In this document: positions 1 to 37,627 of the stretch, piece by piece
Numbering within the stretch: position 1 is the first letter of the stretch
How the letters are laid out: each line of letters begins with the position of its first letter
Virus record (IMG/VR): IMGVR_UViG_3300048914_000208
Span: 1 to 37,627 of that record
Reading direction: 5' to 3' (one strand)
Length of the DNA: 37,627 bases
DNA from: a virus
Notes under the pieces: generated by a model
Seen by the model: the letters and a program-made list of their open reading frames with translations, nothing else
Databases searched by the model: none
Told to the model about the DNA's origin: nothing
Translations under genes and position numbers: made by a program

Positions 1-32
1 TCAAATCTCTAAGGCTTTGTTCCCGTGTACAT
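1..32. repeat. 32-bp terminal direct repeat, left copy
   Basis: These 32 bases are identical to the last 32 bases of the window (37596-37627). The first twelve bases also complete the 3' end of the HNH gene that lies at the other end. The simplest reading is that the sequence is a circle of 37,595 bp (or a circularly permuted or cos-joined assembly) cut at this point, not that the virion carries 32-bp terminal repeats. Confidence 0.95.
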
Positions 33-112
33 CGCTGCTTAATCGAAATTTTACTCGGGATTGAAAAATGAGGGGGGGGGTATGAAATGGTTGGTTTTAA
101 AAATTGTTTGAT
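13..112. promoter_or_regulatory. Noncoding HNH-terS gap, candidate cos/packaging region
   Basis: On the closed circle this 100-bp gap separates the HNH endonuclease stop from the small-terminase start. It contains a run of nine G (72-80) and AT-rich sequence before terS. In many HNH/P27/TerL phages the packaging site lies here. The motif GGGGTCAAATCTCTA at the end of the HNH gene resembles DNA I recall at the same place in other phages. The location is inference; no cut site can be read from sequence alone. Confidence 0.4.
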
Positions 113-565
113 ATGAATGATAGTAAAATGAACATTGTGCACATGGGCCAGGGTAAAGATACTTTGGCGTGCATTGAAAAAGTACCGGCACACCTTGATG
201 CCGCTGCTAAAAAATGCTACAAAGAGGTTGGTAATTTTTTAGCGAAGATTGACCGCCTGCGTGAAACAAACCTGCATACCCTTGAAAGTTTTGCAACGGC
301 TTATAGCCAGTATGTATTTGCTTGTGGCGCAATAAACCGTAAAAACAAGAATGAATATGGCAGCGGCTATATACAAAAATTTGAGAGCGGCGCAAGCAAC
401 GTAAGCACTGAAGTTGTTTTGCGCGATAAGGCAACAGTAATAATGCTTAACTGTAGCAAATTGTTTGGCCTTGACCCAAAGAGCGAAAAAGAGCTAAAAG
501 GAATGGTAGACAGTGGCCAGCTGAATATGCTCGATGATTTTGAGCGAAACAGGTTAGCCCGATGA
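113..565 (+). CDS. terS: Terminase small subunit, P27 family
   Basis: A 150-aa protein that should bind the packaging site and load the large terminase. The N-terminal 'VPAHLDAAAKKCYKEV' and C-terminal 'LRDKATVIMLNCSKLFGLDP' follow the P27-family pattern: a 'P..L...A...W' start and an 'R......L..FGL.P' end around a helical core. A TTG nine bases upstream would extend the frame, but ATG at 113 is the better start; ATG at 128 is also possible. The stop overlaps the methyltransferase start (ATGA). It lies directly after the HNH gene on the circle, the usual HNH-TerS order, but is separated from terL by about 2.1 kb. Confidence 0.8.
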   Translation: MNDSKMNIVHMGQGKDTLACIEKVPAHLDAAAKKCYKEVGNFLAKIDRLRETNLHTLESFATAYSQYVFACGAINRKNKNEYGSGYIQKFESGASNVSTEVVLRDKATVIMLNCSKLFGLDPKSEKELKGMVDSGQLNMLDDFERNRLAR

Positions 566-1764
566 ATATGCCCAGGCTAAAACACATAAGCATGTTTAGC
601 GGCATAGGCGGGCCTGAGCTTGCTGCCGAATGGTGTGGCTGGGAAAATATAAGCCATACCGAATGGAACCCTTTTGGAAGGAATGTTTTACACTATTACT
701 GGCCGCAGGCCGACAGCCATGAAGATGCAACCAAAACAGACTACACTATTTACCGAGGAAGAGTTAACGTGCTTAGTGCCGGGTTCCCGTGCCAGGGGTT
801 TAGCCTCGCAGGGAAAAGACTTGGTACAGACGATGACCGCTACCACTGGCCAACGGTGCGCCGCGCTTATAATGAATGCCGACCCGATTGGGTTGTTTTC
901 GAAAATGTTACTGGGCTCCTCAGTATGGAGGATAAACAAGGCGTATGGCGCGATGTATTCGCTAAGGTGGAAGGCGGAAAAGTTATTCGTACTGCTGAAT
1001 GTGACTACTATGAAAAAGTATACACACGACAAGCAAAAATGCTCATCGGTACAATCCTTGAAGATATTGAAAACGACGGGTACCGGCCGCAGCTTTTTGT
1101 ACTTCCGGCTGCAAGTGTCGAAGCCCCGCATAAAAGGGAACGCATCTTTATTGTTGCCCACGCCAACAGTAATGGACCACATGGCGCCAAAGACGGACAA
1201 AGCGTGGGTAAAGGAGCAGGAAGTAACACGCCCGGGCAGGCAGCAACCTGCAAACCTACGCGATATCCCTTTCAGGGCGCCGGGCCTGCTACCGACACCA
1301 TCGGCATCGGAAATGTATACAAACGCTCCAGAAAGCGAAAGTTATGTAACCAAATCCGGTACGGTGCGCCGGAAAAATGCGGACGGCAGCAGCAGCCAAC
1401 TGGGATTAGTGGCATCGGCAATGAAAATGCTACCAACGCCATCCGCACAGGACGGCAAAAACAGTACGCTGCCTGGAAGCCAAAAGAACCGCGATACAGT
1501 GGTGGGGGCAATTTCGGAGATAGCGGCAACAACTGGGCAAACTTCCCAACTCAATCCCCGGTTTGTGATGGAAATGATGGGGTTTCCGCCGGACTGGACT
1601 TTGAAACCGTTTTTGAAGGCTACACAAAGCCCTTTACATGGGCCAAGTGGAGAAATGAAAGCATAAAAGCAGGCGGCAACGCGATTGTGCCGCAGGTTAT
1701 GTACCAAATTTTTAAAACTATTGATGAAGTGGCAGCAATGATGGGAAAATCAGATGGAAAGTAA
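562..1764 (+). CDS. DNA (cytosine-5) methyltransferase
   Basis: A 400-aa C5-cytosine methyltransferase that would modify phage DNA against host restriction. Motif I is FSGIGGPELAAE (about residues 14-25), motif IV is GFPCQGFSLAG with the catalytic Cys (about 74-84), motif VI is ENV, motif VIII is APHKRERIFIVA, and motif X is GGNAIVPQV near the C-terminus. The target-recognition region (about residues 205-340) is low in complexity, and its DNA also carries methyltransferase-like motifs in the next reading frame (see the 1148-1666 entry). There is no restriction enzyme nearby, so it is an orphan. It is translationally coupled to terS by ATGA and interrupts the terS-terL pair. Target specificity cannot be read. 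Confidence 0.9.
   Translation: MNMPRLKHISMFSGIGGPELAAEWCGWENISHTEWNPFGRNVLHYYWPQADSHEDATKTDYTIYRGRVNVLSAGFPCQGFSLAGKRLGTDDDRYHWPTVRRAYNECRPDWVVFENVTGLLSMEDKQGVWRDVFAKVEGGKVIRTAECDYYEKVYTRQAKMLIGTILEDIENDGYRPQLFVLPAASVEAPHKRERIFIVAHANSNGPHGAKDGQSVGKGAGSNTPGQAATCKPTRYPFQGAGPATDTIGIGNVYKRSRKRKLCNQIRYGAPEKCGRQQQPTGISGIGNENATNAIRTGRQKQYAAWKPKEPRYSGGGNFGDSGNNWANFPTQSPVCDGNDGVSAGLDFETVFEGYTKPFTWAKWRNESIKAGGNAIVPQVMYQIFKTIDEVAAMMGKSDGK
1148..1666 (+). other. Second-frame methyltransferase-like reading frame (overprint)
   Basis: An open frame, +1 relative to the methyltransferase, runs under its 3' half and ends at 1666. It reads LLLPTPTVMDHM (1148 on), later LLPTPSASEMY and MLPTPSAQDGKN, and ends with LNPRFVMEMMGFPPDWT (1550-1600). 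These strings resemble the C-terminal region of another class of phage C5-methyltransferase proteins, as I remember them. The main frame at the same bases gives IFIVAHANSNG and FPTQSPVCDGNDG, which are also family-typical. No start codon is evident close to the motif region, so expression would need frameshifting, internal initiation or a recombinant allele. It may be an evolutionary relic. Confidence 0.5.
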
Positions 1765-1906
1765 AACAGAATCAAACGGCTTTCATGCCTGCGGGCAGTA
1801 TTACAGGATGGGCAAGCCGGGTGTGCCTTATGTAGAGCAAATAAAGATGCTTTTGGTTGAAATAAGAGAAAACTATTTAAAACATAAAATGAACCATGAC
1901 ACCTGA
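1754..1906 (+). CDS. Small hypothetical protein (50 aa)
   Basis: The frame starts at ATG 1754 inside the 3' end of the methyltransferase gene and stops at TGA 1904-1906, overlapping the next start at 1896. The protein is mixed-charge with no membrane segment; it contains 'FHACGQYYRMGKPGVPYVEQIKMLL', quoted here only as the region of residues 10-33. Tight overlaps on both sides, filling what would otherwise be a 130-bp gap, are the main support. Function unknown. Confidence 0.55.
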   Translation: MESKTESNGFHACGQYYRMGKPGVPYVEQIKMLLVEIRENYLKHKMNHDT

Positions 1907-2093
1907 AGAATATTTAAAAACTACCAATTGCCCGGACTGCCATGCGGATGGCGGCATTTGTGAAGTGTGCTGGGCGATGGAAAACGATCCTGACCTTTTT
2001 ATTACAACCCCTGAACAATGGGAACAAATGGAAAAGGCCGCGGAATATGTGATTAAAAACGGCATTACGCCAAATCTTGACAGTATTTATTAA
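1896..2093 (+). CDS. Small CxxC...CxxC zinc-ribbon-like protein
   Basis: A 65-aa acidic protein with the pair C-P-D-C and C-E-V-C separated by six residues near the N-terminus (about residues 12-25), the spacing of a small zinc knuckle or rubredoxin-like ribbon. The rest is helical with no recognised domain. It overlaps the preceding small frame and lies in the run of inserts between the terminase subunits. Zinc binding is inferred from the cysteine spacing; role unknown. Confidence 0.65.
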   Translation: MTPEEYLKTTNCPDCHADGGICEVCWAMENDPDLFITTPEQWEQMEKAAEYVIKNGITPNLDSIY

Positions 2094-2110
2094 CCAACAA
2101 TTATAGAATT

Positions 2111-2671
2111 ATGTTTGATCCAATTAGTTACATTTTTAGTAAAAGAGCAGGGCGCTTGTTTGTGGCGTTGTATCATAAAGACCCATGCACCGATGGTACG
2201 GATGACAGCTGCGGGCGATATATGCGGGCACGCCATGGTGATGCCGGTGTTTTGGCTAAAATTGAGGAAGATTTTGTGTTTAACCTGAAGCAAAATTACT
2301 GGTTTTTCAGTAATGGAAGCCCAAAATTTACGGCTTCAGGGGTCCTTTTAAATATGTACCGCACTGCTTTGTGGATTTATTTTAAGCAGAACCGTAAAAA
2401 AGTGAACCTTTTTTTGTCAAAACACCTGGTAGATATACTGCATTTTGCCGAAAACCCTACCGATTGCATTGGCGATACAATTGAAAATAAATACGGTGCT
2501 GCTGGTTCTGATCTTAAACGAAGCCACGCCCGATTTGCATCAATAATATACGCTGATATTTTGCGTAAAACCCGAAAATGGTACCAGCATCCGTACTGGC
2601 ACTTAAACCACCTTCGCATCGAAATAAAACTTCTGCCAAAGCATAAATCTGACTTTGTATCTGTAAAATAA
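2111..2671 (+). CDS. Hypothetical protein (186 aa)
   Basis: I do not recognise a family. The protein is basic and aromatic-rich, with no signal peptide or clear membrane segment. It ends three bases before the terL start, so it is probably cotranscribed with packaging genes. Its middle (about residues 75-120) is rich in Lys, Leu and Tyr and could be helical. A role in packaging or modification is only a guess from position. Confidence 0.7.
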   Translation: MFDPISYIFSKRAGRLFVALYHKDPCTDGTDDSCGRYMRARHGDAGVLAKIEEDFVFNLKQNYWFFSNGSPKFTASGVLLNMYRTALWIYFKQNRKKVNLFLSKHLVDILHFAENPTDCIGDTIENKYGAAGSDLKRSHARFASIIYADILRKTRKWYQHPYWHLNHLRIEIKLLPKHKSDFVSVK

Positions 2672-2674
2672 CCT

Positions 2675-4525
2675 ATGAAAATAACCCCCGAAATCCTTGA
2701 ATCTGTACCGTTTCAGTATGCGCTTGATGTGCGTGAGGGGCGTGCCGTGGTGGGCAGGCGCATTATACAGGCGGTGGAGCGTTTTTGGCGGTGGGTTGAG
2801 GAAAGTGCGGGGTTACTGTATGAATATGAGGTGCCGGGCGCGGTGCTGTTGCCGGGTGTGCACCGCAATTTTTGGTTTGTGCCTAATCCCGGGCATAATG
2901 GTAAGGATTTTTACCTGGATCATGCGGCGGGCCTGCATGTGTTGTGGTTCTTTTCGGGGTGCCTTAACCATACAGTGGGTGCGCTCCAGGGTAAACCGTT
3001 TGTGCTGGCGCCCTTTCAGGCTTTTACCATGTACAACCTTTTTGCCTGGAAAAAAATGACGGGCAGTGTGCCGGTACGGGGCGATGATTTCCGGCGTATA
3101 AACTCGGTGTATGACAAGCGGGCCAAAAAGAACGGTAAGACAGCCGAAATGGCGGGCCTGGCGCTGTACATGATGAGTTATGACGAAGAGGCGGGCGCAC
3201 AGGTATATGTGGGCGCTACTAAAGAAGACCAGGCGCGCATTTGCTGGGGGCAGGCCAAAAGCTTTATTGACAGCCACCGGGCCAACCCGGTGCTGCGCCG
3301 GATGGGTTTCAGGACGCAGCAAAAAACGATCTTCTTTGACAGGACCGAAAGCAAGATGATGCCCCTGGGTGGTGACAGCAAAACGCAGGATGGCATTAAC
3401 ACGCACCTGGGTATTGTGGATGAATACCACGCGCATTCAGATGATTCGGTTAAGGAAAATATGGAATCATCGATGAGTATGCGCAGCCAGCCCCTACTCT
3501 ACCATATTACCACTGCCGGGCTTAATATACAAAGCCCGTGCAAGAATTATGAAGATGAGATGATCGAGGTGTTAGAGCAGCGCCACCCTAACGATGACCA
3601 CATTTGGGTAATGATCCATAACCTGGATGATGCCGATGACTGGGAAAACCCTGCAAACTGGATCAAGGCCAACCCGCTGCTGGGGCAGGGCCTTTCGATA
3701 GACTGGCTTATGAAGCGGTACAATGCTGCAAAGATATCGCCGCGCAAAGTGCCGGAATTTAAGACCAAAAGCCTCAATATGTGGGTAGATGCGCCCACGA
3801 TTTGGATTGAGAGCGAAATTTGGAAAAAGAACAAGCATAACCTGAGCAAAGAAGAGGTTTGGCAAAAGTTTGCGCAGTTTGGCGGGCATATGGGTGTCGA
3901 TTTGAGTATGACCACCGATATTACTGCTGTGGTAATGGTTAGCAATGCCGATGATGATGGCGACCGGTATATTGTGCCGTATTTGTTTTGCCCCGACCTG
4001 AATATTGACAAGCGCAGCAAAAACGACAACGTGCCGTATCGCTACTGGGCTTCGTGTCCGGAACAGTGGCTTATCGCTACCCCGGGCGATCAGATTGATT
4101 ATGAAATTGTGGAGGGGTATATTAAAGATTTGTACTGGCGGTACAATATTTTAAGCCTGGGTGCCGACAGCCACCAGTTTGTGCAGATGGGGCAAAACCT
4201 TATGAGCTCCAGTATTACGCTTAATTATGTGGGGCAAAGCATCATGGCGCTTTCGGCACCCACAAAAGAGTTTGAGCGCCTGGCGCGAAAGGGGTCGTTA
4301 AAGCATGATGGCAACCCGATACTGGGCTGGATGCTGGCGGGGTGCATTATTATTACCGATCCTAACGAGAATATGAAAATACACAAAGGGCGCAGCAACG
4401 CGGCGGGTAAAAAGCGCATTGACGGCATCCCGGCCACGATAAACGCCATTCATAACGGTATGGTGCCGGAATTTAACCCCGATGTGAGCGATTATGCCGA
4501 CCCGGATGTGGAATTTGTGTGTTAA
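2675..4525 (+). CDS. terL: Terminase large subunit (HK97-like)
   Basis: A 616-aa packaging ATPase and nuclease that should cut concatemers and pump DNA into the prohead. The Walker A-like loop is RAKKNGKT (about residues 149-156), and Walker B is LGIVDE followed by YHAH (about 245-254). The C-terminal RNase H-like nuclease begins at MGVDLSMTTDITAVVMV (about residue 407), with the first metal-binding Asp. The length matches the HK97/Terminase_1 class. It follows a 186-aa unknown gene by 3 bp, while its partner terS lies about 2.1 kb upstream. Confidence 0.95.
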   Translation: MKITPEILESVPFQYALDVREGRAVVGRRIIQAVERFWRWVEESAGLLYEYEVPGAVLLPGVHRNFWFVPNPGHNGKDFYLDHAAGLHVLWFFSGCLNHTVGALQGKPFVLAPFQAFTMYNLFAWKKMTGSVPVRGDDFRRINSVYDKRAKKNGKTAEMAGLALYMMSYDEEAGAQVYVGATKEDQARICWGQAKSFIDSHRANPVLRRMGFRTQQKTIFFDRTESKMMPLGGDSKTQDGINTHLGIVDEYHAHSDDSVKENMESSMSMRSQPLLYHITTAGLNIQSPCKNYEDEMIEVLEQRHPNDDHIWVMIHNLDDADDWENPANWIKANPLLGQGLSIDWLMKRYNAAKISPRKVPEFKTKSLNMWVDAPTIWIESEIWKKNKHNLSKEEVWQKFAQFGGHMGVDLSMTTDITAVVMVSNADDDGDRYIVPYLFCPDLNIDKRSKNDNVPYRYWASCPEQWLIATPGDQIDYEIVEGYIKDLYWRYNILSLGADSHQFVQMGQNLMSSSITLNYVGQSIMALSAPTKEFERLARKGSLKHDGNPILGWMLAGCIIITDPNENMKIHKGRSNAAGKKRIDGIPATINAIHNGMVPEFNPDVSDYADPDVEFVC

Positions 4526-4561
4526 ACGAAAAGTGTTTTGAATTTTAAAAATTATAAGATT

Positions 4562-4804
4562 ATGAAAAAAAGTATTGTATCACCTTTTGAATATGCTATT
4601 GCGCAGATTGCTGATCCAGAAGCGGCGGCCAGTATGCGTTCTGAAACTGAAAGGGAAAAGGAGCTCCGGCTAACTGGAGAATTTAAAGATTTCTTTTCGC
4701 GGATTACGATAAGAAATGATGTTAACGACATTGATGTTGCGAACCCTGAAATTCTTAACCCGCCCTGCTGGGGGCATTGTGAGAGTTGTGAAAAATCAGA
4801 CTAA
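4562..4804 (+). CDS. Hypothetical protein (80 aa)
   Basis: The ATG at 4562 after an AT-rich leader is preferred over a TTG 24 bases upstream. The protein is helical and acidic in the middle and ends with C-W-G-H-C-E-S-C, a Cys/His cluster that could bind metal. No family is recognised. It lies just after terL and before a gap of about 200 bp. Confidence 0.65.
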   Translation: MKKSIVSPFEYAIAQIADPEAAASMRSETEREKELRLTGEFKDFFSRITIRNDVNDIDVANPEILNPPCWGHCESCEKSD

Positions 4805-5008
4805 ATCTAAATTAGGAAATTATTCACTTTTTAGATAATTTTTTGGTACACTATAACGTTTTCGTCTATCCGGGTTTCCTCAGTTCTTTTCCGGTGATCC
4901 ATTAACGTAACGCTCCAAAAATTTTACCGGTTAAGGTCCGGCTGTAATGTATTGGGGCTTTTTTCTATCTCCCTGATATGCAAATAACCAACCAAACACG
5001 ACTATAGT

Positions 5009-5287
5009 ATGGCGCACGTTACCCCTAAGGAAATTGCAGATAAGGCATATGCCGAACAGCGGCGGGCAGAGCTTGCCGAAGCTAAAATGGCCCGTATGCG
5101 CGAACTGAACACGGTAGATGGATTTTACCAGGCCTTTTTTAAGGAAATTAAACCCGAAGTGGCCCGGCCTGAAGCCTTTGAAAAAATAAACAACGAATTT
5201 TATGAACTGTACGGATGGCACCGCTACTCGTCTTACGAGAGTTTTAAGCGGGCAAACAACAACCGTACACAAAACCGATTTAAATGA
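5009..5287 (+). CDS. Hypothetical protein (92 aa)
   Basis: An alpha-helical, charged protein with an Ala/Glu/Arg-rich N-terminal half (about residues 5-32) that could form a coiled coil, and an aromatic C-terminal half (FYELYGWHRYSSYESFKR). Its TGA overlaps the next start (ATGA), so the pair is coupled. The 204-bp gap before it (4805-5008) shows no gene and no clear promoter. Function unknown. Confidence 0.65.
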   Translation: MAHVTPKEIADKAYAEQRRAELAEAKMARMRELNTVDGFYQAFFKEIKPEVARPEAFEKINNEFYELYGWHRYSSYESFKRANNNRTQNRFK

Positions 5288-5475
5288 AAGCACTTTTAAT
5301 AATACTGGGCACTTTTGCCCTGGCGGTGGCCGCAACTTTTTTGCTGGATCTGCCCTGGGTGGCGGCACGCTGGGAGCGTGTGGTGCTGGTAGATATGTTT
5401 GTGGTGTCGCTGCTGCTGGCTGGTGCCGTGGTGCTGGTGGGTAGTTTTAAAAGCAGCGCCCCGGCTAAGGAGTGA
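5284..5475 (+). CDS. Small membrane protein with two predicted helices
   Basis: A 63-aa protein with two hydrophobic segments (about residues 3-22 and 34-54) separated by a short Trp/Arg-containing turn, and a charged tail. It overlaps the previous gene by ATGA. The topology looks like a helical hairpin in the inner membrane. It is far from the lysis cassette, so I do not call it a holin; another membrane role such as exclusion is possible but unsupported. Confidence 0.65.
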   Translation: MKALLIILGTFALAVAATFLLDLPWVAARWERVVLVDMFVVSLLLAGAVVLVGSFKSSAPAKE

Positions 5476-5505
5476 AGTGATTTTATTAATCTTTAAAAAA
5501 TAATC

Positions 5506-6261
5506 ATGAAAATTAAACCAATACTTTTTAGTGCACCTATGGTGCGTGCGCTGCTGGAGGGCAGGAAAACACAGACCAGGCGGGTTTTGAAATTTGCAAA
5601 AGAAGATGTGGGTGCGCCCGAGTTTACAGACTATGCTATTGCGATTGAACCCCGTGATGTTCCGAAAGGGTTTCAGATATTTTATAATGATGTTTTTGAT
5701 CCGGAAAGTGATGAACCGATTGATAGGTGGCGTTATTATGATGATATTGCCGCTCCCTACGCTGTAGGTGATGTGCTTTGGGTGCGGGAAACGTGGGCAA
5801 ATACAGTTAATGTAAATCAAATGTATCCATGGCCTGACCGGCCGCACATTGTAACTGATAGTGATGATGGAAGTGTATTTTCGGCATACATTTATCGGGC
5901 TGATGGTGATTGGCATTGGTGTGATGGTGATGGTTTTAGTGCAAAAAAATCATATTGGAAACCCTCTATTTTCATGCCTAAAGCCGCGTGCCGCCTGTTT
6001 TTAAAGGTAAAAAGCGTGCGTGCGGAACGTTTGCAGGAAATTAGCGAGGCTGATGCGATTGCAGAAGGTATTGAAAGGGTTAAGCCTGATGGTGTTATTT
6101 CTTTCAAATCCTATACTAAGCAATGGAGTAGCAATGCCGTTTTCCCTTATAGTTCTTTTATGACCCTATGGCAAAGCATAAACGGGCCTGAAAGCTGGGC
6201 GGCAAATCCCTGGGTGTGGGTGGTGGAGTTTGAGAAATGTGATAAACCTGAAAATTTTTAA
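5506..6261 (+). CDS. ASCH-like phage protein
   Basis: A 251-aa protein opening with KPILFSAPMVRALLEGRKTQ-TRR, then GDVLWVRETW, KPSIFMPKAACRLFLKV, ERLQEISEADAIAEGIE and ending NPWVWVVEF. This block order matches a common phage protein family that I associate with an ASCH/PUA-like fold (nucleic-acid or nucleotide binding), often annotated as a morphogenetic protein. The biochemical role is not established from sequence. It is preceded by an AT-rich leader and followed two bases later by the next gene. Confidence 0.75.
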   Translation: MKIKPILFSAPMVRALLEGRKTQTRRVLKFAKEDVGAPEFTDYAIAIEPRDVPKGFQIFYNDVFDPESDEPIDRWRYYDDIAAPYAVGDVLWVRETWANTVNVNQMYPWPDRPHIVTDSDDGSVFSAYIYRADGDWHWCDGDGFSAKKSYWKPSIFMPKAACRLFLKVKSVRAERLQEISEADAIAEGIERVKPDGVISFKSYTKQWSSNAVFPYSSFMTLWQSINGPESWAANPWVWVVEFEKCDKPENF

Positions 6262-6263
6262 GC

Positions 6264-6764
6264 ATGTGTGCTGTAATGTCACGTGATGCAGCGGCTTATT
6301 GGTGGAAAATTCAGGTTCCAAAAGAAGTGCATCATTATCGGAAAGGAGTTTTTAGTAGGGATTGGGAAATTATAACTTGGCGGGATATTTTTAAGGAAAG
6401 AACTGAGAAGCAAAATAATAGAATTCGTATTAAGCGATTTCATTCAGTTGTTAAGCCGGGTTATGTGTGGGTTTTTTATAATGACAATTGGTTAATGGGA
6501 GGGTGGTATATTTACGTGCGTACGCTTAAAAAATCCTGGGCAATAAATTTTAGAAATAACAATGCTCAAAAACAGGTAGATTTAATAATGAATCTTTTCC
6601 CTTGTGGAGTTTTACCTATAAAAGAAAACTTTGAGATTTGGTGTGTGTCTTTTTCAAAATTATTTCCGTTCCAGGGTTTTGGAGGTCGAAAAAGGCAAGG
6701 TTTAATAAAATGTTATGTTGAGTTTCGTGGCGATGATATTATAAATGTAAGTTCTATAAATTAA
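6264..6764 (+). CDS. Hypothetical protein (166 aa)
   Basis: A Trp-, Arg- and Lys-rich protein encoded by DNA clearly more AT-rich than its neighbours, which suggests recent acquisition. There is no signal peptide and no recognised domain. It includes a repeated pattern of aromatic residues around 'GYVWVFYNDNWLMGGWYIYV' (about residues 69-88) that looks like beta strands. The start could be ATG 6264 or ATG 6276. Function unknown. Confidence 0.65.
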   Translation: MCAVMSRDAAAYWWKIQVPKEVHHYRKGVFSRDWEIITWRDIFKERTEKQNNRIRIKRFHSVVKPGYVWVFYNDNWLMGGWYIYVRTLKKSWAINFRNNNAQKQVDLIMNLFPCGVLPIKENFEIWCVSFSKLFPFQGFGGRKRQGLIKCYVEFRGDDIINVSSIN

Positions 6765-6784
6765 TTACGTAATAAAATAATTTG

Positions 6785-7102
6785 ATGGATATTCAAAAAC
6801 TTCGCCCGGGTAATTTGGCTAAAGATGCCGCCGGGCATATTTGCAAACTAACGCATACCGATGGTGTAAACGGGTTCTTTGTGTTTACAGATGAAGCCCT
6901 GCCGGGCCTGCCGGTAAACCCTGCACCTATAATTTTAACGATTGCCTGGGTGCTTAAATTTGGCTTTGTAAAGAAAAACAAGGCAACATATTTAAAAGAT
7001 GGGTATGTGTATAAAACATCAAGCCTGCAAACCATGTGGTGTGTGCATCACCTGCAAAATGATTACTATTTTAAGACAGGGCAGGAATTGACTTTGGTCT
7101 AA
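6785..7102 (+). CDS. Bacteroidota phage hypothetical protein
   Basis: A 105-aa protein with the layout 'ILTIAWVLKFGF ... YKTSSLQTMWCVHHLQNDYYFKTGQEL'. I recognise this as typical of a small hypothetical protein found widely in Bacteroidota phages and mobile elements (usual form 'L..FGF...YVHQLQNLYFALTG.EL'), but know no function for it. ATG 6785 is chosen over the TTG just upstream. Confidence 0.7.
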   Translation: MDIQKLRPGNLAKDAAGHICKLTHTDGVNGFFVFTDEALPGLPVNPAPIILTIAWVLKFGFVKKNKATYLKDGYVYKTSSLQTMWCVHHLQNDYYFKTGQELTLV

Positions 7103-7120
7103 TTTTAATACATTTACGTT

Positions 7121-7501
7121 ATGGAAGAAGTGAACAAAAATACCGGCATTGCCCTGGTGCATTATACTATAACCCCGGCGCTGAATGTGGAGGGTGATGA
7201 AGAAGATACCGAAATACTGAAATTGCTTGCCAATGCGGTGATTACCTGCGAGGCGAAGTATACAGGCTGGACGTTTGATGACAAACCCGAACGCCTGGCC
7301 TTAAATGCCGGTGCCGATATTACTGATGTGGTGTTTACGCTACATGTGCCGGGCCTCACCCCTTTTAACGGTGAATATGATTTTAGGGCTGGTGTTATTG
7401 CCGGGCTGCAGCACGGCAGTGGTGAAATTACTGAGGGTTCGTATCATGAAAACGGCACTGTAAAGCAAATTGATGTATTGTTAAACCAAATTATTGAGTG
7501 A
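7121..7501 (+). CDS. Hypothetical protein (126 aa)
   Basis: An acidic protein with alternating hydrophobic residues suggesting a beta-rich fold; no signal peptide. Its stop and the next start share one base (TGATG), so the two are coupled. No family recognised. It lies in the block of small genes between terminase and portal, where auxiliary genes often collect. Confidence 0.65.
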   Translation: MEEVNKNTGIALVHYTITPALNVEGDEEDTEILKLLANAVITCEAKYTGWTFDDKPERLALNAGADITDVVFTLHVPGLTPFNGEYDFRAGVIAGLQHGSGEITEGSYHENGTVKQIDVLLNQIIE

Positions 7502-7848
7502 TGGAATGGCAGCCAACAATAAAATTTGAAAAACCTAACCTGGGGGCTTTTATAGATTATTTAAAACAATATCCTGATGTTGAAAGTGTTGTACAAAAAA
7601 ACTTTAATGATGGGCTGCAAAAGGTATATTTTGATGTGTTGAAATACCACCTTAAACGCGATCCTGGTGCTGAAGATTTTAAAAAACTTGAAGTTTCAAC
7701 AACGCCGGGTAATGATTGGAGTGCTTTGCATTATGAGGGTCATTATTTAGGGACTATTGTTGTAACAATGGTTCATAAAGACAATACTGTATCAATTATG
7801 TTTGAGCGTCTTGATCAATTTGATTATCCGGGTCATATGAAACTATAA
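7501..7848 (+). CDS. Hypothetical protein (115 aa)
   Basis: It starts at ATG 7501, sharing one base with the preceding stop. The protein is mixed alpha/beta, with no recognised domain. It ends by converging on the leftward gene 7843-8232, overlapping by six bases. Function unknown. Confidence 0.65.
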   Translation: MEWQPTIKFEKPNLGAFIDYLKQYPDVESVVQKNFNDGLQKVYFDVLKYHLKRDPGAEDFKKLEVSTTPGNDWSALHYEGHYLGTIVVTMVHKDNTVSIMFERLDQFDYPGHMKL

Positions 7849-8232
7849 TTTACCCTGTTGCGCTTTAATCTTACTGGCCCAGCTGGGCATTGCGGCAATA
7901 CGCCGTTCGCTTTCGCGGTCGGCTTCCTCTTTCTGGGCTTTGGCTAACGCGGCGGTTTGATGCTGCATTAACTCTTCTAACTTAAGGCGTATCGCCTCAT
8001 ACATATTGCACAAATTAAGCGGAAAACTAATTGTGGTAAACTTTACCCTGTAAATGGTTTTCTGCTTGTGCCTTATGCTTCCGGCCACGTGGTGTCCCCG
8101 CACGCTCCACCCTATTGTAAGGCCTAAATTATCTGACATACGGTTGCAGTCCATCACCAGTATTTGCATGTCTTTTAGTGTAAAATACCCTGCGGAAATC
8201 TGCTTTTCATTAAAACTCTCAATCTTCAACAT
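7843..8232 (-). CDS. Leftward hypothetical protein inside the structural block
   Basis: A 129-aa protein on the strand opposite to all neighbours. The N-terminal 80 residues look like a beta-rich domain, followed by a helical, Ala/Glu/Gln/Lys-rich C-terminal tail (about residues 82-112, coiled-coil-like). No family recognised. Being alone on its strand between packaging and head genes, it must have its own promoter in 8233-8388; on the minus strand TATTTTTG (8255-8262) fits the Bacteroidota -7 box. A moron-like gene expressed from the prophage is a reasonable inference. Confidence 0.65.
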   Translation of the reverse strand: MLKIESFNEKQISAGYFTLKDMQILVMDCNRMSDNLGLTIGWSVRGHHVAGSIRHKQKTIYRVKFTTISFPLNLCNMYEAIRLKLEELMQHQTAALAKAQKEEADRESERRIAAMPSWASKIKAQQGKL

Positions 8233-8254
8233 AAGAATATTTTCTACAACAGTA

Positions 8255-8262
8255 CAAAAATA
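8255..8262 (-). promoter_or_regulatory. Candidate -7 box for the leftward gene
   Basis: Read on the minus strand this is TATTTTTG, matching TAnnTTTG, about 23 bases before the start codon at 8232. No TTG -33 element is seen at the expected distance, so the call is weak. Confidence 0.35.
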
Positions 8263-8321
8263 TTCAAAACCTTCAAAGTTTTAAGGGTGGGTTAACAAAT
8301 TTTATGCAACCCCTAAACTTC

Positions 8322-8336
8322 GGGAACAATGTTCCC
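8322..8336. promoter_or_regulatory. 15-bp palindrome between divergent genes
   Basis: GGGAAC-AAT-GTTCCC is a perfect 6-bp inverted repeat with a 3-bp spacer in the divergent gap between the leftward gene and the portal gene. It could be an operator or a hairpin in the portal leader. No second copy was noticed elsewhere. Confidence 0.4.
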
Positions 8337-8388
8337 ACCTTACCCCATTCGCTTAAAATAATTTTATCCCTGTAAAACCACACGGGGA

Positions 8389-9744
8389 ATGAACTTTATA
8401 GATAAATCTTTTTCTAACCTAATAAACAAGCGCGGGCCCGGCACTGCTACAAGCGTTATGGGGCATAACAGCGGCTTGTTTTCAATGCTGGGTTGGGGCG
8501 GTGCTTCGGGTTCTAAACCTTTGCCGGTGGTTACGGTTAAGCGTGCGCTTACGGTAAGTGCTGTGTGGGATGCCTGTAACAACATCAGCAATAGTGTGGG
8601 TGTGGTGCCTTTTGGAGTATACCAAACGGTGGATACCGGAAACGAGCGCCAAAAAGACCATCCTGCCGATTGGCTTTTAACCCAGGAACCTGACGGTGAA
8701 AACGGTTGGCTTACACCTTTTCAGTTTAAAAAAGTGGCCCTGATGTCGCTTTTACTGCGCGGCAATTCGCTTTGGGAAAAGATTTATAAGCCTGATGGCG
8801 CTGTAAAGCTTAAATACATTGCCTGGGATGATGTGACCGATATTAAAGTATATAAATGGGATGACGGTGAAACGTCGCTGGTGTATATGCTGAAAAACGG
8901 CAATTATCTTTTTACGGAAGAAACAGTGCACCTGCGCGGCCTTTCGCTTGATGGCGTTGTGGGGCTCAGCGTGATTTCTTATGCGTGCCTGACCATGAAC
9001 CTCGCGATCTCTATTGCGGAGTTTAGTTATACCAATTTTGAAAATAAGGGCGTGCGCCAGGGGGTTATTGAAACCGAAAAATCTTTGGCGGGCCAAAACG
9101 GCGCCCAAAGGCAATTTACTCCGGGGGTGCCGCAAAGCCCGGTACCTACGGCAGAAGATTTGGCTGCTGGCAGAAAAGCCACCCCAAATTCTGAAGGTAC
9201 CAAGCTTAAGATTATTGCCGGGTGGCGCGCTGCCATGCAGGAAAAAAATGCTGACAGGGTTATTGTGCTTGATGAAGGCATGACGTTTAAGCCTATTATG
9301 CTTTCGCCCCAGGAGGCGCAGATCATTGAACAGGGCAAATTTACCAATGAAGATTTTTCCCGTTGGTTTAATATAGCCCCGCACAAAATAAAGAACCTGG
9401 AGCGCAGCACCAATAATAATATTGAGCATCAGGCCCTGGAATATTCAACCGACACCATACAACCGTGGGTGACCAACCTGGAGCAGGAATTTGCCAAAAA
9501 ATTACTGACCCGCGAAGACCGCAAGGCCGGGTATTTTGTAAAAGGCAATATGAATGTGCTGTTGCGTGCAAATATGGAAAGCCGCAGCGCATTCTTTACC
9601 CGCATGGTAAACAGCGGCATTATGACGCCAAACGAGGCCCGCAGGCTGGAAGATATGAACGATAAGGAAGGCGGTGATGACCTGCGTTTCCCTGTCAACA
9701 CGCAAACCCAGGAACAAATTGAAAATTCGCTTAAAAATGGATAA
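8389..9744 (+). CDS. Portal protein (HK97 family)
   Basis: A 451-aa portal subunit that should form the dodecameric vertex for DNA passage. It has the family order: N-terminal 'ALTVSAVWDACNNISNSVG..PFGVY', a 'HPADWLLTQEPD' segment, 'FKKVALMSLLLRGNSLW', a mid-region loop rich in Gly/Pro/Ala (about residues 230-275), and 'LSPQEAQIIEQGKFTNEDFSRWFNIAPHKI' (about 307-336). The C-terminal part has 'GIMTPNEARRLEDM'. It overlaps the protease gene by eight bases. The preceding 156-bp gap holds a palindrome. Confidence 0.93.
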   Translation: MNFIDKSFSNLINKRGPGTATSVMGHNSGLFSMLGWGGASGSKPLPVVTVKRALTVSAVWDACNNISNSVGVVPFGVYQTVDTGNERQKDHPADWLLTQEPDGENGWLTPFQFKKVALMSLLLRGNSLWEKIYKPDGAVKLKYIAWDDVTDIKVYKWDDGETSLVYMLKNGNYLFTEETVHLRGLSLDGVVGLSVISYACLTMNLAISIAEFSYTNFENKGVRQGVIETEKSLAGQNGAQRQFTPGVPQSPVPTAEDLAAGRKATPNSEGTKLKIIAGWRAAMQEKNADRVIVLDEGMTFKPIMLSPQEAQIIEQGKFTNEDFSRWFNIAPHKIKNLERSTNNNIEHQALEYSTDTIQPWVTNLEQEFAKKLLTREDRKAGYFVKGNMNVLLRANMESRSAFFTRMVNSGIMTPNEARRLEDMNDKEGGDDLRFPVNTQTQEQIENSLKNG

Positions 9745-10387
9745 GGACTATATCAAGAATATTGAAGGGGCTGAGAGGCGTTTTGCGGCCAACGGCATGA
9801 AGGTTGAAAAACGCGCGGCTGACGGTGAGAATGAATCGTTTGTGGTGCAGGGCTATGCCGCCATTTTTAACAGTCCTACGCAAATAGGCTCTTGGTTTCG
9901 TGAGGTGATACTGCCCGGGGCTTTTGATGATGTGCTCGGCCAGGATGTGCGCTGCCTTTTTAACCATGATCCTAGCCTAATATTAGGGCGCACCGAAAGC
10001 GGCACCCTTGAAATCGGGGTAGATACAAAAGGTTTATGGTACCGGTACACTACGCCAGACCGCACCTATGCAAAAGACCTGGCAGATGCGATAGATAAAG
10101 GCGATGTGTCGCAATCCTCTTTCGCATTCAGGGCAAAAGAAACCGTATGGCGCGAAATTCAGGATGAACTGGACCTGCGCGAAATTGTAAAGGTAGAAAC
10201 GCTGTATGATGTAAGCCCGGTAACCTACCCGGCTTATAACGATGCCACCGTGGGCAAACGTGCCTTTGATGACCGTCAGGCCGAAAAACAGCGTGAAATT
10301 GATGAAAACGCGGGCATCCGCACTACAGATAAAGGGCTTACATCTTTTGAGGCTCAGGTGATAATTAATAAAAACAGATGTTTATGA
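9737..10387 (+). CDS. HK97-family prohead protease
   Basis: A 216-aa maturation protease (peptidase family U35 type) that should trim the major capsid N-terminus. Visible blocks: 'VVQGYAAIFNSPTQIGSWFREVILPGAFDD', the conserved-His strand FNHDPSLILGRTESGTLEI, 'DKGDVSQSSFAFRA' with a candidate catalytic Ser, and 'LYDVSPVTYPAYNDATVGKR'. ATG 9737 is chosen because the longer upstream frame lies inside the portal gene. Its stop overlaps the capsid start (ATGA). Confidence 0.92.
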   Translation: MDKDYIKNIEGAERRFAANGMKVEKRAADGENESFVVQGYAAIFNSPTQIGSWFREVILPGAFDDVLGQDVRCLFNHDPSLILGRTESGTLEIGVDTKGLWYRYTTPDRTYAKDLADAIDKGDVSQSSFAFRAKETVWREIQDELDLREIVKVETLYDVSPVTYPAYNDATVGKRAFDDRQAEKQREIDENAGIRTTDKGLTSFEAQVIINKNRCL

Positions 10388-11697
10388 AACGAAGTGAAGT
10401 TTTAATTCAGCAGCGAGCCTCAAAAATTGCCGCTCAAACTGCGCTAAACGAAAAACTAACTACAGAAAAGCGCGATGCTTTTACTGCGGAAGAAACAACA
10501 GCGTTCCGCGCCCTGCAAACCGAGATCGATGCGCTTAGCGAACAGATCAAGGATGCGGAAACCTATGAGCGCAATCTTATTTTAGGTGCGCAGCAACGCG
10601 GCGTCAGCGCAATGGATAAAGGTCCTGGCGGCGAAGATGCGGAGCTTGAAAAGATTGCAAAACGTTTTTCGCTGCACAAAGCGCTTGATGATATGGCAGA
10701 AGGCCGTTCGCAAAGCGGTGTGGAAAAGGAAGTGTATGACGAAGGTGTAAAACGCGCAAACGCTGCCGGGCAGGAATATACCGGGTTTGTATTGCCTTCA
10801 CAGATACAGAAACGTTTTGCGGGCCAAAGCGTTACGCAGGACAGTGGTGAGTATGGCGCTGCACTTGTGGTGGAAGAATACCAGGGTATGATTGATTACC
10901 TGCGCCCTAAGCCTATCACAGAACAAATGGGGGCTACATATTTAAGTGACCTTCAGGGTGACGCGGTGTTTATGGTAAACGAGGGCGGTATACAGTCTTA
11001 TTGGGAAGGTGAAATTGATTCGGGGCAAACTTCAAAAAACAAGTATTCCCGCAAAAAAATGTCTCCAAACAGGCTTTATACCGGGGTGCCGCTAACTATC
11101 CAAAACATAAAGCAGTCAAGCTACAGCCTTGAGGGGTTGACTATAAATTCTATCAACGCGGCAATGGCTCAGGCGCTTGATGTGGCTGTTATAAACGGTA
11201 CGGGTGCAAACGACCAGCCTACCGGCATTCTTAATACTTCGGGCCTTCCTGTTATTGCAATAGGTACAAATGGCGGCCCGTTAACATGGGCGCAAATTGT
11301 GGCTATGGAAACCGGTGTGTTTGTAGAAAACGCAAACGCTGCTAAAATGGCTTATGCTGTAAATTCTGTAACAAAAGGCAAGCTAAAAACAACCAAGCAT
11401 GAAGCAGGCGACCTGGGTTATCTTATGGCGCTGGATAATACCATTAACGGGTATAATGTGGGTGTGTCTAACAATGTTCCTGGTAATATTACAAAAGGCA
11501 ACGGCACAAATCTGAGCGCGGCCATTTTTGGCGACTGGACGCAGGTTGTAATTGGCCAGTGGGGTTTTGTTGACCTGGTGCTGGATAAATCAACTGCCGG
11601 TTCAGGGTATTATATTATCCATGTGAACGGATATTATGATGTGCTGGTGAAACAAATCAAAGCGTTTACCGCGATCAAAGATATTACAACAACTTAA
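10384..11697 (+). CDS. Major capsid protein (HK97 fold)
   Basis: A 437-aa capsid precursor. Residues about 1-70 form a charged coiled-coil delta domain, the built-in scaffold removed by the protease. The fold follows: 'TQDSGEYGAALVVEEYQGMIDYLRPKPITEQMGA' (N-arm/spine), 'NQPTGILNT'-type loop (here NDQPTGILNTSG), and C-terminal 'IFGDWTQVVIGQWGFVDLVLD', typical of HK97 gp5-like proteins. ATG 10384 gives the ATGA overlap used elsewhere here; ATG 10378 is possible. It is the third gene of a canonical portal-protease-capsid set. Confidence 0.95.
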   Translation: MKRSEVLIQQRASKIAAQTALNEKLTTEKRDAFTAEETTAFRALQTEIDALSEQIKDAETYERNLILGAQQRGVSAMDKGPGGEDAELEKIAKRFSLHKALDDMAEGRSQSGVEKEVYDEGVKRANAAGQEYTGFVLPSQIQKRFAGQSVTQDSGEYGAALVVEEYQGMIDYLRPKPITEQMGATYLSDLQGDAVFMVNEGGIQSYWEGEIDSGQTSKNKYSRKKMSPNRLYTGVPLTIQNIKQSSYSLEGLTINSINAAMAQALDVAVINGTGANDQPTGILNTSGLPVIAIGTNGGPLTWAQIVAMETGVFVENANAAKMAYAVNSVTKGKLKTTKHEAGDLGYLMALDNTINGYNVGVSNNVPGNITKGNGTNLSAAIFGDWTQVVIGQWGFVDLVLDKSTAGSGYYIIHVNGYYDVLVKQIKAFTAIKDITTT

Positions 11698-11721
11698 GAA
11701 GTCTCTCTTTTCCCCTTATGC

Positions 11722-11745
11722 GGCGCAGTGCTTAAGGCCTGCGCT
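11722..11745 (+). terminator. Hairpin after the capsid gene
   Basis: GCGCAG and CTGCGC form a 6-bp stem (extended by one G-T pair) around a 10-base loop in the 86-bp gap after the capsid gene. There is no T-run, so it is more likely an mRNA-processing or stability hairpin than a full terminator. Confidence 0.4.
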
Positions 11746-11783
11746 GCTGCTGGAAAACGCTTAATCTTTAAAACGTAAATACC

Positions 11784-12158
11784 ATGTCTAAAAAGAAAAC
11801 AATAAAATTCGTGCTGTCCCCTACCGGGATGTTTAACCTGGCCTACAGCCCGGGTGATGAACTTACTGAAAGCGCTGTATTTCCGGTTGAAAAACTAACC
11901 GAAATAGTAGATGCGGGTTATGCCCAGTGGGTTGTGGATGGCGAAGTGGTGGAAAAAGCCGATAAAAAGGCAAAGGCCGAAGCTGAAACCCTATTGAACA
12001 ACGCAAAAGCCGAAGCAGAAAATATTATAAACCAGGCTAAAGCTGAAGCAGAACAGATACTGGCGAATGCCAAAGAAAAGGCATCGGCTGAGCTTAAGGC
12101 GGCGCCAAAAGCTGAAACCGCGACCGATAAAGGCGCTGCTGCTGCCGAAAAATCGTAA
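11784..12158 (+). CDS. Coiled-coil head protein, possible decoration or head-fibre base
   Basis: A 124-aa protein. Residues 1-50 form a small beta-like domain ('FVLSPTGMFNLAYSPGDELT...'). From about 60 onward an AKAEAE-x-L/I-x-N-A/Q repeat with 11-residue spacing recurs about four times, ending in an Ala/Lys-rich tail. The regular repeat predicts a long straight helix or coiled coil. Between capsid and connector genes it could be a head decoration or a minor head protein; this is inferred from position only. Confidence 0.7.
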   Translation: MSKKKTIKFVLSPTGMFNLAYSPGDELTESAVFPVEKLTEIVDAGYAQWVVDGEVVEKADKKAKAEAETLLNNAKAEAENIINQAKAEAEQILANAKEKASAELKAAPKAETATDKGAAAAEKS

Positions 12159-12175
12159 CCCTACAACGCTGCATT

Positions 12176-12721
12176 ATGGTAAAGAAATTTGATATCACCC
12201 CTATTGAAACTCCGGTTCTTACGTTAGACCAGGCTAAGGCCCAGTTGCGTGTGGAACTGGACTGGACTGAGGAAGATGATTTTATTAACGATATCATCGT
12301 GCAGGCGCAGGATGTGGCAGAGCAGTACATGGGGCGCCCCTGCGGGCACTCCATGGTGCTGGAGTGCGATAATTTTGATGCTGTGTCGGCAATACAATGC
12401 CTGGCAAAACCTGAGGTTACACATGTAAAATATTTGCCGGAAGGCGAAACGGAATATGTGGTTTTAGGTGCAGAAAATTACACATTTGAAAAACTGTACC
12501 GGGGCGATTTATACAGCCTTACGTTTGGGCAAACCCTGCCTGATCTTGCAGTGAGCGATGCGGCGGTGGTGGTTACCCTAACCACGGTGTGCCCTCCTGC
12601 GGTATTGCGCGGCATCCTGCTTATTTTAACCGACCTCTATGAGCGCCGGGAAGACAGGGTGGTGAATATGGCTGATACGCTGGCAGTGTCTTACCTGCGG
12701 ATTTATAAACAAACCTGGTAA
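12176..12721 (+). CDS. Head-tail connector (gp6/gp15-like)
   Basis: A 181-aa protein whose N-terminal part 'LTLDQAKAQLRVELDWTEEDDFINDIIVQAQDVAEQYMGRPC' region shows the helical pattern of phage gp6-like DNA-packaging/connector adaptors (L..AK..LR.......DD..I...I..A...VE...GR). The C-terminal part ends in a helix 'AVLRGILLILTDLYERRED', also usual for this family. It should form the ring below the portal. Position after the capsid fits. Confidence 0.85.
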   Translation: MVKKFDITPIETPVLTLDQAKAQLRVELDWTEEDDFINDIIVQAQDVAEQYMGRPCGHSMVLECDNFDAVSAIQCLAKPEVTHVKYLPEGETEYVVLGAENYTFEKLYRGDLYSLTFGQTLPDLAVSDAAVVVTLTTVCPPAVLRGILLILTDLYERREDRVVNMADTLAVSYLRIYKQTW

Positions 12722-12723
12722 CC

Positions 12724-13065
12724 ATGGCACAGCAACGCCCCTACATAGGCCAGATGGACCGCAAGGTTAAGGTGTACAAAAAAAGCCATGCCAACGATGA
12801 AATGGGGGTGCCTGTTGAAACGCTGGACCTGGTGTGCGAACCCTGGGCGCAAATGCGCGACACCAGTGGGCACCAGGTGGTGGAAGGTGCGCCTATGAGC
12901 GTGGTAGACCGGTCTTATGTAATACGCCGGTATCCTGAAATTGCAAAGAACGGCCGGTTAATGGTGGTGCGCGATGCGGATGTGGATTATGAGGTGCATT
13001 CCTTAAAAGAGATCGGGCGCTCGCATATAGAACTATTGGTCCAGGTAATTCAAAACAATAAATAA
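12724..13065 (+). CDS. Head closure / head-tail joining protein
   Basis: A 113-aa protein matching the SPP1 gp16-like head-closure pattern: 'IGQMDRKVKVYKKS...DEMGVPVETL', a central 'WAQMRDTSG' strand, and 'RYPEIAKNGRLMVVRDADVDYEVHSLKEIGR' with the typical 'Y.I..I.....R....EL' ending. It should act as the stopper ring. It starts two bases after the connector stop. Confidence 0.85.
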   Translation: MAQQRPYIGQMDRKVKVYKKSHANDEMGVPVETLDLVCEPWAQMRDTSGHQVVEGAPMSVVDRSYVIRRYPEIAKNGRLMVVRDADVDYEVHSLKEIGRSHIELLVQVIQNNK

Positions 13066-13066
13066 T

Positions 13067-13597
13067 ATGCCTGCCTTAATCGAAATAACAGGATTTGCCG
13101 ATCTGCAACGCAAGTTGCGTGACCTGGGCGATGACCGTAAAAAAAGGTCGGCCATGCTGGCAGTGCTTCGGGCTGCATCCCAGCCTACCGTAAGGGCGGC
13201 ACGGTCGCGGGTTCCTGTAGCGCGAAAACCGCATAAGATTTCGGGTAAGCGTACCGCAAAAACCATTCAGCCCGGCAACCTTAAAAAAAGCATTGGCAAT
13301 ATTACCGGGCGGCGTGGCCGTTCACGCATTGATCCTACAATTTATGTGGGTGGGCGTGCAAAGGGTAATAACGATGGCTTTTATGCCGGATGGGTAGAAC
13401 ATGGCCACGAAATCCACAACCAGGGCATTACGGCCCGTGTGGCAAAACGCCGTGGCATTGCTTCAGGCGGGCGCACCAGGCCGCAGCCTTTTATGAGCCC
13501 GGCATTTGAACAAACGCAAGGCCAGGTTACACAGGACACGGTTAAGCGGGTTGAAAAAGTAATACAGGCCCAAATCAATAGACTATCCACACCATGA
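13067..13597 (+). CDS. HK97 gp10-like tail component
   Basis: A 176-aa very basic protein with the gp10 pattern: N-terminal 'ITGFADLQRKLRDLGDD', 'LRAASQPTVRAARSRVPVA', a 'G.LKKSI' segment (here GNLKKSIG), 'FYAGWVEHGH' and 'PQPFMSPAFEQT'. In HK97-like phages this protein helps join tail to head or terminate the tail tube. It overlaps the next gene by four bases. Confidence 0.85.
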   Translation: MPALIEITGFADLQRKLRDLGDDRKKRSAMLAVLRAASQPTVRAARSRVPVARKPHKISGKRTAKTIQPGNLKKSIGNITGRRGRSRIDPTIYVGGRAKGNNDGFYAGWVEHGHEIHNQGITARVAKRRGIASGGRTRPQPFMSPAFEQTQGQVTQDTVKRVEKVIQAQINRLSTP

Positions 13598-13944
13598 AAC
13601 AAAAAGCAGTTGAAATACGCAGTTTCCTGTTAGCGCAGGCATCGGTTACCAATGTAATTGGTGCGGCCGATGTTGCACGATATTTCTTGTTTTGGGGCCC
13701 TGAAGGTGTCCAAAAACCATTTATAACCTATGCGCCTGGCAGTGTATCGGTTTCGGGGGATGGCCGTGAGGGCAATGTGGTGCTGTATGTATGGTTTGCG
13801 GCAGATAAGGGCAATGATATGATAACCTTTATTGATATGGTTGTGGGCTTGCTGGAGCAAAAATATGACGTGGGTGAAGTGCGGACTTACCCCGATGTAG
13901 AAAGCGGCGAACCGCTGCTTTATGCTGAAATACCGGTTTACTAA
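13594..13944 (+). CDS. Tail completion protein (DUF3168-like)
   Basis: A 116-aa protein with the shape of DUF3168/gp17-like tail terminators: an N-terminal helix ending 'LLAQASVTNVIG', then 'KPFITYAPGSVS' and an alternating beta region 'VVLYVWFAADKGNDMITFIDMVVGLLE'. Gene order (gp10-like then this then major tail protein) supports the call more than sequence identity does. Confidence 0.75.
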   Translation: MKQKAVEIRSFLLAQASVTNVIGAADVARYFLFWGPEGVQKPFITYAPGSVSVSGDGREGNVVLYVWFAADKGNDMITFIDMVVGLLEQKYDVGEVRTYPDVESGEPLLYAEIPVY

Positions 13945-13975
13945 AATAAATTTTTAATCTCAAAATCAAAATATT

Positions 13976-14398
13976 ATGGCATTAGGCGATCCAATTAAAG
14001 GCAAGGCACTGCGCCTCAGGTTTAATGATAAACTATTGTATCATGCAACCGAATGTGTGCTCGATATGAGCCGCGATACCGAAGAAACGACAAGTAAAGA
14101 TACAAATGGTAAACTTATTGCTTTAGGTGATTATACTTACACGCTCAGTACTGCGGCGCTTTATGCAATGTTGCCTGCGGGCGATACTACCCATATTGAT
14201 GCCGATACGCTGAATGCGGCATTCCTGGCCGGTACTTCTATCGACTGGCAGTTTTTCAGCGCGGGTGATAGCCTTAAAATGTACAGTGGTACCGTATATG
14301 TTACATCGGCCAACCTTACGGCTACAAACGGCAGCAATTCAAACACCAGCTACACTTTTACCGGCAGCGGCGATATCGCGATTGAAGATGTTGATTGA
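13976..14398 (+). CDS. Major tail (tube) protein
   Basis: A 140-aa beta-rich protein with 'ECVLDMSRDTEETTSKDTNGK' near the N-terminus, a pattern of the TP901-1/Phage_tail_2-type tube subunits (LD...E..E.T.KD....), and a C-terminal strand pair 'NTSYTFTGSGDIAIED'. Its position between the DUF3168-like gene and the chaperones is as expected. An AT-rich leader and a downstream hairpin suggest a separately abundant mRNA. Confidence 0.85.
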   Translation: MALGDPIKGKALRLRFNDKLLYHATECVLDMSRDTEETTSKDTNGKLIALGDYTYTLSTAALYAMLPAGDTTHIDADTLNAAFLAGTSIDWQFFSAGDSLKMYSGTVYVTSANLTATNGSNSNTSYTFTGSGDIAIEDVD

Positions 14399-14431
14399 AC
14401 GCAGGGCGTGTACGGGTCGCAGTATGGGCCG

Positions 14432-14463
14432 CAATATGGTTAATCTACAGGTTAACCATATTG
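14432..14463 (+). terminator. 12-bp perfect hairpin after the major tail gene
   Basis: A perfect 12-bp inverted repeat, CAATATGGTTAA and TTAACCATATTG, with an 8-base loop, in the 93-bp gap after the tail tube gene. No U-run follows, so it may protect or process the abundant tube mRNA or attenuate read-through. Confidence 0.5.
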
Positions 14464-14491
14464 GTTAACACGTTTAAAAACAGAAAAAATT

Positions 14492-15616
14492 ATGGCATTT
14501 ACTTTTGCTCAATTACGTGCGCAGTGGGCTGCTTTTTTTAGTGACAGTGCGCCTGATGGTTCGATTACGCCTGAGGCGGATCTTGAAACCAGGACAGATT
14601 TACTTGATACGCTCGAGGAGGCTTTTGAAAACATCCCTGCCGGGCCGCAAGGTGCGCAGGGTGTTCAGGGTATTCCCGGCCCGGTGGGGCCTGTGGGGCC
14701 TGCGGGTTTAGAGTGGCGCGGTGCGTGGGCTGCGGTAACGTCTTATGTTGAAAATGATGCGGTGGGTTTTGGAGGCGCTTCATACTTCTGCATTGCAGAT
14801 ATTGCTGGCGATTCCGATAACGAAAACCCTGCAGCAGATTCAACGCACTGGGTATTATTAGCGGCACAGGGTGCTCAGGGTATTCAGGGTGTGCAGGGGC
14901 CGCAAGGTCCGCAGGGTGCCCCTGGTCCCGGGGCTGGTACATTAACATTAGGTGGTGTGGTGAAGGCTACCCCGGCAGCTCCTTTGATTTACGGGTTTAA
15001 TTCCGTAACCGGGGGTAGTGGTTCGGTTAAACTTCCGGATGGAACTTCTACAAATATTGGTGGCGTAATATATGTAATATGTGGAAACTCTACTATTGTA
15101 GAAAGTTATAATGCTTCAAATCTAATTTACTTCGGTAGGGGTACTACTGCGCAGTTGCCGTATGTAAAAATTGATCCAAGTAATATATGGCGTTTTATAA
15201 ATGTAGGTAGTGGTGTTTGGATTGCTGAAAAAGTGATTGAAGGTTTTAGGGAGTATAGAGTTCGTTTAAGTCAAACGGGGTTGCAATTTCCATTGGTGGC
15301 CTATACGTTTGTAAATGATATTGTAATTCCAAATGTTAGTTTTCCAAACCCTCTTTATAGATTAATAAATTTTCAATATATCGGTGTCGGCCAATACTCT
15401 GTTAGATTAAATGCGCCAATGGCTGTTGGTGTATCATCAAATAATTTAGAGGTATCGTTTTCTGATAATAAGGCTCGTATTACAAATATCTCGAATGGCA
15501 CTGATAGTGTTAGTTTAAATTACGTTCAGGTTGATTTCGAAACCAGGAATACTGACGGGGATCTTGCTGATGGTATTCTTAACTATTGTAATCTGTACAT
15601 GAGGTATTACGGATAG
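14492..15616 (+). CDS. Collagen-like virion fibre or decoration protein
   Basis: A 374-aa modular protein. Residues about 1-45 form an N-terminal attachment region. The first Gly-X-Y block follows (about 50-74, with PQGAQGVQGIPGPVGPVGPAG). Next is a carbohydrate-binding-like module 'WRGAWAAVTSYVENDAVGFGG...YFCIA...W' of the kind seen in chitin-binding type 5/12 domains, then a second Gly-X-Y block (about 129-150). The C-terminal beta domain of about 200 residues is encoded by AT-richer DNA, suggesting a swapped receptor- or glycan-binding tip. Collagen-like blocks trimerise phage fibres. Location between tube and chaperones is unusual for a tail-tip fibre. Confidence 0.75.
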   Translation: MAFTFAQLRAQWAAFFSDSAPDGSITPEADLETRTDLLDTLEEAFENIPAGPQGAQGVQGIPGPVGPVGPAGLEWRGAWAAVTSYVENDAVGFGGASYFCIADIAGDSDNENPAADSTHWVLLAAQGAQGIQGVQGPQGPQGAPGPGAGTLTLGGVVKATPAAPLIYGFNSVTGGSGSVKLPDGTSTNIGGVIYVICGNSTIVESYNASNLIYFGRGTTAQLPYVKIDPSNIWRFINVGSGVWIAEKVIEGFREYRVRLSQTGLQFPLVAYTFVNDIVIPNVSFPNPLYRLINFQYIGVGQYSVRLNAPMAVGVSSNNLEVSFSDNKARITNISNGTDSVSLNYVQVDFETRNTDGDLADGILNYCNLYMRYYG

Positions 15617-15651
15617 CTTTAACCTACTTTTTTCTCAATATCCATTTCTCT

Positions 15652-15685
15652 AAAAGCCCGCCCACACTCGCGGGGCGGGCTTTTT
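15652..15685 (+). terminator. Strong rho-independent terminator
   Basis: AAAAGCCCGCCC pairs with GGGCGGGCTTTT in a 12-bp perfect stem with a 9-base loop, followed by T residues. It lies 35 bases after the collagen-like gene and separates the head/tube/fibre transcription unit from the chaperone genes. This is the clearest terminator in the window. Confidence 0.92.
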
Positions 15686-15710
15686 ATTACCAAAAATAAC
15701 TACAACAACC

Positions 15711-16067
15711 ATGAAAAATTTAGCATTAAAAATAACAGTGGGCGGTAAAAATTATCCCCTAAAATTTGGTTACGCCTGCCTGCGCCTGCTTTCGGCGTTG
15801 TGGGGTTGCACCCTTGCGCAGCTTTTTGATAAGCTGGGGCAAATAGAGGGCCGCGAAATAGAATCGTTTGTGGATATCGTGTATTGCGCCCTTAGTGTGG
15901 CAAACCCCGATGTGGATTTTGATGCCGATGAAGTGGGTGATTTTATAATTGCCAACCCGGATAAACTACAGGAAATTATTGCGGCATTCCAGCAAAGCAT
16001 GCCGCAGGCAAAACCTGATGATGCGGGAAAGCCGGGGGCGGCGGCGCCGCAAAAAGCGAACCGTTAA
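15711..16067 (+). CDS. Tail assembly chaperone G
   Basis: A 118-aa protein, the short product of a G/GT chaperone pair that coats the tape measure during tail assembly. The N-terminal 'KITVGGKNYPLKFGYACLRLLSALWG' and an acidic middle 'ANPDVDFDADEVGDFI' resemble gpG-type chaperones of Bacteroidota siphoviruses. Near its end the gene carries GGGAAAG in the phase for -1 slippage (16025-16031), giving the longer GT product. Confidence 0.8.
   Translation: MKNLALKITVGGKNYPLKFGYACLRLLSALWGCTLAQLFDKLGQIEGREIESFVDIVYCALSVANPDVDFDADEVGDFIIANPDKLQEIIAAFQQSMPQAKPDDAGKPGAAAPQKANR
16025..16031 (+). promoter_or_regulatory. -1 ribosomal frameshift slippery site GGGAAAG
   Basis: G-GGA-AAG in the G reading frame allows both tRNAs to slip to GGG-AAA, the same heptamer used by lambda G/GT. 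The -1 frame is open from here through the T frame. A GC-rich palindrome GCGGCGCCGC at 16041-16050 lies ten bases downstream as a possible stimulator. Confidence 0.85.
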
Positions 16068-16423
16068 CCTGGGATACCCTCGAAGAAATCGCCCTGGGCG
16101 AAATGGGGTATACGGTAGCATATTTCTACAGCCTTACGCCTCGTGAATTTTTTAATGCCTATGAGGGATACCGGCGTAAGGACCGCGAAGTGTGGGAGCG
16201 TTTCCGGGCGCAATATTATGCTACCATTGCCCCGCACTGGGATAAACAGAAAAACGGCGAAATCAGTATTCAAAAAGTATGGCCATTGCCCTGGGATAAG
16301 GTTGAGGAACCGCACCATTTTGAAGCGGCTGATCCTGAAATAGAAAAACAGCGCATTCTTGATGATTTGGCGCTATGGGATGCACACGATAAAAAACAGG
16401 CTGAAAAAGCCAAATTAAACTAA
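16031..16423 (+). CDS. T extension of chaperone GT (via -1 frameshift)
   Basis: This frame is read as the C-terminal part of a G-T fusion of about 237 aa: 107 residues of G then 130 residues here. It begins Ala-Gly-Gly-Gly and includes 'LTWDTLEEIALGEMGYTVAYFYSLTPREFF', the usual W...E...LG......F..LTPREF signature of T domains, which recruits tail tube subunits. An internal ATG at 16103 would make only part of the domain, so the frameshift route is preferred. Confidence 0.82.
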   Translation, partial: AGGGGAAKSEPLTWDTLEEIALGEMGYTVAYFYSLTPREFFNAYEGYRRKDREVWERFRAQYYATIAPHWDKQKNGEISIQKVWPLPWDKVEEPHHFEAADPEIEKQRILDDLALWDAHDKKQAEKAKLN

Positions 16424-16430
16424 CAACACC

Positions 16431-19214
16431 ATGGCGGGAGGTTTAGGATCGGTAAATATACGTTTCAGGATTAACCTGGCAGAGCTGAGCACGCAGATGC
16501 AAACGGCATCGCGGATTTTTGCTGCGCAGGCCGCATCCTTTAAAAAGGCGGCCCAGCAAATGAACGAAGCTGGGCAAACGCTTACCACATATCTTACCCT
16601 GCCTATCGCTGCCCTTGGGGTAACGGCGCTTAAATCGTTTGGTGATCTTGAAGCCCTGCAAAAAGGCCTTATTAGTGTAATGGGTTCGAGTACTGCTGCG
16701 GCGGCTGAGTTTGAAAAACTTAAAGAGGTGGCAAAACTCCCCGGCCTGGGGCTTGAAGAGGCGGTGCGCGGATCGGTGAACCTACAGGCGGCGGGCTTTA
16801 GTGCCGACCAGGCGCGTGAAAGCCTTTTGGCTTTTGGCAATGCGCTGGCCACTGTGGGTAAAGGCAAAAATGAACTGAACCTTGTTATCCTGGCCCTAAC
16901 CCAGTTAAATAATAAATCGACTGGCTTTGCGCAGGATTTGCGGCAGCTTACAGAGCAATTGCCACAACTGCGTGGTGCGCTTACTGAAGCGTTTGGCACG
17001 TCAGATAGCCAGGCAATTGCTGATTTGGGTTTTACCGGCCGTGAAATTGTGGAAACCCTTACAAAAGAATTTGCAAAGCTGCCAAAGGTTACCGGTGGTT
17101 TTAACAATGCGCTTGAAAATGCTTCAGACGCCGCAAAGATATCTTTGGCGCAACTGGGTGAATCCATAAATAAGGCATTTGATGTTGAGGGTAAAATAAA
17201 CAAGGTGGCCGAAGTGGTTCAGGGCGCGGTGGACGCCTTTAAGTCATGGAGCCCTGAAGCGCAAAAACTCGCGCTTACCATTGCGGGTGTCGCGGCTTCA
17301 ATAGGCCCGTTGCTTATTGGTATTGCTGGTATTGCAAAAGTGGTTTCTGTGGCGGCAACGGGTGCTTCTGTTGCATTAAATATACTGGGTGGTGCTTTTA
17401 TCAATCTTGGGCGGGCAATTGCTTTTGCACAGGCTAATGCTATTGCGATTACTGCTGTGCTCGGGGCGGCTTATATTGCGTATACTTTTTTTAAGAAAGG
17501 TGCGAATGATGTGGCTGATGCACAGAAAAAACAGGCTGATGCACAGAAAACATTAACCCAGGCGCAAATTGATGCTTCTGCAAATCAGAAAACTTTAAAT
17601 GATTTAACGCAGAAGGCTTCGCAGCATGCGGCCGAACAAATAACCCGGGTAAAGCAATTGTTTGCAACGGGCAAAAACCTTAAGGTTGATTATAAAGACA
17701 GGGCTGCGGCATTGCGCGAACTTAATAAAATATCGCCTGAATATTTTGGCAACCTTAATACCGAAACTATAAATACTGCGGCGGCAACTAAGGCGTTGCT
17801 GAGCTATAACGAAGCTTTGCTTAAAGGTGCTTTGGCAAAGGCCGCGCAGGAAAAAATAACTGAGGTTTATAAAACCCAGCTTGAAAGCCAAATGAAAGCA
17901 GCGATGGCTTCGGAGGCTGCAAATAATGCGGCGGCAGAGGCCGGAAAAGTATCGGTGGGGGTTAGTGAAGCGCAGTCAAAAATAACCGCGCAAACCACTG
18001 CCGGTGTGCAAAAGTTTTCAGGTATACTTAATAGTGCTGCAAATAAACAAACAGATAGCGCAGGCAAGCAAATTGAGTTTTTAAACAGGGTATTTGAGGA
18101 AAACAAAAAGTACCTTGATCTGCTTATTGATATTGAGGAATTTGATAAAAAAAATAAAGATGCGGCTAAGCCCGGCACTATAAAATATTACCAAAGCCTG
18201 ATTGATCTTGCTAAAAAACAGCAGACAGAGGTTGTGGAAACTTCGGCGGCCTACACAAAGCTTCAGGAAAAAATTGACGGTTACCAAAAGAAAATCGATG
18301 CCATTGAGGGTAAGCGCGTAAAAGTACAAACCATTTTTGAGATCGCTCAAAAAGATGGTTTTGATATAGGTAAAACAAAGCTTGAAGATTTAAAGGTTGA
18401 TCTGCCTGAGCTTAAAACCCCTGAAAGTTATGATGCGCACATCGCGGTGCTCGAAAAAATCCGCGATACCGTTGCTGAAACTTCTGAAACATACGGCCTT
18501 TTAAATATCGCCATTGCAGAGCTCCAGTATGACAAGGCGAATAAATTTGGCGAGGAACTGGTGGATAGTTTTGACCAGAGCAATGCAAGCCTGGGTTACT
18601 TCGGTAAAAAACTGCAAACCGCGTCTGTGGGTTTCCATCAATTTACGGCTGATATGATCGCGGCGGCGGCAGATTTTAATGCGCAGTTTACAGCATTGGT
18701 TGAATCTTTTAAAGAAACGGCGCTAATAGAATTTGCTGAGGGTTTTGCCTCGATCATTAGTGGTACCGGCAGTATAGGAACGCTTTTTAGTGGGCTTATT
18801 TCGGTTGTAGGTGATTTCCTTGTGCAATTAGGTAAGGCGTTAATCCAGGCGGCGATTGTTGCAGAAGCTTTTAAAGATATACTTGCACTTGGTGCTGGTG
18901 CTATTCCTATAGGTTTGGCGGCAATCATTGTAGGTTCAGTAATGAAAAATGCATCTAAAAATTCTTTTGCAGGATCATTTGCCGATGGTGGTATCGTGGG
19001 CGGGCATTCCTATTACGGTGATAAGCTTATGGCGCGTGTAAACAGCGGCGAAATGATTTTAAACCAGGATCAGCAGCGCAGGCTTGCCCAGGGTATTCAG
19101 CCTATATCCTATTCTCTATCTAAAATTCAGATTGATGGTGTTACCCGTATAACCGGCCGCGACCTTGATATAATTTTTACGCGCTATAACAAAGAAAAAG
19201 GACGTACAGACTGA
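16431..19214 (+). CDS. Tape measure protein
   Basis: A 927-aa tail length ruler. The N-terminal 230 residues carry the tape-measure domain ('SFGDLEALQKGLISVMGSSTAAAAEFEKLKEVAKLPGLGLEEAVRGS...', 'DLRQLTEQLPQLRGALTEAFG'). Hydrophobic stretches (about 280-350, and 780-850) flank long helical Ala/Lys/Gln-rich coiled coils. The C-terminus has 'ADGGIVGGHSYYGDKLMARVNSGEMILNQDQQRRL', which is usual for these proteins. At about 0.15 nm per residue it predicts a tail of roughly 140 nm (inference). It overlaps the next start by one base. Confidence 0.92.
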   Translation: MAGGLGSVNIRFRINLAELSTQMQTASRIFAAQAASFKKAAQQMNEAGQTLTTYLTLPIAALGVTALKSFGDLEALQKGLISVMGSSTAAAAEFEKLKEVAKLPGLGLEEAVRGSVNLQAAGFSADQARESLLAFGNALATVGKGKNELNLVILALTQLNNKSTGFAQDLRQLTEQLPQLRGALTEAFGTSDSQAIADLGFTGREIVETLTKEFAKLPKVTGGFNNALENASDAAKISLAQLGESINKAFDVEGKINKVAEVVQGAVDAFKSWSPEAQKLALTIAGVAASIGPLLIGIAGIAKVVSVAATGASVALNILGGAFINLGRAIAFAQANAIAITAVLGAAYIAYTFFKKGANDVADAQKKQADAQKTLTQAQIDASANQKTLNDLTQKASQHAAEQITRVKQLFATGKNLKVDYKDRAAALRELNKISPEYFGNLNTETINTAAATKALLSYNEALLKGALAKAAQEKITEVYKTQLESQMKAAMASEAANNAAAEAGKVSVGVSEAQSKITAQTTAGVQKFSGILNSAANKQTDSAGKQIEFLNRVFEENKKYLDLLIDIEEFDKKNKDAAKPGTIKYYQSLIDLAKKQQTEVVETSAAYTKLQEKIDGYQKKIDAIEGKRVKVQTIFEIAQKDGFDIGKTKLEDLKVDLPELKTPESYDAHIAVLEKIRDTVAETSETYGLLNIAIAELQYDKANKFGEELVDSFDQSNASLGYFGKKLQTASVGFHQFTADMIAAAADFNAQFTALVESFKETALIEFAEGFASIISGTGSIGTLFSGLISVVGDFLVQLGKALIQAAIVAEAFKDILALGAGAIPIGLAAIIVGSVMKNASKNSFAGSFADGGIVGGHSYYGDKLMARVNSGEMILNQDQQRRLAQGIQPISYSLSKIQIDGVTRITGRDLDIIFTRYNKEKGRTD

Positions 19215-21898
19215 TGATAACCCGGATCGAAATAAAATTCTTAAAGAACCCGCAGGCCGGGCAGGCATTCGCTTTTAACATTGCGGTTGATGGCGTGCTG
19301 GCCCTGGGTGTGCAAAAGGTTTTCGGTACTGATATTGCCATTGGCGTAAATGTGGCGGCTACCGTTGCGGCCACGCTGGCGCACCTGGTGGCAAACGATA
19401 CGGTACCGGGTGTGGAGTATTCGGCTGAAGGCAACAGCGTGTATGCTGATTTTGAAACCGAAGGGTATATTACGGTGTTTGGCCTGGCGGGTGCGCTTGA
19501 TTATGTGCATGTATATGAACTGAACCCCGAAAGCAACCTTGCCCCTTTTGTGGTGGATTTAATGGGCATCGAGATTATCGACACCTATGAAAACAGCCGT
19601 GTGCTGTATGAGGAAGTGGCGCAGGCATCTGCCCTGAAGCTGTCGTTTGATGGCGGCGATGACCTGTACCAGCCCATGATGACAAGTAAGATCAGCTTTA
19701 ATATGTATGTGCCGGGCGGGCAGGATGGTCATTTTTTGCATCTGCTTACCGGCGATGAGCGCCGCTTTATGGTGCGCCTGCGCAGCTTTGGGCCTGATGG
19801 CTTTGCGCAACTGTTGTGGCAGGGCTACATTTTGCCCGACCTGTACAGTGAGCCGTATCAAAAAAACCTGCTTTTTGTGAGCTTTACCGCAACCGATATG
19901 CTGGCGCTGCTTAAGGGTAAAACCTTTAAGCCCTGGTATTATGACAACCTTTTTAACCTGCCGGAACTCCTGGGGCTTATACTGGCCGAAACGGGCCTTT
20001 CGCAGCAATTGTATGTATCGCCTGCACTGGTAAACGTAAGCTATGGCGATGGCTGGCAATGGCGCAACCTTAATATAGACCTGCGGGTGTTTCGCGACGG
20101 AAAAAAATATGATGACCTGTATGCCATACTCGAAAAAATACTTACTGCCCAGGGCCTGCAACTGGTTTCATGGCGCGGCAAGTGGCACCTGCGCGGGTTA
20201 ACGCGCCGGGCCGAAACGGTGGCAGATGTAGAGGTGTATTACCCTGACGGTGTTTTTATGGGTGTTGAAAGCGTGGCATATGCCGTGCTGCAGCCTAAGT
20301 ATGTAGACCAACCGCCAATGATAACCGCAGAAACGCCGTGGAAAAAGGTGAATGTGAATTATAAAGGCGATGCGATTACAAACCTTTTTCCGGATGATGT
20401 TGTGGTGATGCCGTATTATTCTACGCGCTACCGTTATGATCAGGATGTTTTTGATAATGTAAACGGGTTTGTAGACCGATATAACTGGTATTGGGACAGG
20501 GTTTCGGCTGAGCAATATATTTGGACTGGTAAAAATAATCAGGTGTTTAAGTATCGCTGGGCTTATATCACATATCCTGATTACAGTATGACAGAAGCTC
20601 AGGCGCTTGAAAATTATTTTGAATGTAAATCAAAACCCTTTGTTATAAGCGGGCAGCGCCTGGAACTTGAAATGGAGGTGCGGGTAGATTTAATGTTTAT
20701 TGATTTAATTGGTGCTGATTTTATACATAACCTGGAAACGGATGTGTATAACAAAATGCTTTTGTTTCAGATTTTGGTAAATGATGAAGAATTTTTGTCT
20801 AACAGGCCTGGCTATGCGTTAAACTCACTACTTCAGTTTGAAAAGCAATATAATGAAACCCTTGAGGGTGGTCGGCATGTTTCAACATGGACTTTAAAAT
20901 ATGAATTTGCGGCTCCTGAAGATGGGGTATTGTCATTCAGGTTCCTTGCTTTTATAGGCGATGCACTTGATTATGGTAGTGTTGTTGATTTTTGGGCGCT
21001 ACCTAAAGTTTTAAGAATAAATACGATTGACGATCCAAAGGATACTGAAGATATATCTGCGGTTAGGGATATAAATTATACCAAAGAACTTGATTATGAT
21101 ATTGATATTTTATGCAGCGCCGAGATGTTTGCTAAGGCAGCTTTTGGTATCGCGCCTCGCCTTCTTGATAGGATAAGACAAATTCCGATTGTTGAGCCAA
21201 CGCCTTTTTATGATATGCATATTAAGCGCACTGAACAACTTACACAAAAATATATTGCTGAGTTAATAGGTGCTGATTTTTCGGTTGATGATCCTGATTA
21301 TGTTGTATATCCTGCTGCGGCGCTCGAGCTTACGCAAATACAGATTGATGAATTTGTGCAGGACTATATTTTCCGGGTTCCGGGTCGTGTAAATTCCGTT
21401 TTTCTTGATAAAGCAGATGGCACTTCTGTGCATTATAATTCGCTGTATACTAAAACTTTTTTGGGCGAATACTTTATTGCTGTGTACAATGGGTTTATAC
21501 CATATGGAATAGGTAGGCCGAAGCTACCGGATTCATATGATGGTTTGCCTGTGTTTTCTGATGGCGATGCGCTTATGCTTATGCAGTCGCTTTTTGGTGT
21601 GGAAGATAAAACAAAGCGCGCGCTGTGGAAAATTTACGGTTTCCCGGATGGCGGCGCCCAAAGCTATGCTAAAACGCTGGCCTATGCGTGCCATGCGGTG
21701 CGCCCGGCGCAAAACTTTAGCATTGATACCGAAGCGCTTGATTTTGTTTTTCCGCTCGATCTGCCTGCCTTCCCGTTTTTGGGTGCGCGCCGCAAGTGTA
21801 CGCCTACCCGCCTGGATATAGACCTGTTTAAGCGCCGCACGATTATTACCATGAAAGAAGCGGTGCTTGGGCAATTAACTGATATAACTTATGAATAA
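19214..21898 (+). CDS. Tail-tip / baseplate protein
   Basis: An 894-aa protein directly after the tape measure, where distal tail and hub proteins lie. The middle part 'LTGDERRFMVRLRSFGPDGFAQLLWQGYILPDLYSEPYQ..LLFVSFTATDMLALLKG' (about residues 178-240) matches a pattern I associate with Bacteroidota phage tail-tip proteins (W.G.I.PD.Y.EPY......TA.D.L..L). The C-terminal third is also beta-rich. It probably joins distal-tail and hub functions; no enzymatic motif is seen. Confidence 0.75.
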   Translation: MITRIEIKFLKNPQAGQAFAFNIAVDGVLALGVQKVFGTDIAIGVNVAATVAATLAHLVANDTVPGVEYSAEGNSVYADFETEGYITVFGLAGALDYVHVYELNPESNLAPFVVDLMGIEIIDTYENSRVLYEEVAQASALKLSFDGGDDLYQPMMTSKISFNMYVPGGQDGHFLHLLTGDERRFMVRLRSFGPDGFAQLLWQGYILPDLYSEPYQKNLLFVSFTATDMLALLKGKTFKPWYYDNLFNLPELLGLILAETGLSQQLYVSPALVNVSYGDGWQWRNLNIDLRVFRDGKKYDDLYAILEKILTAQGLQLVSWRGKWHLRGLTRRAETVADVEVYYPDGVFMGVESVAYAVLQPKYVDQPPMITAETPWKKVNVNYKGDAITNLFPDDVVVMPYYSTRYRYDQDVFDNVNGFVDRYNWYWDRVSAEQYIWTGKNNQVFKYRWAYITYPDYSMTEAQALENYFECKSKPFVISGQRLELEMEVRVDLMFIDLIGADFIHNLETDVYNKMLLFQILVNDEEFLSNRPGYALNSLLQFEKQYNETLEGGRHVSTWTLKYEFAAPEDGVLSFRFLAFIGDALDYGSVVDFWALPKVLRINTIDDPKDTEDISAVRDINYTKELDYDIDILCSAEMFAKAAFGIAPRLLDRIRQIPIVEPTPFYDMHIKRTEQLTQKYIAELIGADFSVDDPDYVVYPAAALELTQIQIDEFVQDYIFRVPGRVNSVFLDKADGTSVHYNSLYTKTFLGEYFIAVYNGFIPYGIGRPKLPDSYDGLPVFSDGDALMLMQSLFGVEDKTKRALWKIYGFPDGGAQSYAKTLAYACHAVRPAQNFSIDTEALDFVFPLDLPAFPFLGARRKCTPTRLDIDLFKRRTIITMKEAVLGQLTDITYE

Positions 21899-22032
21899 TG
21901 GCACAGCAAAACCGCATACACGTCATATTATTTAAGCCCAGGGTTTGGGGGCCAAACACGCCGCCTGCCCCACCTGAACCGTACCGGTTTTATGTAGAGA
22001 ACGAATATATCGATATTGATTATATAGAATAA
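21898..22032 (+). CDS. Small tail-module protein (44 aa)
   Basis: The ATG shares its first base with the preceding stop (TAATG), and the frame ends 11 bases before the next gene. The peptide has a hydrophobic N-terminal strand, a Pro-rich centre (GPNTPPAPPEP) and an acidic aromatic end (YVENEYIDIDYIE). Coupled start and exact fit between two tail genes support it. Unknown role; possibly a short linker or adaptor of the tail tip. Confidence 0.6.
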   Translation: MAQQNRIHVILFKPRVWGPNTPPAPPEPYRFYVENEYIDIDYIE

Positions 22033-22043
22033 TACTGTAAAAA

Positions 22044-23096
22044 ATGGCTTTAACATACAGATCAGTAAAAGGGTCGCAGCTTACAAGCGCTGAAGGCGAT
22101 GTAAATATAAGTACGCTACACGGTTACGACAGCCATACCCAAAAAACGGTACAGGTCAATACCCTTTTTACCGGGGTTGACACCATAACCCCCACGCAAA
22201 TTGCGGCATGGGCCAATGCGCGCCCGGCTGCAATAGAAGTGCTGGAAACGCACGGCGTGGTGTGGTTTTTTGCGGTGCTTAGCCTTAACGGGCGGTTGTA
22301 TAAATATACGTTCTCGTTTAACGGCGGGCGTGGCAATTGGGGCGCCACCGGGGCGGGCGGTACTGTGGTAACGGCAGGCATGTTTGTGCTGTTTATGGTT
22401 GGGCCTGCCATAATTTCTGACATACAGGGCGAGGGCGTGCCGCAATATGTAGATGATGTGGTGCTCTCAGGCGGGCAAACCGTGTCGGAATGGCTTAATG
22501 TGCAGTCTCCCGGCGTGGTGATCCAGGCGCAAAGCGCGGGCCTTACTTTTTTTGAAGATGAAGAGGCGGGGCTTACCTGGCTTTGGGTGGGTGAACCCGG
22601 CACGTATGGCCTGGGCCAGTTGCAGAGCACCAATGCGGATTTTCAGGAAATAGCGGCCACGCCTGTTGAGGCGATAGTGCCGGGGCTTGACCAGGTGTTG
22701 CAGGCCGGTAACGTGAGCAACCGCGATATTTACCTTACTAATGAGGGTGCGCTGGTGGTGTCTAACGATGAGGGGTATGCTGTTATAAACTGGATCGATA
22801 TTTTTAATATTTATTCCACATCTGATTATTTCCAGTTTAACGGTAAAAACATGGTGCGCAGCGTGAATGAACGCGAAGCCAATCCTGCCGGTGATGTCGA
22901 TATGTTTCCGGAATATGAGACTATACAGGATGTGCCTTTGCCGGGCCCGAAAGGTTTTGTAAAAGTAAATTCTGATGCCACAATGTTTGGTGCAAACCAG
23001 GTGCTGCTGTGTTTTAATGACGGTACCGCCGAAACACCGGGCCAGTTGTTTGGTTTGGTAATGGATAAAATGACAACGTTTAACCCTAATTTATAA
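22044..23096 (+). CDS. Tail fibre / receptor-binding protein
   Basis: A 350-aa protein beginning 'MALTYRSVKGSQLTSAEGDVNI', the form of a widespread phage fibre N-terminus (LTYR.VKGS.LT..E.D.N). Glycine- and beta-rich sequence follows. The last third ('PLPGPKGFVKVNSDATMFGANQVLLCFNDGTAETPG') looks like a beta-sandwich head. It lies between the tail-tip and SGNH genes, so it probably forms part of the adsorption apparatus. Confidence 0.72.
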   Translation: MALTYRSVKGSQLTSAEGDVNISTLHGYDSHTQKTVQVNTLFTGVDTITPTQIAAWANARPAAIEVLETHGVVWFFAVLSLNGRLYKYTFSFNGGRGNWGATGAGGTVVTAGMFVLFMVGPAIISDIQGEGVPQYVDDVVLSGGQTVSEWLNVQSPGVVIQAQSAGLTFFEDEEAGLTWLWVGEPGTYGLGQLQSTNADFQEIAATPVEAIVPGLDQVLQAGNVSNRDIYLTNEGALVVSNDEGYAVINWIDIFNIYSTSDYFQFNGKNMVRSVNEREANPAGDVDMFPEYETIQDVPLPGPKGFVKVNSDATMFGANQVLLCFNDGTAETPGQLFGLVMDKMTTFNPNL

Positions 23097-23101
23097 ATAA
23101 G

Positions 23102-24298
23102 ATGGCAATGGTAGAAACAGGCCTTCGGGTACTTTCAAAAAATATAGACCTGGAATTGCGAAAAGCAGTTGAGGGCAGGCATTTTAACCTGGTGCTTGCT
23201 ACTACAAATCAAACGTTTGGTACGGGTGTAACGAGTAAAAACCTTTCCGGGGGTTTTACAGTGTACCCTGATACTGAACTTGTTGATGCGAAGGGGCAAA
23301 TTATATCGCTAAAAGTAGATCCGGCCTGGGCGGCAGGCACTACGCCTTCCGCATATCCGGGGCGTGGGCTGATATTATATTTTAATGCCGGTGCCGGTGC
23401 GCCTACAAATTATTTTCCGCGCCAGGGCGTGCGGACTGATTATGCCGAATTTGGCCCGATAAATAAAGCGTTTACTGAGGGTTCTACCTTTAACACGGTG
23501 GCCCAGCGTGGCGCAACAAATGATGGTGATGTGCCTTTTTATACTGCCGGTTCATTGGGTGGCACCCTGATGACAAAAGGATGGGATAAACCGTCAGATT
23601 TTGATATTCCTGTTATTGGTGACAGTATTTCAGAATACAGCGCCTTTACCAGTGGCAACGGCGATAAATTGTTTTTGGGCATGCTGCGTGCGTATTACAA
23701 ATCCCTTGGCTATACGCCGCGCACGGTCAACAAAGCTAAAGGCGGCAGCAATTCGGCTAACATTGTGGCCCAGCAAATTGCCGGTGAACTTGATTTTACT
23801 ACGGCTGTAAATAAGCGTGTGTGCCACGTTATGGTAATGACAAACGATATGCTGCAGGCCTATGCGGCCAACGGGAATAACCTTACACAGCCGCAAATTG
23901 ATGCGCTGATTGTGTCATACATGGTTAATATGACCAAGATTATAAATTACCACATCGCTACGCACGGCAATTCCTTTCATCTTATCGTGGCCGGTGCGCC
24001 GCCGGTGTCAAACACGGTACAGGAGGGTGCGTTAGTGCAAATGCGCAACGCCTTGCGTACTTACATTGGCAGTATTGGCGGCGGTGTATGGGATGGTGGC
24101 GCGGCAATAACGCCACCTGCAAATAAAATATGGTTTATAAGCTACGGCGCTACATCGGCCCAGTCAGGGAGTTTTACCGCTACAGATACCAGTAAATATA
24201 TTGAAACTACGGGCAACCGCATACATCCAAATGATTCAGGAAATGCAGATATTGGCGCTACATCGGTAAATTTTGTAACCCTTCATGATATAAGATAA
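23102..24298 (+). CDS. Tail-associated SGNH hydrolase (esterase)
   Basis: A 398-aa protein with an N-terminal beta domain (about residues 1-160) and a C-terminal SGNH/GDSL hydrolase. Block I is VIGDSISEYS with the nucleophile Ser (about residues 172-181); block II has KGGSN; block III is MVMTNDML, with Asn; block V is NRIHPNDSGN with the catalytic His. Such domains in tail proteins deacetylate surface glycans. The substrate is unknown. Coupled to the next gene by TAATG. Confidence 0.82.
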   Translation: MAMVETGLRVLSKNIDLELRKAVEGRHFNLVLATTNQTFGTGVTSKNLSGGFTVYPDTELVDAKGQIISLKVDPAWAAGTTPSAYPGRGLILYFNAGAGAPTNYFPRQGVRTDYAEFGPINKAFTEGSTFNTVAQRGATNDGDVPFYTAGSLGGTLMTKGWDKPSDFDIPVIGDSISEYSAFTSGNGDKLFLGMLRAYYKSLGYTPRTVNKAKGGSNSANIVAQQIAGELDFTTAVNKRVCHVMVMTNDMLQAYAANGNNLTQPQIDALIVSYMVNMTKIINYHIATHGNSFHLIVAGAPPVSNTVQEGALVQMRNALRTYIGSIGGGVWDGGAAITPPANKIWFISYGATSAQSGSFTATDTSKYIETTGNRIHPNDSGNADIGATSVNFVTLHDIR

Positions 24299-24579
24299 TG
24301 GAAACATTTAGAATAACACAGGAGTTTTTGCTCGCAAATGGCGGCTTACGCTATAAAACAAATAAGCTTGCCCCGGTTGAGGGCGATGTGGTAACAGAAC
24401 ATGATCTGGAAGAGGGCGTGCCATACATTAGGGTGTCGCTGGCATTCATGACCGAAAACCCGGTTATGCGATACAAGGCAACCAAAGGGCCAGTACATGA
24501 GGGTGATATTATCGACCTGAATGATATTGAGTTTGAAGCACCTTTACAAAACGATCCTGAAAACGAAAATAAGCTATGA
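24298..24579 (+). CDS. Small protein with two copies of a ~38-residue repeat
   Basis: A 93-aa acidic protein made of two similar units: residues about 4-40 and 45-84 each contain R-Y-K-x2-K-x2/3-V-x-EGD followed by an acidic D-x-E end. This is an internal duplication. It lies between the tail esterase and the holin gene, coupled to both sides by overlapping stop and start. It may be a tail-fibre accessory or chaperone; function unknown. Confidence 0.7.
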   Translation: METFRITQEFLLANGGLRYKTNKLAPVEGDVVTEHDLEEGVPYIRVSLAFMTENPVMRYKATKGPVHEGDIIDLNDIEFEAPLQNDPENENKL

Positions 24580-25118
24580 GGGTATATGTATTAAAGGTGT
24601 ATGCATGGGTAATGCTGCTTAATTCTGAAAAGCCCTCTTTTCATGAAAAGGTGAATTATTGCTGGAAGGCGGTCGCAAGCCTTAGTGTGGTGTCGTGGCT
24701 GCTGGATGTTCTAGGGTTGTGGTTTAAGGAAAATTCAATGTTTTCCACAGCTATGCTTATTGCTTTTGCGGCCAATATGGTTTGGGGCTTTTTATGGCAC
24801 CGCAAGCTGGGTGGTTTTAAGTGGCGCATATTTTGGCGCAAGAACATTGAAATGTGGTTTACGGTGCTGTGTGTATACCCGTTATTGTGGGCGTTGTATA
24901 AAATTTCGGGTGATAATATAGTGGCTGAAGGGTTTAAAGTAATGGTTCAGGTAGGTACTATGCTGTATCCTGGCAGTAAGGCCCTTAAAAATGCCTATTT
25001 GTTTACCGATAAAAAATACCCGCCCGGGTTTATAATGAACCGCCTGTATAATTTCGAAAAATCAGGCGATGTGCGCGACTTATATGGTAAGGATGATAAT
25101 AATTTAAATGCAGGATAA
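24576..25118 (+). CDS. Holin-like membrane protein
   Basis: A 180-aa protein with three to four hydrophobic segments (about residues 33-50, 55-74, 93-110, and a weaker one near 120-132) and the C-terminal 'LKNAYLFTDKKYPPGFIMNRLYNFEKSG', a pattern I know from Bacteroidota phage holins. It should permeabilise the inner membrane. It immediately precedes the endolysin, overlapping it or adjoining it, which completes the lysis cassette. Confidence 0.75.
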   Translation: MRVYVLKVYAWVMLLNSEKPSFHEKVNYCWKAVASLSVVSWLLDVLGLWFKENSMFSTAMLIAFAANMVWGFLWHRKLGGFKWRIFWRKNIEMWFTVLCVYPLLWALYKISGDNIVAEGFKVMVQVGTMLYPGSKALKNAYLFTDKKYPPGFIMNRLYNFEKSGDVRDLYGKDDNNLNAG

Positions 25119-25587
25119 AATGAAAGGACAGATTATAGCAGATACAGCTTTTGCCGAAAAAGGCTATACTGAAAAACCAAAAAACAGCAATAAGACAAAG
25201 TATGGTGCATGGTTCGGCCTTGATGGTGTTGCCTGGTGTGGCATATTCGTAAGCTGGGTATATGATAAGGCCGGAGCGCCTCTTGGTAACATAGGTTTTA
25301 AAAAAGGCTTTGCGGGTTGCCAAACTGCTGTGGCATATTTTAAAAAGACTGGTGAGGTTACAAAAGCCCCGCAGGTTGGTGATCTTGTTTTCTTTGACTG
25401 GAATAAAGACGGCCGGTATGATCATGTAGGCATCTTTAATGGATGGAAGGATAAAGCGAAGGGCGAATTTTACACCATCGAAGGCAACACCTCTCTTACC
25501 AATCAAAGCAACGGCGGGGAAGTAATGAGCAGGGTGCGCAGCTCAAGCGTGGCCTTATTTGTGCATCCTAAAGTATTGGACTTATGA
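25108..25587 (+). CDS. Endolysin with CHAP-type amidase/endopeptidase domain
   Basis: A 159-aa protein with a CHAP fold: the nucleophile Cys is in GVAWCGIFVSWVYDKAG (about residue 45), and the His is in GRYDHVGIFNGW (about residue 112), with 'VGDLVFFDW' between and 'YTIEGNTS' after. It cleaves peptidoglycan peptide bonds. There is no signal peptide, so it depends on the holin. The start is either 25108, inside the holin gene, or ATG 25120; the sequence does not decide. Overlaps the spanin start (ATGA). Confidence 0.88.
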   Translation: MQDKMKGQIIADTAFAEKGYTEKPKNSNKTKYGAWFGLDGVAWCGIFVSWVYDKAGAPLGNIGFKKGFAGCQTAVAYFKKTGEVTKAPQVGDLVFFDWNKDGRYDHVGIFNGWKDKAKGEFYTIEGNTSLTNQSNGGEVMSRVRSSSVALFVHPKVLDL

Positions 25588-26135
25588 AAAAGCTAATAAC
25601 CATTTTCCTGATGGCAGGAATATGCTCCTGCGGGGCGCGTAAATCTCAGGTTACAAAAACTGAAAAAGAGCTGGAGGTGCAAACCGAAATTACCGGCAAA
25701 AGTGTGGCTGAAAAAGCTACAGATATAAATACAAGTGTATCGCAAAGCATGAGGGTTTTTGAAACCGGCCAGGGTTATACTGAAGAAACCGAAACCAATT
25801 TCACGGCCCTTGATCCTGCACGGCCTATTATTGAGGTTCGCGGTACTGATACACTGAAGGTGTATAATGCAAATAAATCGGTCAAAACTACCAGGCGCGC
25901 CTATGCTGCACAAAAAGAGACCGTGGCGGCCACTGATAGCAACACAGTAGAAAAGGTGCGGGAAAAACGTCAAAATGATGTATCGGTAAAGCAAAATATA
26001 AAGGCTTCAGAATCGGGTAAAGAAAAGCAGGTGGATAAAAAATCTGCGCTTGCCTGGCTGCCGGTGTTACTGCTTTTGCTGTCGGTACTATTCGTGTTAT
26101 GGGCCTGGCTCACCAGGAAAAAGAAACAGGAATAA
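25584..26135 (+). CDS. Probable unimolecular spanin
   Basis: A 183-aa protein that has an N-terminal lipoprotein signal (MKKLITIFLMAGICSC, lipobox I-C-S-C, acylated Cys16) and a C-terminal membrane helix (about residues 155-176) followed by the basic tail RKKKQE. In between is a charged, Thr/Glu/Lys-rich periplasmic stretch. Outer-membrane lipid at one end and inner-membrane helix at the other is the u-spanin design (phage T1 gp11). It follows holin and endolysin with an ATGA overlap. Its job would be to fuse the two membranes at the end of lysis. Confidence 0.75.
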   Translation: MKKLITIFLMAGICSCGARKSQVTKTEKELEVQTEITGKSVAEKATDINTSVSQSMRVFETGQGYTEETETNFTALDPARPIIEVRGTDTLKVYNANKSVKTTRRAYAAQKETVAATDSNTVEKVREKRQNDVSVKQNIKASESGKEKQVDKKSALAWLPVLLLLLSVLFVLWAWLTRKKKQE

Positions 26136-26198
26136 TTTTTTTTATAATTGGTTTGTTGGTTATTTTGCAAGGCCCGGGAGTAATTCCGGCTTTGTTTT

Positions 26199-26218
26199 TG
26201 TACGTAAAATGTACGTAA
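26199..26218. promoter_or_regulatory. Left pair of integrase arm-type repeats
   Basis: Two copies of TGTACGTAA start 11 bases apart (26199 and 26210), about 50 bp left of the tRNA-derived core. With three more copies to the right they resemble arm-type binding sites of a tyrosine integrase. Confidence 0.65.
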
Positions 26219-26263
26219 ATATTGATTATGATATATAATTTATTGATTTTCAATATTTTTCCA

Positions 26264-26310
26264 TTTGCCTTCTAAGCAGGCGGTCACAGGTTCGAATCCT
26301 GTCGTGATCA
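26264..26310. other. attP core: 3' portion of tRNA-Arg(TCT)
   Basis: This stretch is the 3' part of a tRNA: anticodon stem-loop with loop CTTCTAA (anticodon TCT at 26271-26273, stem 26264-26268 with 26276-26280), T-stem ACAGG/CCTGT around loop TTCGAAT, and acceptor strand CGTGATC-A. There is no 5' half upstream, so it is not a complete tRNA gene. It sits just before the integrase gene. On integration it would restore the 3' end of the host tRNA-Arg gene, the standard arrangement for attP at tRNA loci. Confidence 0.82.
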
Positions 26311-26316
26311 CATCTT

Positions 26317-26343
26317 AAACCCTCTGTATTACAGGGGGTTTTT
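26317..26343 (+). terminator. Terminator after the tRNA-derived core
   Basis: AAACCCTCTG pairs with CAGGGGGTTT (ten pairs with one G-U) around loop TATTA, followed by Ts. It probably came from downstream of the host tRNA gene or closes the lysis transcript. Confidence 0.75.
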
Positions 26344-26416
26344 GATTTTATCTGTTTGGCAGTTTCATTTAAAATCCTATTTTTACACCAAAAAACCCCA
26401 CATTTTGCAACATAAT

Positions 26417-26466
26417 TGTACGTAAATTGTACGTGGGCTTTGTTTAAAAAATAGAATTGTACGTAA
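26417..26466. promoter_or_regulatory. Right integrase arm-type repeats, overlapping the int start
   Basis: TGTACGTAA at 26417 and TGTACGTGG at 26428 again start 11 bases apart, and a third TGTACGTAA at 26458-26466 runs into the int ATG. Overlap with the start region suggests that integrase could repress its own expression. Confidence 0.65.
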
Positions 26467-27683
26467 TGAAAATATCACTTAAAATTTATACAAGCGAACC
26501 TGAAACCAAACTTGGGTTTCCGCTCTATTTTGATATTTCGCACAAAGGTAAACGCCGCAAATTTAAAATTGCATCGGCACACCTGCACCAGTTTAATAAA
26601 GAAGATGGCACGGTAAACTCGCGGCATCCTGATTTTAATACCCTCTACCCTATTATCCAGGCCTACAAAATAAAGGCGCATGAAATTTTATTGCGGCGCC
26701 CTGAAGATGTGCAGGCGGTGTACAACGAACTTTTTAAAGCCGATGTATCGGCACCTAACACATTTTATGGGCTGTGCCGCGTGGTGATTAAAGATGTGGA
26801 AGATACGGCAAAAGAACACCGGGCCAAAAAAAATATTGAGGCATCTAATAAAGCTGAGGGCAATATAAAGGTATACACCACGGCCCTGGACTTATTAAAC
26901 GTGTTTGCGCCGGGCGTGAGCGTGCACGAAATTGATTTTAACCTGGTGCGAAAGTTTCGCCTGCACTGCGAAAAGAAGGGTAACAAACCGGCCACGGTGT
27001 CGCACTACCTGCGCACGCTCAGGGCACTTTACAACAAAGTGTGCAAAATGTATAAGCTGGATGATAAAAAACCCTTTGAGGGCGCCTTTTTGGGGCTGAA
27101 GGTTAAGAGTTATGCCTCGCGCAAAAAGAACGCCAGCAAAGAAACGGTGCGCCAAATTGAAGGGTTGTGCCATGCGGATAAGCGCATGCACCGATGGACT
27201 GATCTTTGGCTATTGATGTTCTACCTGGGCGGGCTGGATTTTATAGACCTGTATTACCTTAAAAATGCCCAGCTGCGCAAAGGCCGCGTGTGGTTTGACC
27301 GGGGCAAAGGCGGCAGCGGCGTGCCGGTTGATATTGCGGTGCACCCCAAAGCCCAGGCCATTATTGATAAATACCGCGTGGATGGCGAATATTTGTTTCC
27401 GTGGCCAAAAGACAGGGAGCGTTTTGTAATATTCCGGAATAATTTGTACCACCGCCTGGTGAAGATACAAAAGCGCCACGGCATAGAGCTGGAGGGCCGC
27501 GGCGGTAACCTGGGTGTGAAAATGGCCCGGCATACATTTGCCACCATTGGCAAGCACATGGGCTATGATGAAGATTTGCTGCGCGAAATTATGGGCCACG
27601 AACGCGATGACGTGGATAATAATTATAAAGACCGGTACCCGCAGCGGGTGCGCGATGAGGCGCTGTTTAAGATTATTGAGTAG
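26466..27683 (+). CDS. int: Tyrosine recombinase integrase
   Basis: A 405-aa site-specific recombinase for integration and excision. It has an N-terminal arm-binding region, a SAM-like core-binding domain (about residues 90-215, including 'GVSVHEIDFNLVRKFRLHCEKKGNKPATVSHYLRTLRALYNKV') and a catalytic domain with MARHTFATIGKHMG (Arg of box II), LREIMGHERDDV (His) and NNYKDRYP (nucleophile Tyr). The first catalytic Arg is not seen where expected: the segment reads FYLGGLDFIDLYYL where relatives have RG. ATG 26466 is chosen over TTG 26457. attP lies just upstream. The gene converges on the lipoprotein gene with an 11-bp overlap. Confidence 0.9.
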   Translation: MKISLKIYTSEPETKLGFPLYFDISHKGKRRKFKIASAHLHQFNKEDGTVNSRHPDFNTLYPIIQAYKIKAHEILLRRPEDVQAVYNELFKADVSAPNTFYGLCRVVIKDVEDTAKEHRAKKNIEASNKAEGNIKVYTTALDLLNVFAPGVSVHEIDFNLVRKFRLHCEKKGNKPATVSHYLRTLRALYNKVCKMYKLDDKKPFEGAFLGLKVKSYASRKKNASKETVRQIEGLCHADKRMHRWTDLWLLMFYLGGLDFIDLYYLKNAQLRKGRVWFDRGKGGSGVPVDIAVHPKAQAIIDKYRVDGEYLFPWPKDRERFVIFRNNLYHRLVKIQKRHGIELEGRGGNLGVKMARHTFATIGKHMGYDEDLLREIMGHERDDVDNNYKDRYPQRVRDEALFKIIE

Positions 27684-27921
27684 TGCGCCCACTCCTGTAA
27701 TGCCCTTTTATAAAAGTGCTGTCCTGGCGGTAATAACCATTAACCCAAACTGTTTTAGGCTGGCCCGGCATTTTGCGGTATGCGGCAAGGGTATCGAGTG
27801 GTGCCTGGGTAGTGCCGGTGGTGTTGGCAACCTGGGCAGGGCTTAAGGTTATGGTGTTGGTGTGTGCGCAGCTGGCGGCAAGAATTATGATGCTTAGAAT
27901 TATGCTACAATTCTTTAGCAT
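27673..27921 (-). CDS. Small lipoprotein, lysogeny operon
   Basis: An 82-aa protein with signal MLKNCSIILSIIILAASC (lipobox LAASC, acylated Cys18), a Thr/Pro-rich linker, and 'VWVNGYYRQDSTFIKGHYRS', which matches a short secreted motif common in Bacteroidota (V.GY.R.DGT.V..H.R). The start inside a longer frame is chosen because the lipoprotein signal begins at this Met. It is the last gene of the leftward repressor operon, so it is probably made in lysogens and anchored in the outer membrane; superinfection exclusion is a plausible but untested role. Confidence 0.75.
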   Translation of the reverse strand: MLKNCSIILSIIILAASCAHTNTITLSPAQVANTTGTTQAPLDTLAAYRKMPGQPKTVWVNGYYRQDSTFIKGHYRSGRTTQ

Positions 27922-28267
27922 TGTTTTCGCGCCATTGGCGGTTTTCTTCCTCTCTTTTTGCATCAGAAATGATTTTTTTTAGTACTTCAGGATCGTTTAC
28001 ACTTTCATCGGTTCCGGTGCGTATGATGTTTACCGTTTCAGGCTCCAGGTGTGCGGCAATCAGGCGCAACAGGCGGTTGTTTTCTTCTTGGAGTTTGATA
28101 TTATGATCGGTGCGGGTGGCGCTTCTTATAATCCAATATAATATTATATAGCCCAGTATGGCCGCAATGAAAAGAATCATGTAAAATTCGCTTTCTGATT
28201 TGCTTGCAGGTGTACCTTGCGCGAAAGCTGCGAAAGGTAAAAATAAAAGGAGTAACAATATTTTCAT
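27905..28267 (-). CDS. Membrane protein with coiled-coil tail, lysogeny operon
   Basis: A 120-aa protein with an N-terminal signal-like segment (MKILLLLLFLPFAAFAQG), a membrane helix (about residues 30-47, FYMILFIAAILGYIILYWII) and a charged cytoplasmic region with coiled-coil character (about 52-118). The Met at 28267 is preferred because the signal sequence begins there. It lies between the repressor and lipoprotein genes, overlapping the latter by 17 bp. Possible exclusion or conversion protein; no family recognised. Confidence 0.72.
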   Translation of the reverse strand: MKILLLLLFLPFAAFAQGTPASKSESEFYMILFIAAILGYIILYWIIRSATRTDHNIKLQEENNRLLRLIAAHLEPETVNIIRTGTDESVNDPEVLKKIISDAKREEENRQWRENNAKEL

Positions 28268-28299
28268 TGGTAAGGTTTTAATTACCAAATGTATAAAAT

Positions 28300-28689
28300 T
28301 TATTCGGGCGTAATATCGCTGTAATCAATATTATTTTCTTCCAGGCGGCGCTTAAGCTTTCCTATAATTTTTAAATCTTCAATGTTGGCTTCTAATGCTC
28401 GGTAATACTTTATTGTAACTTCTGATAATTCCTGTCTTAATTTATCAACCCCGTAAAGTACTGGCGGTTCGTTTACTTGTGAATTAGTCTGTGTTGTTTT
28501 GCCTGTAAGGTAAAATAATATTTTATCAATTGTCTCAGTGCGAGGGTTTTTATTGTCTTCTTTAAGAATTTTATGCACTCCTGAGGCATTCAAATCGGTA
28601 TTTTTTGCAATCTCATGCGCCGAAATATCGTGTTTTTTGGCAAGCTCAATAACTTTTTTTAATTTTTCTTCCTTAGTTAGTTCTTTCAT
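28300..28689 (-). CDS. HTH transcriptional regulator (probable prophage repressor)
   Basis: A 129-aa protein with an N-terminal helix-turn-helix (about residues 10-60, 'ISAHEIAKNTDLNASGVHKILKEDNKNPRTETIDKIL', XRE-type spacing) and a C-terminal helical, Leu/Lys/Glu-rich segment (about 80-120) fit for dimerisation. No peptidase S24 domain is present, so no LexA-like self-cleavage is expected. It is the first gene leftward from a region with two palindromic operators, the usual place of a CI-like repressor. ATG 28689 is chosen over the upstream TTG. Confidence 0.82.
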   Translation of the reverse strand: MKELTKEEKLKKVIELAKKHDISAHEIAKNTDLNASGVHKILKEDNKNPRTETIDKILFYLTGKTTQTNSQVNEPPVLYGVDKLRQELSEVTIKYYRALEANIEDLKIIGKLKRRLEENNIDYSDITPE

Positions 28690-28702
28690 TTTCAATGTAT
28701 TA

Positions 28703-28710
28703 CAAATATA
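28703..28710 (-). promoter_or_regulatory. -7 box of the leftward repressor promoter
   Basis: Read on the minus strand as TATATTTG, a match to TAnnTTTG, 14 bases before the repressor ATG. Operator O1 covers the region where a -33 element should lie. Confidence 0.6.
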
Positions 28711-28731
28711 AACATGTTAAAATTACATTCA

Positions 28732-28750
28732 TACACATAAATTACGTGTA
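28732..28750. promoter_or_regulatory. Operator O1
   Basis: A 19-bp imperfect palindrome, TACACATAAATTACGTGTA, flanked by A/T that extends the symmetry to 21 bp. It is near-identical to O2. Its position would block the -33 regions of both divergent promoters. Confidence 0.7.
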
Positions 28751-28768
28751 TAATACATGTATTTTACA

Positions 28769-28776
28769 TATATTTG
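28769..28776 (+). promoter_or_regulatory. -7 box of the rightward early promoter
   Basis: TATATTTG matches TAnnTTTG and is identical to the leftward box. It lies between operators O1 and O2 and 45 bases before the first early gene. It is flanked by TTACAT (28764-28769) and ATGTAA (28779-28784). Confidence 0.6.
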
Positions 28777-28787
28777 CAATGTAATCG

Positions 28788-28806
28788 TACACATAATTTA
28801 TGTGCA
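28788..28806. promoter_or_regulatory. Operator O2
   Basis: TACACATAATTTATGTGCA, a 19-bp palindrome with symmetry extending to 21 bp, sits just downstream of the predicted rightward transcription start. It shares the consensus TRCACATAAWTTAYGTGYA with O1. Confidence 0.7.
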
Positions 28807-28821
28807 CAAATGTAAAAGAAA

Positions 28822-29076
28822 ATGAACAAGCAAGTGTTAACAAAACGTGAAAGTTCAGCAATACAGCGGGTGGCGTACATGCGTGGTGTTGCATCGGTTA
28901 TTGAGGGTTTTGTAAATAAGGGCTTTGGAACACTTCAGGCTGTGTTGGCTATTGCTAAACAATATGGTTCTGAATTAACTTATGATGAAGTGTATAATTT
29001 CTGGAACTTCAGAAGGCAGGATGTAGATGTGCTTACGGAAATGGAAAATGTTCTTGAAAGATTAAAAAGTGAGTAG
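28822..29076 (+). CDS. First early gene, small hypothetical protein
   Basis: An 84-aa protein ending 'LTYDEVYNFWNFRRQDVDVLTEMENVLERLKSE', a C-terminal pattern I recall from early hypothetical proteins of Bacteroidota phages (Y.E...FW..R..D......ME.VLE.LK.E). The middle may form a helix-turn-helix-like helical fold. As the first gene behind the rightward early promoter it occupies the Cro position, but DNA binding is not shown. Confidence 0.75.
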   Translation: MNKQVLTKRESSAIQRVAYMRGVASVIEGFVNKGFGTLQAVLAIAKQYGSELTYDEVYNFWNFRRQDVDVLTEMENVLERLKSE

Positions 29077-29077
29077 T

Positions 29078-29617
29078 ATGAAATTGCGACAATTAAATTT
29101 TAGTGATCCCGATATCGTGAGATTGCAGGTTTTAGAAGCGCAATTAAATACAATGCGTTTCCTTGGCTCTCTTGAGGGTTTTAATACTGCTGTTTTTGCT
29201 TATGCAAAACAGATGGATATGTTTAGTGCGTTCGTCTTTGTTAATGCCGAATACGCATCGGCATTCGGTTACAAATGCTACAGCAATTATGCTGCATGGT
29301 TTTCTACGCTTACCGAAGAGACTGCTCTTAAAACAACTCCTGCCGAACCGGCCAAACCCAAACCGCGTAAAAGAACGCCATCCTACCCTACCCACTTTAA
29401 CCTGGTGCAGCAATGCCTGGCCTTGCTGCAGCGCTGGCACTGCGCGGGCTACACCACACAGGACCGCTTTATAAACGCCATGTGTGCGGTATATCCTGAA
29501 TATGCAGGCGTGCACGAGCGCATGCCTTTGGTAGAATTTTATTTCATAATACACATAACGCCCACCCTGCTGCAAAAAGCAGAAACGGCATTACTAACCC
29601 TTAAACCTGGCGCGTGA
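29078..29617 (+). CDS. Hypothetical early protein (179 aa)
   Basis: The ATG lies two bases after the preceding stop. An N-terminal helical domain (residues 1-85) is joined by a Pro/Lys/Arg-rich linker (about 88-102, PAEPAKPKPRKR) to a second helical domain (about 105-178). The two-domain shape with a basic linker suggests nucleic-acid contact, but I recognise no family. Coupled to the next gene by TGATG. Confidence 0.68.
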   Translation: MKLRQLNFSDPDIVRLQVLEAQLNTMRFLGSLEGFNTAVFAYAKQMDMFSAFVFVNAEYASAFGYKCYSNYAAWFSTLTEETALKTTPAEPAKPKPRKRTPSYPTHFNLVQQCLALLQRWHCAGYTTQDRFINAMCAVYPEYAGVHERMPLVEFYFIIHITPTLLQKAETALLTLKPGA

Positions 29618-29931
29618 TGGAAGGCACGATATCCATACCTGATTTTATGGCGCACCTGCGCAGCGAAGGTCTTGTGATTGTAAGCGCGGCCGAGCTTGAA
29701 GCATCGCGCCTGCTGGCAGAGCGTGAGTCGCAGCGCAAGCTGATGCGCAAAAAGGCTATTGCCTTTGCCGAAGTTATTAAGGCGGGGTTTATACCGGGCA
29801 TTACCACTAACCAGGGCCTTGTGCACTGGGTAAACAGCGGCCGGATAAACCTGGGTGAAGCCTATAAAGAAACCAATGGCCGGTGGATGTTAATGACCAG
29901 TGCGCTGCGGCGCCTGGGTTATGCTGAATAA
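29617..29931 (+). CDS. Hypothetical early DNA-binding-like protein (104 aa)
   Basis: The C-terminal half 'FIPGITTNQGLVHWVNSGRINLGEAYKETNGRWMLMTSALRRLGYAE' has the order of a winged/excisionase-like or MerR-type helix-turn-helix (W...GRI......G...I...A..RLG). The N-terminal half is a Ser/Glu/Arg-rich helix. It could be an excisionase or early regulator. It ends two bases before the long structured noncoding region. Confidence 0.65.
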   Translation: MEGTISIPDFMAHLRSEGLVIVSAAELEASRLLAERESQRKLMRKKAIAFAEVIKAGFIPGITTNQGLVHWVNSGRINLGEAYKETNGRWMLMTSALRRLGYAE

Positions 29932-29933
29932 AT

Positions 29934-29989
29934 AAGCCTGCGGGTTGCGATTAACGCGGTTAAGGGGGCTTGACTTACCCGCGGGCTTT
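29934..29989 (+). terminator. Structured terminator-like stem after early genes
   Basis: AAGCCTGCGGG pairs with CCCGCGGGCTT (11 pairs, one G-U), enclosing a smaller perfect hairpin TTAAC-GCG-GTTAA. The 3' side runs into TTTAAAATATTTT. It may end the first early transcript or form the 5' domain of the RNA that follows. Confidence 0.5.
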
Positions 29990-30220
29990 AAAATATTTTA
30001 ATGCGAAGGTTACAGCTTTTCAGGGCCTGAAACGCAAAGGGTGTTCTGTACATAGTGTATCAGTTGGGGCTTCGCAGCGGTATAGTAAGGGCCGTACTCA
30101 TAACCCCTAAAGCACACCAGGGCCGGACAGCCCGGAAAGACGGGCAAAATTGAGGTAGAGACACTTTTGTTAAGTGAATCGGATTCATGCAGGTTCGAAT
30201 CCTGCCTATCTCACAACACA
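29990..30220 (+). ncRNA. Structured noncoding RNA with tRNA-like 3' domain
   Basis: A 230-bp stretch without a supported gene but with several pairings. TGCGAAG (30002-30008) pairs with CTTCGCA (30070-30076), and GGGG at 30066-30069, inside that loop, can pair with CCCC 30104-30107 (pseudoknot). Small hairpins lie at about 30115-30145. The 3' end folds like a tRNA: GAGGTAG (30152-30158) with CTATCTC (30206-30212), discriminator A 30213, and T-arm GCAGG-TTCGAAT-CCTGC (30189-30205). Between them lie CACTT/AAGTG and TGAATC/GATTCA stems. No normal D-arm exists. A terminator follows at 30262. Confidence 0.55.
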
Positions 30221-30261
30221 AAAAGCGGATTGGCTTACAAAGTGATTTTTTGATTGTCTTA

Positions 30262-30288
30262 GCCCCGCAGCTACGGCGGGGCATTTTT
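30262..30288 (+). terminator. Rho-independent terminator of the noncoding RNA
   Basis: GCCCCGC and GCGGGGC form a 7-bp GC-rich stem with a 7-base loop followed by A and five Ts. It lies 12 bases before the next gene, so that gene needs read-through or its own promoter. Confidence 0.8.
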
Positions 30289-30299
30289 AAACTAATACT

Positions 30300-30548
30300 A
30301 TGGATAAGGCAAAAGGAATATGTAATGTGGTTTCCGGGTTTGATGACGGTGCCGACCTGGTTTGGTCAGCATTCAAAGCACGGATAAGGGAATTTGCCGA
30401 AACCGAAATAATAATAGCATCACAGCACTGTAGTGTGGGCAGGCAGTATGAAAGGGTTGTAAATAAAAACTGCGGCCCCGGCCTGTGCCACCCTGAGCAT
30501 GTGCGGTCGCGCAAAGAGCGCTGCACCGGGTGCGGAAAAATTGAGTAA
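30300..30548 (+). CDS. Small Cys-rich hypothetical protein (82 aa)
   Basis: The C-terminal half holds Cys/His residues in the order KNCGPGLCHPEHV...ERCTGCGKIE, which is enough for one zinc site (C-x4-C-x-H-x10-C-x2-C style). The N-terminal half is helical. It follows the terminator by 12 bases. A nucleic-acid-binding zinc protein is possible; function unknown. Confidence 0.62.
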   Translation: MDKAKGICNVVSGFDDGADLVWSAFKARIREFAETEIIIASQHCSVGRQYERVVNKNCGPGLCHPEHVRSRKERCTGCGKIE

Positions 30549-30565
30549 CCAAAACCAATAATATT

Positions 30566-30718
30566 ATGAATGATGTATTGATACCGGCACTCATGCTGGG
30601 CGGGATTTTCCTCACGCTGGTTTGCGTGGGCATCGCTTTAAAAATAGTACTGGATATACGCCGCGATATGCTGGATTTAAAACGCCAGGCTGCGGGTAAA
30701 ATACACGTGGTAAAATGA
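30566..30718 (+). CDS. Small single-span membrane protein (50 aa)
   Basis: The peptide has one hydrophobic helix (about residues 5-29) followed by a basic amphipathic tail (IRRDMLDLKRQAAGK). Its stop overlaps the next small gene (ATGA). Below usual annotation length, but the coupled pair of membrane peptides is well placed in an otherwise empty 310-bp stretch. Confidence 0.6.
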   Translation: MNDVLIPALMLGGIFLTLVCVGIALKIVLDIRRDMLDLKRQAAGKIHVVK

Positions 30719-30840
30719 ATATCCTACTTAAAATACTTACGCCTGTTGTAATGGTTATTGTGGCGGCAATACTGGTGGGGCTTTCGGTAATGTGTGTAAT
30801 ACTCTCGCTGATCGACTTTACAAACGAAAAGGAAATGTAA
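30715..30840 (+). CDS. Small single-span membrane protein (41 aa)
   Basis: A 41-residue peptide that is nearly all one hydrophobic helix (about residues 4-33) with a short charged end (DFTNEKEM). It is translationally coupled to the preceding membrane peptide by ATGA. The pair may act together in the membrane. Function unknown. Confidence 0.6.
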   Translation: MNILLKILTPVVMVIVAAILVGLSVMCVILSLIDFTNEKEM

Positions 30841-30860
30841 ACCAATAATTTTTTTGAGAT

Positions 30861-31286
30861 ATGGAACAAAGGATTTTACAGGGCGAACCGCCTGAAGAGC
30901 GCAAAAAGGCTTTGGCGGCCAACGCTTTTAAAGTTGACCCGGCCTACCGCTACACGCGTGAGCTTGAAGAGAGCGAACTGCAGGAACGCAAAGATCGCCT
31001 GAGCCAAAACATGATAAAAATGGATGCGGCACAGCAGGTTTTAGATGAAGCCCGGCTAACGCACAAAACTCAGGTAGACCCCATGAAAAAGGAAAACGCC
31101 CAGGCGCTGACCGAAATACGCACACGTAGCGAAGAAATTACCGGCGAAGTGTATTTGATTAAAGATGAGCACGAGCAGCGCGTGGGGGTTTACAGCCCTG
31201 AAGGCATATTGCTTTTTGAACGCGGCTATATGCCGGATGAGCGCCAGTATAGTATTGAAGAAAATGTTAGACGAATAGCAAATTAA
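30861..31286 (+). CDS. Hypothetical protein (141 aa)
   Basis: A highly charged, helical protein. Residues about 10-95 are Glu/Lys/Arg/Gln-rich with heptad-like spacing (coiled coil). The C-terminal part 'GEVYLIKDEHEQRVGVYSPEGILLFERGYMPDERQ' looks like a small beta domain. It lies three bases before the next gene, which resembles DUF2303, so the two probably work in one early operon. No family recognised. Confidence 0.68.
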   Translation: MEQRILQGEPPEERKKALAANAFKVDPAYRYTRELEESELQERKDRLSQNMIKMDAAQQVLDEARLTHKTQVDPMKKENAQALTEIRTRSEEITGEVYLIKDEHEQRVGVYSPEGILLFERGYMPDERQYSIEENVRRIAN

Positions 31287-31289
31287 ATT

Positions 31290-32030
31290 ATGGATCCACT
31301 AAGTGAAAAAGAGGCCTTTGAGGCTGTTGAAAACGGTGTACACGCCCTTACAATATTGAGAGGCGATGCACAGGATGTTGTGTATAACCCGTATATAGAA
31401 TTAGAACTTTCGATTGCTGCGGCATTTGAATATCTTGAAAAAAGCGATGTTACGGATGCCGAAATAAAAGATTCTTATGTACTGTATTCATATGAAGGGT
31501 TGTTTTTAAATCTTGTGTTTTCTAACCGAAACCGTACTAATGATGAAAACAAGGGCGATTTTTTTAAAGGTATGCTGAAACTGCACCCGGAACTCGATAA
31601 ATGGCAGATCAATAAAGCAAAGGCGTATGATAACATGAGCCTTTCGCACTTCATAAAAATGAATCGCCACTTTTTTGAAGATAAAGACATTGCGATGAAG
31701 CTGGTGCACGAATTACAGGGTATCCGTATAAAAGTGGATAAGGAATTTGAGCACAGCGATAACAAGCGCGGCGATTATAAAGAAGTAATTGCCCAGCGCA
31801 TAACCGAAAGTAATATTCCTGCTGAATTTACATTGCTGCTGCCTGTATTTGTGGGCCAAAAACCTCAAAAAGTAAGGGTTGAAATAGAGGTTAACCCAAA
31901 ATCATTTGAGTGCAGCCTTATTTCGCCTGACCTGAAGGAAATCATTGACCTTGAAACCCGGGCGCTGATCGATACCCAGCTTGAAAAAATACGCGGCCTT
32001 TATCCTAAACTCCGCATTTATCAAAAATAA
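31290..32030 (+). CDS. DUF2303-like early protein
   Basis: A 246-aa protein with the pattern of DUF2303-type phage proteins: 'AKAYDNMSLSHFIKMNRHFFEDKDIAMKLVHELQGIRIKV' (helical, with an F...N..FF segment), a charged turn, then beta strands 'IPAEFTLLLPVFVGQKPQKVRVEIEVN'. In other phages this family sits among recombination/replication genes; its function is not known to me. The match is by eye and partial. Confidence 0.65.
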   Translation: MDPLSEKEAFEAVENGVHALTILRGDAQDVVYNPYIELELSIAAAFEYLEKSDVTDAEIKDSYVLYSYEGLFLNLVFSNRNRTNDENKGDFFKGMLKLHPELDKWQINKAKAYDNMSLSHFIKMNRHFFEDKDIAMKLVHELQGIRIKVDKEFEHSDNKRGDYKEVIAQRITESNIPAEFTLLLPVFVGQKPQKVRVEIEVNPKSFECSLISPDLKEIIDLETRALIDTQLEKIRGLYPKLRIYQK

Positions 32031-32035
32031 CATAT

Positions 32036-32125
32036 AAAGCCCTGGTGCCTGCAACGGTCGAAAAATTAAGGAACGCGCTGCGGCGGTTGTGATACAATAT
32101 CACGGGTTCGGGCACAGGGCTTTTT
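32036..32125 (+). ncRNA. Structured RNA element with terminator-like outer stem
   Basis: AAAGCCCT (32036-32043) pairs with AGGGCTTT (32116-32123), and GTGCC (32045-32049) with GGCAC (32111-32115), leaving a single bulged G. Inside are CAAC (32052-32055) opposite GTTG (32086-32089) and a perfect hairpin GTGATA-CAA-TATCAC (32089-32103). The 3' strand ends in five Ts. The whole fills the gap between two genes. It could be a small RNA or a leader-type terminator/antiterminator. Confidence 0.55.
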
Positions 32126-32138
32126 AAAACCATACATT

Positions 32139-32312
32139 ATGAAAACAAAGGATCAGATTGATTACGACAACGAAATTGAGGCGCAAAAGCGCGCTATTGA
32201 AGAAAGGTATGAGCGAGAACAATTGCGCTCAAAAAACGGAAGGCATCGCCCTGGTAAAGTGCGTAATGCTATGTCGCATCTGATGCCGAAAAAGAAAAAA
32301 CGCAAAAAATAA
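32139..32312 (+). CDS. Small basic protein (57 aa)
   Basis: The N-terminal half is an acidic/basic helix (DNEIEAQKRAIEERYEREQLR), and the C-terminal end is strongly basic (MPKKKKRKK). It starts directly after the structured RNA element and ends 14 bases before the next small gene. Nucleic-acid binding is likely from charge alone; no family recognised. Confidence 0.6.
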   Translation: MKTKDQIDYDNEIEAQKRAIEERYEREQLRSKNGRHRPGKVRNAMSHLMPKKKKRKK

Positions 32313-32326
32313 GGGTTTTTACGGAT

Positions 32327-32506
32327 ATGAAAAATACAGGCGCATCTAAATCATACAGAGATATGACGGATGCCGACCGTGAGGCGATAATCCTGTATTG
32401 GCGCACCCACCGCGAAAATTCGGCGGTGGTTATTGCAAAAGAGTTTGGCTATAGCGCCGGTGCTGTAAACAGAGTGTTAGACAATTTTTTAAGTAATAAA
32501 TACTGA
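32327..32506 (+). CDS. Small helix-turn-helix protein (59 aa)
   Basis: The peptide reads as a single HTH: 'REAIILYWRTHRENSAVVIAKEFGYSAGAVNRVLDNFLSNK' (about residues 18-58), with the A.EFG.S...V..VL pattern of a homeodomain-like/sigma-type HTH. It ends one base before the next gene. It could be an early regulator. Confidence 0.68.
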   Translation: MKNTGASKSYRDMTDADREAIILYWRTHRENSAVVIAKEFGYSAGAVNRVLDNFLSNKY

Positions 32507-32507
32507 A

Positions 32508-32822
32508 ATGTGTGCAACAATAAACCTTATGCATCCGCAGATCATGGCGCTTAACGCTGCAGTGGCGGCAGAATACAAATGCAGGCCCACCCAGGTGCCA
32601 AGCTGTAATTATAATGGCCCGGCAAAAGATGCGGCGGTGTTTGTACTGGCGCATTACCTGGGCTTTACCCCGCGTGATATTGGCACGCGCTACTCTATGA
32701 ACTGCCTTTATGTGCCCACTGTGGTAAAAAAGGCGATGGATATGTATGCTATAAGTGAAAGTTTCCGGCAGCGCGTGCACCGTATTTTAAATGCGATTGA
32801 GGGTTATGAAAATACCGTATAA
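32508..32822 (+). CDS. DnaA domain IV-like DNA-binding protein
   Basis: A 104-aa protein. Residues about 38-96 ('KDAAVFVLAHYLGFTPRDIGTRYSMNCLYVPTVVKKAMDMYAISESFRQRVHRIL') follow the layout of the C-terminal DNA-binding domain of DnaA (A...LA.......IG..F....TTV..A...........F...V..I). The RDHTTV-type signature is altered. There is no ATPase domain. It may bind DnaA-box-like sites or regulate replication. Confidence 0.6.
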   Translation: MCATINLMHPQIMALNAAVAAEYKCRPTQVPSCNYNGPAKDAAVFVLAHYLGFTPRDIGTRYSMNCLYVPTVVKKAMDMYAISESFRQRVHRILNAIEGYENTV

Positions 32823-33606
32823 TAAAATTGTGCTCACACCTGAGCAAGAGTTACTGATCAGGGATAATTTCCTGTTTCTGTCAATATCAGAGCTTGAAAA
32901 ATTAACTGGTTTGAAGCGCACGTATTTAAGGCATGCGGCTTATGGAATGGGGCTTAAAAAGATGGAATTGGAGTATTGGATGCCTACCCAGGTTGAATTT
33001 CTTGAGTTTGTTTATCGGTTTATAGGTGATACTGAAATTGCAGAATATATGCAGAAGTTTTGGCCTAAAAATAAAGACTGGACCAAAAAGCATATTGAAA
33101 AGAAACGAAGGTATCTCGGGCTGAAACGTACAAAAGCAGAATTGGCATTGATAATAAAGCGTAATACGCTTCAGGGTTTGTATGCCGTGTGTAATGCAAA
33201 GCGATGGGCAAAAACCGGTAAAATGCCGATTGGGCAAGTTGTGGTGTATGGTTATAAGGGCGGCAAACGTGTGCCGTATGTAAAAACTGAAAACGGCCTG
33301 GAGCATTACCCGCCATGGCTTTGGGAGAAGTATAATGGCCCAGTGCCTGAGGGTATGGTGGTGCATTTGCTGCCGGGTGCGCCTGAAGTGCCTGAAATAC
33401 ATCATTTATGCCTTAAAACACGGTGTGAAATGATGGTGATGGTTGCGCAAAGCGATACCACGATTGCCAAGCGCTTCCTGGGGGCTAAAACTGATGCTGA
33501 TGTGGAATTTATTAAAAAAAACCTGCCCGAAGTACTGGAATTGAAACGGGCGCAAATGCAAGTCAATGGAATTATCAGAAGCCAGGGAAAAACTGAACAG
33601 CCTTAA
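32806..33606 (+). CDS. HNH-like protein with apparently degenerate active site
   Basis: A 266-aa protein with an N-terminal helical HTH-like region ('SISELEKLTGLKRTYLRHAAYGMGL') and a C-terminal segment 'WLWEKYNGPVPEGMVVHLLPGAPEVPEIHHLCLKTRCEMM' shaped like phage HNH endonucleases (W...GP.P.G..V...DG.....NL....). The usual second His, Asp-Gly and Asn are not clearly present, so the active site looks altered. ATG 32806 is used; the tracked start 32791 is possible. Overlaps the next gene by 41 bp. Confidence 0.62.
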   Translation: MKIPYNKIVLTPEQELLIRDNFLFLSISELEKLTGLKRTYLRHAAYGMGLKKMELEYWMPTQVEFLEFVYRFIGDTEIAEYMQKFWPKNKDWTKKHIEKKRRYLGLKRTKAELALIIKRNTLQGLYAVCNAKRWAKTGKMPIGQVVVYGYKGGKRVPYVKTENGLEHYPPWLWEKYNGPVPEGMVVHLLPGAPEVPEIHHLCLKTRCEMMVMVAQSDTTIAKRFLGAKTDADVEFIKKNLPEVLELKRAQMQVNGIIRSQGKTEQP

Positions 33607-34021
33607 TGGTGCATCGTTCTTGTGGCGAGGGAAACGCTTTAATGTTACCGCGGTTAAATTTAGCGGTGTTATCCGTAACTACTGCATTATAACCGATAAG
33701 CGCACTTTTGCGCACGATCATGTGGGCAAGTTTGAAGCCTGGCTGGGTGAAATAACCGTGCTGAACGGCACTGAGCAAATAAAAGAGTTTAAACCAAATA
33801 ACAAACAGGTTATGGAAACAGAAACAAATTTAGCGGTAACGGCTGCTGCAAAAAACGTGGCTACGGTTACAGAGGGGCTCCTGGAGGCGTTTAACAGTAT
33901 TAAGGCTAACCCTACTGAGGAAAACATAAAAAAAGGCCATGCGCTGAGCTCTATTGCCAATACAATGGTAAATGTAGGTAAGCTTCAGGTAGATATTTTG
34001 AAACTTAAAACCAGGCAATAA
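33566..34021 (+). CDS. Hypothetical protein (151 aa)
   Basis: It has a small beta-rich N-terminal domain (about residues 1-75) and a C-terminal helical region (about 83-148, Ala/Thr/Asn-rich, possibly coiled coil). The 41-bp overlap with the gene before is unusually long for this genome but both frames carry real-looking protein. Coupled to the next gene by TAATG. Confidence 0.65.
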   Translation: MELSEAREKLNSLNGASFLWRGKRFNVTAVKFSGVIRNYCIITDKRTFAHDHVGKFEAWLGEITVLNGTEQIKEFKPNNKQVMETETNLAVTAAAKNVATVTEGLLEAFNSIKANPTEENIKKGHALSSIANTMVNVGKLQVDILKLKTRQ

Positions 34022-34326
34022 TGGCAGTACAGTTTTATATAGTGTCTTTAAAGCACACGCATGTTGATGACGATTGTATCACGCTTTGGCGGCCTGATAA
34101 CGCCGGTTATGCCTGGTGGAAAAGCATGGCGGGGCTTTATGAAAATCCTGAATTGGGTTATCATGATGATGCGGGAAATATGCCTGTGAGTGAGTGTGAT
34201 GCCGCGCGGTTATTTAAAACCGGCGCTACAGGCCACGAATATTTACCAAATACTAACAAAGTTTGGGCGGCGCTGGGTGTAAAACGCACCAAAAAAGGAT
34301 TATTAAGATTAATAACTGATATGTGA
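34021..34326 (+). CDS. Hypothetical protein (101 aa)
   Basis: A Trp- and Asp-rich protein ('ITLWRPDNAGYAWWKSMAGLYENPELGYHDDAGNMPVS') with an apparent small alpha/beta fold. I do not recognise a family. It shares one base with neighbours at each end (TAATG before, TGATG after), so it is in an operon with the replication genes. Confidence 0.65.
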   Translation: MAVQFYIVSLKHTHVDDDCITLWRPDNAGYAWWKSMAGLYENPELGYHDDAGNMPVSECDAARLFKTGATGHEYLPNTNKVWAALGVKRTKKGLLRLITDM

Positions 34327-34793
34327 TGAAATCAGAAACCTACTACCTGGCGCAATACCTGCCGTATAAGATGCAATTAAAGTGCAGCGGCATATTTAGG
34401 CCTAATCAAAGGGAAAAACCGCTTATACAGGGCGCAGATGCTACGCTAACAGGTGATTTGTATGCCGATATCGAAAATAAGACTTACGATGCTGTGGGCT
34501 CATTTAAGCCTATGCTGCGGCCGCTTACTGATGTGTTTAAAAATATTGAGCATGATGGTAAATGGTTTGTGCCGGCAAAGGTGCTGTGGAGTGTGGATGC
34601 TGAGGAAGAACATCGATTTGATGTATTTGGTGCGCTACCGGATTATTGGTGTGCATCTATGGCGTGTTTGATGCATAATCTAAATGAGACAGGTTTTGGA
34701 GATATCCAACGCCTTTTAGAATGGCATTTTGATGTTTTTGGGCTTCATGGTGCTGGTATGGCTGAAGTTTTAAATGCTAAAATTGAAATGTGA
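34326..34793 (+). CDS. Hypothetical protein (155 aa)
   Basis: A mixed alpha/beta protein with aromatic-rich stretches ('FRPNQREKPLIQGADATLTGDLYADIE') and a C-terminal helical part. No recognised domain or signal. It ends with TGATG coupling to the next gene. Confidence 0.65.
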   Translation: MKSETYYLAQYLPYKMQLKCSGIFRPNQREKPLIQGADATLTGDLYADIENKTYDAVGSFKPMLRPLTDVFKNIEHDGKWFVPAKVLWSVDAEEEHRFDVFGALPDYWCASMACLMHNLNETGFGDIQRLLEWHFDVFGLHGAGMAEVLNAKIEM

Positions 34794-35017
34794 TGCGATA
34801 CATTGTTTTAGAACACAGGGAAGCCGTGAAGCTTCGATTATCGCTTATCGAAGCCTACGTGTGGGGTTTTTTTAAAAGCAGGGATTATGAGTTTTTTAAT
34901 AAGGCTCAAATACAGCAAAATCTGCCATTGATTACAGCGCGTGAGCTTTATGAATCACTGGATGTTTTGGTTAACAAAAACCTGATCGCGTTCCGTGACG
35001 GGAAATATACTTTATAG
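34793..35017 (+). CDS. Small winged-helix-like protein (74 aa)
   Basis: It reads as a compact winged-helix: 'FFNKAQIQQNLPLITARELYESLDVLVNKNLIAFRDGKYTL', with recognition-helix-like L..L..K.LI and a short wing ending in Y-T-L. It lies just before the replication initiator and may help at the origin or regulate it. No family certain. Confidence 0.6.
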   Translation: MRYIVLEHREAVKLRLSLIEAYVWGFFKSRDYEFFNKAQIQQNLPLITARELYESLDVLVNKNLIAFRDGKYTL

Positions 35018-35019
35018 TT

Positions 35020-35706
35020 ATGGCACTTGAACCTACATACATGGCCTGGATACCGGCGCCTGTAAGATACGATAATACACTGTGTGCCAACGCAAAACTG
35101 CTGTATGGTGAAATCACTTCTTTATGTAACAAAGAGGGGTTTTGCTGGGCTGGTAACGAATATTTTGCCGGGCTTTATGAGGTGGGCAATGAAACCATTT
35201 CGCGGTGGATTTCGCAGCTCAGGAGGGCCGGATATGTGACCGTAACGCTGTTCCCTGAAAAGGGAAATTTACGCCACATAGGTATTGCGGAAAAAATCAA
35301 TAGGTCATGCGCAAAAACGCAAGAGGTATTGCGCAAAAACGCAAGAGGTATTGCGCAAAAACGCAAACCTATATATGAGAATGATATAATTAATGATAAA
35401 AGTAATAGAGAGGGCGCACTCGCTTTTTTAGAACGTGAAATTCCTACCCGTTTAGAAGCCGAAAAAATGAAGTATCAGCAAGGCATCGGCCCGGCTGACC
35501 TTGAGCGTTTCAATGCCGATTTTGAATCTAAGGTAACGATCGAGCTTGCAGGCAATAAACTGGTTTGGGATGCCAATGCCCTTTTGGCTCGGTTTGGCAC
35601 TTTTGCCCGCAGCTGGGTGAACAATAACCAGAATAAAGCAGCGCAGGGAGGCTCACAGTACAATGCTATTGCTGAAGTAATACCAACCCGAAACAAACTT
35701 GTGTAA
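35020..35706 (+). CDS. Replication initiator with N-terminal helix-turn-helix
   Basis: A 228-aa protein whose N-terminal half (about residues 20-85, 'KLLYGEITSLCNKEGFCWAGNEYFAGLYEVGNETISRWISQLRRAGYVTV') is a HTH_36-type domain used by phage replication initiators. The C-terminal part (from about 140) is helical and may contact helicase. Between them the gene carries 22-bp DNA repeats (35308-35366) followed by AT-rich DNA. It lies two bases before dnaB. Iterons within the initiator gene are the lambda O arrangement. Confidence 0.8.
   Translation: MALEPTYMAWIPAPVRYDNTLCANAKLLYGEITSLCNKEGFCWAGNEYFAGLYEVGNETISRWISQLRRAGYVTVTLFPEKGNLRHIGIAEKINRSCAKTQEVLRKNARGIAQKRKPIYENDIINDKSNREGALAFLEREIPTRLEAEKMKYQQGIGPADLERFNADFESKVTIELAGNKLVWDANALLARFGTFARSWVNNNQNKAAQGGSQYNAIAEVIPTRNKLV
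35308..35366. repeat. Replication-origin iterons (22-bp, 2.7 copies)
   Basis: Two identical 22-bp units (35308-35329, 35330-35351) and a 15-bp partial third (35352-35366). In copies two and three the core is TTGCG-CAAAAA-CGCAA, an inverted repeat, so each unit can bind a dimer. Twenty-two is not a multiple of three, so the copies are read in different frames and protein repeats cannot explain them; DNA-level selection is implied. Confidence 0.85.
35367..35412. other. AT-rich unwinding element next to the iterons
   Basis: The 46 bases right of the iterons are strongly AT-rich (ATATATGAGAATGATATAAT, then TAATGATAAAAGTAATAG) and sit where a duplex-unwinding element belongs in lambda-type origins. 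Still inside the initiator coding frame. Confidence 0.6.
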
Positions 35707-35708
35707 CT

Positions 35709-37271
35709 ATGGATCAGAATAAAAAACGTTACGCTCAACAACAACCTGACCACATGAAGGTGGTGCAACTGCACCAGGGCATGGTTATGCCGCAGGCTAT
35801 TGATATTGAGCAGGCGGTGCTGGGTGTGCTGATGATTGACATGAAGTGCCAGGATGAGTGCCTTATGATACTGAAATCGCCTGATGTGTTTTACACGGAA
35901 CAGCACCAGGTAATATTTGAGGCTATACAGGCGCTGTATGATGCGGCAGAGCAAATTGACATGCTCACGGTTCCTGCAAAGCTGCGCACGATGGGTAAGC
36001 TGGAGGTGGCGGGCGGTGATTATTATATTATAACGCTCACGCAAAAGATTTCGAGCGGTGCGCATATTGAGTATTATTCGCGCATCCTGCTGCAAATGTA
36101 TATCAAGCGCCAAATTATTAAAAACGCTTCTGCTTTTGCTGGTCAGGCTTACCTTGAGACGGTTGACAGTCTTGAACTGCTTCAGCAATGGAGTGACAGC
36201 CTTGATAATATTACGGCAATTACTATGACCGGCGGTAGTGAAATATCATATGCTAAAGCGTTAGATATAGTGGAAAAGCGCATTGAGCAACTCAGCCATA
36301 AGCAAGATGAAGCGCTGACCGGTATTGATACGGGGTTTAGGAAAATAAACGAGCAAACGGCGGGTTATCAGCCCGGTGAATTGATTATTGTGGCTGCGCG
36401 TCCTGGTATGGGTAAAAGCGCCTACATGCTGCGCCCGGTACTCCGCAATGCTTCAAAAGGTATTGCGGTGGGTATTATATCGCTTGAAATGAGCGTGTAT
36501 GAAATTGCAAGCCGTACCGTGGCGATTGATACAAACTTCCACCTGAAACAGATCACGAAGGAAGGTTTTACAAAGCCTGAGTACTTCACTACGTTTTCAA
36601 AGCATAAGCACCGCATGAATGCATACCCTATCTTGATGGATGACAGCGCAAAGAGTGATATCCGGGATATAGTGGCAACGCTGCGCCTGTGGAAGCGTAA
36701 GCATAACATTGGTTTTGCTGTGATTGATTACCTGCAGTTGATAACCGACAGTACAAAAGGCGGCAACCGTGAGCAGGAAGTGGCAAGTATTAGCCGTAAG
36801 CTTAAGATGTTGTGCAAGGAATTAAGTATACCGATGATGGTGTTATCGCAGCTTAGCCGGGCGGTTGAAACCCGTGGATCAAGTAAAAGGCCTTTGTTGT
36901 CTGACCTGCGTGAGAGTGGTGCGATTGAACAGGATGCAAACATTGTTACATTTCTTTATCGCCCTGAATATTACAAGATCGAACCGGATGATGAGTTGCT
37001 TTCGATTGGTGCCGATAGTGAGGCGATCTTTGCTAAATACCGTGGAGGTGCGCCCTTTGAGGCTGGCCTGAAATGGATAGGCGACCATACAAAGTATATT
37101 GATCCTGATGAGTATTTGCAGCAACAGGAAGCGCTGCAACAACAGCAACAGCAACATGCTGAACCCTGGAAGGAAAAGCCGCTGCCTGCTACCAGCCCGA
37201 ACGATGCGTTTGGCCCGCGGCCTGGCAATAGTGTACAAGATGTGAGTGATAAAGATGATTTAGCATTTTAA
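35709..37271 (+). CDS. dnaB: Replicative DNA helicase (DnaB)
   Basis: A 520-aa hexameric helicase for the phage fork. The N-terminal DnaB domain includes 'DIEQAVLGVLMIDMKCQDECLMIL' (about residues 32-55). The RecA-like domain has Walker A AARPGMGKSAY (about 228-238), 'GIISLEMS', 'FAVIDYLQLI' (Walker B), 'SRKLKMLCKELSIPMMVLSQLSR' and 'SDLRESGAIEQDANIVTFLYRPEYY'. A Gln-rich tail (EALQQQQQQ) and a Pro-rich C-terminus follow. It completes the replication module with the initiator just upstream. Confidence 0.95.
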   Translation: MDQNKKRYAQQQPDHMKVVQLHQGMVMPQAIDIEQAVLGVLMIDMKCQDECLMILKSPDVFYTEQHQVIFEAIQALYDAAEQIDMLTVPAKLRTMGKLEVAGGDYYIITLTQKISSGAHIEYYSRILLQMYIKRQIIKNASAFAGQAYLETVDSLELLQQWSDSLDNITAITMTGGSEISYAKALDIVEKRIEQLSHKQDEALTGIDTGFRKINEQTAGYQPGELIIVAARPGMGKSAYMLRPVLRNASKGIAVGIISLEMSVYEIASRTVAIDTNFHLKQITKEGFTKPEYFTTFSKHKHRMNAYPILMDDSAKSDIRDIVATLRLWKRKHNIGFAVIDYLQLITDSTKGGNREQEVASISRKLKMLCKELSIPMMVLSQLSRAVETRGSSKRPLLSDLRESGAIEQDANIVTFLYRPEYYKIEPDDELLSIGADSEAIFAKYRGGAPFEAGLKWIGDHTKYIDPDEYLQQQEALQQQQQQHAEPWKEKPLPATSPNDAFGPRPGNSVQDVSDKDDLAF

Positions 37272-37274
37272 TAT

Positions 37275-37607
37275 ATGCCGCACGCACCTAAGAAAGTAAA
37301 CCGCCCCTGGGTTAAAGAGCACGCTGCTTTTGAGCGTGACCGCACTAATGAGTTTGATTACAACGGCCGCAAGTGGCGTAACCTGCGCGCCCAGTTTCTA
37401 AATGCAAACCCTTTGTGTTGTGATTGCGAGGCTGAAGGTTTAGTGGTTCCTGCTACAGTCGCTGACCACAACCCACAAGCAAAGGTACTAATGGCGCAGG
37501 GCCTCGATCCGTATGATGTACAGTACCTGCAACCACGTTGCAAAAAGCACCATGATTCTAAATCAGGTCGAGAAAGGCACACAGGGGGTATGGGGTCAAA
37601 TCTCTAA
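37275..37607 (+). CDS. HNH endonuclease (packaging-associated)
   Basis: A 110-aa small HNH nuclease: 'KWRNLRAQFLNANPLCCDCEAEGLVVPATVADHNPQA...DPYDVQYLQPRCKKHHDSKSG' with the HNH motif (D-H at VADHNPQ, Asn/Asp region and K-x-HH) and CxxC cysteines. On the circle it is directly upstream of terS. HNH proteins next to TerS are needed for terminase cutting in HK97-like phages. Its last codons are encoded by the 32-bp repeat (GSNL then stop). Confidence 0.9.
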   Translation: MPHAPKKVNRPWVKEHAAFERDRTNEFDYNGRKWRNLRAQFLNANPLCCDCEAEGLVVPATVADHNPQAKVLMAQGLDPYDVQYLQPRCKKHHDSKSGRERHTGGMGSNL

Positions 37608-37627
37608 GGCTTTGTTCCCGTGTACAT
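37596..37627. repeat. 32-bp terminal direct repeat, right copy
   Basis: Identical to bases 1-32 and starting inside the last codons of the HNH gene. It marks closure of the sequence into a circle; see the left copy. Confidence 0.95.

Follow-up and report, generated by a model that had tools for sequence, protein, structure and literature searches.

Overlapping reading frames in a phage C5-cytosine DNA methyltransferase gene probably encode the two subunits of a split enzyme

A phage gene for a C5-cytosine DNA methyltransferase, found in a stretch of viral DNA of 37,627 nt (IMG/VR record IMGVR_UViG_3300048914_000208, positions 1 to 37,627; hereafter the window), most likely encodes a two-subunit enzyme of the M.EcoHK31I kind in overlapping frames, judging from comparison with its relatives. 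Ribosomes starting at 562 would produce an alpha subunit (frame A) that binds the cofactor and contains the catalytic PCQ cysteine as well as motif VIII and the helix of motif X, and ribosomes starting internally, most likely at ATG 719, would produce a beta subunit (frame B) carrying the LPTP cassettes followed by motif IX. Alpha and beta would then assemble into one enzyme, and an LPTP cassette exchanged from gene to gene would alter which sequence is methylated. The original prediction, made from the letters of the window alone, had noticed family-typical motifs in two frames of this gene and had proposed overprinting, a family-wide frame switch, or frameshift-made alternative C-termini with different DNA specificity. 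The features discussed here are listed in Table 1.

Table 1. Coordinates of the two frames and of the frame B elements in the window
Feature	Positions	Strand	Evidence or frame A equivalent
Frame A, alpha-like subunit, C5-cytosine methyltransferase, 400 aa	562..1764	+	PF00145, phrog_363 and M.HhaI matches
Frame B, beta-like subunit, 315 aa, +1 frame nested in A	719..1666	+	phrog_1008, conserved N-terminus, beyond-chance openness, purifying selection in relatives
Frame B repeat units 1 (from LPTP 1154) and 2 (from LPTP 1289)	1154..1429	+	Frame A equivalents VAHA, ATDT
Frame B repeat unit 3 (LPTPSAQDGKNSTLPGSQKNRDTVVGA...)	1430..1549	+	Frame A equivalent ATNAIRTG
Frame B motif IX-like stretch LNPRFVMEMMGFPPDWT	1550..1600	+	Invariant residues, distance to motif X

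All of the strings on which the original prediction was based are present in the window: APHKRERIFIVAHANSNG, ATDTIGIG, ATNAIRTG and FPTQSPVCDGNDG in frame A, and LLLPTPTVMDHM, LLPTPSASEMY, MLPTPSAQDGKN and LNPRFVMEMMGFPPDWT in the +1 frame, which runs to a stop at 1666. As had been claimed, each LPTP lies under a frame A target motif (1154-1165, 1289-1300 and 1430-1441, one base past VAHA, ATDT and ATNA, respectively). The second frame extends beyond the interval first given for it (1148-1666) and is open for 337 codons. Of 20,000 shufflings of the synonymous codons of A, 4 produced an equally long open B frame and 19 produced three PTP peptides; the open +1 frame of the window and its three PTP peptides are unlikely to be there by chance. 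Among 80 relatives, synonymous shuffling gave a mean probability of 0.0066 per locus that B is open from motif IV to the motif IX-like stretch. In the region 104-4525 the gene is flanked by those for the terminase small subunit (phrog_83) and large subunit (phrog_9), and three small ORFs separate it from the latter.

Both translations were searched against protein families. Frame A matches PF00145 (E 1.4e-31) and phrog_363 (E 9e-59), and contains motifs I (FSGIGG, residues 12-17), IV (PCQ, from 787), VI (ENV, from 901), VIII (APHKRER, 1123-1143) and X (GNAIVP, 1675-1692) in this order, which identifies it as a C5-cytosine DNA methyltransferase. The frame A family profile matches M.HhaI residues 12-176 (E 5e-32), the best HhaI match ending at residue 176, and the predicted fold of frame A also matches M.HhaI (E 5e-13). 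No motif IX is recognisable in frame A, which reads FPTQSPVCDGNDG... over the stretch where B carries its motif IX-like residues, and the chain thus falls short of a complete single-chain PF00145 enzyme. In the predicted structure of frame A, confidence is good for the catalytic core and for the C-terminal helix with motif X and very low for residues 212-352, overlapped by the B repeats, as is expected if another chain completes the fold.

The B translation matches phrog_1008 with E 7e-18 for 1100-1663 and E 7e-22 for 719-1663; B residues 109-294 align to positions 95-279 of 329, more than half of the family length. It also matches the methyltransferase genes of Paenibacillus phages (E 3e-20, about 43% identical over the matched region), and had no Pfam or NCBIfam match in the model search. 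The C-terminus of B consists of LNPRFVMEMMGFPPDWT and a short tail. L, M-G, P and W are invariant in this IX-like stretch among 23 diverse members, and its distance to motif X is 98 nt in the window, 68 nt in most relatives and 69 nt in an actinophage form in which both parts are fused in frame (L005). By its position, its pattern and this distance, the B stretch LNPRFVMEMMGFP is a candidate motif IX; in a PDB search the B profile and its 24-residue C-terminal profile matched no solved methyltransferase, and the identity thus received no statistical support from profiles. It might be argued that B is translated separately and has another role (as a regulator, an anti-restriction or an accessory protein), its frame merely overlapping the methyltransferase gene: the B profile matched no solved structure, and its tie to catalysis comes from sequence comparison. 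The predicted B structure was poor (pLDDT 52), too poor for a structure search. We consider this explanation unlikely, since B is found with A or fused to A in the loci examined in detail (some gammaproteobacterial hits being without a scorable pair), the motif IX-like stretch sits at the right place in B and is absent from A, and the fused actinophage forms place B between an A-type motif VIII and motif X.

Next, we examined where translation of B may begin. By comparison with relatives the most likely start is ATG 719 (or 725), and we take ATG 719 as the probable start in this phage; earlier in-frame starts are present at TTG 674 (listed ORF 674-1666) and ATG 683. The N-terminus of B is conserved in relatives as M..Q.Q.SLFTEE.LTS. 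When 60 loci were aligned on motif IV, the last B-frame stops were found 59 nt upstream of PCQ, with no others from there through motif VIII, and ATG codons cluster at -65, -80 and -35. Shine-Dalgarno sites with 5-8 matching bases precede the B start in L143, L140, BcepC6B, Xenia, C72C1 and E. coli PT62; in L143, AGGAGGTG is located 7 nt before the B ATG. No Shine-Dalgarno site was seen before ATG 719 in the window. In Bacteroidota, Shine-Dalgarno sites are seldom used. The presence of such sites before B in several members whose hosts use them makes internal initiation more likely than frameshifting. A programmed +1 frameshift would join the catalytic part of A to the tail of B and give a hybrid chain with an alternative C-terminus; it fits a B frame that is +1 of A and spans the whole repeat region, and the in-frame fusions of actinophages indicate that a hybrid chain can exist. 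Such a chain would lack motif X, however, since B ends before or just inside that motif in relatives, and the start region of B lies far upstream of the repeats, with B-frame stops absent and avoided from a point about 58 nt ahead of motif IV, long before a shift would be required. The conserved N-terminal peptide and the own Shine-Dalgarno site of several relatives also argue against frameshifting, which has little room in E. coli PT62 with its A and B starts 4 nt apart. The frameshift-made C-termini of the original prediction are therefore disfavoured and in our estimate quite improbable, and a two-subunit enzyme appears to be the better reading of these sequences than alternative tails.

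Phages and prophages from many bacterial groups share this overlapping arrangement. B is A+1 in 80 of 80 scored IMG/VR loci (L007-L088; two further loci reached the contig end and were left unscored) and in 34 of 34 scored loci from bacterial genomes, mostly Bacteroidota (L090-L124); these loci were mostly found with B queries, and the counts thus describe the layout given B, not the share of methyltransferases that have a B. Three-frame reading revealed the same layout in phages of Paenibacillus, Lactobacillaceae, Burkholderia, Salmonella, Xanthomonas and Pseudomonas, in one cyanophage, and in gammaproteobacterial genomes and E. coli prophages, so that the +1 relation in the pairs found spans Firmicutes, Proteobacteria and cyanobacterial phages. 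The matches in E. coli genomes are prophage-borne relatives. Matches to phrog_1008 were present in 13 of 369 sampled genomes of one class and in 3 of 296 of one phylum. Leaving aside loci cut by a contig end, A remains open along the whole B region in all but L004 and L035, where a stop interrupts A and B stays open; sequencing error and decay are both possible there. The exception to the +1 relation is found in actinophages, in which the catalytic part and the B-type C-terminus share one frame (Babsiella gp54 and Gudmit gp58). Of the frame switch proposed in the original prediction, examples were seen in this form only. Babsiella gp54 is an in-frame fusion of both families, as is Gudmit gp58 by reading. 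In both of these genes (Babsiella, L005; Gudmit, L134) LPTP units and a WMM-x-x-PAGWVT stretch are in frame with the catalytic part, and in Babsiella a +1 frame with LPTP is present in addition, annotated as gp55.

The extent of the overlap and its annotation vary among relatives. In the E. coli PT62 prophage (L160, 1898-2657) the start of A is at 1898 and that of B at 1902, each spanning about 740 nt, and the two frames are nearly co-extensive also in S9-5 (L135) and ABMM1 (L127). The latter two were considered as standalone B genes, which was ruled out when three-frame reading revealed a full A frame (PCQDI). Only A is annotated in Xenia and E. coli PT62, only B in S9-5 (as a methyltransferase in GenBank), and both frames in Bloom, Shelly and PhiXhv-28. 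In E. coli XYEH3314 (L162, 1989-3158) PGAP splits the methyltransferase into two incomplete pseudogenes, which may reflect either a broken gene or annotation confused by the overlap.

The nearest relatives of the window in the set have about 30-50% protein identity, and selection was therefore measured in relatives and not in the window itself. Differences at the three A codon positions were.147/.078/.418 in the region read in A only and.25/.088/.16 in the overlap over the repeats and motif IX (repeat-IX region); in the overlap, change at the A third positions slows down and the highest rate is found at the A first positions, the third positions of B. Among 36 disjoint pairs, transitions synonymous in A and changing B were found at 5.0% of opportunities in the repeat-IX region vs 16.4% in the A-only control, those changing A and silent in B at 9.9% vs 2.8%, and those silent in both frames at 29% in the repeat-IX region. 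With A-silent, B-altering changes suppressed and A-altering, B-silent changes well below 29%, both frames are constrained in this region, B more than A; there is purifying selection on both frames over the repeats and motif IX, and it is stronger on B. Between the B start and motif VIII the B residues are weakly constrained and B stops are strongly avoided (2-4% vs 17-23% in the control region). It could also be supposed that B is untranslated and owes its conservation to selection on A or to a constraint at the DNA level, as the DNA of recurrent A peptides such as VADT often gives LPTP when read one frame over. The speed of the codon positions, the suppression of A-silent, B-altering changes and the avoidance of B stops where A would permit them all speak against this, and we regard it as extremely improbable. 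The original prediction was to be given up if the frame B translation had no database hits and its substitution was relaxed across homologues. The translation has database matches, and substitution measured per frame across homologues is not relaxed in B. Overprinting is strongly supported, both frames being conserved protein families under purifying selection.

The LPTP cassettes of B probably form the target-recognition part of the enzyme. We cut 140 B proteins at LPTP-like sites and obtained 407 units. Of 547 between-locus unit pairs with at least 60% identity over 30 aa, 69 were at different ordinal positions from either end; such pair counts are inflated or split by locus redundancy and rough unit boundaries, and clear cases exist. 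Cluster sizes were not used, as single linkage chained 230 of the 407 units into one group, and the claim is based on pairwise matches. Unit 1 of the window corresponds to unit 2 of a Rufibacter locus (L090, 67% identity) and to unit 3 of a Sphingobacterium locus (L094, 66%), unit 2 has no relative among the B units of the set, and unit 3 recurs in Paenibacillus phage Xenia (L001), L008, L009, L091 and L093. By these sequence matches, cassettes appear to be shuffled between genes, the same units recurring at different positions.

M.EcoHK31I is a naturally split C5 methyltransferase belonging to a YGGCCR restriction-modification system, and M.EaeI is split likewise. Compared by described motif layout, the window gene resembles it in having two predicted polypeptides and in the nesting of the small-subunit frame inside the large-subunit gene, which is seen in the window and its relatives (B is +1 in A) and which EcoHK31I reportedly has as well, its small subunit being encoded in an alternative frame inside the large one. 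The window gene differs in being a phage gene between terminase genes and in its B of 315 aa with several LPTP cassettes, compared with an EcoHK31I beta of about 176 aa. In M.EcoHK31I, motifs I-VIII and X are on the large polypeptide and motif IX is on the small one (PMC3404938), an arrangement that the window gene would match if the candidate stretch in B is indeed motif IX. The target-recognition domain predicted there is on the large subunit (PMC3404938), whereas the cassettes of the window are in B. M.AquI is another two-polypeptide C5 enzyme, but it is split inside the variable region with motifs IX and X both on the small subunit, in contrast to the window gene, which has X in frame A. 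The same A/B layout is found in phrog_1008 and the methyltransferase genes of Paenibacillus larvae Fernvirus phages. Their B is listed as 'g55 internal gene' in Shelly and, in Bloom, as a second methyltransferase CDS, with the overlap unexplained there; they differ in belonging to Firmicutes phages and in the divergence of B already given. The ShiLan element, an out-of-frame HNH endonuclease in mycobacteriophage methylases (PMC11855218), similarly hides in a second frame of a phage DNA methylase gene; it is an inserted homing element of patchy distribution, whereas the second frame of the window gene is conserved and covers the region of the repeats and motif IX. The split layout is thus already known from M.EcoHK31I, and in those parts of the open-licence literature on overlapping or out-of-frame methyltransferase genes that were searched we found no description of a family-wide overlap, its spread or its selection pattern.

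Many phage methyltransferases appear to have the layout described for a rare enzyme of a restriction system. As a tentative generalization, which may well turn out to be too broad, phage C5 methyltransferases across several bacterial phyla could as a rule be two-subunit enzymes in overlapping frames whose specificity evolves by shuffling of LPTP cassettes; the cassettes would have to remain readable in both frames, and one DNA exchange would change both subunits together. Gene catalogues and annotation usually keep one of the two frames. If the two-subunit reading is true, single-chain cloning or testing of such genes could give a false 'inactive' result, and a specificity prediction based only on frame A would overlook the probable DNA-reading part. 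A long, deeply conserved overlapping gene pair with selection measurable in both frames would also be useful for studying the origin and persistence of overlapping genes.

Follow-up and report, generated by a model that had tools for sequence, protein, structure and literature searches.

Substrates of RNase P need an acceptor and a T-arm, whereas an anticodon is not required. The 3′ end newly formed by its cut would be protected by a strong hairpin located some nucleotides 5′ of the cut site. For MALAT1/mascRNA, RNase P cuts before a tRNA-like element of ∼61 nt and thereby frees a small RNA, and the new 3′ end is protected by structure immediately 5′ of it; this system is eukaryotic, and only its mechanism, not its ancestry, is comparable with what is described here. 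Mitochondrial tRNA punctuation likewise employs tRNA folds between genes as RNase P/Z signals; the punctuating tRNAs, however, decode, which the elements considered below cannot. Bacterial tmRNA (ssrA) contains an anticodon-less tRNA-like domain, with RNA inserted at the place of the anticodon arm. Among phages, T4 synthesizes RNA C (rnaC, species 1 RNA), an RNA first described decades ago. It is transcribed, was confirmed by Northern analysis, and has no known role (PMC9697503, PMC3014915). T4 rnaC ends in the T-arm CCGGGTTCGAATCCCGG. Alignment with its homologues from Kosakonia, SonariX, N2, and EnC15 showed that the 5′ end, the 3′ hairpin, and the T-arm are kept with compensatory changes; the middle of the EnC15 homologue is unrelated, and the broken pairs in the alignment fall mostly into this replaced part. 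The homologue in Enterobacter phage SonariX (L402, 254–348) is annotated as tRNA-Met.

The locus studied here lies within a 37,627-nt viral sequence (positions 1–37,627 of IMG/VR record IMGVR_UViG_3300048914_000208; this whole stretch is referred to as the window) from a temperate tailed phage of Bacteroidota-type bacteria, encoding an integrase (26457–27683) and DnaB (35709–37271). The region in question, 29934–30288, is located between the stop of the 29614–29931 gene and the start of the gene at 30300. No supported gene was expected there, and none emerged, the overlapping ORFs being a 74-aa frame on the minus strand and a 66-aa frame entering the next gene. As a whole, the 357-nt region folds better than shuffled sequences (z −2.5). 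The features relevant to its interpretation are the following:

26264–26310, plus strand: 3′ half of a tRNA-Arg(TCT) gene, probable attP; T-arm at 26286, beside the integrase gene
29934–29988, plus strand: 12-bp helix (29934–29945/29977–29988) with two inner hairpins; fold of −30.2 kcal/mol for 29930–30000
30002–30125, plus strand: upstream RNA, from blastn and pattern scan
30126–30145, plus strand: GACA hairpin (GACA, stem GCCCG/CGGGC, loop GAAAGA; sequence GACAGCCCGGAAAGACGGGC)
30146–30151, plus strand: 6-nt spacer AAAATT ahead of the 5′ end of the tRNA-like element; predicted RNase P cut at 30151/30152
30152–30213, plus strand: anticodon-less tRNA-like element, from the cmscan match to RF00005 (26 bits) and the fold
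30262–30290, plus strand: intrinsic terminator, GC stem 30262–30282 followed by ATTTTT
31290–32030, plus strand: DUF2303 (YfdQ-like) gene, from tblastn to the L002 DUF2303 protein, the annotation in BS-TP2, and 22 loci

On balance, and with moderate confidence, the region is regarded as a small RNA array located between early genes of the phage; in its core (30126–30213), a leader hairpin precedes an anticodon-less tRNA-like element.

The tRNA-like element comprises 62 nt, with the acceptor at 30152–30158/30206–30212, the T-arm at 30189–30205, and a discriminator A at 30213. Its acceptor strands, GAGGTAG/CTATCTC, pair at 7 of 7 positions (one G-T), the T-stem GCAGG/CCTGC closes the loop TTCGAAT, and A73 is followed by CAA, that is, CCA is not encoded. 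The tRNA-like end with a 7-bp acceptor and a standard T-arm, as proposed in the initial annotation, was recovered both by cmscan (30152–30213) and by folding. The match to RF00005 (26.0 bits; E 0.0039 for all Rfam and 601 bases) is below the gathering cut-off of 29, and ARAGORN called no tRNA at this position. When 30150–30216 was folded alone, a cloverleaf resulted, with a 4-bp D-like arm (GACA/TGTT) without the GG pair and, where the anticodon loop should be, a 6-bp arm closed by the 3-nt loop CGG. The sole alternative with a 7-nt anticodon loop, CACT-TTTGTTA-AGTG, would put a pyrimidine at position 37 and do away with the D-arm. With neither an anticodon arm bearing a 7-nt loop nor the GG of the D-loop, and with a score below the Rfam gathering cut-off, the element is indeed not an ordinary tRNA. 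Such a score might also be obtained by chance resemblance to a tRNA; given an E value of 0.004 across all Rfam families, and considering that an exact leader hairpin, independent of this match, stands at the spacing typical of the class described below, this explanation is extremely improbable.

The possibility that the element is the remnant of an older attachment site had been raised as well, and phage att sites often hold tRNA 3′ halves. The conventional candidate is found elsewhere in the window: immediately 5′ of the integrase gene, where attP is usually located, there is a tRNA-Arg(TCT) 3′ half. For this reason, the tRNA-like element, 2.5 kb away from the end of the integrase gene and not adjacent to it, is unlikely to be such a remnant. 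Also, its 5′ acceptor strand is present locally and paired, and a leader hairpin precedes it, both of which an attachment site would leave unexplained, and similar elements occur at a fixed place after DUF2303 genes (see below). Taken together, an origin as an attachment site is very improbable.

Upstream of the core, the 12-bp helix begins immediately past the stop codon that ends the 29614–29931 gene; it is slightly longer than the 11-bp stem seen previously and encloses two inner hairpins instead of one. At the other end, the GC terminator was verified, with seven pairs (all G-C) at 30262–30282 followed by ATTTTT; it is the strongest terminator-like site of the region, in which the number of such sites does not exceed that of shuffled sequences. 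Thus, the proposal of a structured noncoding RNA with a tRNA-like end and a terminator stands as far as the tRNA-like element, the terminator, the 5′ helix, and the overall folding are concerned, but not with respect to the pseudoknot. For the latter, i.e., a long-range helix (30002–30008/30070–30076) and the pairing of 30066–30069 with 30104–30107, the complementary strings are present, with nothing beyond complementarity; by our own estimate, ∼0.4 matches of 7 bp are to be expected by chance within ∼115 nt. The sole relative of the upstream RNA was found in phage L004 (30058–30125 versus 4879–4943 of L004; 70% identity over 70 nt by blastn), in a different gene slot. There, the pseudoknot pairing shows no covariation because GGGG/CCCC is kept unchanged, and the first helix is at best a different, shifted one; the pseudoknot is, therefore, unproven. 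The L004 counterpart (4810–4990) lacks a tRNA-like element, and its hairpin has diverged. A pattern scan for the upstream RNA returned four matches (L373–L376), of which the assessment covers the first three: L375 is the L004 contig itself, and L373 and L374 were rejected as chance matches, both being located inside ORFs. A Theta/HDV-like ribozyme at 30002–30125 was dismissed because the order of the strands, as judged by eye, does not fit, and Rfam, searched at gathering and permissive thresholds, contained no family for the upstream RNA or the GACA hairpin.

Within the region, conservation is widest for the GACA hairpin, which ends 6 nt 5′ of the tRNA-like element and had escaped the initial annotation. 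While blast linked three phages, annotated or deposited, by the T-arm/acceptor region only, the exact 20-mer GACAGCCCGGAAAGACGGGC was found in MT840030 and in Bacteroides phage BS-TP2, in both cases just 5′ of their own tRNA-like elements. The pattern ACAGCCNGGAAAGACNGGC had at least 120 matches listed in viral contigs, and a slightly longer version at least 120 in genomes of Proteobacteria, Bacteroidota, Clostridia, Spirochaetes, Melainabacteria, and others. Among the matches listed, the unconstrained N/N position was nearly always complementary, and at GACA-N4-GGAAAGAC-N4 sites outside the GCC stems used for searching, 17 of 28 paired at 4 of 4 positions, compared with 3.4 when partners were permuted. 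As judged from these comparisons, the stem of the GACA hairpin covaries. A tRNA or tRNA-like element followed within 60 nt downstream of 37 of the 246 GACA hairpins listed versus 4 of 2,117 control positions, nearly always at a distance of 3–8 nt and never on the opposite strand. Since the units downstream also include ordinary tRNAs (L274, L319, L323, L328, and L407), the hairpin is not specific to tRNA-like elements. Most of the GACA hairpins listed have no adjacent tRNA and are followed by other sequence, often a gene start. In L408 and L409, a tRNA, the hairpin, and a tRNA-like element are arranged in series, with a second GACA hairpin thereafter in L408, and in phage contig L058 (124–979), a tmRNA (110 bits) and an ordinary tRNA are encoded just 3′ of the hairpin. 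Structured-looking sequences directly 5′ of the GACA hairpin, differing between phage groups, recur (L025, L030, L033, L044, and the Pseudomonas prophage loci L006, L013, and L100). Neither a boxB/put antiterminator nor a CsrA site was accepted as its identity, the loop being different or independent support being absent.

Scanning phages with a T-arm pattern yielded, among the matches listed, many elements without an ARAGORN call. From these, 39 unique elements were anchored on the T-arm and the D-arm motif TGGCGRA only, that is, without preselecting the acceptor. Among these matches, the acceptor paired at 7 of 7 positions in 31 of the 39 (35 distinct sequences), compared with a mean of 3.6 pairing at 6 or more of 7 positions in the permuted null; an anticodon arm was present in 1 of 39, A73 in 30 of 39, and CCA was encoded in 2 of 39. 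Lengths ranged mostly from ∼70 to ∼250 nt. Long forms carry a Leu-type D-arm (TGGCGRA..GGTAGACGC), which is absent in the short forms L381, L386 (second element), L396, and L378. In L130 and L163, a second T-arm within the cargo, as the RNA between the conserved ends is called here, suggests nested tRNA-like elements. A 7-bp hairpin ending 3–8 nt upstream was observed for 18 of 87 elements not selected for a hairpin, compared with 4.4% of control positions, 4 of 87 at 15–20 nt upstream, and 21 of 235 ordinary tRNAs. Canonical phage tRNA genes have the acceptor and T-arm in common with the class, often occur in arrays, and are in some cases preceded by a GACA hairpin at 3–8 nt, but their anticodon arm is functional. 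The class differs from tmRNA in that neither a resume codon and tag frame has been shown nor are there 5′ and 3′ halves ∼350 nt apart; the Rfam tmRNA model did not match the window. With T4 RNA C, it has in common that it is a small phage RNA with a tRNA T-arm at the 3′ end, no usable anticodon, conserved ends, and a replaceable middle. Searches of open-access papers, by sequence and by concept, retrieved nothing on the GACA hairpin or on anticodon-less phage tRNA-like elements, which apparently constitute a widespread, undescribed group.

Using the protein encoded at 31290–32030 of the window alone, 22 loci with a DUF2303 relative were found, whereas the 29069 protein led to no relatives. A tRNA-like element is located just after the DUF2303 gene in at least 16 of the 22 loci (by script or eye); two more are degenerate, and three have none. 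The element of L378 (4750–4810) is a minimal 44-nt form in which only 13 nt separate the acceptor from the T-arm, and the element of L395 has a variant T-loop. One pair, L387 and L392, is particularly clean: identity amounts to 89% in the gene, 91% in the leader, 92% in the acceptor and D-arm, 96% in the T-arm and acceptor, and 90% downstream, while that of the cargo is 58%, compared with 56% for random sequences. At the level of sequence, the same scaffold in the same slot thus holds unrelated cargo, and cargo is exchanged, as demonstrated mainly by this pair. Diverged copies of both cargos exist (90% and 87% identity). For L387/L399, 51 consensus pairs comprised 6 compensatory, 5 one-sided, and 0 broken ones, with the acceptor, D, T, and cargo helices included; L392/L400 had neither compensatory nor broken pairs, and the L390 group was mixed (3 compensatory and 5 broken). 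Cargo as such folds barely better than shuffles (mean z −0.66), and its closing helix barely exceeds the null (mean 5.2 versus 4.6 bp). As antisense RNA, the cargo found no support, two cargos searched in the phage collection having matched only their own diverged copies.

That unrelated cargo resides in the same scaffold and slot, and is conserved between diverged phages (87–90%), in one case with compensatory changes, would be expected if the tRNA-like end only stabilized a trans-acting small RNA that pairs with or binds host or phage targets. In the window, this would be the upstream RNA at 30002–30125, which is kept in L004 in another slot. For such a carrier, however, the window insert is nearly absent, cargo folding is only slightly above shuffles, and no target came to light for the two cargos that were compared with the phage collection, which makes this role unlikely. 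Alternatively, the mature RNA, with CCA added, might act as a decoy by binding EF-Tu, an aminoacyl-tRNA synthetase, or a tRNA-targeting defence nuclease, which would be titrated or misdirected. The identity of tRNA-Leu resides mainly in A73 and A14; aminoacylation does not need the anticodon arm (PMC9976931). The longer members keep A73 (30 of 39 among the matches listed) and, like tRNA-Leu, have A14 in their D-arm, so that their leucylation is possible, and a quickly exchanged insert would be in keeping with an arms race. Yet the window copy lacks the Leu-type D-arm, and a decoy explains neither the leader hairpin nor the fixed intergenic place; it is similarly doubtful.

The window copy itself deviates from its counterparts in several respects. 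Rather than directly downstream of the DUF2303 gene, it is found 1.1 kb upstream of that gene; the slot that holds the tRNA-like element in related phages is occupied in the window by a large stem (AAAGCCCTG...CAGGGCTTTTT, 32035–32125). It lacks the conserved D-arm of the class (TGGCGGAATTGGTAGACGC) and is, without the Leu-type D-arm, a minimal form of it. It nevertheless obeys the leader-hairpin rule of the tRNA-like elements of DUF2303 phages (30126–30145, gap of 6). Compared with T4 RNA C, which has 139 nt, lies within a tRNA cluster, and has a partly paired acceptor, the window element is shorter (62 nt), stands alone, and is preceded by a GACA hairpin; both end in a T-arm and acceptor, lack an anticodon arm, and are intergenic and on the sense strand. 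Judging by layout, the tRNA-like elements of DUF2303 phages and T4 RNA C are similar, descent being a separate matter. No relative of the window's own element was found, and the nearest phage, L004, has no tRNA-like element. Both facts would agree with a tRNA gene in decay, its anticodon and D-arms already gone, as would the short members L396 and L398, still called tRNA-Asn by ARAGORN. Against such decay speak the fully paired acceptor and T-stem, the correctly spaced leader hairpin, and the size of a class that misses the same part and is under compensatory selection, and we rate it as less probable still than a decoy or carrier.

The reading preferred here, held with moderate confidence, is that of a module disguised as a tRNA, which would be cut out by RNase P to separate and stabilize RNAs. 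Transcription would continue as far as the terminator (∼30290). The acceptor/T-arm would be recognized by host RNase P, which would cut at 30151/30152; RNase Z or exonucleases would trim the 3′ end, and CCA would be added, releasing a stable 62-nt tRNA-like RNA. The upstream RNA would be left with a strong hairpin and a 6-nt tail at its 3′ end, protected much as by a terminator hairpin. The tRNA fold would accordingly be a signal for processing and stability, not for decoding, and in the longer relatives also a scaffold for exchangeable RNA cargo. Processing, stability, and function in the infected cell we infer from these features. The earlier suggestion of a tRNA mimic processed by RNase P/Z gains from the comparison, as a leader hairpin 3–8 nt ahead of an anticodon-less tRNA-like element recurs in many phages, and retains its predicted processing step. 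On the other side, because no relatives were found and L004 has no tRNA-like element, the window copy could be decaying or dispensable, and because the terminator lies downstream, it separates no two messages.

Somewhat more tentatively, it is proposed that phages across many phyla share an RNA architecture, namely a leader hairpin (GACA or other) 3–8 nt before an anticodon-less tRNA-like scaffold with exchangeable cargo. The tRNA enzymes of the host would process it; T4 RNA C would be the sole experimentally detected member and the window element a minimal form. Gene finders miss this class, as ARAGORN needs an anticodon and no Rfam family covers it. Exchangeable cargo, as seen in the sequence comparisons, would suit regulatory or anti-host RNAs. 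In unrelated phages, the tRNA-like ends, the leader hairpin, and the gene slot are fixed while the middle is swapped, which makes this a testable class.
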